A DNA stretch of 64,000 nucleotides from positions 159,152 to 223,151 of the forward strand of contig JADIIU010000008.1 in assembly GCA_027603945.1 (NCBI GenBank), read 5' to 3'. Positions 1 to 64,000 of this stretch are shown piece by piece. A model generated the notes under the pieces. It was not told the origin of the DNA and did no database searches. It saw nothing but the letters and a program-made list of their open reading frames with translations. Source of the stretch: Terramyces sp. JEL0728. Lineage: Eukaryota > Chytridiomycota > Chytridiomycetes > Rhizophydiales > Terramycetaceae. The position numbers and the translations under genes are program-made. Position 1 is the stretch's first letter; each line of letters begins with the position of its first letter.

Positions 1-617
1 ACCGGCAATCAATAGCGCCATCATTTTGAATGTCCAGTTGAGATCCAATTGAAGAATCATCGTTTCATCGCCAGTCATAACTTCATACACTGTATTAGTA
101 ACAAATACCTCTTTTCAACGCCCCGCCTCTCTTTAACTGGAATTGTAGGCTATTTCTTTTATCTATTCCTTGTTTCTTCCAAACAGTAAATTCCGGTTCC
201 AGCTTTTCAATAGCTTCGTAAAACCCGCAACAAGCGAGTGAATCCAGTAAATCGCTGTACTTTGAATCTTGCTTTGGATTTAATAGACCAGATATGCGTT
301 TGTACTCTTGCTGCAAGTCAGACAAAAAATTCAATTGGATCCACTGCTTCATGTTTTCAAGAGAGTACTGATAATTCAAGATGTGTGATAAATGCACGAT
401 TGCGTGTATGGCAGACAGATGCGCTGGATTAATTTATAGTACCTTGGTCTTCTGGGGTTTTGCCGGATTGCACTTGGGAGAGCAGTAGTTTCATGTACGT
501 TGCTGATTTCTCTTGCACAGCAGCTTTCGATTTAAATACTTGCAGCGAAGATTTGTGAAACTGATTTATTTCTACTTTGAATTTGTATTGTTTGTTTTTC
601 AAAGTGAACCGATTCAT
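1..617 (-). CDS. Nup85/Nup75-like nucleoporin, N-terminal part (runs off window)
   Basis: This is probably a scaffold subunit of the nuclear pore Y-complex. The ATG is at 615-617 and the gene reads leftwards off the window edge. Two 19-nt introns (424-442 and 90-108) join three reading frames into one helical protein. The family match rests on the order of motifs: LSAIHAIVHLSHIL, then a short unit ending GFYEAIEKL, a W-K segment, and VMTGDETMILQLDLNW. These line up with the LSAMELIWNL, GRLDEA and IMLGDEAALLEQ...NWY stretches of animal Nup85. About 190 residues are visible and the C-terminal half is missing. The splice assignments are strong because each removes an in-frame stop. The family call is from remembered alignment only, so an unrelated alpha-solenoid remains possible. 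Confidence 0.6.
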
Positions 618-764
618 TCAGATTTTCAAAAGTTTGTGGACAAAATGTAAGGGGATGATTAAGCACTCACTTCAGAACGCAAATAGTTAAATTGAACGAA
701 ATTTATTCAAAGAAACCAATCCTCAATCCATGAATACTAGACCGTAACGTCGCTATGATCAAAT

Positions 765-2252
765 TTAATTTACCTGGATCCCTCTAAGCAAATCAATTTT
801 CCCCATGCTTTTCCTCAGCAAATCCTTTACTGGATCCATTTCTTTGCTAGATTCATACCATTTCACAATTTCATTCAGCCAAGTCAACCACAGCTGCAGA
901 CAATCCCTATTCTCGTCATCCTCCAATTGTACTTTTAATAAATGCGTAATAAACTCAATCGATTCTCCATTGATTGCTGATGGTGGAAACGAGACCATTA
1001 TATCTCTTAATAACTGGACTGGAATTTCTGATTGCGGTAGTTGGAGGTGGAATATTACCATCAATGCTTCGTAGATGCTCTTTGCTACTTGCTTATTGGC
1101 AGTCGCCAGTTCCACAGAACTACATCTCGGCGTCTCTTCTGCTTTCAAAATATTTACAAGCGCTTCAATATCTAATTGTTGGGCTATCGAAAGCATCCGG
1201 TAATAAATCAAACAGTAGCAGTCAAGTAATCTCTGACTGTTGCCAGTGATAAACCGTACTTGAAGCAATAAAATTGTGTTCACTTGATTCAATAAACTCC
1301 TGCATTGGTTTAATACCACGGTCTTTACACTGCGGACTACATCGCTTCCCAATTGATGCCAAATTGGATGAAAGTCACCCTGGAACCAGTCCAAGAGCAA
1401 CTGACTCGTTTCCAAACATTCGTTGATATCATCCTTTAATCCATTCCATTCTTTAAATTCAGTTTTCCATTTTTTAAATGCTTGGTGCAAAGCCGTAAGT
1501 GTGAACGACGATGAAGGAATCCTTCGTACATCTTTTCTCTGATGAATAAAATGTGAATGGTAATCTAATGCTGGCGCATTCTCTTTGTTGATTGCCAATT
1601 CATATAATTGTATATTTGGCAAGAGCGACATTAATCTGTACAAAAGCAAATCAACAATTTCGTTATTTTCGTCTAGTTCTTTGTAAATAAAGTAGCGGAA
1701 TAGTCCTGAATGGACGAATGGAATGTTTTCAGTTTTGTCGGTCTTTAAATCTGGTTTTGAGAGACTGCCGACTGTTGATGGGCCAAATGATATCCCAGTG
1801 ACATCTGCAAGACTGCTGTTTCGTTCCAGTTGGTAAATAAAGTTGTTGATGGATGCTGGTGAAGTTAGTATTGGATGTTTATACAGTTTGTGTCTCAGTA
1901 AATGGTACATTCGTTTGTTTGTCATTGACAATTCAGCAACCGTTTCTTGTAATTGCACATGATCAGCAATTGCCAGCAGTATCTCATTAGGTAATGACAA
2001 GATGCTATTCTTTGGTGATTTTGCATACGAGATATCAATAGTGGTTTTCACTGCGATTGGGTTGGGTTGTTTCTTTGTCTGATTCTTTATTTTTTGGAGT
2101 GAATCACATACTAGGAACAGCGTGTTCCATGTTTTTGTGTCTGTGCCTTCCTCTGAATTTTGCTGGTAGTCTAGTACTAGTATTAGTACTGTGAATAGTT
2201 TGTTTATGTGGTGCATGGATAAGATTTGTTTCATATTCTGAAACCACTGCAT
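765..2252 (-). CDS. F-box-like protein, 495 aa
   Basis: A single-exon protein. Residues of about 83-125 contain a typical F-box pattern (ILSLPNEILLAIADHV, then LSMTNKRMYHLL), which in this family binds Skp1 and brings substrates to an SCF ubiquitin ligase. The remaining 370 residues look alpha-helical and I recognise no substrate-binding repeat. Before the F-box there are about 80 residues rich in hydrophobic helix. The gene lies in the same orientation as, and about 100 bp from, the thiolase stop. A 3-prime extension is possible: the terminal GTAAATTAAATTTGATCATAG (745-765 region) resembles a local mini-intron, and splicing it would add ten residues to a TGA at 723-725. I kept the simpler reading. 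The F-box is likely; the target is unknown. Confidence 0.6.
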   Translation of the reverse strand: MQWFQNMKQILSMHHINKLFTVLILVLDYQQNSEEGTDTKTWNTLFLVCDSLQKIKNQTKKQPNPIAVKTTIDISYAKSPKNSILSLPNEILLAIADHVQLQETVAELSMTNKRMYHLLRHKLYKHPILTSPASINNFIYQLERNSSLADVTGISFGPSTVGSLSKPDLKTDKTENIPFVHSGLFRYFIYKELDENNEIVDLLLYRLMSLLPNIQLYELAINKENAPALDYHSHFIHQRKDVRRIPSSSFTLTALHQAFKKWKTEFKEWNGLKDDINECLETSQLLLDWFQGDFHPIWHQLGSDVVRSVKTVVLNQCRSLLNQVNTILLLQVRFITGNSQRLLDCYCLIYYRMLSIAQQLDIEALVNILKAEETPRCSSVELATANKQVAKSIYEALMVIFHLQLPQSEIPVQLLRDIMVSFPPSAINGESIEFITHLLKVQLEDDENRDCLQLWLTWLNEIVKWYESSKEMDPVKDLLRKSMGKIDLLRGIQVN

Positions 2253-2353
2253 TCTACTATAGAAGGTCGTAGAATATAATTATCACAGTCCAGCAGTCTG
2301 AAGGTCTGAATTCTACACGACTAAAGACTGATTCTGCGGATGATAAAATAGAT

Positions 2354-3658
<1,305 letters not shown>

Positions 3659-4155
3659 TATTTGTAGAGAAAATATTTCTTTTGCCCTGTGATTAGTCAC
3701 GTTATACAAACCCAATGCCAAAACGGTGCGAAATTAATCTACATAGTGGCTACGAATATTCCTTTAATTCACTGTCCTGCAATGCGGATATATTTCAGCC
3801 TCTCATTTTGAGCACCTTGGCCATTTTTTAGACTAGCGAATTCATGAGGCTGCTATAATCGGCATTTGTTCTATAGTATGCTCTCTCTCAAAGGAATTAC
3901 ATAGCCTCAGTTATATACATGGCTCACTAGTACCAAGTTGCAGCAAGTCCTTGGACAGAAATCAGGTGATTAGATTAAGCAAAATCTCCATAACAGAATT
4001 AAACCAATACCAGATAGGATCAGAAGCATGCTGTTCGGAGTGGTGGATCCTCTTGCGGTGTCAAGCCAGGAGATAAAACGCTGTTTCAAAATTGCCACGA
4101 TGCTAGTCCTATTGTGACCTGCTTTACTTTTTTTTCTAATTTGTAAAATACTTTA
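3659..4155. other. divergent intergenic region
   Basis: About 500 bp lie between the divergent thiolase and kinase start codons. I see no coding frame that continues through plausible mini-introns. It presumably carries both promoters, but I could not pick out a convincing core element. Confidence 0.5.
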
Positions 4156-5108
4156 ATGACGCAAACCGATTCCATACAAAACTACGAATTAATTAAAATC
4201 ATAGGGACCGGATCGTTCGCAAAGGTGTTCCTAGCAAAGAAGGACAGCAAAGTGGTTGCTATTAAAGCTGTCAGCAAGCGGGACGAACATGCTTGCTCGC
4301 TAGTGGAAAAGAGCACCCAGATACTCACTTTACTAAACAAGCAAAACCAGACAGAGGACAAGGATGCGTACTACGGAAAACAAAACGTGGTCAAATTTTA
4401 TGAACGAGTAGAGAACAGCGAAGTTATTGGGCTGGTTCTAGAGCATATCCAGGGAATGGAAATGTTTGATTATATCATTAAATACCACCAAAAAATGTAC
4501 GGAGAGAGCATTGGTATCCCCGAACACCTGGCAAAGAAGATCATCAGGGATTTAATTCAAGGTACCTGTTGTTAACACTAGCTGTATATTTTATCCACTC
4601 GCACCGTATAGTCCATGGTGATTTGAAACTGGAAAATGTGATTGTTATGGATTTGCCAGTTCCAATGATTAAGCTTATTGATTTTGGATTGGCGCAATAT
4701 GTTCCTGCTGGAGTAACTGATTTGCCAATCAAATCTTCTCAGCCGTATTTGTCCCCAGAGTGTATCATGCAACAGCCTACAGACCCCTTTAAAGCCGATG
4801 TATGGGCTTGTGGTGTTGTTTTATTTTCGCTAGTGACTTCTAGGATGCCATTCGATCCGGACAATCATTTATTGAAACAGCTACACGAGGACGACACTGA
4901 CGAATCGGGATATTTGCACTCCAGATTGACGAGAAGCTTAATGCGAAGAATTGCTGTCGGTACATATAATTTCAGAGCGTCCGAATCTGACTCGCTGTCG
5001 CCTGAAGTGGTCGATCTAATATCTCAAATGTTGACTAGGGATCCAAAGAATAGGATAGACCCCAAGCAAGCACTTAGACACCCATGGTTTAACTCTATTA
5101 GAAACTAA
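4156..5108 (+). CDS. Ser/Thr protein kinase, CAMK-like, non-RD type, 310 aa
   Basis: A minimal protein kinase domain with almost nothing outside it. One 20-nt intron (4562-4581, GTACCTGTTGTTAACACTAG) restores the frame so that DLIQ continues into AVYFIHSHRIVHGDLKLENV. Visible motifs in order are the glycine loop GTGSFAKVF, VAIK lysine, catalytic loop HGDLKLEN, DFG in LIDFGLAQY, the SPE motif in YLSPECI, DVWACGVVL, and the closing R in DPKNRID. The catalytic loop reads HGD where most kinases have HRD, so it is a non-RD kinase and probably does not depend on activation-loop phosphorylation in the usual way. The overall pattern is nearest to CAMK/SNF1-like kinases. The stop overlaps AATAAA, and the convergent TTLL gene ends 66 bp away. 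Confidence 0.88.
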
Positions 5109-5174
5109 TAAAACATTTGACTTTCATTCAGTATACAATATTCGTAGGTTTAAACTATTATACACAATATCCAT

Positions 5175-7060
5175 TCACGCGCTATCCATGTAATACGACT
5201 TTTTCAGCCTAGTGTTCATTTTCAAGCTGATTCTAGATAGCTCTTTCTTTTTCAGTTCAATCAACGGATTGGAATAGAATAAATCGCTGTACTTTGCAAT
5301 TGTAGATGCATACGAAACAAATCGACTATCATGATTGAATTCGTATGGTCTCGTAATATGGAAACTGTCGCTCATGTTTTGAACCTTGACTGGGATCGTT
5401 TTCTTCTCTCTCAGCGGCAGCGGAGACGAAGCATCTTGATACAGCTGTCTAGTGTAATCGGCTCTTTTCAAAGTATTAATATCCAACATTTCCAATTGTT
5501 TTTTGAAATTAAGAGGGTTGATCGAGGTATTGACTTTGGGGTTAATATGTTTCTTTGTTTGTTGTTTCAGTTTCCATTTTTCCAGCATAACTTGTTTTCT
5601 GTTCTCTTGGTTTTGTTTAGATTCATGATATGCCTTTCTTGCTTTTGTTGTGTTGGTTTCTGTTGACCAATTCGCTGTTTCGTCCATAAGGTACAGATAT
5701 TTACCCAGCCTTTGTGTATCTTCCGGTGGAAATATTCTTTCATAATCCCCAAGCCTTACATCTTCGAATTCAGTCAATTTTTCAAGCACATCACGATTAT
5801 ACTTTTCATGGTACTTGTTGATGGCTTTTGCATATTGATCGCTGGCACTGATTTTTTCATTCACAAGCGTCGTCTCTGATAACGTCTTTTCCACCCTGGA
5901 ATCGCTGTTTGGTTTGAGCAATCTACTCAAACTCTGTAGTTTCTGGTCTTTGGTAAATTTCTTTTTAAACTGATGGGCAAAAGTAATATTCAGTAATTTC
6001 ATTGCATCTCCAATAACTCCAGATTTAATGTCCTTGTCTAATTGAGTATCACAAGCAAATGAGGGTGAGTGATTTACTTCCAATACCCACGCTTTCAGTT
6101 TGGAATCCAAGAGGATATCAAAGCCCAGTATTTCAAAACACTGCGAACCACAAGAAGTCATTGGAGTTTTCACACTTGCTGGAAACCACGGTTTAACCAG
6201 TTTGCATAAGGCAGGCTGGACGGTGATTATAGTTTTTACAATGACATCCTTGATCCGTCTCCAGATTACCTCTTGTTTCACATCTCTTAGTTTTTCCAAT
6301 TCATTTAACACCATCTTGATACTTCGTTTGCTTCCGCTTTCTTCGTCAACCACAAACCCTTCCGAGTTCTTGTTGATGGCGTAATTGGTTAAATGCATAC
6401 AAGTTCTGGCGGTATTTCTTGAATTTGGTGTCTGATATGGCTCAGTCGCAAATCTAGCTAATCCATCCTTGTAAATGAATATGCGAAGCGGATTCACCGA
6501 AGTGACCAGTACGTAAACGCGCAAATCAAATTTGAATCCATCGATTAATAACGGAGAGGAAATATAAGATTGAATTACTGACTGTAATTTGCAGCTTTCG
6601 TCGAGTTCGTCTGGGTCACGAAACAAGAATATTCCTTTTCCCTGACATCCATGATCAGGCTTGGATATAAAGCACTGGCCACGCTTTGGTTTAAATGAGT
6701 GTTTGAAATCCATAAAATCGTGAGGAAAGATCCATGATTTTGGAAAAAAGTTGTAGTCTTTGGGAAATAGTCTTGACAGTTTCCCCACCTTTCTTGCTAA
6801 ATAGTCCTTTCTGCAAATCTCATGCATCCCAGGGAAATGATTAATCCTCTGAAAAGATTTCCTAGTATTAGTTTTTGGTACATGTCGAGAACCCGCTCCA
6901 GCGAGACTCCAGTGTCAATCCAAAACAATACCCATTCATCGTGTTCGACTATATTGAATCCTAATGATCCTGATATTTCACGGAGGATTTCGTACTTGCA
7001 ATTTGCCAGGTTTATATTCAGGCCAGCTACTTTTTTCACTCGCTTTAATTCTTCCTTCAT
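5175..7060 (-). CDS. tubulin polyglutamylase, TTLL6/13-like, 621 aa
   Basis: A tubulin-tyrosine-ligase-like enzyme that adds glutamate side chains to tubulin, usually in cilia and flagella. A 20-nt intron (6862-6881, GTACCAAAAACTAATACTAG) splices LDM to KSFQRINHFPGMHEICRKD, matching the highly conserved NHFPGM-ICRKD block of the TTLL6/13 group. Further family motifs are FISKPDHGCQGKGIF (ATP-grasp), DGFKFDLRVYVLV, LTNYAINKNS, and WVLEVNHSPSF. The C-terminal 200 residues are basic and helical, as in microtubule-binding tails of elongating TTLLs. Its presence argues for an axoneme in this organism. Start ATG 7058-7060. Confidence 0.93.
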
Positions 7061-7277
7061 TTGGAAACGTCATGTTGACGTGTTGAATCTAAAGTGACGA
7101 TGCCCGCCATTATACAGTTATGAATGCTATAGGGATGGAGATGTTGATGTGTTTATTCTAATCTTGATATTCACTAGGAGTAAAAAGCTTTCCTTTTCAG
7201 CTGACTGGCAAGGGTAGGCTTTAGGAAATGGTCCGATCTTGGCGACTTTGGTTTGGGCATTTTTTCTAATGTCAATA

Positions 7278-9018
7278 TTATTTACCGTCTTCCAGTTGTT
7301 TTATGATTTTTGCTTTATAATTCAGCTTGTTGCGCAACAATTTAAGCAGTCTCTCTGCATTTTCCTCAGTATCAGGCACGTCTACTGCCTCTCTATGAAC
7401 TACTCGAGGAATCTGTTTTTGAGTATCATGCGTGTTTGGGCTAGACGGGGAATGAGGCTTGACAGTCGCAACTTTAGCTGGTTCGGTATTTACCATATCA
7501 TATGTATTGTTTGGCGTTTGGGATGGAATTCCAGAATTGGAGCGATTATTCTTTTCTTTGTATAATCCCTTTGATTCGCTAGATATCTGGTCTTGCTTTA
7601 TATCTGTTGCTGTGTGAGAAGTTGCGGTATATGATGGTAAGAGAGTGTAATCGCTACTCAGATAATCTGAAATGGTTGGCGTTCCAGGGTTACTGTCGTT
7701 TAGATCCATCTCATTTTGCAAATTAATCAAATTGCCAGTTGAAACTGTACTTGTGTGTGATACACTATCATCCAAATCCCATTTTACTTGCTTGGCTGCG
7801 ATTTTATCCATTAACTTGGTCTCGAATTTTTCCAGCTGTTTTTGCAGTATCCCTGGAAATTGATGACGAACAAAGGATTGCAGATGAAGTTGGATCTCAG
7901 TTCTGATAAAATCTTTTATTTGCGGCGTAAGACCTCCTGCAGTATCTGGTGCGTCTTGTGCTCCAATAGAATGCTTCAATATTGATTTGGTTTCTGGTTC
8001 AGGTTTGTTTTTAAATGAATGTTCTTGGTACGGAAATTGTGGGAGTACTGAAAGATTGGGTTTTCGTTGTTTTGATTCTAAAGAACCCTTTGAATTCATT
8101 CTGGAACGCGAAAAGTGATTTGTATTCGAATTATCTTGCGCTTTTAATCGTGGTTCTCGGCTAGTGATACCATCTTCACCGCACGATTCTGGAATATGTT
8201 TGCTAGGTGACGAATCAGTTTGGAAATTATCAGGCGTTTGAGTTGCGTTGCCATTTGAGGTGTTGGTTGAATTTGTACCATATGGCTTTGGTTCATGTTC
8301 TATCCCAAACTTTGGTGCTGAAGAATCAGATTCGCTATCTACAGCTGTTCCACTCTGTTTTTGACTGTTCTCAGTTAATTGCTCTGTTGTAATCGCTACC
8401 TTCTCTGATTGAAAAGATGAATCGTCGAAAACAGCCTTGTGTTCCAAGTCTATAGCTGATTCTTTTTGCTTTTCTTTTAATATTTCTCTGGTTGACTCTA
8501 TTCTTTGAATAATATCTATTGACTTGGAATTTTCATCGCGCTGCATAGTCTTTGCTCTGTCCGAGATATCTTTAGTGTTAAAATTAGAAGCGTTTTTATC
8601 TGTTGTGCGAGATATTTCTGATGTGGGTATTGGAGTTTTGATTCCATCTTTGTGGAGCTTACTCTCTGGGTTTGTGATTGATTGGAATGACTGTCTCTCT
8701 TTTATCACTTCTGGTTGATCAATCTGGGATTTTAAAGATTCCAGTTCGCTGTTGATGGATGACAATTTATTGGACAAGTTTGTGCTTTTATCTGTTTCAT
8801 TTAAAAATGACTTTTCTAGCAGAATATCCAACTGCATTAGTGATATTTACTTGAGATTGCAATCCCAGCACAGCGTTTTCCAACAATGCGACTCTTTCTC
8901 CTTCAACAGGTAGCTCTTTCATCTCCGGCTCGTTCATTAGCCGTCCAATTTCTATTGATATATCTGAATCCAAACTTGAAGTCATTAAAGTTTCAAAATC
9001 GTGGATAGCGCTTTCCAT
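7278..9018 (-). CDS. Ser/Asn-rich coiled-coil protein of unknown function, 573 aa
   Basis: One 19-nt intron (8832-8850) joins a 56-residue first exon to the main frame so that GLQSQ continues into LDILLEKSF. The N-terminal 110 residues and the last 30 (ERLLKLLRNKLNYKAKIIKQL) are predicted coiled coil by eye. The centre is low-complexity, rich in Ser, Thr, Asn and Pro. Around residues 360-410 there is a charged helical block (TPQIKDFIRTEIQLHLQSF). I recognise no family. The neighbouring polyglutamylase hints at a cytoskeletal role, but that is only a guess. Confidence 0.6.
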
Positions 9019-9731
9019 TTCACAAAACGCGTGAAAATTAATCTACCTACCGTGTTTTATTAGTAATTAATCTGCGGCGGAATAACCTTTTGGGCCATTC
9101 TCACTGTTATGGAGGAACGGATCATCGATGTATTCGGACACTTGAATTCCGAGTATAGTTCGATATTGCAAGACTTGAACCTGCGCATAGCTAGATCAAC
9201 GAATAAATGGCCAATATCAGTCACAGGAAACTTGTTTCGCTAATCGTGCGTCTTTTTCCAATGGATTTTAGATGTCTCGATTCCTGGATAAATTTCTTTC
9301 AAAATTACAATTGAATCACAACCATCCCCTTCATTAAAGAGAAAACCCTCTTTACTGGAGCATTCGTCTGTATCTTTTATCTCACCATAGCGCAAGAAAA
9401 GTGTACAAAAGAAGGACCTGCCAATTACAGATCAAATACCCTGTCAGAAATGCTTGATGGGAATGCCTGGGCATTTGTCTCATTAATAAAATAGATTTTA
9501 TGTTGATCTATTGGATTTACCTTCTGGATATGAAGCAAATTTACAGATCGCTTGACCAGGATTGGATTAACTGCAGAGAAAAGAATTTAGGACAACACAA
9601 TGATTAGCTGTCCCTATTTCAAAGCAGTATTTGCTGCTTTCCATCGCAACTCTATTATTCCAGCATAACTCTATCATTCCGGGTGTTCATGATGTCACTC
9701 CCAAATCGCGATTAAACTTTCCTATCCAAAT
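9019..9731. other. intergenic region between divergent genes
   Basis: About 710 bp between a leftward coiled-coil gene and a rightward seven-TM gene. Apart from one 44-codon frame (9109-9243) I see no coding signal and no repeat. Confidence 0.4.
9109..9243 (+). CDS. possible small protein, 44 aa
   Basis: An ATG-started frame giving MEERIIDVFGHLNSEYSSIL followed by a short basic helix and a TAA stop. The composition looks like a small coiled-coil subunit, but no family is recognised and no convincing mini-intron extends it. It could equally be chance. Confidence 0.2.
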   Translation: MEERIIDVFGHLNSEYSSILQDLNLRIARSTNKWPISVTGNLFR

Positions 9732-10722
9732 ATGTCCAATAACGTTGCCTATATCGTGCCGACACTCGTATTATTTGGGGCAGGTATTATAAAGAATATG
9801 CAGATATACAGTATAGCAATACAATCCTTCAACAAATCACCGTTATTTGTATACGCTGCTATAATTACTGCAACATTGAATATAGTTTTGATTGGCAGTT
9901 ACAGTGCGATAGAACAGTATAATCTTGCGCCTTATTCTGCGAACATCAGGAATATCTTGAATTTTTTTGGGGTAATAGCAGTAGCATTTACACACCTAAT
10001 CATATATTTTGTGATACTAGTTCGAATACCTGTGGTTCAGAATTTAAACTCTACCTTAAACAAACTATTTTTCCTTTCGAATATACTTGGAATTATGTTT
10101 CAAATAGTCGCCAATGTGATGAATGGCTTAAATTTTGGGTCTGTAATGCTGGGATATTTCGACAATGTATACGTTACACCATACACAACAGTACTTTAAA
10201 CTAATGATAGATAAACGCGCTAGTCGTATTTGTTAATTCAATATTTCAAGCTTTCAATTACATCACAGCTTCATTTCTATTTATTTACAGCATTGCGAGA
10301 GATTTAGGAGTACCTGCCAAAGAAATATATCCGCAATTATTCATGAAATATGCCTTGTTCGATTATATACTCTTGGCTGCATTAAAGATATACGGGTGTA
10401 TTGCCCTGGTGCTTCTTGTAATGAACCACAATGTCACTACAAACTTTACTTTACTTGGGACTGAAGGTACTCTTGCGGTAACATAGGCACCGTAATAGTG
10501 TCTCCAATATACGCTTCATTTGTATTCTTTCACTCAAGCTTCAACGCGCCAAAGCAACTACTCAATGATTACAGTATACTCGGAAAATACCAGATTGTGC
10601 AATATGACTCTCAGCCATCAGTTCAAAGCACTTCAAACGCACATTTAGTTACTCCAGACTCAAATTTGAATAGTTCAGATGCAAATTTGATAGAGTTGCA
10701 AAACATTAATTTAAGTAAATAG
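9732..10722 (+). CDS. seven-transmembrane protein, paralogue A, 316 aa
   Basis: Two 20-nt introns (10191-10210 and 10467-10486) join three frames. The result has seven clear hydrophobic spans, starting around residues 8, 38, 76, 112, 155, 202 and 240, and a hydrophilic C-terminal tail of about 50 residues. This is the layout of a GPCR-like receptor, though no DRY or NPxxY motif is seen and I cannot assign a family. A paralogue lies on the other strand at 12742-13640. The two share the landmark sequences VTPY(T/A)T and SPIYA(S/A)FVF and two intron positions with identical phase. Between them lies a secreted-type peptidase, which is suggestive but unproven as a functional link. Confidence 0.75.
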
Positions 10723-10776
10723 CACAGCATTCATCTACAAACATTTTACACAGTAATATAAAAAGTACATATTCTA

Positions 10777-12414
10777 TTAGTATTTAAAAAATGGTTGACT
10801 TGAATGTATCTTGCTCAGAGCCAATTCCAGAGCATCTACACTCTGACTAGTGAAAATCGGTATATCTGGATCGCATGTCGAGTTCTTTGGGGGCAGCACT
10901 CCTTCCAGTATAAATTTGCGTGTATGCTTTGACATACATTTAGAGTGTTGAGATAACGATACATGGCCGTAAGCATTAAATGTCAATAAAATGGCTTGTG
11001 GGTCGACATGGCCCTGATTTACCATCTGTTCAACTTTAACTGCTGACGAATAAGGAGTAGCTGGATCAAAAGTATTACTTATGAGCATAATCTTGTTTTT
11101 CAGCCTTTTGTTCCATGGTCCACTGTACCTTTCTGAATCTGGGTTTCGTTGCCAAGTTCGGCTGAGTTAGAGAATGCTTACCATCTCAAGAAATAGTACA
11201 AGGTATCAACATTAACAAAGTTTTCCTTGTTCAAGATATTAATCCATTCCTCAAGGGTGTATTTTGTAGTTTGAACATCAAAGTCGGAACACGAAACTCC
11301 TAAATGAGAGTATTCTGAATTGGCGGATGATTGTTGAAAATCGCACACGCTTGTATCTTTGTAAAATAATGCAAAAAATGTCTCTGCATTATTTTCCAGC
11401 AAATCTTTTAGTATTTTTGCAAATACCGGCCATAATCGCGGTCTGTATAGTCGCGAACCTAAAATAGTTTTTATCATTGAAGCAGTAGCGAATTTGGTAT
11501 ACAAACCATTAAAATACCCGATTGGTTCATCTTCTACTCTATCAAGAAACGCGGTAACTGTTTCTTTGGTGGTTTTGCCTAAATTATAAAGCAAGAACCT
11601 TTTTCATAAAGTGGGCAATCGTACCCCGCCAGATCACACTCTTCGTAAAACTTTTCTTGTATCACGTAATAATCCTTGTGCATCCCCTTTACAAAGTCAA
11701 ATACTGTTCCTTGATATTCATCAGGATCCGTTATCCCATCCAAAATAAATTTACCAACTCTGTCAGGAAACATATTAGCAAAAGTTAATCCTAGAAAAGA
11801 ACCATAGCTGGTCCCGTAATAGTTCAACTCTTCTATTCCCAAGAATTTCCTAATATACTCCATATCTTTTGCTACATTTGCAGTAGATAAAAAATCCACA
11901 AGATTACCACTGTACGTTATACAGTCCTTTGCAAATCCCTGAGATATTGAATTAAATAATCCAATTTGCTGCCTGCTTGCGTTGACAGGCGGTGTATATA
12001 TTCCGTCAAACAAGTAATTTTGTTTTTGGAAATCAAAAGAGTCAAAAGAGCTTCCACATTTGATGGGCGAGCTCATTCCTACTCCTCTTGGGTCGAACCC
12101 AATTAGTTCAACATAGTCGCCAAATATTTCCCTGAATGATTCGTAATTGTCTTGTATCATTTCCACCCCACTTCCACCTGGGCCACCTACATTGAGTACA
12201 AGCTACCTGGGTTGAATATTAGAGGAATTGAAGGGTGTTTTATTGCAGGATATTTCGCTAGATGAATATCTATGAGTGGGAACGTAGTGGAATGGTTGAG
12301 AGGCACCTGCACACTTGAGCATAATAATGCCCCGCAACTGTGCCAGGTATTCAGGAGTGGTTCTACGTCAATTGTAAATTACGTTGAATATGCATAAAGT
12401 GGTAAAATTTTCAT
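10777..12414 (-). CDS. S33 tripeptidyl-peptidase-like alpha/beta hydrolase
   Basis: A serine peptidase of the TAP family, which removes short peptides from N-termini. Three firm 20-nt introns (12187-12206, 11579-11598, 11162-11181) give a continuous protein. Landmarks are SVQVPLNHS, the oxyanion block FNPGGPGGSGVE, FDPRGVGMS, the nucleophile elbow GTSYGS, the Asp region ISNTFDPATP, and the C-terminal TAP block AYGHVSLSQHSKC with ILEGVLPP and a final CDPD. The N-terminus is unresolved. An exon carrying LNTWHSCGALLC is open upstream to about 12362 and is preceded by a candidate 20-nt intron (12363-12382). The nearby ATG at 12412-12414 would enter it in the wrong phase, so the true first exon may lie elsewhere. 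A signal peptide is therefore not demonstrated. Family secure, start not. Confidence 0.85.
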
Positions 12415-12741
12415 CTGCGGCTGCTTTTAAAGCACAATGCTTTTTCGCTTTTGTGCTTTGAGAAACCTGAAAAAGGAAATGGCTTTTGCGGTGTATGGTA
12501 AATTTCAAGATTGGCAATTCGCAATAGCTTAGCGGATGTTTCGTTTCACACGGACCATTTCCATTATAATTTCTTTGATTACTCGGTACTCGGACCATCA
12601 AAGGCATTGCGGTCAGTCACAAATCAAGTCTCAACATACTTGGGGTTTCAAAGCAACTGAAATATTTGCTATAATAGAAAGGTGGTTTATTTAGTTTCTT
12701 GTTTGATTCTAGAGCCAGTACCAGATTTGGAACTGTTTGAT
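12415..12741. other. intergenic region upstream of the S33 peptidase
   Basis: This stretch should contain the missing first exon and promoter of the peptidase. I could not find a start that splices in phase. Confidence 0.35.
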
Positions 12742-13640
12742 CTACGTTAATGTTGAATACTGTTTAGAGACATTGAAATCAGATAGCAACTGCTTAGAAG
12801 CGTTAAAACTGGCATGGACAAACACGAACGCAGCATAGATTGGAGACGCATTGACAGTGCCTACATGAAAAACAGAATACCAACAGTAGCAACCAAAGTG
12901 ACATTTGTAGGAATTTTGTTGTTTTTCAACACGATAATCAAGGCAATACAGGAATACAATTTCAACCCAGCAAGGATAATGTAGTCGCACAAGGCATACT
13001 TCATAATCAACTGTGAAGCCAATTCTTTACGCGACACACCTAATTTTGATGCGATATTGAAAATAAACATGTACGACGCAGCAATGAAATTGATGGTCTG
13101 CAAAAAATTGTTTACCATTACCAGCAATGCTTGCATCTATTTCAATAATCACCTACTGTCGCGTATGGAGTAACGTACACTGAAACATATTGGCCAGATA
13201 GCACAACCCCAGCATTCAAGACATTGACAATCAATGCTGCTACCTGTACCAACAATCCAACGACATTACAAGTGAAAAACACCCTAAAAATAAGGCTTTT
13301 CTTCTAAATTAGCTCAAGTTACATCCTGGACTACGGGGAGCCGTTTTAGAATTACCAGGTACAGGATAATATTTGTAAATCCTGTAGCTATTGACGCAAG
13401 GAACAGCGGAAAGTTCTGTAGGGACCAATTATACGGAGACACTGTATAATCGAGCAACGCAATGTAGCACAGCAGAGTAACTACATTCAGACTTCCACAA
13501 ATAATTGCTGCGTAAAAGAATGTAGACCCTTTCCCATAATTCTGTAGTGCAATGTGGAATATTTGAAAGTTCTTTTGTAATGCAGCACCGAATATTATGC
13601 CGGTTGGGATTATGTAAGATGAGATTAGTCTGTCCGCCAT
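12742..13640 (-). CDS. seven-transmembrane protein, paralogue B, 279 aa
   Basis: Three introns (13304-13322, 19 nt; 13137-13156, 20 nt; 12861-12880, 20 nt) join four frames. The protein has seven hydrophobic spans and is similar along its length to paralogue A, including YSSYIIPTGIIFGA-like TM1 and the VTPYAT and SPIYAAFVF landmarks. The second and third introns coincide in position and phase with the two introns of paralogue A; the first is an extra one. The C-terminal tail is shorter (about 20 residues). The pair probably arose by an inverted duplication. Function unknown, GPCR-like by topology only. Confidence 0.75.
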
Positions 13641-13827
13641 TTAGTGGATTAGCAATATTGGCAACAGTTTTCGCGTTATCACCTTGACGTCATTCGCCAT
13701 ACCGCTCATCGGAAATTACTAGTGGTTCCTGTTATATCGTGTGAATTACCTTGTCCATAATATCTAATCAATAGCAAGATACTTGAATTAAAAAATACGC
13801 CTTTAAAATAGAAATTACTCAACGAAC

Positions 13828-14847
13828 CTATACATCTTTAATTAAACCAACAAAAGAAGGCCGCTGTTGGTCAAACATGAACCCTCTGGTTCCAACAGAA
13901 TACCCGATTACGCCATTTCCATACTGAGCACTTCCAACAACCCCGCCAACATAAACCTCGTTGATTAAATTCCCGCTAAAATCTATTTCTCGTATCCATC
14001 CATCTGTATCACCATACAAAATATCATCCTTTATATCAAAATATAGTCGCTGGTTTTTAGCCTTCCTTTCTATCAATTTAGTGCTCAGATTCCGCGCGTC
14101 GTAAATGGATACCCCGCCATTGCGCATCGAATACACAATGTAATTATCTTTTTGCTTGATTTGAGTTATTCCATTCGGCTCTTTAATGTAGTTGGTATAC
14201 CCGTCCTGGTAAAGAGTAATCAACCCGTTAAAAGTGCCGATACAGTTCAAATGGGTAAAATCCATGCAAGATACAAGTCCCTGTATTTTCAAAGATTCTT
14301 TTTCTTGACCGGATATATCGTATACTTGAACCAGGTTCTTGAACCCAAAGTATAGATCTGTATGATTGAATTTAGCAGTTAGCGGAGTTATTTGCTCACC
14401 CAGCAAGTGTGTTTTGTATGCTTGGCGCTGGTAATAATGCACTGAGTCGTAGAGCACTGGCGGATGGTCTTTTATTGATATCACAAAGCATTTGTGCTGG
14501 TCTGATAGGCTGTAGTACGGGTAAAAGTCGAATGAATAGATTTGGTCTGGGAATTTACAGGCTTTCCTTTCGTCCATTCCAATCCTCTTGATTAGTTTTG
14601 TATTTTTTGGGTTCACACTATGCAGCGATTCACTCTCCACTGCATCCAACCGCATTGATCGATCCATTGGGTTCAAGTTACTGTCGAATGAGTTTTTGTT
14701 CTGTGTGTGGTTTGAATCCAACTCCAGTCGATCCATTGCAGGGACGCTTTCCAAATCCTGCAAGTGCAATAATTCGTTGAATTCAGTCAGCCCAACCACT
14801 TCATTCCCACCAGGTGCAAACCAAATCTGAGAATAAAAATTGTTCAT
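13828..14847 (-). CDS. beta-propeller-like protein of unknown function, 339 aa
   Basis: A single-exon protein made of short beta-strand repeats with WD40-like spacing, for example YFGFKNLVQVYDISG, CIGTFNGLITLYQDG, YSMRNGGVSIYDARN and LYGDTDGWIREIDFSG. These suggest a WD40 or related propeller that acts as a scaffold. No specific family is recognised. The first ATG (14845-14847) overlaps the start codon of the divergent PI synthase gene by two bases. The conserved-looking region begins only about 100 residues in, so a start further in is possible. Confidence 0.6.
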   Translation of the reverse strand: MNNFYSQIWFAPGGNEVVGLTEFNELLHLQDLESVPAMDRLELDSNHTQNKNSFDSNLNPMDRSMRLDAVESESLHSVNPKNTKLIKRIGMDERKACKFPDQIYSFDFYPYYSLSDQHKCFVISIKDHPPVLYDSVHYYQRQAYKTHLLGEQITPLTAKFNHTDLYFGFKNLVQVYDISGQEKESLKIQGLVSCMDFTHLNCIGTFNGLITLYQDGYTNYIKEPNGITQIKQKDNYIVYSMRNGGVSIYDARNLSTKLIERKAKNQRLYFDIKDDILYGDTDGWIREIDFSGNLINEVYVGGVVGSAQYGNGVIGYSVGTRGFMFDQQRPSFVGLIKDV

Positions 14848-15649
14848 GCAACAAATCACAATCCTCAAATCTTTTATAGAACAAAAAACGAATACAAAAC
14901 TCAACCCGGTATTTTTCTACATTCCCAACTTGATTGGTTATTCCAGGATTATATTTGGGTTGATTTCATTGCTACTCATGAATAGGTATCCGTATTCAGC
15001 CATTTTGTTTTATGGGATTTCTTGTCTTTTGGATGCACTCGATGGATACGCTGCGAGGTTTGTTTTGTTAATGTAGGCATTATAATCAGTCATCGCAGTT
15101 CGGAGCTGTGTTGGATATGGTAACCGACAGGTATACTCTATTAATCCATAGGTAATTAGATTTAACCCTAGGTGTCTAATATATTAATCCACAGGTACGT
15201 GGGGTTTTAATGATAGGTAACCAGCATTAACATAGGTCTACTACCGCATGCTTGTTGATACACTTGGCCAGACTTTACCCCTCATTCACATTTCTTTTCC
15301 AACTACTGGTCTCGCTAGACTTGTCATCTCATTACATGCACATGTTTTCCTCTCTAAAGTCAGGAAAAGAATCTCATAAACAAGTGGACGAAAACACCAA
15401 CAAATTCATGCAACTCTACTATACAGACAGGACCGTCTTGTTCCTGGTGTAATTATTACTAACCGCAGATGTGCTGGGAATGAATTGTGTTTTGTGTTTT
15501 TATATGCCCTGTTCTGGTTCACAAACTGGTTTACTATTGGTGGATTGATTTTGACTTTACCTGTATGTGGGTTCAAACAATTCATGAATGTGATCCAGTT
15601 GCAAGAAGCCAGCACATTTTTGGCCGAGTTGGATACTAAAAATAAATGA
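14846..15649 (+). CDS. PIS1: phosphatidylinositol synthase, 219 aa
   Basis: The enzyme makes phosphatidylinositol from CDP-diacylglycerol and myo-inositol in the ER membrane. Joining four exons (14846-15057, 15077-15130, 15236-15448, 15469-15649) gives a protein of the length of yeast Pis1. The CDP-alcohol phosphotransferase motif is complete: DALDGYAAR, then FGAVLDMVTDR followed by STTACLL. YIPNLIGYSRI precedes it and CAGNELCFVFLY follows. Two gaps are ordinary mini-introns (15058-15076, 19 nt; 15449-15468, 20 nt). The third is 105 nt made of five stacked intron-like units, inside the codon for the Arg of VTDR. The start ATG overlaps that of the divergent propeller gene. AATAAA lies at the stop codon. 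The family call is certain. Confidence 0.95.
15131..15235 (+). other. five end-to-end mini-intron units at one intron site
   Basis: The 105 nt between two perfectly joined PI synthase exons split without remainder into five units: 15131-15151 (21 nt), 15152-15171 (20), 15172-15194 (23), 15195-15216 (22) and 15217-15235 (19). Each begins GTA or GTG, ends TAG or CAG, and carries its own TTAAT or TTAAC motif five to nine bases before the end. Every junction reads AG|GT. The second unit is GTAATTAGATTTAACCCTAG and the fifth GTAACCAGCATTAACATAG. The units are not copies of one another. They could be removed one by one, or as one composite intron. Confidence 0.85.
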
Positions 15650-15706
15650 TATTGTATCCGCTATTGAATTATTCCTTTAAAAATCTCAATCTAAAAACAA
15701 CCGGAA

Positions 15707-17419
15707 ATGAACAAAAAACTGATTGAATTCAACAATCAGTTCTTTAACAAAGCACAAGAATTTAAAGAATACAAACTACTAATCAAACAATTGCAATTGC
15801 TGTCCAAAAAGAAACAATTACTTTTGCACTATTACCAAGAAAGTCAAGAATCTGTTCAATCTGCCGACAGCTGTATAGATGATGCTACTAGCGATATCGC
15901 ATCTTTGATTACAAACCCAACTGATGCTCTAGACAATTCAAAGCTTGTTTCCATAGATCATGTACAAAATCAAGCAGATCAAATAGAGGATCAAGAATTG
16001 GTTATCAATCACACAGAAGATTTGTCACATCGAGTAGAGCTTTCTTCAGATCATGTGCAGAAAGCAGCCAAAGACAACGATATAGAACACCACTCTGTAG
16101 AAACAAAATGTTCAAGTAAACTGGCAAAAGAAAAACTGATTGATTTGGATAAATTAGAAACTGAAATAACAAGAAAGCTAAACAAATTCAATTTAAAAGA
16201 ACTGGAATTCATTTCGAAAAATCTCTCCATGATTAAATCACCAATTATTACAATAATCTCTGAATCAAACATTAATTCATCAATCTTTACATTTGCTTAT
16301 TTCGTTCAAAACATTTCGAGAATTTCAATTAAAACAGGGTCTGTTTCTGTAAGAGATTTTGAGCTGTTGATTGATTTTATAGAAAAGAGGAAATTAGATT
16401 ATTTACAGTTAATTAACCAAGTCGATTTATTCAACTACTCTTCAATTTCACTTAAAGACATTCTTGAACGATTGGATTTTTTTAAATGCCAAATCAACGA
16501 ATTGAGTCTTGTTTGTTTAATGCAAGACAGTTACGAACTACAGTTACCCAAATACAAGAGTATAGAATTAGTGAACATGGGACTGCGTGATAAAGATCTA
16601 CTCAATATTGATTTCAGCGATTGTCATACGATTGTGCTAAAGAACAATTATTTCACAGAAAAAGGATTACAAAAGACAATAACCAGCAAGTTAAAAGATG
16701 TAAATATTTCAAACCAGTATTGCACAATTCAATTCCTTGTATTTGATCATTTGGAAAAGCTAGAGTTTGATTTTATTTCATTCACAGAGCAAGAAGCAGA
16801 GTATCTGTCTAAAGGGCTAAGAAAATCACGAATCGAAACACTGGTGCTCAAGGATTGTGGAGTTAGTATAAATGGATTGAAAACTATACTAGTTAGGACA
16901 ATGCACTTGCAGAATTTGGAGATTAGCAATTTGATTTATACCAGAAATTATGTCGAAAAGAAGGGCAACAAGTACCAGGCTACATTTGATGAAATCAAGG
17001 AGTCTTTTCAAATTGAGCGATATGCAGTTATTGTGCTAACAGATTACATAAAAACAACCAAACTGCTGTCATTGAAATTTCACATCAAGGGCGAATACTA
17101 TACATTTATGACGTTGATGTATGATACAATGAAGCAATCGCAGAGTATTGTAGATTTGAACGAGCAATGGTCTTTCTGCAAAGGGTTTGTCAAACAGAAC
17201 CAAGTGCTACAACAGAAGCGGTTGGTTGAATTGTGCCACAGCGTGCGGAGTTTAAGGTTGCTGCCGATTGAGGCTGATTTGAGAGGAATTGTTATTAAAG
17301 AGCTATTGGTTGGATTGGCACCACTAAAGTACAGCAAGTTTGCTGGTGAGCTGATGCACAAGTTTGGGCTGCGGTTTCGGAATTATCATGAATTTATTCA
17401 ACAAATAATAAATATTTGA
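15707..17419 (+). CDS. leucine-rich-repeat-like protein, 570 aa
   Basis: A single-exon protein. The first 170 residues are charged and probably coiled coil (FKEYKLLIKQLQLLSKKKQLL). From about residue 280 onwards there are irregular leucine-rich stretches such as YKSIELVNMGLRDKDLLNIDF and SRIETLVLKDCGVSINGLKTIL, which resemble RNI-type LRR units with a hydrophobic C-terminal cap. No family is recognised. The product may be a protein-interaction scaffold. It is convergent with the NRPS gene, 30 bp away, and AATAAA immediately precedes the stop. Confidence 0.6.
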   Translation: MNKKLIEFNNQFFNKAQEFKEYKLLIKQLQLLSKKKQLLLHYYQESQESVQSADSCIDDATSDIASLITNPTDALDNSKLVSIDHVQNQADQIEDQELVINHTEDLSHRVELSSDHVQKAAKDNDIEHHSVETKCSSKLAKEKLIDLDKLETEITRKLNKFNLKELEFISKNLSMIKSPIITIISESNINSSIFTFAYFVQNISRISIKTGSVSVRDFELLIDFIEKRKLDYLQLINQVDLFNYSSISLKDILERLDFFKCQINELSLVCLMQDSYELQLPKYKSIELVNMGLRDKDLLNIDFSDCHTIVLKNNYFTEKGLQKTITSKLKDVNISNQYCTIQFLVFDHLEKLEFDFISFTEQEAEYLSKGLRKSRIETLVLKDCGVSINGLKTILVRTMHLQNLEISNLIYTRNYVEKKGNKYQATFDEIKESFQIERYAVIVLTDYIKTTKLLSLKFHIKGEYYTFMTLMYDTMKQSQSIVDLNEQWSFCKGFVKQNQVLQQKRLVELCHSVRSLRLLPIEADLRGIVIKELLVGLAPLKYSKFAGELMHKFGLRFRNYHEFIQQIINI

Positions 17420-17449
17420 ATAGTTTATAAACTAGAGAATGTCTGTAGT

Positions 17450-20400
17450 TTATTGCAAACCAAGTTTGGTAACTCGGTAAATTGTACCCCAAGCAGAAGG
17501 TGTAACGATGCCTTTCAATACAGTCGGTGTAATGAACCCTAGTTTAGGCGATGTGCAGCAGCTACTTTCTTGCACATCCTGCCACACTACAACTTGGCTG
17601 ATTTTCAGAGTTTGCTTGTTCAGTGTTGCTTCAACAACCAAAGCCAATAACTGATCAAACAGTCCAACTAGTCTGCTCGCAAAAGAAGGCTTGATGTTCA
17701 TGTAAATGAAATTGAGTGTTACAGTCGTATCTGACGGCTCAATCAACAAATTCATGTCAAATTCACTGTAAAATGATTTTAGGTCGAGGTGTACAGTCCC
17801 GTTCCCAAAATTGTATCCTTTGTTGGAGCTGGTTGGCATGTTTTGGTAGTAGAATACAGAATTCCATAATTTGCTGTGCCATGGAATAGATCCTGACCAT
17901 TTGATGTAACTTGATAAGCTTGGGTGATGGACACTGGTAGCAAAACTATCCGCTTGCACAATTTTAATAAATTCGTGAATTTCCAACGTTTCATCAACCT
18001 TTAATCGAGTTGGGGAGACGTGGATGGCACAGCCAACAATACTAAATTAATACAATAGTACTCTTCTACGTTCTCTATATCTAAATCTCTTCCTGAAAAC
18101 ATGTTGCCAAACAAAACCTCATTCTTGCCACTAAAAGAAGCAAGAACTAGTCCCCAAACCGATTTGAATATCATTGCTGGTGTCACTCCCATCATTGAAG
18201 CCGCTTTGTTTACATCAGCTAACAGAGTCTGAAATTCTTTGGAGATTTTCTTTACAGATTTGGAATTGTCGTAGCAAGATGGGTTGAAATCGGGCATGCG
18301 TGCGTCTTTCAGGTATTTCTTGAAATAATCTTGGGATAGATTCTGGTTTGCTTGAATATACTGAGGCAATCCTTTGATGGATGTTGACTGGCGCAGTTTG
18401 TTCCCATCCATATGTGCAAAAATGTCGTTTACAATTCTGCTTGATGACCAACCATCGTATAATACATGGTGCATAGAAAGCACAAGATCGGTGAATTTGC
18501 CATTGGTTTCTACCAGGGCCAGTTTGAAATAACAGTATTCAGCAATATTAAATCCAGTCGCTGCTTTATCTTTTAAATATTTATCCAAGTTGCCGACAAT
18601 TTGGATTTTATGAGCGAATGGTTTTTGCAAAGCCTGGTACACACCTTTATCCGTCAAAAAGAACCTCGTCCTTAGTGCTGGATGAACGGTAATTGCCTGA
18701 AAGACTGCAGATTCTAGCTTTACCGCAGCAATGGGAGAATTGATTTTCCAAGTAATTTGGAAACAGTAGGCATTTGGTTCAACAAGTGTTTTCAAGAATA
18801 TCGATGCTTGCATTGGAGTTGCAGGATAGATATCAATGATCGTCGGGTCGCTTTTTTTGACATTGGACATGATTTGGTTTCTAACGCTGTTGCTAGATTA
18901 ATCTCAGAGTACCTGATACTACATTCCTCGTTAATGATGATTGGTTTTCCTTTTGGTAGCTCCTTTGTGTACAATGATGCAATTCTGGACAATGTTTGCT
19001 TTTGGAATACCAGCGCAGAAGTTAAAGGAAACCCAATTTCCTTTGCTTGTTTTATCATCCGAGTCAACAGAATTGAATCACCACCCAATTCAAAAAAGGA
19101 TGAATTCTTGCCAACTATGTTTAAATCAATTTTCAGCAAGTCTGCCCAGATCTGAGCCAACTGCATCTCCATTTCAGTTTCTGGTTTTTCAAATTCAACT
19201 TTGATTTCCATCTTCATTATGGCTTTCTTGTCAACCTTTCCATTTGAAGTCAGTGGCAGAGAATCCATTGGAATAATAACCGAGGGCACCATATAAAACG
19301 GCATACAGTCCAATGCCAAGTCAAGGATAGCGCCAACATTTGCAGTTATTGGAGTTACAAAGGCAACCAATTTCTCATCAATGACCAATACTTCTGCAGA
19401 TTCGACAAGCTTCAGGTTGTTTTTTACCTCATTCAATTCTATTCTGTATCCATTCAACTTGATCATATCGTCATTTCGTCCTAGGAATTCAATTTCTCCA
19501 TTTTCTGTCCACCTGCACACATCGCCAGTGCGATACAGCTTGCTTCCGTCATTCACGAATACGTTGTCAATAAATCTTTCATCAGTCAGATCTTGTCTAT
19601 ACAGGTATCCTAAAGCAACACCAGTTCCACCAACCAGTAACTCACCAGACACACCAATTGGTACTAGATTCAGTGATTTATCCACAATGTATTGGTTTGT
19701 ATTTGCTAGAGGCTTTCCAATAGTGATTGTTTCGATATCGGGGTTGACTTTTAATGACGTGCATGTAATTGTAATTTCGGATGGCCCGTATGTGTTGTAC
19801 ATGCTTACTATTGGTGACCATTTATCAACCAACTCGCGGTCAAGCGCTTCGCCACCTACAATCAGCTGTTTTAGGTTTGGATAATCGTTAGGATCCAGCG
19901 ATTTTAATAGTGATGGAGTCATATGCACTGCATCCACTTTATGCAGCAAATCAAAGCTGTCTGCTTCTTTTAAAACCAGAGTTGAATAATTGGACAGCAC
20001 CATAAAGATATCAGATTCGCACGTATCAAAATTGATTGAAACTACATTTGCCCACTTCATGTGGTTGATTTTGTAAGCGTGTGGAATCTGTACTGTGGCA
20101 TAATTGGCAAGCGACAAGTGCGAGATTACAACCCCTTTTGGTTTTCCAGTTGATCCTGAAGTGAAAACAACATAAGCTGGATCTGATCCTGAAACAGCCC
20201 TTTCTTGTACTTGGGCATTTTCATACAGAGAACAATCAAGCGAGAACACTGCGATCCCCAGCTCCTTCAAGCTGTCAACGATTAAGGGATCTGAATCTGG
20301 ATGTACTAGTGCCTTTTTTGCGTGTGCCTCTGTAACAATGGTGGTAATTCTTCCCACAGGCATTGAATTGTCTATAGGGATATAAGCACCTCCAGCTTTC

Positions 20401-23400
20401 AAAACGGCGAATATTCCTACTATGAATTCGAATGATCTGCTGGTGATTATAGGAATAAATTCTCCTATTTGTACATTTTCCTGAATCAAAAACTGCCCAA
20501 GATTTTTTGCATTTTGATTCAATTCCCCATAGGTGATCTGTTTGTTGTATTGTTCCAAAGCAACCAATTCCGGGTTGGAGCTGGCAATATCTTCAAATGC
20601 ATGATGAGCCAGCTGATACTTTATCTCCAAATCTTTGCCGTAACCAAACTTCAAGACCTGAGATTTCAAATCGGCAGGCAGTATTCGAATATCACCAACA
20701 GAAACATTCCTGTTTCCAACACAACTTTCGATGATGTTGCTGGCCACACTCTCAAAAATGTGCAGCAATTTCCAACAATGATCTGCAGATACATTCCAGG
20801 GAAGAAAAGTAATATTCAGCAGATAATCCCGATCCTGCGGAAACACTGTAAGTCCCAGTGGAAATGAAGCTTGGTTTGGATAAAACATTTGTTCCAGGTT
20901 GATGGGACAGAGGTTAATGTCTTTAAATCCATGTCGTCGTGTATTTTGGAACACAAACAATGTTTCCACAAGCGATTTAATCGACACCCAGTTTTGAATC
21001 TGGCCAAGCCCAACTGCAGAGAATTCACTCTTTTCCAAGTATTCTACAGTCATTTTCTGCAGCAAATCAATAATATTCATTCCGTTTGTAGTTACTCTGC
21101 ATGGTACACTGCTGATTGTCGGGCCAGTGATTTCTTCAATACCGTCAAGTGCAATTTCTCTTCCAGAAACGACTTCAGCAAATACTACATCTTGGGTTGA
21201 CGCGAAAATTTGCAGAGTGATTCCCCATGCAGCTTTCAATATTATTGCAGGAGTAGACTTTGATTTGACTGCGGCTAATTGCAGAGACTGGACTGTAAAT
21301 GAGCTTGAATGATCAAACGATTGATGTTTGTTTTCATCTGTAGAGATTTTCTTGTTGAACATTGTTGATGGAATAGAACCTTCTAAATACTTTGCCCAGT
21401 ACGCTTCAATTTTGCTCGGGTCTTGCGAGTAGTAGTATTGGATGTAAGGCTTGAAGTTTGCAGCGGCTGGTTCGAAACAACCATTGAACGCCAGCTCAAA
21501 GTCTTTAAAGAAAATTCCCAAGCTCCATCCATCATACACTAAATGATGAAAAGTGTAGATGAAAAATGCTTCATCTCCAGTCTTGAGGATTGTTGCTCTT
21601 GACCAATGTGGTTCAGGTTCGGAAAAGCCTGCGCGTTTATCCTGTTCCAAGAAATCTGCAAGGGTTCCTTCTTCAAATGACAGACTTGGCTTAAATTGGT
21701 GATCTACAAACTGAAATACAGAGCTTTCAACTATGCAGAAGCCGGTCTTTAAAACATTGTGTTTCTCCACTACTTTCAGCCAGGCGTCATAGTAATCAGC
21801 TGGAGCATTTTGAGCAACCTTCCAAACAATGTGTTCCAGGTATGCTGATCGGGATTCTAGAGTTGCCGCGTACATTTCTTGTTGCATGTTGGTGCATGGA
21901 TAGCATTCAATATCTTTTAAATCAAACTTTTTGCAAACTTTGCCGTGAATGTGGGGTCTGGATTAAGAAATATTACTCTAGTACTAGAGGTTTCAGTTCC
22001 GTAGTGGGTGCTGGTTGACCTTTTGCGGCCATGTTCTTGATGGTTTTTAGAGCGAATATGTCTTTGACAGTCAAGGGAATCCCACGCTTTGTGCACATAT
22101 TTGCCAATAAAACCGCAGTAACAGAATCACCGCCCAATAAAAAGAAATCACTATGTGCCAGCAAGTATTTCTTTTCCAATTCCAAAATATCGATAATCAA
22201 GGAAGAAATGGCATTTTCGGATTCAGACAATAAACTTTTCGCATATCCTGAAATGTCAAACTCTTTTAGATCATCAATATCAATAGGGATACTTTCTACC
22301 GATACAACCACACTAGGAATGTTGGCAGGCAAGTTTTCTGTGATTGCAGATTTTACCTTGTCCATATCCAATTCAGAATCTTGCTTAATGAACACTACCA
22401 GATCATTTTCAATTTCCAACATTCCAAGTTCGTTTACCCCTACTAATTCTCTGATTCTAGTCTTGTCAATAGCATATCCCTGCATATTCACGACCTCATT
22501 TCTATTTTCATTTTCTGGAAGGAAAATCTTGTCCAGTAAATCTGAATAGGATTCCATAAACACATGTTTGGGTGCAGATGGTTTTACATTGGAGCAAGTG
22601 ATTTTGCCAATACCAAAAGATTTACCAGGACCAAAGTCTATCACGTGTGTTGGGGTTACTTTTGAGCAAGCAGTAACCCAATCAAGCTGCTTGCAAAAAA
22701 TCAAGTCTAAAACAAGGCCAGTCAGGCTCCCCGAATAGTCTCTAATATCGCTACCTTGATTAGATAAAATTACCATCGAAGGTATTCACGACGGGAAGCT
22801 TCAAATCCCTGACAGACCACATTTCCTGACACTCCAAATCTTGGGATACCAATTTTGAGCACTTTTCAAGGTACTGCGTATGGAATGGAGCTTTAATGGG
22901 CAAGAATTTGTACTGCACTTTTTCATTTGTTTGTTGAGCCTTGATTAGTAAAAGATACCTTTGAGAGTGCTACTGTGAGTTTGTTCAAGCTAGATTCAAG
23001 CCCACACAACACGAGTGTCTTTGGCCCATTGATTAAACCAATATAAACGGAATCGTTATGCATGTTGAATTCATCAACAATTGAATTTAATTCTTTTCGC
23101 GAGAGGCCATTAACAGACAGCATTGATGAACTCGGTGTTGCGACACACACTTTACTTGCGTGTTTTCCAATCAGGGAGAGCAAGCGGATCGACTTTGCAA
23201 AGTTTAATTTGAAATCATTGAGGGTAGAACTAGCTGAAATGGCGAGAGCTGAAACAAGTCCTTGACTATGTCCCAACACAACAGAGAATGACTGGTTGAA
23301 TTCCTGTGGAGTAATTCCTTGTTCCACGCAACAGAGATAGTAATGGCATAATTGAGTCAATCCAATTAGAGGGCAGCTAACTGCTACAGATGCCAAGTAA

Positions 23401-23588
23401 GTAGCTTCTGGCGGATCTTTTGTAATCCAGTCAATTAAAGGCCAGCCCAATTCCTTTGAAGCAATTTCAAAGAGATCTTGCAACCAAGCGTGATTCAAGT
23501 GATAAATCTGGGCGAGTTCCTTGAAGTAAAAGTTGTTTTGGCCTTGTCCCCCAAAGACTGCTACCAAGTTTTTCGAGATTGCAACCAT
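17450..23588 (-). CDS. acyltransferase-NRPS hybrid, AT-T-C-A-T-C, 2,013 aa
   Basis: A multidomain synthetase built from six exons. The introns are 22940-22958, 22755-22773, 21958-21976 (19 nt each), and 18893-18912, 18042-18061 (20 nt each). Residues 1-310 form an acyltransferase of the fungal FAS-beta/SAT type: FGGQGQ, SCPLIGLTQL, nucleophile GHSQG (106-110), APFHTQYLE, NTFDGSDIR and HVIDFGPG. A degenerate adenylation C-subdomain follows, then a carrier domain (LLGGDS, about 474). Next come condensation domain C1 (HHLVYDG, 662-668), a full adenylation domain (FTSGSTGKPKG near 1125; NTYGPSE, LYRTGD, GRNDDMIKLNGYRIE, SNGKVDKKA), a second carrier (LGGDS) and C2 (HHVLYDG near 1681). There is no thioesterase or reductase. 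I infer that the AT loads a fatty acyl starter, C1 joins it to one amino acid, and C2 passes it to an acceptor or cyclises it. The substrate is not predictable by eye. Confidence 0.9.
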
Positions 23589-23828
23589 AGAGTAAAAGAG
23601 AAACGTTGAATGGATATAAATAGCCTGTTCATTTTGGTCTTGCACGAAGCAGTCCCGATCTGCCCATCAACCATTTTTAGCATTCACTCCTCTCCTCCTG
23701 CACACTTGCAAAACGGTAGCTAACAGCACGAAAATTTGAATAGCGACTAGAGCACATTATCAATTATTCAATTAATTCTACCAGATTGCCTCGACTAGAA
23801 TTTTCTTTGAACTATTCGGTGTAACCTT

Positions 23829-24945
23829 GTGACTTATTCCAAATCTGGTTGCGGTCCGATCTATCCCGAACATTCAACCAATCAATTGAACAAATACATG
23901 GGCACAATCGAACTGCTAGTAAAACATAAAGTCAAATTATCACTTGCAACGTCCAATTTCAGTTTGGTAGCCATTTCTTGGCCAATTCAGTCAAAAGGAA
24001 AACTCTCTTTAAACGCGGATGCATTCTCGTACCTGGACAAGATTTGCTAATTAATGCATTTGGAATAACAGCAGTTACTGTTGATGGCAACTATCAAGGG
24101 CTGGGAACTGGAAATGCAGGACTAAACTTTTTGGCAAACATTCTCCAGTATATTCTAGCTCCAGGGCAGAAATTACCTGAAGCCACTAAAGAATTACAAG
24201 CCTGCCATGTAAATAATTATTAATATTAGCTGAAATTACTACCATGGGAGGCAGAAGGCTACGAAAGGCAATTTTGAGTCAACTAGTGCAAGATGGAACT
24301 GTTGATAGCGATGCTCACATTGTGCTAGCTGGTTTGTCAAACATTTACACTTCCTATGTAACTACCTATGAAGAATACCTGCAGCAGAGATACGAAGCTG
24401 GCTCTACCATTTTTGGTCCTCATACTTTGGAAGCGTACATTAACCAATTTACTCAGCTGGCCCACTCTTTTGTCTCTACAAACGTCCAATTGAACACTGC
24501 ACAAGCTGATAGAGAAGGACAGTACACTGAGTTATCCTTGAACGATCAATTGATTCACCATGTCGTTCTTGACAGTGGTTCGTTTGGCAAAGTCAACCAA
24601 GATGTTCAAAAGACTTATAGAGTAGGCGACACTGTATCTGTTAAATTTGGATGTGCTCATCCACGTAACCATGGATACTTTAACAAATTCGCAGTAGTTG
24701 AGCAACTGGTAAACAACAACTGGCAGACATTCATCAATGACGGGGACTGGGATATCAAGTTCATGTGGTACAGAACTGGTGGAGGTTTGTCTGGCACTAG
24801 TGAGTGCAGCGTTGATTGGAATGTTGGCGAAACGATTCCTGCAAGTCCAGGGCAGTATAGAATTACAACTTTTGGAACTAGTCAGAATATTCTCAATATG
24901 AAGTCACCATTTGAAGGGACTAGTTCTACTTTTACAATTCAATAA
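23829..24945 (+). pseudogene. neutral ceramidase remnant, 5-prime truncated with internal break
   Basis: Neutral ceramidase hydrolyses ceramide to sphingosine and fatty acid. The 3-prime part from about 24233 is intact and clearly homologous: EITTMGGRRLRKAI, LSNIYTSYVTTYEEYLQQRY, STIFGPHTLEAYI, then the C-terminal beta domain to WYRTGGGLSGTSECSVDW. Upstream, FGITAVTVDG and LNF with QACH resemble the preceding ceramidase blocks. However, the expected region between CH and PGE(F/I)TTM (roughly 35-40 residues) is absent, and only a 21-nt intron-like sequence (24212-24232) lies there, which does not join the frames. The N-terminal half with the catalytic serine is missing too, since the NRPS gene starts 240 bp upstream. 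I read it as a decayed gene. A short C-terminal-domain protein from ATG 24244 cannot be excluded. Confidence 0.55.
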
Positions 24946-25029
24946 ATTTCTAGATTATAGTTTGGTTTCATGTTGATTTGTGGCGTTGGTACAAAGAGTA
25001 TAAATTCAATAGACACTGCTTCCTTATCA

Positions 25030-26051
25030 ATGAGAAAAATATTGTGTGTGCATGGGGCTAGTTCAACACCAGAGAAATTCCAAAAATTACTCGTGCCAAC
25101 AATTGAATCACTCTCAGACAAGTACGAGTTTGTATTTATCAAATCCCCATTTATTGATTATTACGATGGACCAAAGGAAGAATTTAAAGGCAGATCCATG
25201 CTCTACTGGATGGAATATGGCAAAGAGCTTGGATTTCACCATGGGTTCCAAGAAGGATTTCAGATAGTTCAGGATACATGGACTGATGAATTTGAAGGCA
25301 TGATTGCATTCTCTCAAGGTGGAGTAACAGTTGCCGCTTGTTGCAATTTAGTTTATCCCCAACCTAAATGGGTACTGATTTACTCTGCAATGTTTCCAAA
25401 AACATTAACTCCACTCGACGATTATTATCAACTGATTAATAGTTTCAAAGGACCTTGTTTGTATGTCAGTGGATTACAAGAGACTCACTTGAATATTGCA
25501 GTTCCCCAAATACAAAACGCGGAATTTATTACTCATCCGCTTGGACATGTAGTTTATCCAGAACAGGATCGTTTGGTTGGCTGGATTAATTCACAGTCCC
25601 ATCGTTCTAATTTATACTGCATTGGTGCTTTAGTTGATTTAGTGATTGGGAAACAATGTAAACTTAAAGCAAAGTACGTTTTATTAATCCTAGTTTAATC
25701 AACAAAGAAAAAACCAGCAAGTTGGTGGTTGATTATGGTAAAGACGTTGCACTAGTTTCTGCAAAGATTACTGTACTTGCTCGCGGACCTGAATGGAGTG
25801 CCAAGTTGGATGAATATCCTGCAACCGTCAATGCAAATGCTTTGGAATTTAACGAGTTGGCAGTAGGAACGAGATTTACATTGGAAATTGATTTCACTAC
25901 CAAATTACAAGGCTACGGAACAGATTTAATTCCTTTTTTTAAATATTTAAAGACTGAAATAGAAACCAAGATTTACAGAGATGGATTGGTGTATCAGGGT
26001 AAGAGTAATATTACTGGATGCTGCTTTGATATCCCACCAGAATTTAAATAA
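25030..26051 (+). CDS. FSH1-family serine hydrolase with C-terminal extension, 333 aa
   Basis: An alpha/beta hydrolase of the FSH1 group, which includes free-standing thioesterases that release fungal polyketides (for example LovG). The sequence opens MRKILCVHGASST, has the nucleophile in AFSQGGVTVAA, YSAMFP, GLQETH and a catalytic His in HPLGHVVYP. One 20-nt intron (25674-25693, GTACGTTTTATTAATCCTAG) leads into about 120 further residues (LVVDYGKDVALVSAKITVLARG onwards) that I do not recognise. The start at 25030 is preferred because FSH proteins begin almost at this motif. An in-frame ATG at 24970 would add 20 residues. It lies 1.4 kb from the divergent NRPS, which lacks its own thioesterase. 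Confidence 0.82.
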
Positions 26052-26199
26052 ATATCTGTCATTCATGTTAAGGTTCCCAAACTTTTTGCGAAATACATTC
26101 CCCGGATTTAGAATATTTTGACTGTTTAACGATCATTCAAGATGTAGCACAAATCTTTCACGTACAGACCATATCTATCGATCCAGATATTTACAAAAA

Positions 26200-26724
26200 A
26201 TGGCAAGTCTCATTCAAAACCCAGACTTTAATGCTTATGCATCTCTGCCGGTACTTTTGCATTCTTTCAGATCATCTGCAATTGCTCCGTGGTCGATAGT
26301 AGGCAATGCAAACTATGAAATTGATCCTCCTAATCGTGGCCGCCATACTCTGGAGGATGGATCTTTGTGCCTTTTCAGTACAACAAAAAGTGTCTTTGAA
26401 AGTATCTTTAATGATTGGCGCAAATTTAAATAGTGCTAAAACAGGATTTGTTTACGTAACAGGAGGTCCAACCGTAAACTTTACTCACACTCAAGCTGAT
26501 CCGATCTGGAAAGAAGTTTTGTATCCGTTCACTGCAAATCAAGTAGATAACTATTGGAAGTGCTGGACCAGTTCTTGGATATGCCAAATTAGTTGAAATT
26601 TCCAGTGGCCTGCTGTAAGTGACGTTTGTGTTAATGTGGGGCAATAGGTGTTGGAGCTGCCCTACTATTTGCCAGTATGGTGTTTTTGTTTTACCAATAC
26701 CAGTCAAATGTTGCAGATAAATAA
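26200..26724 (+). pseudogene. degenerate DUF642-like gene with frame breaks
   Basis: Three overlapping frames together spell a beta-rich module: LIQNPDFNAY, APWSIVGNANYEID and LEDGSLCLF in one frame; VSLKVSLMIGANLNSAKTGF and DPIWKEVLYPFTANQV in the next; ITIGSAGPVLGYAKLVEI after another shift. A final frame holds a transmembrane helix (GVGAALLFASMVFLFY). The order recalls DUF642/carbohydrate-binding modules of secreted proteins. Two shifts of the same sense, near 26388 (in an A5 run) and near 26552, do not coincide with any 19-22 nt GT-AG unit that I can find. It is probably decayed, although sequence error or unusual introns would explain it as well. Confidence 0.4.
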
Positions 26725-26867
26725 TAAACCCTATTTCCCAGTTAATTGGTATTTTCGTTCAGACAGATCACAATCACATGATTCTTTGGTGGACCTATCC
26801 AATGAGGAGGCTTACCATAAAAACTCTAATTTTCAAGATCTAAATTCACACTGGAAATTGACTGCAA

Positions 26868-27371
26868 ATGACTATAAAATACACTGTAATTCACTACACC
26901 CAGCCAACAGATTCAACAAAGTATTTCGTACTGAAACAAGACTGTTCAAAAGTATACTACATTACAAGCCAAAACAATATGATTACATTCCAGCAACACT
27001 CGTTTCGTGGACCTGTAATTTCATCATTTTCACTTACAGATAATGTGTGGGACGTCCATGAGTACAAGACACTCAACCGGTACTTTATAAAGGAATCGTT
27101 CACAAAGACAAAGTTCAGCACAAACAAGGCAGTGTACGCTTGGCACTGCATTCCAACCAAAGTTAATTTCATGGGGTGCTTGAAATACCCTGAAAAAATC
27201 TGTCAGTCGTATTTGGATTTGGAGTCGATACAGAATGAGGTTTTAAGGATTTACATATTGGACAATGTTGGCGAATTTGATCAGATACTGATGAGCGGGG
27301 TAGTGCTTGGTATTAGTAATTATTTAAAGTCACTGGTGAGCAATAGGAGGCAACTGTTTTGTTCGTTTTAA
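26868..27371 (+). CDS. unknown 167-aa protein, possibly tubby-C/LURP-like
   Basis: A single-exon frame beginning MTIKYTVIHYTQPTDSTKYF. It is rich in alternating hydrophobic residues typical of a beta barrel, and ends with a hydrophobic helix (DQILMSGVVLGISNYLKSL). That order resembles LURP1-related or tubby-C-like proteins, but no motif proves it. Base composition and codon use look like those of its neighbours. Confidence 0.4.
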   Translation: MTIKYTVIHYTQPTDSTKYFVLKQDCSKVYYITSQNNMITFQQHSFRGPVISSFSLTDNVWDVHEYKTLNRYFIKESFTKTKFSTNKAVYAWHCIPTKVNFMGCLKYPEKICQSYLDLESIQNEVLRIYILDNVGEFDQILMSGVVLGISNYLKSLVSNRRQLFCSF

Positions 27372-27964
27372 TAGAGTATTTTTTTGTGTAACATTTTGTC
27401 AAAAGAAACCGTTTAGTCTGAAAGAAGCTGTTTTGAAACTGCTTGGCATATCGCTTTGGGTTGAAACGACTGAATTTCGAACTGGGCTTTAAAGGGTATG
27501 AGAACCTAGTATGTGAGGCTATGATTGAGCAACCAGATTGGGTTTCAATTAATCTCGATTGCACCTCTAATTCCGACTGGTTAAATTAAATGTGGTCCTA
27601 TAAACATCGTGGATAAATTTCCGTTCATGCAGATCAAATGTCAGGTGAGTTTTTTGCCAGATCAAACTAATAGTTTGATATTAGTTTTAAAAGGATACAA
27701 TCTCTAGTAATACATCGTATTATATTAAATAAATCTGCATAATACATAATCTTGCTGCCATGTGAAAATAGAATGCTAGCCGACGATGCTAAATATTATT
27801 AAAAGTGAGGAGGGTATGCGGGCAATATGCGAATAGCATGCAGGCAATCCGATGGTGGAAAATAGCATTAACTCTCTTGTATCCGGCCCGTTTGGTTTCT
27901 CACGTTTTCCTTATGATCACGTGTTAGTGTTACAATACAGCCACTCTAGTTTTCTTTTTCACTT
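27372..27964. other. intergenic region upstream of perilipin
   Basis: About 590 bp with no supported gene, repeat or RNA. It presumably includes the perilipin promoter. Confidence 0.4.
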
Positions 27965-28902
27965 ATGGAGGAGCAAGAACAAGTAGCAGTAGAAATCTTG
28001 GAGCACTTGAAAACCAAACCACAATTCTTCTCCAGAGTACACTCTTACCCAATAGTAAACCGCACAATCAGTAATATATCAAGTGCATACACTTCAACTA
28101 AAAATTCAAATAATATAGTCAAATATTCAGCAGAGAATATTGAAAATGGGATTAATATCATGACTAGACCAGTTATCTCTACTTTGGAGCCTGTTCTTCG
28201 GCCTTTGAACCAATTCGCCTGTAATCAGTTGGATAAGGTCGAGTCTAGGTTTGGGATCAATTTACCGCCTATACAAGCTGTGTTGAACGAGACACCTACT
28301 CATCAGCCTAATAGGATTTATCAGACTGTTGGTGCGGTTGGTGCGAGTGTCGGTGTCCTTGGAGATGAAACCATCAAAGCACTAAAGTAATATTTGTTAA
28401 TGTAGATATTGTTTACAGTACATTGAATTCGCACTGAAATCCATGGTTCATTCTATTACTGTTTTAAAGAATTATATCACTGATCAAACAAGTAATGGAA
28501 TGTCTGTGATGTAAACCCAAATTAACGTAGATCTACAAATTCGCAGTATGCTGGAGAAAATATTGTGCTATTTATAGCAAATATCAAGAGAGAGATTGTT
28601 GAAACGCTACGAAAAGCCGTCGATATACTAGGTAGCTTTGAATTTACACAGGCAAATATTCCAGTAGCTATTTACCAGTAGATGCAAAAAACAGTGTAAA
28701 GAATTTTATTTTGTCATTACCCGCTAGACTAAACAAAGCGAAACATACTGGAGAAATAGATTACAAAAAAGAAGCAGAAAATGTCATTAATTTAGCACAG
28801 GAATCTACTAATATGTTGTCGAATGTTGAACATGTTATTGCTAATACACTTGAAGGTGCAGAGTATACTCTTGGAAAGACTGCGGATGTTGATATGGAAT
28901 AA
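27965..28902 (+). CDS. perilipin-like lipid-droplet protein, 292 aa
   Basis: This protein coats lipid droplets in fungi and animals. Three introns (28387-28405, 19 nt; 28511-28530, 20 nt; 28632-28651, 20 nt) join four frames that otherwise stop at once. The N-terminal PAT-like part has RVHSYPIVNRTISNISSAY, then VISTLEPVLRPLNQFACNQLDKVESRFG, matching the SYPLV...V.P.L...LA..D..LDKVE...P pattern of fungal perilipins (Mpl1/CAP20). The remaining exons encode amphipathic helices. The stop TAA lies in AATAAA. Together with the desaturase, PI synthase and ceramidase it adds to the lipid theme here. Confidence 0.75.
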
Positions 28903-29420
28903 AAGGGTTTTTTAGACAATTGGGAGTTTGAAAGTGTCGGACTCGTTACTACCGCCTATTTGAGCGATACTGCAGTCGGGCAGACAAAGCACGGCTACTG
29001 AGTAAGTATTGTATCTTTTTGGCAAACCCGGAACTTATAAACTCTCCTAATCTCGGCCGGTACTCTTTTTGGTCTTCCGCGTTTCCGCTTGACTGTTTGA
29101 TCGTTGGCATTTCAGTTTAGTCAACTGTATAGTCTTTAGCCTCAATGCTGCATGAATGAGTAAATAAGGACCGGCTCCATCTGTTCCAGGAACCAACATC
29201 GGACATGTGGTATCGCACAGATATAGTTGACTTTGTTTTAATAATTTTGTGTTACTTTCATGATCAGGCGGTTGGCGAGGTGGGATAAACTAGTGGTTTG
29301 AAATTTGTGTGATTGCAAAAGTTGCAGTCAGTCTGATCTTTAGTGCACAATATCTCGACTTTATTGGTTTGTAAATCCCTTACCTTTGAAACCCCCAACC
29401 AGCTACTTTGAAAATTACAA
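28903..29420. other. intergenic region
   Basis: About 520 bp between perilipin and inositol monophosphatase. I see no open frame that splices, no tRNA and no repeat. Confidence 0.4.
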
Positions 29421-30280
29421 ATGCAATCAGAAATCACAGAATACCTCGAATTAGCAATAAAAATAGCACTGCAAGCAAAATCAATCATCGCATTAAACAA
29501 CAAACAAATAGAAACAAAAGAAAATGTGACTGATTTGGTTACAATGACAGACAAAGCAGTCGAAGATTTCATAATCGCTGAAATCAAGAAAACGTATCCC
29601 TCGCATTTATTTATCGGCGAAGAAAGTCTTCGACAAGAGTTTACCAACCAACCTACCTGGATAATCGATCCAATCGGTTCTTTTTATTTAACGTAGACGG
29701 AACAACTAATTTCGTTCATTCGTTCCCGTATTTCTGTATTTCAATTGGGTTGTGTATCAACAAAGAACCTGTTGTTGGTGTAGTCTACAATCCACTACAA
29801 AACCAACTGTTTTATGCCGGTAAAAACCTCGGTTGCTTTCTTGCAGATAAGTTTACAAAGATTGGCGATGGGAAGCGGCTGTTGAATACTGCTCCTTTAC
29901 CTCCTAGTATTTCACAAACGTTGATTTTGACAGAGTATGGGGCAAGCAAGCAACCGGAAATCTTGCAACTGAAACTTGATAACATCAAAAGGGTAATTGA
30001 TACTGCCAGGGGAATCAGATCGGTTGGTTCAGCAGCAATGAGTATGGCACTAATTGCACAAGGAGTTGCTGATTTGTACTATGAATACGGTACCCACTGT
30101 TGGGATATTTGTGCTGGTATAGTACTTGTAAGAGAAAGTGGTGGGATTGTGAATGGAATTAATTCTGAATTTGGGTTGATGAAGAGGAATTTGGTTTGTA
30201 TGCGTGGTGGTAACGGCGACTATTCTGTATTGAACGAATTTAATTCTTTGGTGGTTCACATTGATTATCCTTCTGATTGA
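29421..30280 (+). CDS. inositol monophosphatase, 279 aa
   Basis: The enzyme removes phosphate from inositol-1-phosphate to give free myo-inositol, the substrate of the PI synthase found elsewhere in this window. A 20-nt intron (29677-29696, GTTCTTTTTATTTAACGTAG) falls inside the metal-binding motif and its removal gives WIIDPIDGTTNFVH. The other signatures are FIGEESL, which supplies a metal ligand, and the C-terminal WDICAGIVLVRESGGIV. Length is normal for the family. The stop is followed at once by AATAAA, and the convergent desaturase ends 90 bp away. Confidence 0.95.
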
Positions 30281-30370
30281 ATAAAGATAAATGCAAGTTA
30301 ATGTGCCCGCGTCGACAGATATTCAATGCTACAAGGTTACCGAAATCAGCAAAATCCAAAAGGAAATTCT

Positions 30371-31814
30371 TTATTGTAATAATCCTTGTTTTTCAGCAGA
30401 CTTGGAAATTGCGCTCAATCGATCAACAATTTCCTTTAATCCATCAATATATCCAGTAGTATGGTACGGCACATTATGCTTCTTGCATAATTCTTGCACC
30501 ATCCTCGAAGTCTTTGGTAAATTATGTCTTGGAACAGTAGGAAACATGTGGTGCTCCATTTGATAACTAGGTTAATATAATATACTTTAAACCGCCAGTA
30601 AACCAGTCGTTGAATACACCAGGAGTTACATTTCTTCCAGTCACAATCGCCAATTCGTAGAAATTCATTGTTGATGCTTGTTCAATACTGTAAACTGGTC
30701 TTCCGTTGTGATTAAGTGAGAACACAGTTGACAAAAAGATTCCGCAGAATACTTGTACAAGAACAGCCCAGATAACAGCGTTAACAGGGCTTAATAATAA
30801 AAATCCTCCCCCTAGGTACCATGTGTAATGAATACCAATCACTACTCTTTCGACAATGGGTAAAGAAGGGAATTCCAATACTCTTTTAGAAGTAGTGTTC
30901 CATAATATTGAATGTAATGCCCAGGATAATCTGGCAATACTCAACAATGGGAAAATCAAGATTGGCTGATATTTAACCATGAATTTAGCCATGTCTTTGT
31001 CACTAAGGTCTGCGAATCCTTCAATTGCATATTCAGACCAGGCCAAGAAAGGCATGGTGCTGATATCTGGATCATGTGCGTGGACATTAGGAGCTGCATG
31101 ATGAGTACAATGCTTTTGTTTCCACCTGGAATTAGTTAATCCTACCATCCTACAGAAAACCCTTGCAAAAAGTTTCCAGTAAAGTAGCCTGCAATATTAC
31201 CCAAATTCCTGTTCTTGAACACTTGGTGATGGCAGCAATCATGAGCCAGCCATCCAGATTGCTGGAATGACAGTCCTAAAAGCGCAGAAGAAACCACGAT
31301 GGCTAAAATATTGTTTGGCAATAAATACAAGATCCCATAAGACTATTTTTAACGATAATTACTGTTCCAATTAATGCAAAAATGATGGAAAGGATTCTGA
31401 TATAGTACAGTTTATCAGAATCGTACAACTTCATTTTCAAGATATTCTGTCTAATCTGTTGAACATCTTTTTCAAATTCAGTTGGTTCAATAATTTGATC
31501 AGGAGCCAAATCACCAACGTAATAGTTTTTAAGAGTTAGAAAAGTTTTTGGATCGTGGAATCCTTCGAATGGGCCTGGGTCAAGATAAACTCACCTGTTG
31601 CGTCTAAACCTATCTAGATATTAATATTAGTTACCTGAGTGAGGGCTACAGAACCACCAGGATGCCATGAAGCGAAATCTCCTGAAAGATCGTAAACCTT
31701 GTTTCTAATGACGATCAATGCTCCATTGCTGTTTCGTACTTCTTCCGATGTGTATTGTTTAGGGACACTGGCTTTTATTTCTTCCCAAGTGAATTGTCTG
31801 ATTTCAACAGTCAT
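30371..31814 (-). CDS. cytochrome b5-fused front-end fatty acid desaturase, 447 aa
   Basis: An ER enzyme that places a double bond between an existing one and the carboxyl end of a fatty acyl or sphingoid chain (Delta5/6/8 type). Five introns (31614-31634, 31575-31594, 31343-31362, 31126-31145, 30567-30585) are removed. One internal exon, 31595-31613, is only 19 nt long. The N-terminal cytochrome b5 domain has the haem site WHPGG. The three histidine boxes are HDCCHH, HCTHH and QMEHH; glutamine at the start of the third box marks the front-end class. GWWKQKHCTHHAAPN and NGRPVYSIEQ are further landmarks. Regiospecificity cannot be read from sequence. The stop is inside AATAAA. Confidence 0.93.
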
Positions 31815-32271
31815 TTGAGAATTAAAAAAATTTCTTGCAAGCAAATGCGCCAAGATTGGCCGCCCGTCGATTGTTTCCCCGTCTACCTGTATTTGCCTTG
31901 TAGAAACAGATATTATAGCCAGTAGAAAATAAAGCGAGATACTGCTGTTGCAAAGGCAGATGATTGAGGAGCGACAAGCCAGATCTCTTTGGAATTAATT
32001 CCATTCTGGTTTTCACATGCTGCAACTTGGTCATTGTCATTCAAAAGTTCTTTATGTTGAGAGATCCTCGATAATCCTCGACAATCCTTGAGAGTATAGA
32101 AAATAATATTTAGCCTAAAACCCAGCTTATTTTTTGCCATGTGCTTGAACAATGAATTTTACACTAATATCAGGCTAAATTCAAAACAATTTTAACGAGC
32201 AATATTGCTACTTCCGGGACAAAAAGTAATCCTGCAGATAAGAATAAATTCCAGGGAAAACAATACAAAAA
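31815..32271. other. intergenic region between tandem genes
   Basis: About 460 bp between the presequence protease stop and the desaturase start, both on the minus strand. No supported coding sequence. Confidence 0.4.
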
Positions 32272-35224
32272 TCAATTTATTGTTTCACCAATTACACATG
32301 TGCTTCCATCCAGCAACAGATACTTTTGTACCCGAACCAAATCATCAACAGTACACTCAAAAAGACCCTTGCGGTACTTTTTCATCTCATCGTGCGACAA
32401 CTTGCTGGAAAAGAAAGTGTACCCTTCAAGACCAGTGTCGATCGGCACATCCATATTTTTGAGTACATCTAATTTGGCATTTGTAATATCAGTTTCGGTG
32501 ATTTTAGCAAAGTCGAACGTGTTGGTTTGATTAAATGTATCTAATGTGCGAGTGTAGCCGATTGGATCACGGTAAGTCATGAAATTAAGAATGCCATCGA
32601 TAGAGTTGTATCTGCAACCACCACCATATGCACCACCTTTTTCTCGCAGTTCTTTGTGTAAAAAGTGATTAGTCAATACTGATGAAAGAATTTTTAATGC
32701 GGGAGAATCTGGATGCGTGTACGGAACAGTCTTTATACTCTTTGCAACAAAATTGATTCCTAAATCCATAGGGTGGTTGTTTGTTTTAATTTCATTTTTG
32801 AACAGAGATTGCCTCTTGCTTGCTGCTGGTTTCAATTGTTCCAAAATCTTTGACATTCCTTTAAAGTGGTTTGTCATTGGTTGGTTTGAAACTACAAGAA
32901 TTTCAGGTTGGCTTAACACCAGATGCGCTAGATTTTGTAGACTATTGGAAAGTTTGGAAATATTCGGGTCTTGTGCTAATGAATTTAAATAATTAATTTG
33001 TGTCATTCCGTGCAGCAGTTCTGATACACAACTGCTTGCGGTAAGTGTAGAAGCTGCCGATCGCATTGCATAAACATGTCCATTTCCTGTGATTGAGTTT
33101 ACTAATGAGCTGGCCTCTGTGCTCAAGCAAGTATACAACTCATCCTTTTTAGTCCACTCTGTTTCAAACAAACATTTTTGAAGGAGGTCGTACATTTCAG
33201 TAACGTTTTCAGGCATACAGCTGCTGCTGACCGTTAAATGCATAGTGTTCTTGTTGATATCATTTGGATCGGTGGCATGTGAAGCAGATGCATTTATACC
33301 GCCAGTATATGTTCTAATATCCTCGTCTAATTTGGACAACGGAGTGTCGACGGTTCCCAAGCTGTTCAATGCCTTTATCAAATACGAAAAACCTTGCAAA
33401 ATAGAGGCACTAGCAAAAGTTCTTGGTCATTCAAGTGCGAAATATCAAATTTAAAGTAGACATAAGACAGACCATTTGTATCCGTTGGTCTAATCCACAC
33501 TGGGACATTGCTCACTCTACTCTCAATAAGCGCGTAGTTTGCCGGCTCTCTGCTGACACTATTCAAATCGATGCATGGAAGGCAAGACAAATCTACATTA
33601 ACAAAAAGCACCTTCCTTGGATTCCTGCAATTCCAGCAATTTCTGCCCGTCTTGGAAAATCATTGTTTTATCGTCTTCAGATAATTTTAAAACTTTATCC
33701 TTCAACCTTTCTTGTTCTTGCTTTACCAAAAGATCAGAATATTCTTTATCTGGCAACATGATAAAAGTCAGGCGATGTGGATTATCAAGGAAATAATGAC
33801 AGACTCTGTCCTTAATAAACGCAGGATCTGCCACTCTCTTTCGCAATAGATTCAAATTCTACATTAGAACTAAATACCTTTTCGTAGTCGAGTGCATCCA
33901 AAGGGTCCCCATTATGGAACATGTTTCTCGTTAGATTCCATCCAAGATTCATTCCAAATTGAGTTGTTTTATGCTTGAGACCAATTTCAATTTGGTGGAA
34001 CACAGAATTGATTCGTTCCGTTGTAGGTCCATTTTTAGCAAAATCGTCAATGCATTCCAAAATCTTTTGAGTGACTGTGTCTACTTTGTCATTTTCAACA
34101 CCCTGCAACCCAAAGGACATGCTAGTGACATTTGGACAAGAGTTGTAACCAGTAGTAGGCGCAAAATCAGTCCCCAAGTTGGATTCAATCAGTGTTTTGT
34201 ACATTGGAGATGCTGCCCCATCCAGTAATAAATCTGAAATAACTCGGAGGGTAAAGGATTCGAAAACATCTTTTTCTAAATTGGCCATGTAACTGACTGC
34301 TACTCTTGCTTGTCTGTTTGGATCCCCTAATGAATCTAATGGCCCTTCAATCGTTACTCTTCTTGGTTCCCGCCATCTCTCAACAAATGGCGAGTCCTCT
34401 CGGTTTAATGCAGGGAATCCAGAAATCTTTTTTTCCACTCTAGCCATTTGTTCTTTCAAGCCAAAGTTTCCTGAGATTAACAGCAAATACCATAAGTGTA
34501 GATTATCGAGTTGCTGGGATGGTAATTTCTTTTATGGAAACCTACTAATTTTCGATGGGTTAAATCAGTGATATTCTGAGGATCACCACCACTAACATTA
34601 TGGTAGGTTGAGTATGGATACAAATGCTGCTGATGTCTAGTGTAAAACAAAGAGCTGGTATCGGCAAGAGCCCCTTTCATTTCATTATACACGACTCCTT
34701 TGAAAATGATTGGCGATGTATTATCATGCACATTTTCGTATTCCAATCTCCATCCTTCCTGCTTGAAATCATATTCGCTTAATTTTGGGAAAAATACCGC
34801 ATCCAAGTATACATCCATTAGATTGTAATAGTCCTGTTTATTTTGAGAGGAGAATGGATAAGCGGTCCTATAATTAACTGTTGTTACATGTCGTCGCCAG
34901 TCATTGCGTTCATGAATGTTGCCATTGACCTGTTCAACATTTTAAAGAACGGATCCCTGAATAAGCAGATAAATACCTGACTGGATATTTCTGCGAACCA
35001 CACAATGCCGTATGCTCCAGTATGTGGGGAATACCAGTTGAATCTGATGGTTCCGTTTTGAATCCAATTGAAAAAACATTGTTGGTTGTCGATGCATCCA
35101 AGTGAACCCATTGAAGCCCAGTCGTGTGTTTGTACAATTCCACATTACAGTTAAATGTCGGCAAATGCTTTTTATTGACCAAGCTGAATGTTGAGGAATT
35201 TCGTTTCAATAGCCTTGACAGCAT
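32272..35224 (-). CDS. CYM1: presequence protease PreP/Cym1 (M16C), 944 aa
   Basis: A mitochondrial matrix metalloprotease that degrades cleaved targeting peptides. Six introns (34957-34976, 34868-34887, 34471-34490, 20 nt; 33859-33877, 33593-33611, 19 nt; 33373-33392, 20 nt) give a continuous protein close to the 989 residues of yeast Cym1. The N-terminus is rich in Arg, Lys and Ser ([14 protein letters not shown]), as in mitochondrial presequences. The inverted zinc motif is HILEH at residues 67-71, followed by [17 protein letters not shown] and [28 protein letters not shown] near the C-terminus is the conserved substrate-binding loop of M16 enzymes. AATAAA overlaps the last codons. Confidence 0.95.
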
Positions 35225-35467
35225 TTTAGATTCTGCAAAAAAATATTTCGCTAGTTTGATTAATTTGCAGTCAGTTTGAGTTACTGCTTTGGATTTGTAA
35301 ATTGATTGTGATGAAGTATATCAACAAGGATAAACTAGACAATATTTAATTCAACTGAAGATGGCCATGAATCGAGACTGTGGTCGATTTCAACGATATT
35401 CCCACAAGCAAGGATAGTAACCTGCAGCTACCGTAGTCCTTTAATATAACAGTAAAGCTTTTTATGA

Positions 35468-36579
35468 TTAATTTATTAAACGTCTGCGTGCGTTAATAAA
35501 CCAGTTATTCAATTGGCTCATGCTAAGATTAGTTTTAGCAGCCAATTGTTTTTTCTCTTGATCAGTAGGGTATGGATCGCGGACTAGATTAAAAAGAAAC
35601 TACTATTTGCAAAGAACCACTGTTTTAGTATATCATGAATATCGCTGGAATAATTTCTCCTTCGTTTTCTATTTCCTTCTTCATTCCTTTCAGGTTTTTT
35701 CTTTTTTTCTACTTCGGATTCATCTTCCTGATCCGTTTCATGGTAGTTTGCTTTTGGCTGTTGCTGCTTGGCTGATTTTACTTGAGGAGTCACTAGTCGA
35801 CGTTTTTTAACATTTTCAATCTTGTATTTTGTATTAAATTCATTCAGTGTTTCTTGACTGCTTGATAGAGTCAACAGCGTGCTGATCGCAGACTCTTCGA
35901 TTTGCGGAATGGATATGATACGGTAAGCTAGCCTGTCGTTGTTACTGATTAATTCATGGCTGATATCTACTATGCGATCATAGTTTGTTGGCGAAGGGGT
36001 AAACTGATCCACTAAATTGTTGACAGCTGTCGTTGCGCCGAGTACTTTCTCTCTGTAGCGCACTTCTTTTCCGTTTTCGATATAAGCAATTCTGTAGCCA
36101 TTCTCTGATTGACATTTGTCCATCAAATTACTAAAATCTCTATTTTCCATTTGAACTTCCAACCACTCTTTCTGACGCTGTTCGACCAAATCATTCTTAC
36201 CTGATCCGTTAATATTCCCATTTGCGAAATTCGTCGATCCAAAATGGCAGCAGTGGGTGAATACTATTCCACAAGGTATATGTTCAGCGATTTTTGAGTA
36301 ATACTGTATCTCTGAAATCGATATTTGTCTTACATTGACTATAAATAATAAACAATCAATCTCCTGGCCAATCTTTGATTTGAAATCGGGTGGAGTGTCA
36401 ATCACCGTCAAGCTGCCAAGTGTTTTTATCGACACTGATTGAGTGCAAGGTAAGGTTGAATTATTGACGGGAAAGGACTTTGATATCAGCAAGTTTCCTA
36501 CAGTGGATTTACCGGCGCCAGAGCTGCCTAGCAGCAAGATAGTCTTCATTTTTGTTGGAATTTTTGATGTTGAACGCAT
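35468..36579 (-). CDS. AIG1-like GTPase fused to TALE homeodomain, copy 1, 363 aa
   Basis: Residues of about 11-240 form a P-loop NTPase: [19 protein letters not shown] (G1), VIDTPPD (G3-like) and [11 protein letters not shown] at the G4 position. This is the layout of AIG1/GIMAP or septin-like GTPases. An acidic and lysine-rich linker follows, then a TALE-type homeodomain: [30 protein letters not shown] and the recognition helix [13 protein letters not shown] 20-nt intron (35584-35603, GTAGTTTCTTTTTAATCTAG) sits inside the homeodomain, and splicing it is required for the fold. G3 has Pro where Gly is usual. A sensor GTPase carried on a DNA-binding protein is an inference. ATG 36577-36579; a second ATG at 36549 would also give a complete GTPase. 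Confidence 0.85.
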
Positions 36580-36926
36580 TCATGACACCATAAGCCACAG
36601 TCACGAAAGGACTGCTGGATCATGAAATAAATAGAAACTGGTGGATTTTCCAGTGGAATAACGTTAGCAAGGAAACATTGCTTACGGATTCTGTCTGCTG
36701 CTGAAAGTTTTGGTTTGGTTCATTGAAAATTCTTGGTGATGGAATGAGCCACTTTGTGACATTTTGACTTTGACTTTTACAGCTGAGGTTGCATCATCTT
36801 CACTCCGCCTATGCTTCTGAAAATGCAGTGTTTCAAAGTGGTTTGTGATTAGCTCATGTTGATTGGTGGCATCTTACCGCCAGTCACTTTGTTCACAGCT
36901 TCAACAAACAATAAAATTGAATTAAT
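36580..36926. other. intergenic region between the two GTPase-homeodomain genes
   Basis: About 350 bp between tandem minus-strand genes. No coding frame is supported; it should contain the promoter of copy 1. Confidence 0.4.
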
Positions 36927-38549
36927 TTATTTACTTTCTTTGACTCTTTCCCAAATACCATCAATCATCAAAAGGTGCTTTTTACGAACAAATGCCAACC
37001 AAGCATTAAGATTATTCTTTTCCCATCGGCGCTTTCCGCACATTTCTTCTTTTGTATCTTCATCTGGAAACGGATTAGAAAGATTTTCAAGCATCCACTG
37101 TAAAAGCATCTGCTCGGTGGTTTCATCAGGGATTTCTTTTGTCGGCACAGATTTAATGAGGAATCTACGACGGGCATTGATGAACCAAGTGTTAACTTGC
37201 ATTAATGTAAGACCTGTTTCTTTCATTAATTGAATCTTTTCTTCTTCGGAAGGATATGGGTTAGATCGATGAGCCTGCATCCAATCTTTCAAGAGTTCGT
37301 TTTGTTTATAAGTATGATTTTGGCGGCCTCTTTTGCTCCCGGTTGTTTTTCCTTTGTAGCTAAGCTGCACGTTATCAGGTGGTGGCCGTTTCTTGCTTGG
37401 GATGACTTCTTGGCTTTCATCAGAGCTGTGGCCATCGTATTTGGAATTTTTAAATGTCATTAACGAAGCAGCAGCACTTTCATCTCTATTTTGATTGCTA
37501 GGAGTACCCATTTTCGGGGAAAGAGAATAATTTCTTGGGATAGGTGTACGATTTACAATTGGGGAACTATGCATGGAGCCATGAAGCGGTGGAGCCAAGC
37601 CAGATAGTTGATTCAGACCGTCGATGGACCTAATGCTTGGTAGTTTCAAGTTTCTATCGATAGGTGTTTTTGATTTAATAATAGGTCTGGGAGCATTGTA
37701 GGGTGAGCTAGGCAAAGATTCATACGGCCGCACATTTATTCCATAGCCATCCATTCTTGGCGAATTCACAAGCGTTTCCGGCTTTAATTCTACATCAAAC
37801 GCTCTTCTATCGTATAGCGGCGACGCTGGTCTACTCTGGAAATCGTCTGTATGGATAATGAAGCCGATTTTGGGGGTGCTTGAATTTGAAACAAATTCCT
37901 GGTTGATTTCAATATCAGTCAATGCAACTTTAGCGTCAATTGCGTATAGTAACTGGTCAAGAGAAGCTTTGCTTTCTTGAACATTAACTGTATCAAAGCA
38001 AAGCTCCTGTTCATCCGCGCAAGCATCGTATGGCGGGTTTTCAATAAACACAACCCGCTTTTCGCAAAAACTAAACATTTCCATGAATCTAGGATCCGCC
38101 TTCTGCATCTGGACCCACACATCTTGCTCTTCCCTTGATTTCGACATATGAAAGCAGTTTGTAAATACCAAGCAAAATATCCTGTTCAGTCCTGAAAACA
38201 GCTGCGTGCATCTCTGAAACATCTGAAAAGTTGAATCTGGTATACGGCCAAGTGGTAATACAAAGAGAATCGAGTTGAGGTGCGGTGAAGGTGATTTTCG
38301 CAGTTCCGTTAAAGCATCAGAAACGTTCTTCATGGTGCTGTACTGATCCACTCCTTGCGTATCAATAATTGTACGCTTTGATGCCAGAGAATCGATGATG
38401 TGGTATCCAGTAGTAGATTTCGAAGGTCCTGTTTGGAAGGAGTTTCTAACAGGAAGTTTTGTAATAGCGTCGCAATATAGTAAATTTCCTATGCTGGATT
38501 TGCCGGACGATTTGGGTCCTATTATGAGGATTGTCTTTAGTTCGTTCAT
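36927..38549 (-). CDS. AIG1-like GTPase fused to TALE homeodomain, copy 2, 540 aa
   Basis: A single uninterrupted exon, so the fusion cannot be a splicing artefact. Residues 5-230 are a P-loop GTPase-like domain: [19 protein letters not shown] (G1), [11 protein letters not shown] (G3), [11 protein letters not shown] (G4 position). Residues 240-400 are Ser/Pro-rich and probably disordered. A TALE homeodomain follows (about 402-462): [29 protein letters not shown] and [13 protein letters not shown] second, degenerate homeodomain-like segment (about 475-530) reads [20 protein letters not shown], with [12 protein letters not shown] at the place of helix 3, lacking the WFxNxR core. Copies 1 and 2 are clearly paralogous but quite diverged. 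Stop codon lies next to AATAAA. Confidence 0.88.
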
Positions 38550-39442
38550 TCTTGGTCTCGTTCAAAACCTCTCAATTTTTAAACAGGTTGATCTGTCACA
38601 GCGTGACTTTTGAAAGGTTTCCACTTTGAATTACAATGCCCAAGCCCAGCTTGGTGAAACAAGCTGACATAAAGAGTGCTTTTAAACCACAAATGAACTC
38701 ATAATTATCGAAATCCTCGCTAATTTTCTTTTAAAAAATCTCCCAAACCCATGGCATAACAGGCTCTTTCCCTGTCTGATTAAACACCATAAACCAAAAT
38801 TGACCGCAATAATCAGGGGACATGCTTGTTCTCCTGAGGCAGGGTCGACTGGATGAAACAACAAGAAAAGCCCAAGATAACTAAAAGAGTGCAAGGTTCA
38901 TTTGTGTGTATCATCAAGCAGAGAGATTTGTTTAAAAGAACTCGGAAACACTAGTTTCTGTTGTCATTTAAAAGTCCCTGAAATTCTTTTTGACGAGCAA
39001 AAATGGTAATCTGGGATGGGACAGTTGTCCTACCTGAAATGAATTCACTCTCAGGGATCAGAATGGCTCGGAATCAATTCACAAAACGCACACGCCGAGT
39101 TATATAACTATAACCTCTCTTAATACTTGTCTTGAGTGTCTATTTTTGGTTGCTTTTTCCCTAGACAAACGCCCACGAGAGAGGACGGGATCGGCCATCC
39201 AGGGCTCAAACATAGGTGACTGGCACAAATCTTCAAATGACACTAAAAATAATGTGCATGCGGGCAAGTCGTCAGCAACTACAGCTTTTATTGAATTCAC
39301 CAAAGAGGGTTCGCCAGGTTTTGCAATATTAAAGAGTCAGCAGTTGAACAAGAAACAGACTGCCCCAGTCTACCGCAATATTAAATATCGAATCAGTGCC
39401 CGATTAGAGAACAGTCTTGGGCAAAGTGGAAAAACAATTCAT
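38550..39442. other. long intergenic region
   Basis: Nearly 900 bp, the longest gap here. Short frames exist on both strands (for example + 39146-39451), but none shows a recognisable domain or a consistent mini-intron structure. It includes the promoter of GTPase-homeodomain copy 2. Confidence 0.4.
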
Positions 39443-42420
39443 TTATTCTGAGGCTCCAACCTTTGCCAAAGCTTTCCTTGCCCTGATGGCAAAAGCTATG
39501 CTACAAATAAAGCCAACTAATGCCAAGAAAGCTGCCAGAAAGCCAAGCACTACTGGCAGGACATTACTAGCTGCACACGAATTGTATGTATTTTCAGCAG
39601 CTACATAGTATGGGTTGTTATATCCAAATACGTAATTGCCTGGTTTTGGCGAAAGGCACGACACGATTAGAAAACTGTAAATGAACAACGCACCTGCCTC
39701 CAGCAAGTAAACACACGTAGCTCCAAACATTTTGTATGCTTTTGAGTACGGATTCTTTGGAGTCTTGATACAAAAAATAAATAATGACGAAATAACTGGG
39801 AAGATCAAGGTAACTAGTATTCCGATGAGGAAGTGGTGTTTTCTGTTTATCTTTGGAGGGAGTTGCTGCTTTGACTTTGGCACTGTTTGTGGTTTAATTG
39901 CTTCCTCAGTTGGTGGAACTGGCTCTGCTGGAGGTTTCTTTGCTTTTTTCAATTGGACCTCAATATTATTCCCCTTCTTTATAACTTTATCTATCTCGTA
40001 ATCTTTTGCCCTTGGATCGTTGGGATTTACATTAACCATGAATTTATCAGCGGTTGGAGGTCATCGTAAAGCATCTGTTGAGTTGCTTTATTAGCAGCAG
40101 GTATGCTTTGATTTTCGTGTTGATTTGAATTTGGCAATACCTGTGTATTATTTGGATATGATTGCTGGACTGGTGGTTGCATATATTGTTGCTGCACTGG
40201 AGGTGTGTAGGTGCCGTCTGATAGCGGCGGTTGAATGTTATAATTTTCATTCAGTTTGTTGGGTGGATAATAATTTTGAGGATGTGTTTGTCCTTGGGGA
40301 GTATATTTCTCTGGTGAGACTGGCCGTGTTGCTGCAAAAGACATATCTTGATACACTGGAGGACCAGTATTAGCATTTTGCATGTTGTTTGGTAGTACAT
40401 ACTCGTTTGCAGCGATTGGAGCATGTTGAGACGTGGAAACAAGTTGTCCTGATTCTGTGGTTGTATATTTATTCGCATTTAGACCACCATCTAGATATTG
40501 AAGGTTTTGTATTTGAATTGGCCGATAGTCATCCTGAGATTGAACAACTTCATTAGATGGCACAGCACTCATTGGACGCACTTGATTGTAGGGTAAATTC
40601 TGGTTTGGCTGACGAATAGTTTCGTTGTATGGTGCGGCACTTGTCAATGGAAGCGGATTGTAAGATAGCTTTTGATCTGGTTGTTGAGCTGATGGCATGA
40701 ATTCACCGGGAGCTGTAATCGGTATCATCTTATTGATTCGTTTTCCTGTATTGGGGTCGAAAACATACTCGCTATTATTCACACTCTGGACTGCTGTATC
40801 ACTTTGAACAACAATAAAATTGGCACCTGGCAGAGTGGATGCTGCCCTACTAGTTCCTAAATTTTCAAAATCATTTGCTCCGGGTTGAAAGTAAACCACA
40901 TTATCTGGTCCTGCAATCGATTTCCGCACTGATGCTGGTGGTAAATTTTGAGATTCCGGTTGGTATTGTTGCTCTGCCTGGATTTGCGGCTGCAGATTCT
41001 GGTCAGCAACTTTTGGTTGATAGGTAGGCTCTGGTGAAATCCTTTCGGATAGTCCTAAATAGCCAAGATCTAGTTGTTGTGAGTTCTCATTCACAGGAAC
41101 AGTTCCTAGATTTGGAGGGGGTATACTAGCATTCTGAGGTAGCTGGTTCCCTTGTTGGATATTTGCTGCCTTAATCTGGTCTTGCTGTGGTGGCAATTGT
41201 TGCAGTTGTGCTCCTGGAGAAGCTCCAAGCTGCATTTGAGGTTGATAAATCTGCTGGTAGCCTCCTTGGTTATACTGCTGTATTTGCGGCATTTCTTGCA
41301 TCGTCCCAGGCTGCTGATAGCCAACTTGGGTATACTGGTTCATTTGAACAGCGCGGTTAGCAGGGTCTGGAGTGCCGACCCTACTTCCAGGTCGATAAGG
41401 ATTCGATTGAATACTTTGAGCTGCATTTGGTACTTCTCGAGTTCCAATACTAGTTTGGTAAGCCTGTTGATTAATCACATTTCTATTTTGCATCTCGGTG
41501 GGACCGTATACATTTGGGACTGCTTGGCTAGGTATAGGCGAATTGGAAAACTTAACCGGTGGGGTATAATATCCAGTTTGATTCGTGTACGATTGATTTG
41601 CAATTGGCGGGAGTGCATTTGGCGGATTTGGGCTGTATTGCGGATTAACTATAGGTGTAAGACCCTTTTTCTCTTTCCCCAGCAACATTTTTACCAGTGT
41701 TTTTGGTGAGTCCATTAATTGATTGATTTTTTCCTGGCTCAGGTTCATATTTTGTAATCCTAAAAGATTCTTTGCATTGGCTAGTGATAAAGATTGAATT
41801 CCCACTGGAGCAGGTTGGTAGGGCATATTTTGGCCGTGGTAAGGATTTTGATAGCCCCCATATTGCTGGTTACCACCAAATGCAGCTTGACTCGCAGAAT
41901 TTGCCATATTTTGAACAGGCTGACTGTACCCACTCTGGGCAAGCAAATTTCCCTGGCTATTTGAGCTAGCCATCTTGTAAAAATTTGCTAAATCAGAAAG
42001 TGGTTACAGTATTTAGCCCCACATCCACCACAGAATTTTGACTGTGGATCTATCTTGGTTCCGCAATCACCACAGAATAATGGTCTTGGCTGCTCAACTG
42101 TTTCGGTTGGTTGTGCTACAATTTGAGCTGGTTGTAATACTGTTTGAGCTGGTTGTAATGCTGTTTGAGCTGGTGGGGCAATTATCTGGGCTGGTGGTGC
42201 TATAGTTTGAGCTGGTGGTTCTGCACTCTGAATTGAGTGCCCTACAGTTTGAATTGGTAGCAGTGACACCTGGATTGGCGGTGTGGCCGTTTGAGTGGCA
42301 GGTGCAACGATCGGTGTTGCTGATTCTATATTAGTAAAGAGTACGGAGAAATTTTGCTCCACAACTAGCACAGAATTTTGCTCTGTCTTCGTTTGTGCTT
42401 CCACACTCAGCACAAAACAT
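39443..42420 (-). CDS. double zinc ribbon, Q/N/P-rich, multi-TM protein, 972 aa
   Basis: Three frames that look like separate genes join through mini-introns at 42326-42344 (19 nt), 41988-42007 (20 nt) and 40011-40030 (20 nt, GTAAATCCCAACGATCCAAG). The product starts with a zinc ribbon (MFCAECGST, KFCASCGAKF). A Pro/Ala/Gln repeat follows (APPAQ, QPAQT), then a second zinc ribbon (LFCGDCGTKIDPQSKFCGGCG) and a 630-residue Gln/Asn/Pro/Tyr-rich, probably disordered region. A C-terminal part with three hydrophobic spans (HHFLIGILVTLIFPVI, YLLEAGALFIYSFLIV, VLGFLAAFLALVGFI) completes it. Function unknown. The ATG at 41971-41973 could instead begin a separate gene, and the last intron has a weak branch motif, so the three-part fusion should be treated as likely but not proven. 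Confidence 0.65.
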
Positions 42421-42557
42421 TTTGAAGGTCGGAGAATTTACAAAGGGATAACGAGCGCGTAGGAACTGGAGAATTAAGACTTTTTATGCACAAGCTGCTG
42501 GACCCTAATTTTGAGAGTACAATGATCAATTCAAACAACGGGGAAAAGTCTGGATAG

Positions 42558-43762
42558 TTAAAAATGTATATTTTTGTAGTAGGTTGAATCAACAGAATCA
42601 ATTACCAAACTGCCACTATTAACACCCTGCATAAGACTCTCTTTAACAATCAACAGTGATAGCCCAAGGCGCTTTGCCAAACTGCCAACGCTATCACCGT
42701 TTGCTTCCTTAATAATCCTTTCAACACAATCGTCATCCTTCTTTTGTACAATCTTTAATCCACTACTAAATTCTTTCATTAAATAGTCTTTGTCCAGTAG
42801 CGAACATGCTTTAAGTAAATCTGTCGGAGAGATTAGTGATATTCCTCGCACGCGGTTGTATAAGCAGTACAAATCACAGAGAGTTAAAATACTTTCATTT
42901 CTCCTCGCAAGAAACTCGCTTATTTCTGCTGATAGCTGTGCATGGTAGTTTCCTGTCACTTGGACATTGACGCCAAACTTTGCCAGACTATTTGAGAATT
43001 CATCATGCTCAGTTCCTGGTTAATACCGAAATACCTAGTTTGGCGGTAATCAAGTCTGCCAATCTAGTCATTTCGCTTGCCTTTTCCATTAGTGTCTTCA
43101 AATCTGAAAATGATTCGTTCATTTCACTCATTTTCTTTTGTTCTTGCTGCTTCTTGTTTAGAATCATTGAAACTCCCACATCTTTTTTCAACCACAGCTT
43201 TTCCTGTAGGGCTTTTTCAATCGCAGATATCGTTTCTTGTAGCCCGCCTATTGTTAGTAAAACCAACCTGAACGCAAAGATAGTTTAAGCACGTATTGCT
43301 CGACTTGTAAAGAATTACCACATATCTGGCAATTCAGTGCATCCTGTTCGTTTATAAATGTACACGATGTACATTGGGCTGGTATTTCTGGTCTGGAAAC
43401 ACCACAATTCAAACACTTAACACCCTATCGTTATTACTAGCTACATTATTGAATGTGTTGCAAACTGAACAAGTCCAGTCGAAAACTAATACTTGTTTAA
43501 CAGTTAGAATTATTTTGGGTGATTGCATCATGAATCCTGCAAATGTAGAGTGACTCGTTATCCTGGACAGGAGAATTTGAACGGGTGCTGTCGATGGCGA
43601 TCCAGTAGATGGTTGATATAAAATGCGGTGCGAAGTGATTGTAACTGATCCATTCGAGTAATTCTCCAACTTGTCATTCCCATCGTACAGTCCTACATTT
43701 GCGACTACCGTCACAATATTTTCATTTGGAATATCAGTTTTAGATTCAAATAGTTTATCCAT
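42558..43762 (-). CDS. VPS36: ESCRT-II subunit Vps36, 381 aa
   Basis: Part of the ESCRT-II complex, which sorts ubiquitinated membrane proteins into multivesicular bodies. Three introns (43425-43444, 43248-43267, 20 nt; 43016-43034, 19 nt) join four frames. The N-terminal GLUE domain has NVGLYDGNDKLENYSNGSV and TSHRILYQ. Inserted in it are Npl4-type zinc fingers (DWTCSVCNTFNN, VKCLNCGVSR, QCTSCTFIN, NCQICGNS), as in yeast Vps36, where they bind ubiquitin and ESCRT-I. The helical and winged-helix part follows (FGVNVQVTGNYHAQLSAEIS, ISLISPTDLLKACSLL). Confidence 0.92.
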
Positions 43763-44048
43763 TTTTTCAAAACTTTTTGACCTGCATTAAATAAACATGC
43801 AGCAGCTAAATGGATGGAGATACAATGAATAAATGCAGTTTGATCGTGAATTAAATCCTTTTGCATGAGATTTCGGAAATCGGTCTCAACAGTTGGTTTA
43901 TTGCAGCCAGATGTTCCCTTTACTGCAACAGAAGTATCGGAATTTATTAAATCTATGGAAAGTTGATTGTAATACTGAGTAAATGTCGCCTGACCAGTTT
44001 TGGCAGCAGACCAACCTAAATTAGAGTAATGAAAATTTTTACAAACTT

Positions 44049-45686
44049 ATGGAAGAAACAGAAATCGAACGAGAGACGGTACTCTTAGGATCACACAGCA
44101 AAGATAAAGTAGTCTCTCTATTCCTAAACCGACGTACACTAATATCCGTTGATGGAAAGCAGTGGCCAGACATGGCTGGCTTTCTCCTCACAAAATCAGA
44201 CTTGCAGCCAATAATCCAACTAGAATGTCGATTTGTATTCAAGACAACAGTAGGAATAACGACGACCAAAATAATTTACAACGAATACCAAAAAGGAATT
44301 AAAATCGAAGACGGAAAGTATGAATTTCGTTTTCAGTTTGGATCCAAGGCTCTCTTTCCTTCATTTGATTTCGACCAGGAACATGGGTTGTACTGGAAAG
44401 TATATGGATTTGTAGCGGAAGTATATGGAAGTATACCACAGTCAGACAATATGAAAATCTCTTCAAAAACTGGAATTTCATTTCATGTTGGCTACAAGTA
44501 CACCAAGCCGCCTACCAAATACTGCATATCATACACATTAACCCGTCGATCATCTGTTAAATATCAAATTGACAAATTATTCAATCAAAACAAGTTAAAA
44601 GCAAGCGTGCAGCTGCGCAATCCAATAAGAAATAGAGAGCCAATAGAAATACAGATTGACTTGACTGATATCGACAAGCATGAAATACAGCGGATCAAAG
44701 TATTTTTAAAACAAAAGATTGTATATCAAGCCGTATCCTCAACGCATTTTAATTTTAAAAATGTGCATTTGGTATTGGATCAACCAGCGCCTCCGCTATA
44801 CACGCACGATGATAAACAAACAATGACAATATCAGTAGACCAGTTTGATTTGCCATCTATGGCTCGAGTAATAGGACTCGACGACCCAACCAGCCGTCTA
44901 GTCTCTTCAACAGAGTTTACCGATTTGATTCCAGGTTCGGCGGGATTACAAATACAATACGAATTTAAAATAGATTTATTTATAAAAGATCATCCGGAAC
45001 TCTCGACGCACGTCCCCTTCCTTGTATCTTACACTGAAATTGAGATGGATGAAGTTGTGAATCCAAATACAACGCTATTGACTAGGCAGCACTTTTTACC
45101 CATACTGGCAGGGCTAATAGAAGATTTAACACACTCTGTTGAAGGTTTGAACGTATTGCTGGTTGAATGGCGGTCATACAGAACAGAAGCAAATAAGAAT
45201 GACCGTATGTGTACCGAAAGCAGTGATCATGCGATATTCCTACTAGAAATGCTAGATTCATTTACAGTGCAATTAGAAATATTTACAAAACACTTGATTT
45301 TACAAACAACAGATGTAAAGAAAATACCATGGCCCAACGAAACTGTACCATTCAACATGTTTTTACTTGAGCTTGAATTGCTGATTAGAGCAGTACCGCA
45401 TGCGCCTGCTTACACTGTAACAGAAGGGGAGCCGATTGTATCACGATTATTAAAGGAATGCAAGCTGTTTATGCAAGATTCTCTCAGTGTAATTAAAGGA
45501 TGGATCAAACCTGTTGGCAATGCGAATGAAATTGTAAGTAATCTGGAAACACATATGAATAATGTCAAGCAGTTGTTGTTTGATGTTGCTGAAGGTGCAG
45601 ACACAGAGTTTGGGAATGAAGAAAAGCCTGATCCTGATTTGATTGAAGCATTACGAATATCCCAGTTAGATATTGGCAATCAATAG
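44049..45686 (+). CDS. arrestin-like protein, 545 aa
   Basis: A single-exon protein. Residues of about 20-320 have the two-lobed beta-sandwich pattern of the arrestin superfamily, with the second lobe opening YTLTRRSSVKYQIDKLF and LKASVQLRNPIRNREPIEIQ. The helical C-terminal 200 residues are not recognised, and no PPxY motif is present. Arrestins usually link membrane cargo to ubiquitin ligases or to clathrin. AP-2 mu and Vps36 nearby fit an endocytic setting, though proximity proves nothing. The family call is moderate because arrestin folds diverge strongly in sequence. Confidence 0.6.
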   Translation: MEETEIERETVLLGSHSKDKVVSLFLNRRTLISVDGKQWPDMAGFLLTKSDLQPIIQLECRFVFKTTVGITTTKIIYNEYQKGIKIEDGKYEFRFQFGSKALFPSFDFDQEHGLYWKVYGFVAEVYGSIPQSDNMKISSKTGISFHVGYKYTKPPTKYCISYTLTRRSSVKYQIDKLFNQNKLKASVQLRNPIRNREPIEIQIDLTDIDKHEIQRIKVFLKQKIVYQAVSSTHFNFKNVHLVLDQPAPPLYTHDDKQTMTISVDQFDLPSMARVIGLDDPTSRLVSSTEFTDLIPGSAGLQIQYEFKIDLFIKDHPELSTHVPFLVSYTEIEMDEVVNPNTTLLTRQHFLPILAGLIEDLTHSVEGLNVLLVEWRSYRTEANKNDRMCTESSDHAIFLLEMLDSFTVQLEIFTKHLILQTTDVKKIPWPNETVPFNMFLLELELLIRAVPHAPAYTVTEGEPIVSRLLKECKLFMQDSLSVIKGWIKPVGNANEIVSNLETHMNNVKQLLFDVAEGADTEFGNEEKPDPDLIEALRISQLDIGNQ

Positions 45687-45751
45687 AGTAGTTGTATTTG
45701 GTGTTGACAGCGTTTAGAAGAATGATACACGTAATTTATAAATAAATTTAT

Positions 45752-46633
45752 TTACTGTTCTTGTTTGTCAATTCTTTCAGCGTTGGCTTTGCCGATACAT
45801 GGATTCTTTGTTGGGGGATTTCTAGTTGCGCAGAAACCTGGTGGACATTTGTTGATTACGAATGTTGTTGCCGAGGTAAATAGTTTGAAACTAGTGTCAT
45901 CGATACATTCGAAAGAGTTTGGAACGTGTGCAGTAAGAGAAGCTGCATCTGAACCTGTGTTTCCAGTGTTAGCAGGAGGGTTGGCAGTAGGAGCAGCACT
46001 TTGATTTTCAGTTCCATCGATACGAGCTGCATTCGCTTTACCAATACATGGATTCTTTGTTGGGGGATTTCTAGTTGCGCAGAAGCCTGGTGGACATTTG
46101 TTGATTACGAATGTTGTTGCCGAGGTAAATAGTTTGAAACTAGTGTCATCGATACATTCGAAAGAGTTTGGGACATGAACCGTGTTATCAGCTGAAGAGT
46201 TACCGGCACCTTGGTCATTTGCATTGCCTTGATCGTCTGCACCTTGATCTTCTGCGTTGCCTTGATCATTAGAATCTCCTTGGTCATCAGCAGCTTTATT
46301 TTGACCGGTTCCATTTGCAGCGTTGTTTACACCAGCAGCAGCAAATCTAGCCAATTTATCAGCGTCAGTATCACAAGTTACACTGGTGCCAGCTTTGTTG
46401 ACCAAAGGAAGAACTTGACAGGACAAGGTAGCCCCACAAGCTGCAGTTACAGTGAATTTGCCACCTTGACAGATTCCTACTTTGTCGCCAATACAAAAGT
46501 TTCCAGTGCCAGTGCAAGCATCTCCTTCTTTGTTGTTGAATTTTGCTGCATCTAGAGCAGCAGCGTCTTTGCCATTTTGAACTTGAGTTGGGTTTTGAGC
46601 AATTGCAAATGAAAGTAATAAATATTTAAACAT
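45752..46633 (-). CDS. secreted protein with CBM19-like modules, 293 aa
   Basis: A signal peptide (MFKYLLLSFAIAQ) is followed by a Cys-rich module (residues 35-95), then a low-complexity Asp-Gln-Gly-Asn repeat (units such as DDQGN, NDQGN), and two nearly identical Cys-rich modules (FECIDDTSFKLF, KCPPGFCATRNPP, NPCIG). The four-Cys pattern and CPPGxxC motif match CBM19-type chitin-binding modules of fungal chitinases. No catalytic domain is present, so it may coat or shield chitin, or bind it in the wall. The two last modules are encoded by a 128-bp direct repeat differing at one position. AATAAA overlaps the stop. Confidence 0.72.
   Translation of the reverse strand: MFKYLLLSFAIAQNPTQVQNGKDAAALDAAKFNNKEGDACTGTGNFCIGDKVGICQGGKFTVTAACGATLSCQVLPLVNKAGTSVTCDTDADKLARFAAAGVNNAANGTGQNKAADDQGDSNDQGNAEDQGADDQGNANDQGAGNSSADNTVHVPNSFECIDDTSFKLFTSATTFVINKCPPGFCATRNPPTKNPCIGKANAARIDGTENQSAAPTANPPANTGNTGSDAASLTAHVPNSFECIDDTSFKLFTSATTFVINKCPPGFCATRNPPTKNPCIGKANAERIDKQEQ
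45795..45922. repeat. 128-bp direct repeat, copy 1
   Basis: Near-perfect direct repeat inside the secreted CBM19-like gene, 249 bp from copy 2. It encodes the C-terminal module. Confidence 0.9.
46044..46171. repeat. 128-bp direct repeat, copy 2
   Basis: Matches copy 1 except for one base (gaagcctgg in place of gaaacctgg). Such identity points to a recent duplication or gene conversion. Confidence 0.9.
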
Positions 46634-47120
46634 CTTGGTTAAAAGTAACTTTGGGGGTTTTTAAGCTATTTGAAGCTGGTGTTGGTAAAAAGCCCAGCTA
46701 ATAGGGGTAGTATGGTTTGTTGGTTTTGGCCGGGGTCACTCATAGGTGCCACGAAACTCGAAAACAATTACATCGAGTGAGAAGACGGGAAAAGTTCTCA
46801 AACGCAGTAACTCACCTCACTTTGATCTTAGATATTGTCCCTGGGCATTGTGACTTTTGAATTTCAACAGCAGGATTTGACACATTCAAATGGCTCGCAA
46901 GGCTCTGGTTTTTAGATGTTTCATCGGACATAAATAGCACTTTTGGGATAGTTTCTACCACTGCCACATGATATTCCATTGTTCGTCATCAGAATCAACC
47001 AATAGCATCGCTGTATTATTACAGTTGACAGGTAGCCCACAGCAGCCCAACACACACTGCATCAAGTCACCTAGATTTCTCTCTGCAACTTTAATAATGA
47101 TAATGGTATAATCTTTTATT
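46634..47120. other. intergenic region between two secreted-protein genes
   Basis: About 490 bp upstream of the larger CBM19-like gene. No supported gene or repeat. Confidence 0.4.
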
Positions 47121-47303
47121 TTATCCACTGCATGGATCTTCTTCTGCAGTCATCTTGGAAACACAGTTCCCTGCAACACAAGAACCAGAGATAAAGCTTA
47201 CATCGTCCAAGTAAAAGTTGAAATTGGATGCGTCAGTGCAGACATACTGTCCAGCTAAAGATTGTGCAACAGCCGCCAACGAAAGTACCAACCAACCTAG
47301 CAT
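47121..47303 (-). CDS. small secreted CBM19-like protein, 60 aa
   Basis: A signal peptide (MLGWLVLSLAAVAQSLA) precedes a single four-Cys module (QYVCTDASNFNFYLDD, SGSCVAGNC, DPC) similar in spacing to the modules of the neighbouring 293-aa protein. The ATG at 47301-47303 is chosen because it starts the signal peptide. A TATA-like element lies 26 bp upstream. It could be a single-domain chitin-binding secreted protein. Confidence 0.7.
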   Translation of the reverse strand: MLGWLVLSLAAVAQSLAGQYVCTDASNFNFYLDDVSFISGSCVAGNCVSKMTAEEDPCSG

Positions 47304-47648
47304 TTTGTGGAGCCTGGTAAACTTGGGATATTTATAGTGAAATTTGCATTGTTCCATTTTTCATTGTCCATCTATGTTCTCGTGAATCCAAAACATTTGC
47401 TGATTGTTCTATTGTGGAAATTGGAAGTGACTCACATGAAGATTAACTGTTCCGGGTTATTTGTGCTTCTTTAGCCTTAAATATTGTGCATCCTCATATT
47501 AAACCAATTGGGTACTCACACTGTGGTTGGGCAGACTAGTAGTTAACAGTTGGCGGGCATCTGAGTGAGTAGAGTTTCTAATTTCCTTTGCTCCTTGGTT
47601 TCCATCACCACAAGTGAGCGTGGCACTCACGAAAAACTTTCACCAAAT
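47304..47648. other. divergent intergenic region
   Basis: About 345 bp between the small secreted-protein gene and acetyl-CoA synthetase, which point away from each other. It holds the TATA-like element at 47329-47336 and no supported coding sequence. Confidence 0.45.
47329..47336 (-). promoter_or_regulatory. TATA-box candidate
   Basis: TATAAATA on the minus strand, about 26-33 bp upstream of the ATG of the small secreted protein. The position suggests a very short 5-prime leader. Confidence 0.45.
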
Positions 47649-49745
47649 ATGACTGAATTTGAACCACCTCAATTCCAAGGACATGCCCACCACTTGACTA
47701 AAGATACTTATGAAGAAATGTACAAGGAATCCATCGCTTCGCCAGACACATTCTTTGACAGAGTACATTCAGCTAACGATAGATGGGGAAGGAATTGCTT
47801 CACTGGCATCAGCCATTCACCAAAGTTAAAGGAGGAAGTTTCCACCAAGGAGACGTCAATTGGTTCCACAACGGCCAACTCAACGTTTCATACAACTGTG
47901 TTGATCGCCATGCAATTGCTACCCCAAACAAAGTAGCGATTATCTACGAAGCAGATGAACCAGGTAGCCCATTCTAATCCTAGGCAAAGCTCAAAAGATT
48001 ACGTATGCAGAGCTATTAAGAAAAGTCTGTCAATTTGCAAATACATTGAAAAAGTATCATGTGAAGAAGGGAGACAGAGTCGCAATATACTTGCCAAACA
48101 TCCCGGAGGCAGCAGTTGCGATGTTGGCCTGTGCTCGTATTGGTGCCATTCACAGTGTTATTTTTGCTGGATTTTCTTCAGACGCAGTGAGAGACAGAAT
48201 TTTAGATGCTGAATGTGCTGTTGTCATTACAGCAGACCAAGGAATGAGAGGAGGAAAAGTTACTCATTTGAAAAAGATTGTTGATGCGGCAGTTGAACAA
48301 TGTCCATGCATAAAAACTTGCATTGTTTTCCAAAGAACTGGAGATAAATCTGTACCATTCACTGCTGGTAGAGATGTATGGTGGCACGAAGTAGTTGTAA
48401 TGTTATTTTAATGCAAGGACAATCAAAGACCGGTTTGTCCCCCAGAAATAATGAAGAGCGAAGACCCACTTTTCATGCTGTACACTTCAGGGTAATTACT
48501 TATAATCTAGATCAACTGGTAAGCCAAAAGGTGTTGTTCACACTCAAGCCGGCTATTTGCTTGGTGCAACCATGACTTGCAAGTATGTATTTGACATGCA
48601 TCCAAATGATGTTCATGGGTGTATGGCAGACGTAGGGTAACTTACAATTAATTCAAGCTGGATTACTGGACACACGTATATTGTCTACGGGCCTCTTTCT
48701 AATGGTGTTGCAACTGTTATCTTTGAAAGCGTGCCAACTTACCCAACTCCTTCCAGATATTGGGATTTGGTCGATACTCATAAAATCACCCAATTTTATA
48801 CTGCACCAACCGCTATTCGTGCACTTCGAAGACTTGGCGATCATCATCTCGAAGGATACAAATTGGATTCAATCCGTGTTCTAGGGTCTGTTGGAGAACC
48901 AATTAACCCTGAAGCTTGGCTATGGTACCACGAAGTAGTTGGTAGAAAACGTTGTATGATTGTCGATACTTGTAATTTGTTTTGCTAAACTAGATTGGCA
49001 AACCGAAACAGGCTCGATTGTAGTTACTCCAATTCCTGGTGTTACTACCACAAAACCCGGATCTGCGACTAAGCCATTCTTTGGTGTCGAATTGGGGATA
49101 TTAGACTCTCAATCTGGCCAGGAATTGGTTGGAAATGATGTCGAAGGTGTTTTGGTAATTAAATCACCATTCCCATCCATTGCGAGAACAGTTTACGACA
49201 ACCACAAGAGATACATGGACACCTACTTGAAGCCATATCCAGGATTCTATTTTGCTGGCGATGGTGTCAAGCGGGACAAGGATGGATACTACTGGATCCA
49301 GGGAAGAGTAGATGACGTTATCAATGTTTCAGGGCACAGAATGAGTACGGCTGAAGTTGAATCAGCATTGATTCTACACCCATTGTGTGCCGAAGCTGCA
49401 GTTGTTGGTATCCCAGATGACATTTCTGGTGAAGCTATTGTGTGCTTCTGTTCAGTAAAATCTGGCAGCTCTGATATTGCAGAACTCCAGCAATCCCTTC
49501 GTGCACAAGTTAGACAAAACATTGGGCCGTTCGCTACTCCAAAACGTGTAATCATCGTACCTGATTTGCCAAAAACCCGCTCAGGTAAAATCATGAGAAG
49601 AATTTTACGTAAAGTTGCTGCAAAAGATGTCACGTTGGAAGATGCCAAGACCGATGCTGGAATCCGTGAAAAGCTTGGAGATATCTCTACCTTGGCCGAT
49701 CAGTCCATCGTTAAAATCTTGATTGAGACTGCTGCATCACAATAA
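47649..49745 (+). CDS. ACS1: acetyl-CoA synthetase, 657 aa
   Basis: Activates acetate with ATP and CoA to acetyl-CoA in cytosol or nucleus. Six introns are needed: 47763-47782 (20 nt), 47964-47983 (20), 48397-48417 (21), 48492-48510 (19), 48637-48657 (21) and 48972-48993 (22). Motifs are complete after splicing: [34 protein letters not shown], the AMP-binding core [50 protein letters not shown], and the C-terminal [11 protein letters not shown] whose lysine is the regulatory acetylation site in this family. Length matches yeast and human enzymes. The start at 47649 gives [15 protein letters not shown]. The stop is inside AATAAA, and AP-2 mu ends 35 bp away on the other strand. Confidence 0.97.
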
Positions 49746-49780
49746 ATAATGAAAGTTTATTTTATTATTTAAAACTACAA

Positions 49781-51149
49781 TTAACTGACATTTACTCTGA
49801 TTTGGTAAGACCCTGCCTTGGTCATGTATCTCACCCACTTTACACTCTGATAATTGCTCTTTTCAAAGATCTTTAGGAACTTTACCATCAACCCGGACGC
49901 AGTAAACATAATAACCTGGCATTAACAATACGCACCTGGAACTCTAGCGTAATTGGTGGTTTGGACCATTGCTTCTTTACAGTGGTGGATGTAAGTTCGG
50001 CTTCAGCACTGAGGAATATTTCTTCGCCGCCTTGGAACCTCGCGACTCTACAATTAAACCAAAGTACTTCCAAACAATGCAATTTTCACCGCCGACATAT
50101 TTCGCTTTTCCTCCTTGTATATTTGTTTTAACTGAGGCCGTATTTAACGGTGTAGGAACACGAATAATCATATTTTGAGCGTAAATTTTTGAAGAATAGT
50201 TTGATCTGACTGAAACTTTGAATTCTACCCTCGTTGACGACACTTCGTTGACATTTGCGTGTACTTTGAATGGCAAGCTAACGTTCTCTGTTGTGCGGTA
50301 TTTCATCAATTCAAATTCCCCATCTGGAGGTATGAAATTAATTGTTCTTTCCGAGTCAAACTTGCCAAGCTTTACACATTGATGGAATTGGCAATCATCC
50401 AACTCTACATTCAACTTATTCTTGGCAGGATGATTTGGTCCTTGTCTTTCAATCATCACTTTATCATTCAGTCCAAATTTGCACTCTGGCATTCCAGAGA
50501 GGTATGCCCTCATCATTACTTGCCCCGATACGTCCGATCGGAGGATATTCCCTTTTGCTGATATGATCAAATTGATACTCTCGATTACATCCACAAACGC
50601 CTCATTCTTTCTATATTTTATGTCTGGTCTTCTCCACGATACTGCTCCTGTTGCCTGAATAGCAATCTTTGAAGCGTCCAGCTCGCTCTTTTCAGACTGA
50701 ACCCCTTCTGTCGTAATATATAGTTTCAGCGTGTCCGCTTCAGTAGTCTGAGGGAATCCAAAGTCGCATATTTCTGATTAAAACCAAATTACCATCAAAC
50801 AACTCGTAAATCAATGTGAAATTGTTCTTTACTGCGTCCTCGTTAAACAGCCCAAAATAACTCTTTCCAAGGGATATGATTTTGTACAGAAACTCGAATA
50901 CAAGGCAAGCGTTAGGATTTACAATTGAAACCGCAACTAGAAAGATATTTTCGTGTTTAACATGAAAAAATGTGTTGTTTTCGACAATCGTAATTGGTGA
51001 GCGGACGTCGCTGTTTGATATTACATGAATTCTAAAAATGTCTGACAAGTTCCGTCTTTGTTAATTCAGTCGTACTTTATATCTTTTCTGTGTGTTCTGC
51101 TGACAAGCACGTCGCCTTTTGCATTCACGATTAGAATTGAAGAGAGCAT
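49781..51149 (-). CDS. AP-2 complex mu subunit, 429 aa
   Basis: The clathrin adaptor subunit that reads Yxx-hydrophobic sorting signals at the plasma membrane. Four introns (51056-51075, 50774-50792, 50048-50067, 49916-49935; 19-20 nt) join five frames. Landmarks: ILIVNAKGDVLVSRTHR, FFHVKHENIFLVAV, VFEFLYKIISLGKSYFG, NNFTLIYELFDEICDFGFPQ, VSWRRPDIKYRKNEAFVDVI, FIPPDGEFELMKYRT, and the C-terminal VKWVRYMTKAGSYQIR. The length (435 in human AP2M1) and the N-terminal longin part favour AP-2 over AP-1 or AP-3, but AP-1 mu is the main alternative. Confidence 0.93.
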
Positions 51150-51404
51150 AAATCGACAGAAAAAATTTGGAAATTATATAGGGTACCACAAGTAGGTTGA
51201 TATTTGAAAATGCTCCATAAGCATTACGGATGCAATATGGAATGACCGGAAATATACGCTTAGATTAGAGAAATCCTGGCATTGAGACTACTATCCGATT
51301 GCTTGCAGATGTATTCGAAACATTGGCGGAAAAAAAAGACCGACGCAGTGCGCTGTTAACTGCCAGATCGACGTCATTCCAAGTTTGTATATTCTTGCTC
51401 TGTA

Positions 51405-53763
51405 ATGTCGAATTGGAATTGCTTTTCAGAATCAATGTTTGCAGGTGTAAATATTTATCCAGACGGTAGTCTGAATTGTCCAACTGGGTTCTGGTGTCCA
51501 AATACAACTCTTGGTGATCCATCAAGCTCTCCCAGAATTTGTCCTCCTTCTTTTATTTGTAGTTTGCAAAGATTGGAAGGTGTCAAATGTCCCAGCTCCC
51601 AAGGTCCTCTAGAACCGCAAGTCTGTAGTAGGGGATATTACTGCGGGAATGGGACTACCAAATCCATATGTCCAGGAGGTTATTATTGTCCAATAGGATC
51701 TGTCCAGCCAATTAAATGCTCTTCAACCAGTCTTTGCAGTCAAGGATCCGAGACTCCTTTTGAATTGGACGGATTAATCGCGTGCGCCATAGTTGATTTA
51801 ATTCTATTTGTTGTTTTCTTACGCTACAAACTTTCATTAAGACGCAACCCAAAACCTCAAATCAAGCCAGATAAACTAGCTCCGGCGTCAACACCCGAAG
51901 GACTGGCGATTCCTGTCCAAAGCGATTTGGATCTTTTGGTCGAAGGGTTTCACAAAGGTCTCAATGGACGCAACACCCAAATGGATTTCAAATTTGACAA
52001 CTTGGGATTGAAGCTGAAAACCGGCAAAGTAGTGCTGCAAGGTGTCAGTGGTACAATCAAATCATCAAGAATGACTGCCATTATGGGTCCCTCAGGAGCA
52101 GGGAAAACAACATTTATGAATGTATTGTGTGGAAAAGTCCCTAGAACAGATGGAAAGTTGTACGTGAGTGGGAAAGAAGCAGAAATTACTGATTTCAAAA
52201 AGATGATTGGCTATGTTCCACAAGAAGATGTGATGATTAGAACTTTAACCGTTCGTGATATTTTAACACATGCTGCAAGGATTAGACTTCCAAGATCTTG
52301 GTCTGATATTGAAGTTGCAAAATACGTGGATGCTCTTCTGTTGGTTTTAAATTTAGCCCATGTGCAGGGTATTCTAATACTAATTTAGATTCTATTATTG
52401 GCGATGAAACTAGAAGAGGTGTGTCTGGAGGCCAAAGAAAAAGAGTCAATATTGGCATCGAATTAGCAGCAGTTCCTGTTTGTATGTTTTTAGATGAACC
52501 AACATCGGGATTGGATTCCACTTCAGCATTAGAAGTTTGCGAAACTCTACGAAAAATCACTAGACTTGGTTTGACTACCGTTGCCGTTATACATCAGCCA
52601 AGAGTCGAAATTTTTGACAAGTTTGACGATATTCTAATGATTGCGCCTGGAGGAAGAACAGCATATTTGGGACCTGTAACTCGCGTGCAAGCGTATTACC
52701 AGGAACTGGGCTATGTGTTTGATGCTCAAGCCAACCCGGCAGATGTATTAATGGATATTCTAAGCGGAAAAGGAATAAACACCAAAAAAGTCTACTCCAG
52801 TTCAGAATTGGCAGATTTATGGGAAAAGCGTCCTGCAGTGGAAGAGGTTGTTCAAAAAACAGATTTTCATGAAGAAGTGCCCAAACTAATCAAAGAAAGA
52901 GGGGCAAATATTTTTTACCAAATACTTTATTGTCATCATCGAGGGTTGCTACAACAACTGGCAAACCCCAGCTCTTTTGCTCTAGAAATCTTTCTTAGTT
53001 CTTTAGCCGGAGCGGTGATGGGGTTTGCGATCGGTGGGCCAACTATTTATACCGGAGTGTATATTATCCCAATGACTCCAATATCCCCAGCGCCTCTAGA
53101 ATGGCTGCTCGCTCTACTTGGTTTCTTGATCGCAGTAACCTCGTCTTTGGCTGCAGGGCCAGGTAATTTGAATTGACGATAGCCGCTGTCAAGATCTTTT
53201 CAGAAGAGAAACCGGTGTTTTGGAGAGAAGCTTCGGCAGGCCATTCTACACTCGGTTACTATATTGGCAAAACCATCTCATCATTTTATCGACTAGCCAT
53301 CTGCAGTCTACACTTTACAATGTTTCTGCATATCCTTCCTAACCCGTTAATTTCATTCTGGCACTTTTATTGGATAATATTCGGAACATATTTCGGGATT
53401 TATGGGTTGTCTGCTGTTATTTCATTCTTGGTAGAGCGTGAAGATGCTTCATTGATGGCAGTTGTAATTTGTTTGCTACACGGTATCACTGCCGGATTTG
53501 GCATTACTCTAGTCACAGCTAGAGATGGCCATTTCGGATGGTTGTTTGATATGAGCTACAATAGATGGCTAACTGAAGCAATGTTTAATGATGGGGTACA
53601 GCCTTTTGCGAATGTGTTTGAAATCGAATGGACAGCAGAAGGCTTTGGATATACACTTGGTAGATTCAATTATGATGTTGGTATAGCGTTTCTGATTGGG
53701 TTTATTTGGAGAATAGTTGGGTATCTTATAATGATGGTTACAAATAGAGATAGAAGACGATAA
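51405..53763 (+). CDS. ABCG-type half transporter with Cys-rich N-terminus
   Basis: A White/Adp1-like ABC transporter. The extracellular-type N-terminus is Cys-rich (CPTGFWCPN, CSRGYYCGN, CPGGYYCPIG). One TM span, the nucleotide-binding domain and the C-terminal membrane domain follow. Walker A is GPSGAGKTT, the signature VSGGQRKR, and Walker B MFLDEPTSGLD. Introns at 52369-52388 and 53163-53182 (20 nt) are firm. From the ATG at 51405 the product has 772 residues. An upstream exon is likely: a 19-nt unit at 51348-51366 (GTGCGCTGTTAACTGCCAG) joins an open frame back to about 51267 without interruption, and a signal peptide would be expected there. The real start is therefore unresolved. Plant ABCG24/28 and yeast Adp1 share this layout. 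Confidence 0.88.
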
Positions 53764-53825
53764 GTCTATTATACAATAAACGGGCAATTATAATTCAGTT
53801 TCGCGATGAAAGCGTTAAAATAATT

Positions 53826-55605
53826 CTATCTGAACATGTCAGGGTTGATTTTGTGTAGCTTGCGGTATAAATCAAGCAATACTTCGACATCAGCCGCTAA
53901 ATTAATTCAAACCCACCAGCATATAATAACTGCGACTCTCTCAGCGGTCTTTTTTCCCAAAAGCTCATTCTCGGGCGTTTATCCAGCTGCTTTTGTAGCA
54001 CTATAGTGGTCCAGGTATCCAGTCCTTTCTTGGTTTCGTGAGCCTCCAGACCAAAATCGTTTGGCGAATATTCAAATAAATCAATTAGGTTTGATGGGTA
54101 TCCAACATCCGCCTTGTTATTAATCTTTTTCAAATCTTGATCGCAGCTGAATCCTATGGTTATTTTCAGTTACCAATTACAGGATATTCCCACAATTTAC
54201 CAAATATCTCTGCAATTTGATTTGATTTTAGAGAAAGCATATCAAGAATGTAATTCTGTATAGTGTTGTCGGTAAATTCTGCTCCAATTTGCGTAATGGA
54301 CAAATCCGAAATATTCCACTCGCAGTCGATTGAAACTATACGGATGTTTGGTATAACTTTGATAAAATCTGAATAGTTTGTGGTATCAATAAACCTAATT
54401 CCTCCTTTGATATCATAATAGTGGATTGACGGATCTGTTTGTCCGCGAATTTCTTGATTGGCTACAGATAACTTGAAGTTACACTCAGGAATCCGTTCAC
54501 AGATACTTTTTGCAAACAAACCTAAATTTTGCTCCAGCAATGCATCGACTAATAATTCTAAAAGGTTATGTCTGGGTGACAGAATACTATCATTGATTGG
54601 AGCGGCTTTCAAGTAATCTTCAGCTACATCCAGATAACTATCGCAAATATCGTGAAGATCGTATTTAGGATTTCCAGGAGTTTTTAGCAAAGTGTTCAGA
54701 TTGTGCGCATACCAGCGGATTTGTCTTGATGAATTGGAAATGTATATCCCAGGATATTTATCTGGAGAAAATTCCGGCAATAATTTCGATACAATCTTTC
54801 CACCGTTGATAAAATGGCTGTTTCTGGCTACTACTTTTGCTTTGATTGAATAATCCAATATATTTTCCAAGTATTTCATGTAATGCTCTATTTTTGTTTT
54901 TCCTAGTAATATTTTCAGTGTCGGCAGTTGGTTTTTAGTCGTGAATTCATTGTAGAGTAATTCTAGTGGAACATGGTCGTATAAATCGTAATAATTCACC
55001 AGCTGAGAATATTCGTTCATTGCGCCAATTGTTTTTAATCGATCTAAAGCAAATCGCACATCTTGTAGCCGCAATCTAGTTGGGTCTTGTGTATCGCTGA
55101 TTTGTAACCGAAAGTCTTTCAAATAGAGAGCTAACCAAGGTGATTGGTTTGGGTTCCTTAGTAGACTCAAGTATCTTTTAACCAACTGATCACTGTGCAG
55201 TTTCTGTTTATTCCAAAACTCACTCCCACTCTTGTAGTACGTGAATGTAGTATTTGATAGGAATTTGGGGTACTCTTCTCCTTGCATCAGGTTGATGATG
55301 TCCTTGAACGATCTGTAGAAATTCCGTTGTGCTGCTGGTAACAACTTGCCGTTTTCTGATGTTACAGATAAAACGAAATCAACAGGATACGGCACATGTT
55401 CAATCAATAGAGGGCAAAAGTCGCTTGGAAGGTCGACTGGGAACTGAATCTTTTTCCCAACCATGATTTTGGTCTGAAAGTAGGTTGATAGAAGAGCAAA
55501 AGTTTGTTTGGAGTTGTATTCCTTTACTGCGTTTGATAATTCTGGTGTTGAATCCACTATGCTGCTGAACATTTTCCCAAAAAAATATTTTGTGGATCTA
55601 AGCAT
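53826..55605 (-). CDS. Mut7/EXD3-like 3-prime to 5-prime exonuclease, 579 aa
   Basis: A DEDD-family nuclease. Two 20-nt introns (54154-54173 and 53897-53916) complete the C-terminal catalytic domain. Visible motifs are IVSIDCEWN (first Asp-Glu pair), the second-motif region GFSCDQDLKKI and FWEKRPLRESQLLYAAADVEVLLDLY (the terminal Tyr and Asp). SNWEKRPL-QLxYAAxDA is typical of the Mut-7 group. The N-terminal 400 residues are helical and lack other known domains, as in EXD3 proteins. Mut-7 acts in small-RNA pathways in nematodes; whether that applies here is unknown. Confidence 0.85.
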
Positions 55606-55724
55606 GAAAAATGTATGCTGTTGAATCAGCCAGATGCCTTGAACGAGGGATTATTTCTAGCGATTCAACAGTCCTTGCTGGTAGAATTAATTGAGCGCAA
55701 TACTAATTATTGAACTAGAGATAT

Positions 55725-56594
55725 TTATTTAAAAGTAGCGCGGAGTAATCCAAGCACAGATTCAGCAGAAGGATCAGAGAATTTTGTTTGAACAAACCCA
55801 ATAACAGTATTTGGATAGACTCTAGCTTTTGCCAAATCGGTAGAAACAATTTGAACTACATCGTCTGCAGATTCTTCAGGGGTTTGTCTGAAAGCAGCAG
55901 ATTCAGGTGCACTCTTGAGTATTCTAACTCTTTCAAAATACTTTTCATACATTTCTTTGTATTCAGATGGAATTCCTTCCATTTGCATGTCATCGTTAAT
56001 ACCAGAGACGTTGCTGATGAAATTGGTAGTGATCATTCCAGGACAGTAACTGGTGACTTTGATATTGAATGTACGGAGGGCTGCATTCATACTTTCGGTT
56101 AACGAATCCAATGCAGCTTTTGCAGAGCAGTACGCTTCGTTGAATGGTTGACCGACTAACCCGCCAATAGATGAAATATTGATAATTCTGCCAAAAGATT
56201 GAGTGCGCATGGTTGGTACAACAGCTTTGATCAACCTATAGACCCCAAAGTAGTTTACTTCAAAACAATCGTAGACTTTATCCATGCTTGTGCCTTCGAC
56301 AGTTTGAACAAGACCTTTACCAGCATTGTTGATCAAGATATCGATTCTGCCAGATTCCAGAACAGTATCGATTGCTTTTTTGCAAGAGTCTTCTTTAGTA
56401 ACATCCAGTTGAATGATTTTGACTGTGTCTGGTTTCACACCGTTCTTTTCAGCTTCTTGTTTGAAAGCATCAGATTTAGATAGGTCGCGAAGAGTTCCGA
56501 ATACAGTGTAATTGTCGTTCTTTGCCAATTTGATTGCGATTGCAGCGCCAAGACCTCCTGCAGTGATACCAGTAACTAGGACAGTTTGTTTCAT
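55725..56594 (-). CDS. short-chain dehydrogenase/reductase, 289 aa
   Basis: An NAD(P)-dependent oxidoreductase of the classical SDR fold. Residues 7-14 carry the cofactor motif TGITAGGLG, followed by LDVT, NNAGKG, ISSIGGLVG (catalytic Ser) and YCSAK (catalytic Tyr and Lys). The start MKQTVLVTG is chosen because SDRs begin just before the cofactor motif, although the frame is open upstream. The pattern resembles 17-beta-hydroxysteroid or retinol-type SDRs, but the substrate cannot be predicted. Confidence 0.92.
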   Translation of the reverse strand: MKQTVLVTGITAGGLGAAIAIKLAKNDNYTVFGTLRDLSKSDAFKQEAEKNGVKPDTVKIIQLDVTKEDSCKKAIDTVLESGRIDILINNAGKGLVQTVEGTSMDKVYDCFEVNYFGVYRLIKAVVPTMRTQSFGRIINISSIGGLVGQPFNEAYCSAKAALDSLTESMNAALRTFNIKVTSYCPGMITTNFISNVSGINDDMQMEGIPSEYKEMYEKYFERVRILKSAPESAAFRQTPEESADDVVQIVSTDLAKARVYPNTVIGFVQTKFSDPSAESVLGLLRATFK

Positions 56595-57108
56595 TTGAAT
56601 TTTGATGATTTGCGACGACAGATTTGTGGAATTTATAGGTGTGTAACCGACGGGGTGGAAGTTTTGCTCTGTGCCACAAAAGCCAACCCGACGGCGGTTG
56701 AACATTCCTGTAAAACATATGCGGCCGCAACGCTAAATCACAAGTATATTTTCCAGAGTTCTTGTTATTGTAGTCAATAGAGATTGCATATTTTCTATTC
56801 TCTGGAATTATTTTCCAGTGATTGCGTAAAAGTTGAGAAGCAATTTCAAATTTATTGATTAGTGTAAGCTGGCAGTTTCTCCTTGCCAACAGGTCCATCA
56901 ACTAAATCACTTTCATAATCACTGGTTGTCTGTCAATTGACACAAACGCCAAATTCCTCATGGCATTGTTAATAAGCTGAAAGCCTCTTAGTTTAAGCCG
57001 ACAAAGAGTCTTTCATTAGCGTAGTACTTTGTAGCTGTGCATTTCTTTGGATGGAATACTGCCACCGATATCTATAGACAAAGAGTCAATCAGATACAAG
57101 ATTTTATT
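56595..57108. other. intergenic region upstream of the SDR
   Basis: About 510 bp. A minus-strand frame from an ATG near 56897 (MDLLARRNCQLTLINKFEIA) overlaps the SDR promoter and start. It shows no known domain, and I do not call it a gene. Confidence 0.35.
56631..56637 (-). promoter_or_regulatory. TATA-box candidate for the SDR gene
   Basis: TATAAAT on the minus strand, about 37-43 bp before the SDR start codon. Confidence 0.4.
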
Positions 57109-57585
57109 CTAATAAGCAGGAAGAGCATTAACTGCAATATCTACAGAGTGCAATAAACCAGGGTTGTAAAATATCCCTACAACATCGCCATCCATTTCAA
57201 CTGTAATCCCTTTTACACTGTAATTGGATGTAAGATTGGCACATGTGATTTTAATATACTCTATTCTCTTGGAATCTACAATTGAAACGCACATCCAGAA
57301 TATTATTGGGATAAACCAGCCAACTATAATCAGCCATCGAATAGTTTCTGGAAATGTACCTACGACTACGATCGTCCAGATGATTGGGAATATCAGTATT
57401 GCTATTGTAATATACTTGTAATTGCATTTCTTGTGTTTATTCAATTCATCAACTATTGTATCATAGTCCCTCTTTTCTAAATGAGTTGTGGGTAGATATT
57501 CACCGTAGTATGTTTGAAATTCATTGCTGTATTCCAGTTTTACTAGTTGTACTCTATCCTCAATCTTGTGCATTAAAATATTCAT
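57109..57585 (-). CDS. Erf4/GOLGA7-like membrane protein, array copy 1
   Basis: First of six related intronless genes. The shared pattern is a beta strand with a YS/YA pair (VKLEYSNEFQTYYGEYLP), a helix (DYDTIVDELNKHKK), two hydrophobic spans, a helix (YIKITCANLTSNYSVKGI) and a closing strand (VVGIFYNP). This order matches the Golgin A7/Erf4 family, the accessory subunits of DHHC protein palmitoyltransferases. The ATG 57583-57585 is preferred, but 57571-57573 or an ATG near 57651 could serve. The C-terminus reads NALPAY, a possible relic of the PPxY tail seen in copies 2 and 6. The family assignment is by pattern only. Confidence 0.55.
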   Translation of the reverse strand: MNILMHKIEDRVQLVKLEYSNEFQTYYGEYLPTTHLEKRDYDTIVDELNKHKKCNYKYITIAILIFPIIWTIVVVGTFPETIRWLIIVGWFIPIIFWMCVSIVDSKRIEYIKITCANLTSNYSVKGITVEMDGDVVGIFYNPGLLHSVDIAVNALPAY

Positions 57586-57720
57586 TGGTTGTCTGAAAAT
57601 AAATAGAGTTGAATTATCAGAATATTGGCACAAATGCACATAACCAAACATCTGCAAGTTTAAAATCTTACTTCAATACAGGACTACTAAATCATTCCAA
57701 GTAAAGACTGCTCTATTTTA

Positions 57721-58245
57721 TTAAGAATACATTGGAGGATCACCAGAAACAGGGACAATCTGGGGATTCCTAATAAAAGTAGGATTATAATAAACCAAAA
57801 TCTCCTTGGTATTAAAATTCAATTCAATAACCAATCCCTTTTCACTGAGATTAGTCGTTAAATCCGAACACGCCAATTGCAAGTACTTGTAAATCTTTTG
57901 TTCTGACTTTGATTGGTCCTTGTGTCTATTCAGAAATGTAAATAATAAACAGGCGACAATGAGAGCATATAGGATACATAGGATCCATGTTTGAATGGGG
58001 AATTGTGCGTATGCTATTGCAAATGGACCGCCGATTGCTATTACCACTCCCAAGCATTTCATGAACTGGATTGCTTTTAATGCAGCTGGGGATAGCTTGT
58101 ACCAACTAGCTTTGTTTACTTTTTGGAGTATCAAATTGAAATCAGGCTTTGATAGGTATTGTGTGTATGTTGGAAGATAAGTTCCGTAAAACGTACATGT
58201 TTCCCAATCACATTTTAGGCTGGTAATGAGGAATTGTGCAGACAT
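57721..58245 (-). CDS. Erf4/GOLGA7-like membrane protein, array copy 2, 174 aa
   Basis: Start MSAQFLITSLKCDWETCTFY is chosen by comparison with the other copies. It has two strongly hydrophobic spans (FMKCLGVVIAIGGPFAIAY, WILCILYALIVACLLFTF) and the helix LQLACSDLTTNLSEKGLVIE. It ends GDPPMYS, a PPxY motif that in other proteins binds WW domains of NEDD4/Rsp5 ubiquitin ligases. It is closest to copy 6, which shares VVIAIGGPF(A/V)I. Confidence 0.6.
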   Translation of the reverse strand: MSAQFLITSLKCDWETCTFYGTYLPTYTQYLSKPDFNLILQKVNKASWYKLSPAALKAIQFMKCLGVVIAIGGPFAIAYAQFPIQTWILCILYALIVACLLFTFLNRHKDQSKSEQKIYKYLQLACSDLTTNLSEKGLVIELNFNTKEILVYYNPTFIRNPQIVPVSGDPPMYS

Positions 58246-58441
58246 TTTGTGAGGTTTTTTTCGCAGAATTCGGTCTTTGATGCACTTTGTCTTTCTTACT
58301 GTACGATCATAGGGTATAAGGCTGTTAATGCCCATTGAAGCGAATGTATTAAGCATATTGTAATGTGAATATCATCAGTCCCAAAGGCATTTCTGCAACT
58401 CCAAAGCAAAAACGTATCCTGTAAGGAATCAATTTATGATT

Positions 58442-58897
58442 TTATTTGGTAGTATCAAGTTTTTTAATTTCATCCCAATCATTACTATCTGGCTTGCATT
58501 GAGGAACATGACAAATAACAACCTGTTTGGTTTCCTTGTTGAAACAAGCGGAAATCCCCTTTTCGCTTAATCCAGTTGTAATCAAGGTACAGGCTATCCT
58601 AACACTTTCTTTGTGCTTTGTTCTGCTAGTACATGCAGAGATATACAGCAAAAAGGAAAAGACTGTGAATAGATCGAGGTGCTTCCAGCCAAATACTGAT
58701 ACTCCCATGTAAGGCAGTGAGAAGATGTACCAGTTGATAGCGGGAATACTGGCGAGACCGGAAAGCTTATTACTGTTTAATTTGTGCAGAATGAATTCAT
58801 AGTCGTGCCTTGAAATGTATTGCGAATGGGATGGCAAGTAAGAACCGGAATAAATCGAGCATTCAGGGCTGAAATCCAATTTGAGTATCATTGACAT
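58442..58897 (-). CDS. Erf4/GOLGA7-like membrane protein, array copy 3, 151 aa
   Basis: Opens MSMILKLDFSPECSIYSGSY and follows the family pattern (LPSHSQYISRHDYEFILHKL, then LSGLASIPAINWYIF). It shares the SIPxxxW block with copies 4 and 5. The C-terminus is charged (DWDEIKKLDTTK) and has no PPxY. Confidence 0.55.
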   Translation of the reverse strand: MSMILKLDFSPECSIYSGSYLPSHSQYISRHDYEFILHKLNSNKLSGLASIPAINWYIFSLPYMGVSVFGWKHLDLFTVFSFLLYISACTSRTKHKESVRIACTLITTGLSEKGISACFNKETKQVVICHVPQCKPDSNDWDEIKKLDTTK

Positions 58898-59053
58898 TAT
58901 TTGGCAACACTTGGTTTGTATTTTATAGGTTTTGTGGCGTGAGGATGATTTGGCTGTTACGTGTAAGAGGGGTAGAATGTGATCGTTACACTTGGTGAAA
59001 TCAGGATCTATTTAGAGAGCATACAAGGAACAAAACATTAGAATGCAAGGTCT

Positions 59054-59551
59054 TTATTCAAGCCTGAGCAGTGGTTCATTTTCAGATTCCCCCTGGTCTG
59101 AAGGTAGCTTGATTGAATCCAATGAGTCACTGGAATAAAAGCAGATATTCACTTGTTTATCGCTCCCACGCTGGACTGTCAATCCTTTTAAACTAACAAT
59201 TGAAGTAGCCCTAGTACATGCAATATCAATATACCCGTATTGTCTGTCTCTCGAACTGCGTAACATGAAATAGCCTATGATTGAAATGATACAGTAAAAG
59301 TTAAAGTCGCCAGGATGAACGACTCGTGAAAAAAACCTAGCAGCAAGAATGGGAGCAGTGAATGGGAGCAAAAAGAATAACCATCCCAAGCCAGGTATAG
59401 ATGCAAGGCCTGTTGGTTGATATCCGTCCAGTTCCTGGAGTATTAGCTGGAATTCTTGCAGTGAGAGATAGGCTGCATGGTTTGGCAAATAACTGGCGTA
59501 GTACTTGTTGAAATCTGAACTGTATTGAAAAGTAAGGATTCTTTCTCTCAT
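59054..59551 (-). CDS. Erf4/GOLGA7-like membrane protein, array copy 4, 165 aa
   Basis: Opens MRERILTFQYSSDFNKYYAS. The middle reads LDGYQPTGLASIPGLGWLFFLLPF and the late helix IDIACTRATSIVSLKGLTV. Closely related to copy 5. The C-terminus is acidic (GESENEPLLRLE), with a possible dileucine-type sorting signal. Confidence 0.55.
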   Translation of the reverse strand: MRERILTFQYSSDFNKYYASYLPNHAAYLSLQEFQLILQELDGYQPTGLASIPGLGWLFFLLPFTAPILAARFFSRVVHPGDFNFYCIISIIGYFMLRSSRDRQYGYIDIACTRATSIVSLKGLTVQRGSDKQVNICFYSSDSLDSIKLPSDQGESENEPLLRLE

Positions 59552-59638
59552 TTCTAGTTGTGTTTTTGAAGTGAATTATTATATGCAAATTTTCAAATCA
59601 GTGTGCTGTGCAATTGGTAAAGAGCATGGCCATAAAAG

Positions 59639-60130
59639 TCATATTTCAATTGTTATATTAAAATCACCTTTGTTGATTTGCATGAGGTCGTTGATAGATA
59701 TGGTTTCAGCTGCCTCCTCGCAAAAGACAGATGGATCGTAGCAAATACTAATATCCTTCCCTTCTCTTTTTTCCAGTGTAATTCCTTTCGAGCTGACAAT
59801 TGAAGTTAAATCGGCACACGCAATATTAATATGTTTCTGATGTTTGTCCCTACTGTTGGATAGCATGAGGTACGTTACCAGCGATAGTAGCCAGTACTTT
59901 TTAGTCTCCCTGTCACTGAGAAATTTAGGGACGATCATGGGGAATAGAAGCAACATCCATCCGATATTCGGGATAGTTGATAATACCGACGGTGTGTAAT
60001 TGTTTAATTCTCCTAGGATCCATTTATATTCATCTTCTGTGAGGTACTCGGAATATCTTGGCAGGTAGTATCCATAGTACTTTCCATATTCCTGGCTGTA
60101 CCTTAGCCGAACAAGCTCCTTTTTACGCAT
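59639..60130 (-). CDS. Erf4/GOLGA7-like membrane protein, array copy 5, 163 aa
   Basis: Opens MRKKELVRLRYSQEYGKYYG, then LPRYSEYLTEDEYKWILGEL, STIPNIGWMLLLFPMIVP, and INIACADLTSIVSSKGITLE with closing strand ISICYDP. This copy shows the Erf4-like order most clearly: YS pair, LP, helix, hydrophobic spans, Cys-containing helix, strand. Confidence 0.6.
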   Translation of the reverse strand: MRKKELVRLRYSQEYGKYYGYYLPRYSEYLTEDEYKWILGELNNYTPSVLSTIPNIGWMLLLFPMIVPKFLSDRETKKYWLLSLVTYLMLSNSRDKHQKHINIACADLTSIVSSKGITLEKREGKDISICYDPSVFCEEAAETISINDLMQINKGDFNITIEI

Positions 60131-60300
60131 TCCCTTCTAGCACAACACTGATGCTCTTTATACACAGCAATTCACACCTGATCATTACACACTTGAACGG
60201 CAAATTATCGGTGGCAAAGTCCCTGTTTCCCCCGTACAGCCACTCGAAACATGACCAGCCACCTGTAAATAAAAAGAATGGAGAGTAGCATTTGATTGAA

Positions 60301-60858
60301 ATGATTGAAGTAACGAAATTGGACTACGCATCAGAAAACACAACCTATTACGGCACTTATTTGCCGACCCACGCTCAATACCTAGAAAGAAAAGATTTCG
60401 ACAATATCGTCAAACAACTCAACAAAGCTAAATGGAGAAAGACACCAAGATTCCTCCTTCAAATAACCAAATTCCTCAAAATATTCTTTCTAGTAGTAGT
60501 AATCGGCGGTCCATTTGTAATCACTAAAGTAGAGTTTCCAATCGCACAGTGGATCCTGTGGTTAATTTACGCTGCGGTGATTGTCATTATGATAATGTCA
60601 TTCAAGATTGGGAGTGGTGATAGGAGAAGAGTAAAGGAATTTGTTAAACAAACTTGTGCCGAGTTGTCGACCGAATTAAGTAGGAAAGGTGTTGTTGTGC
60701 AAACAGAAGACGGAATTAAAAAAGTTGTGATTTACTATAGCCCGGATCTTGTTGCTACTCATGCAAGCACCGTAGTTGCAATCAATGTGCCATCTTCTAT
60801 TCCTTTGCATAATGTGAAAGCACCAGAGGAAAATCCACCTGCTTATTCATTCCAATAA
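60301..60858 (+). CDS. Erf4/GOLGA7-like membrane protein, array copy 6, 185 aa
   Basis: The only copy on the plus strand. ATG 60301 gives MIEVTKLDYASENTTYYGTY, followed by LPTHAQYLERKDFDNIVKQL, two hydrophobic spans, and VKQTCAELSTELSRKGVVVQ with VVIYYSPD. The C-terminus ENPPAYSFQ contains PPxY. It is most like copy 2, so an inversion of that branch is likely. Confidence 0.6.
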   Translation: MIEVTKLDYASENTTYYGTYLPTHAQYLERKDFDNIVKQLNKAKWRKTPRFLLQITKFLKIFFLVVVIGGPFVITKVEFPIAQWILWLIYAAVIVIMIMSFKIGSGDRRRVKEFVKQTCAELSTELSRKGVVVQTEDGIKKVVIYYSPDLVATHASTVVAINVPSSIPLHNVKAPEENPPAYSFQ

Positions 60859-61475
60859 TATATTTATAAATGTGAATCCCAAGTGGTTTCAACAATCACA
60901 TGCTAATCGACATCATTGGTAATTTTTAGTGTCCATTAAATTGTTTCAAATAAATTAATTTCCCTGAACAGCACCGCTCCTAATACCAATCTATTTCTTT
61001 GATTCGATTTAAAAAAAAGACTTGATTCACCAAAATGTTGGTGATGTTGAGCCAAAGCGGATTCGATTTTCCCGATAAAATTATTCTGGAAAAAGAAAGC
61101 CGTACGCCATGCAGTTGGTAGATGCTACGAGACTTTGTTTCCTCAACGATTACCTATGTGATATCACAGTCCATCAATTCTTGACCGTTGACCGCTTATC
61201 GTAACTGAAAGAACCCTTTGAACAGACGCCTCCACATGAACCGCACAATAAATAATATGGTGCTGGTTGTGGAAATTCGTTAAATATTAGAGCAAAGCCA
61301 GTAGCAGCAGTATTCACATTTCTACCAGGTTTCTGGTGGGGTTTCCATTTCTTTTGCATCTAAACTTTGTGAAATTAAACAAAGTTTCAACCCGCCTCGA
61401 TTCCCATCAAAAAGGAAATTTCCGAAAGGGACCGCACCAGAGCAATAAATAGAATGGGAGATTTCAAATTTCCCA
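60859..61475. other. intergenic region
   Basis: About 620 bp between the Erf4-like array and the GT2 gene. I see no supported coding frame or repeat; it should hold the promoter of the GT2 gene. Confidence 0.4.
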
Positions 61476-64000
61476 ATGACTAAAATAGACTTTCTTGGAG
61501 GAAAGGTTGGTAATTCTACCATTACTGAAAACCAACAAGATACAAAAAATGATCCGATATTCAACCAATTTATTACTGAAATGGCTGGGGTTTACACTCT
61601 AATTGCTTTCGTAGGATTTATTGTACTATTCTTTTTGGTAGTACTAGCAGTCCGATATTTCAAATCAAGAGGAAAAATGAATCCTGTCCATTCAGGTGCA
61701 TTACGGTACTGTGCTGCACAAGGGAATATTCCTGCCTTGGAATTGATTGCCAAACAACCGAATTTCGCTGTAAATGCTAGTCATGACGGGTTCACTGCTC
61801 TCCATGCTGCTTCTGTCTCTGGTAAGCATTTGGTTGTTGAATGGTTGCTAAAGAATGGTGCTGACCATACTCTGGTAAAGAACGATGAATGGAAAGATAC
61901 TGCTCTTCATTACGCTGCTGCCAAGAACCATCCTGAATGTGTCAAAGTACTATCAATTTAACCATAGCTTTTGTTGCAATATGGAGCCCAGCAAGTAAAG
62001 AATTTCGCTGGCCAGTTACCAACAGACTTGGCAAAGGACCAAAACAACACCAAGGTACTATTCATATTCAGTGAATTCGAAAATGGAAACATTCTGCCAA
62101 TTTCACAAACTGATCCATCAAAAAGTATCCATCAGATTTTTGAAGACGGTGAGGCTGTTTCAGTCGAAGCAACTTCAAGCTCTGGATTCTATATTTCTGA
62201 TTCTGAAAGTGATGGGTATGAATCTTCTGGGTCTAGACTTCCTCAGCCAGTTGATATGGAAAGAAAAGACTTGGACTGGGTATTGGAAAGACGCTGGGAC
62301 AATGCTGGTACTCCGGGCACCAAACTGTACTCAAACACTGGATTAACTAGATTCTTTGTTATCACTTCAATTTTCATTACTATGATTTACATTACTTGGA
62401 GAGCTACAAGAACAATGAACCCAGACCACCTTGGATACAGTATATTTATCTATATCTGTGAACTGTTCATGACTCTACAATTCTTGCTCTCTCTGGTATT
62501 GATGTGGTCTCCTATTACTCGTCCAGATAGAGAATTGTACAAGATGATTAGAGAAGCAGATTTCCCATCTGTTGATGTGTATGTTGTAACTTACAACGAA
62601 GACGAGGAAATCGTCGATGCTACAGTGTGTGCAGCGGCAAACATGCAATATCCAAAACGCAAACTCAATATCTTTGTCTTGGATGATGGCAAACGTGATA
62701 ATATCAAACTCATGTCATTACGTATCCAGTCTGAACTTGAATCTATTGGCAGCAGGGTAAAGATCACGTACTGTGCAAGACCCAAGGTTAAGGGAGTCAA
62801 TCACCACGCCAAAGCTGGAAACATCAACCACTGTTTCACCAAGCTTCCCCAATCAAAGGGAGACTATGTTCTTATTCTTGACTGTGACATGATTGTAACC
62901 AAAAACTTTTTGCTCAAGACCATTCCACACTTTTTCGAACTGAAGAATGGCAAGTATGTTCGCAAAGAAAAGACTGCAATGTTGCAAATTCCTCAACGAT
63001 TCTACAACTTGGGCAAGAGTGATCCTTGGTGGCACACTGCTGAAGATTTTAATGCTGCAGGGTTTGAAGGATCTGACGGTGTTGGCGGAACTCCTTGTGT
63101 CGGCACTGGCGTCTTGTTCCGAAGAGAGTGTTTGTTATCTCTTGGCGGCCAGTCTTACTGGTCAGTCACCGAGGATTTCAAGACTTCGTTCAACTTGATC
63201 GGAGAAGGTTTCTCTACCATGTACTTGTTTAGAAACTTGGTCTTTGGCATTGCTGTTGACGATGTTGTTGGGATCTACAAACAGCGATTGAGATGGTCGA
63301 CTGGCGGTTTGCAAATTCTGCAGTACGATAACCCGTTGTTCAAGGTCGGTTTGCCGTGGGCTGCTACTTCTCTGTTTTTCTGTAATGCGTGGCAGTATGT
63401 ATTGTGCATTCCTTACTTGGCAGTCACGATTGCTCCACTTGTCTACTTTATCCTCGGCATCTCTCCAGTCTACACTCTGTTGTTGGAAACCTCGATCTTT
63501 GTCGGTGGTTTCATTTTCGTGACTCGCTGTCTTCAATGGTGGCAAGTGCGATTGATCCAGGGAAGTAAAGATATGGCGCTATGGAGAGGATGCCAACAGA
63601 TTGTATGGCTTGCACCAATCTTTTTCCACTCACTCTGCCAGATGATTTGGCTAAAGACTGGCAAACGGGTAATCGAATTCATTCAACGTAAAACCTCGCA
63701 TGTTGAGTTTGTTACTTCGAGAAAGGACGGCGCCAAGATGCCAATCACTGAAATTCTCAAAGCGAATTGGTTCCCAATCTTGTGTTATTTTGCATTCTTG
63801 TTTGGAATTGTATGGCACGTTGTCCGTCTTGCTCTAAAGATTGAAACCGTAAATGCAAACTGGATTCTTCAATGGTGCCTTGGGTTCTTCTTGTGCTTGG
63901 TTGTATGTATGATGTTATATCCTTCTTTCAGTGATACATTCCCCATTCTCGTCAGAGAAGAAAAAGGGTTTGTTTCTTGGGAGGTTGATCCATTAATAAT
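61476..64000 (+). CDS. ankyrin-repeat cellulose-synthase-like GT2 (runs off window)
   Basis: A membrane glycosyltransferase family 2 enzyme that should polymerise a beta-glycan. One 21-nt intron (61947-61967) lies within the ankyrin repeats. Order of parts: a TM helix at about residues 37-60 (VYTLIAFVGFIVLFFLVVL), three ankyrin repeats (HSGALRYCAAQGNIPAL, DGFTALHAASVSGKHLV, KDTALHYAAAKNHPECV), an acidic Ser-rich linker, and a TM pair. The catalytic domain follows with VVTYNEDEE, LDDGKRD, DCDM (DxD), TEDF and QRLRW (QxxRW), all in place. Further TM spans follow. The frame is open to the last base, so at least 834 residues are encoded and the C-terminus lies outside. The product could be cellulose or another beta-glucan. 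Confidence 0.92.

Follow-up and report, generated by a model that had tools for sequence, protein, structure and literature searches.

Abutting intron-like units in the PI synthase gene PIS1 of Terramyces sp. JEL0728 and similar stacks elsewhere in the genome

The PIS1 gene and its five-unit interruption

The window analysed here, a stretch of 64,000 nucleotides of the chytrid Terramyces sp. JEL0728, carries the gene PIS1. It comprises four exons and three interruptions, namely two ordinary mini-introns and a stack of intron-like units, all in phase 2:

14846..15057, + strand: PIS1 exon 1, modelled start codon at 14846 (gene model and homology)
15058..15076, + strand: single mini-intron of ordinary type, 19 nt, in phase 2; it scores at the 28th percentile of introns
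15077..15130, + strand: PIS1 exon 2, 3′ end ...GACAG
15131..15151, + strand: stack unit 1, 21 nt, TTAAT; its retention adds no stop
15152..15171, + strand: stack unit 2, 20 nt, TTAAC; top score among the units
15172..15194, + strand: stack unit 3, 23 nt, TTAAT; weak, in the bottom 1% of introns by score
15195..15216, + strand: stack unit 4, 22 nt, TTAAT
15217..15235, + strand: stack unit 5, 19 nt, TTAAC; exon GT directly 3′
15236..15448, + strand: PIS1 exon 3, starting GTCTACT, so that the stack has AG|GT context at either end
15449..15468, + strand: single mini-intron of ordinary type, 20 nt, with a CTAAC motif, in phase 2 (gene model)
15469..15649, + strand: PIS1 exon 4, stop codon at 15647-15649

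The spliced gene encodes a protein of 219 residues with a Pfam match to PF01066 (CDP-alcohol phosphatidyltransferase) at residues 25-151, and its closest matches are PI synthases (120 of 2,064 hits listed). Among the matches listed, identity was 69% to a JGI protein, 68% to the chytrid Globomyces pollinis-pini, which is the best named match, 67% to two others and at most 55% thereafter. A search of solved structures yielded no match for the PIS1 protein or for that of the neighbouring gene. Run on the whole window, the automatic gene model missed PIS1; it called the gene only when given a shorter locus (L015) and laxer settings. PIS1 and a divergent gene at 13828-14847 (− strand) have modelled start codons that overlap at 14845-14848, so that no separate 5′ spacer would lie between the two genes.

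Rfam and tRNA scans of the whole window were empty. Elsewhere in the window, two adjacent paralogues at 35468-38549 (− strand) combine an N-terminal AIG1-like GTPase region, below the Pfam cut-off, with a C-terminal KN-type homeodomain, a pairing for which we know of no precedent. An intronless gene at 45752-46633 (− strand) encodes a possibly secreted product in which a long internal segment is duplicated almost exactly and a linker is rich in Asn/Asp.

The stack junction lies within residue 89 of the spliced PIS1 protein, inside the PF01066 match. In an alignment with ten homologues, selected from the 120 listed matches, the protein is gap-free at this junction once all 105 nt are removed; the segment GAVLDMVTDR directly before the junction is invariant, and STTACLL after it is conserved without being invariant. 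Since the junction falls into a conserved and gap-free block, exactly 105 nt must be removed from PIS1. Retention of one or more units was evaluated for all 31 combinations, and 30 of them shift the frame or add a stop, the exception being unit 1 alone, which adds seven residues.

The preliminary description of this site had divided the 105 nt exactly into five GT...AG units with AG|GT at the borders and a TTAAT or TTAAC motif in each, and its coordinates, lengths and motifs were all confirmed. The interval 15131-15235 is tiled without remainder by units of 21, 20, 23, 22 and 19 nt, a TTAAY motif (TTAAT or TTAAC) is present in all five, and all six borders, two outer and four inner, read AG|GT. 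It had further held that the units are normal introns of this genome in size and motif; this agrees with the 333 single introns of 19-24 nt described below, for unit 3 only marginally. By score, unit 1 falls into the bottom 13% of the introns of this genome and unit 3 into the bottom 1%. Each unit has the GT...AG ends, the branch motif and the local intron size of a U2-type intron, unit 3 marginally so, and at all four inner borders an abutting AG|GT regenerates a donor with each step, the sequence feature expected of recursive splicing. The tandem repeat finder made no call at the stack. These findings support the interpretation that PIS1 holds a genuine stack of intron-like units, with exons of zero length between them.

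Introns of the genome and further stacks

The intron population was sampled in 264 kb, that is, the window and the first 200 kb of contig 1, by a simple spliced-gene model allowing lengths of 17-25 nt. The sample contained 135 genes with 337 introns (1.75 per kb of coding sequence), all of 19-24 nt. For the 333 single introns, the numbers with lengths of 19, 20, 21, 22, 23 and 24 nt were 74, 163, 66, 22, 6 and 2, respectively; 87% start with GTA, 80% contain TAAY and 39% contain TTAAY. A whole-genome search detected a U2 snRNA at C70:14443-14635 with the normal branch-pairing GTAGTA. No match to U1 snRNA was obtained in the whole-genome search, a result of little weight as the controls of the search gave none either.

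When lengths of 14-150 nt were allowed, a sharp peak at 19-22 nt stood over a background of at most four introns per length. As this pass was too noisy above 25 nt, a stricter pass for 28-160 nt was used in its place, yielding 15 long candidate introns (28-149 nt) in the 264 kb; both flanks are supported as coding in 11. Several of the 15 look, by eye, like joins of adjacent genes, and none divides into units. The sensitivity of this pass was limited, since of two known stacks in the 264 kb one escaped it and the other was returned as a pair of abutting introns. Longer introns, which may exist in this genome, appear to be rare.

Pattern counts over the whole genome were uninformative by themselves. 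Two adjacent TTAAY units were matched 100 times, compared to 252 times for the reversed control, and the other pattern search gave 346 matches compared to 326 for its control, the first 100 places being listed. Since such counts lie barely above or even below the control level, they were not taken as evidence and each site had to be proven on its own. By reading frame, the first 30 loci fetched (26 distinct sites) contained seven stacks, PIS1 counted, and a second stack is present at locus L003. All eight runs of overlapping pattern matches other than PIS1 (C1:242k, C4, C12, C30, C48, C85, C130 and C150), drawn from the TTAAY-pair matches and the 100 listed places of the other search, are frame-compatible stacks of 3-7 units. 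The unbiased 200 kb held two stacks, which suggests, with wide error, some 150 in the genome.

These searches together added 16 frame-compatible stacks to the one in PIS1, and the objection that no other stack might exist falls away. The 17 stacks, all compatible with the reading frame after joint removal, have 2-7 units (six with two, three with three, five with four, two with five and one with seven) and total lengths of 39-149 nt; 15 of them are PIS1 itself or were reached through the TTAAY or TAAY patterns, a route that favours good-looking units. Eight of the 17 have a junction that lies within a Pfam match (PIS1, Usp, HDAC, LisH, CAP-Gly, proteasome, Mgm101 and EXS), the LisH match with 20.1 bits being below its cut-off of 21.6. 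Frame evidence is thin in three stacks: C150 is of low complexity with flanks open in all frames, C130 has short flanks with two frames tied, and the call for C1:242k is based on 25 and 28 codons. Signals are weak in the last unit of C4 and in the first three units of C12. The latter is the longest stack (L056/L057, G000:C12:187450-187950), with seven units in 149 nt, a GC donor in the last unit and weak branch motifs in the first three. The gene model did not adopt the stacks at L008, L053, L054 and L056, and at L055 it excised only three units, treating the remaining one of the four as exon; for the stacks that it missed, the call rests on reading frames, together with Pfam matches for C4, C30 and C48.

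To what extent such chains arise by chance is indicated by an order-4 Markov sequence of 48.8 Mb, which under the same scoring contained 127 chains of two units, a single chain of three and no longer ones, compared to seven two-unit chains and the five-unit PIS1 chain in the real sample (264 kb, or 528 kb on both strands). Two observations speak for chance. The pattern pairs at L007, L020 and L030 were rejected as stacks despite good scores, as their frames fit one intron each, a reading guided by the names of the proteins; and the gene model adopted two of the seven two-unit chains of the 264-kb sample and left out five. As an explanation of the stacks, however, chance arrangement or assembly error is extremely improbable and for PIS1 refuted in the main: the simulated sequence has no chain above three units, the PIS1 protein demands exact removal, and at seven other loci the junction lies within a Pfam match. 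At the level of sequence, these results demonstrate that the PIS1 stack is one member of a genome-wide class of predicted stacks.

Likeness among units and exon context

Three stacks contain units that are clearly copies of each other. Units 2-4 of C30 are identical, and three adjacent units are near-identical in C48 and in C85, the similarity between units 2 and 4 of C85 not being significant; in all three stacks the first unit differs from the repeated ones. The repeated unit of C30 has no other copy in the genome with fewer than three mismatches and five places with three (one for the reversed control), and that of C48 has no copy with up to three mismatches outside its own stack. A DNA search with the C85 locus returned only the locus itself. 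The copies in C30, C48 and C85 are best read as candidate local tandem duplications of whole introns and not as mobile introners.

In the other 14 stacks, PIS1 among them, no pair of units is alike at p < 0.01, and the 68 unit pairs of these stacks have a mean similarity of 0.33 compared to 0.36 for random pairs. For PIS1, the best of the ten pairs reaches p = 0.04; its units show no clear likeness and are no more alike than random introns. The units of the 14 unlike stacks may derive either from old duplications or from another source.

The exon context of the stacks differs from that of single introns. AG|GT on both sides was found for four of the 17 stacks but for only four of the 333 single introns (Fisher p = 0.00024); an upstream exon AG is present at 10/17 compared to 79/333, and a downstream exon GT at 6/17 compared to 16/333. 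An intron in AG|GT context has AGGT at both ends and therefore possesses what slippage by one unit requires.

The same context would be expected if introns were repeatedly inserted at AG|GT, by an introner-like process or by reverse splicing, each insertion remaking its target. The preliminary description had proposed such repeated gain at one point, or ongoing introner-like activity, and the two parts fared differently. Repeated gain is visible in the near-identical tandem units of C30, C48 and C85 but not in PIS1, where the lack of relatedness among the units would itself fit independent insertions. Dispersed introner-like insertion was not borne out: the two repeated units tested, C30 and C48, are without close copies elsewhere, and among the 333 single introns 185 of 55,278 pairs are similar compared to 111-126 in three column shuffles, a mild excess which is the remaining point in its favour. 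Neither those repeated units nor the single introns amount to the near-identical introns, dispersed over many loci, by which introners are recognised. In addition, with about 19,000 introns spread over about 11 Mb of coding sequence, hand arithmetic predicts that random independent gains would give about 17 coincident pairs but only about 4e-6 fourfold coincidences, compared to eight observed stacks of at least four units. Independent random gains could account for some two-unit stacks, not for the four-unit ones, and as a general explanation we regard repeated insertion as very unlikely.

The stacks might conversely be the remains of longer introns. If the spliceosome narrowed to about 20 nt, long introns would have persisted only if AG|GT borders and branch motifs had arisen in them by mutation and tiled them into units. 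Ordinary fungal introns span lengths such as 39-149 nt, the range into which the stack totals fall; the absence of relatedness among the units of 14 of the 17 stacks and the small number of untiled candidates above 25 nt (15 compared to 337 mini-introns) also agree with a division of this kind. Yet it accounts neither for the clear tandem copies in three stacks nor for the enrichment of AG upstream and GT downstream, which it does not predict, and it is on the whole unlikely, if the least so among the alternatives to duplication. For the PIS1 stack in particular, the origin is open between an old duplication and an ancestral long intron that was divided up.

Proposed splicing and growth of the stacks

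We consider it probable that the 105 nt of PIS1 are five complete and abutting mini-introns, which a spliceosome tuned to about 20 nt removes unit by unit, and that such stacks grow by tandem duplication. A U2-type spliceosome would remove the units mostly singly and in free order. Each inner AG|GT would serve twice, as 3′ site for one unit and as 5′ site for the next, the AG of the preceding unit standing in for the two exon bases preferred directly before a donor. Since all borders are identical, any order of removal, including the skipping of a weak border, yields the same mRNA. A stack would grow when AGGT copies, lying about 20 bp from each other, slip or misalign and an entire unit is thereby duplicated locally and in tandem; the spacer letters would then drift while the splice signals are retained.

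The strength of the inner units bears on how they are used. Among the 24 inner units of all stacks, 22 score at least 0.5, a proportion that is inflated because most stacks were found through the motif pattern; of the sample's 7,833 GT..AG intervals with lengths of 19-23 nt, 16% reach this level. The median score of inner units (4.2) is below that of edge units (6.8), and given these lower scores the inner sites may not all be in use. Stack units have a mean length of 20.8 nt compared to 20.2 nt for single introns.

These scores could also mean that PIS1 has a single intron of 105 nt, removed in one step with the first GT as donor and the last AG as acceptor, the inner units being decoys or relics. 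The outer sites are compatible with this, the inner units are weaker than the edge units, unit 3 of PIS1 being very weak, and the 15 untiled candidates mentioned above could represent introns of such length. The latter are few beside 337 mini-introns and partly suspect as joins of adjacent genes, however, and the inner units have kept donor, branch and acceptor although their remaining letters are mutually random. Removal in one step is quite unlikely in our judgement, somewhat more so than the division of a long intron. We infer from the retained signals that the units are, or recently were, removed singly, with a degree of slack since weak borders could be skipped.

Several known systems share single features with these stacks, as far as the cited passages describe them. 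Recursive splicing at ratchet points with zero-nucleotide exons removes long introns of Drosophila and human in steps (PMC8605326, PMC6110456, PMC10809524) and likewise juxtaposes acceptor and donor as AG|GT with no exon between. It divides long introns, whereas in this compact genome each segment is itself a complete intron of about 20 nt, and as many as seven follow one another. Stwintrons are complex intervening sequences of fungi that are removed by consecutive splicing (PMC8469720), an internal intron splitting a splice motif of the external one; the PIS1 units are not nested and the motifs of every unit are intact before any splicing, which rules out a stwintron. At dual-specific sites, enriched in genes with tandem repeats, one AGGT serves as both 5′ and 3′ site (PMC10809524). 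Those sites are human, were defined by an assay and RNA reads and are often unannotated, whereas here constitutive borders between introns are predicted.

With respect to gain, tandem duplication of an AGGT segment is described as creating a new intron with the protein unchanged (PMC3443670); there an exon segment is copied, whereas here a whole intron appears to be copied beside itself. The introner-like elements of fungi are introns that multiply (PMC4457414). Introners form dispersed families, whereas the copies seen here are local and in tandem. Minimal introns throughout a genome are described for the ciliate Stentor, with lengths of 15-16 nt (PMC9505925); those of the present genome are comparably pervasive but have 19-24 nt and are stacked, and the word "tandem" does not occur in the main text of the Stentor paper. 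A literature search on abutting introns, which extended to few subscription journals, found no description of such stacks in the sources it covered; what it returned on short introns and on the genomes of chytrids was background.

Intron gain is a long-standing question for which few cases have been caught in the act, and stacks with identical adjacent copies would show the process at several stages at once. It is conceivable, although we hold it with less confidence than the duplication of units as such, that mini-introns behave like minisatellites in this lineage: units flanked by AGGT would be gained and lost by slippage with the protein untouched, any number of units would be tolerated, and the stacks would represent a self-feeding gain of introns in place. 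The stacks also probe the minimum size of a splicing substrate and the independent removal of minimal introns that are neighbours without an exon between them, and the genes that bear them will be overlooked or misread by gene finders in which every exon must be longer than zero. The similar stacks elsewhere in the genome suggest that an intron can be copied beside itself and so multiply where it stands.
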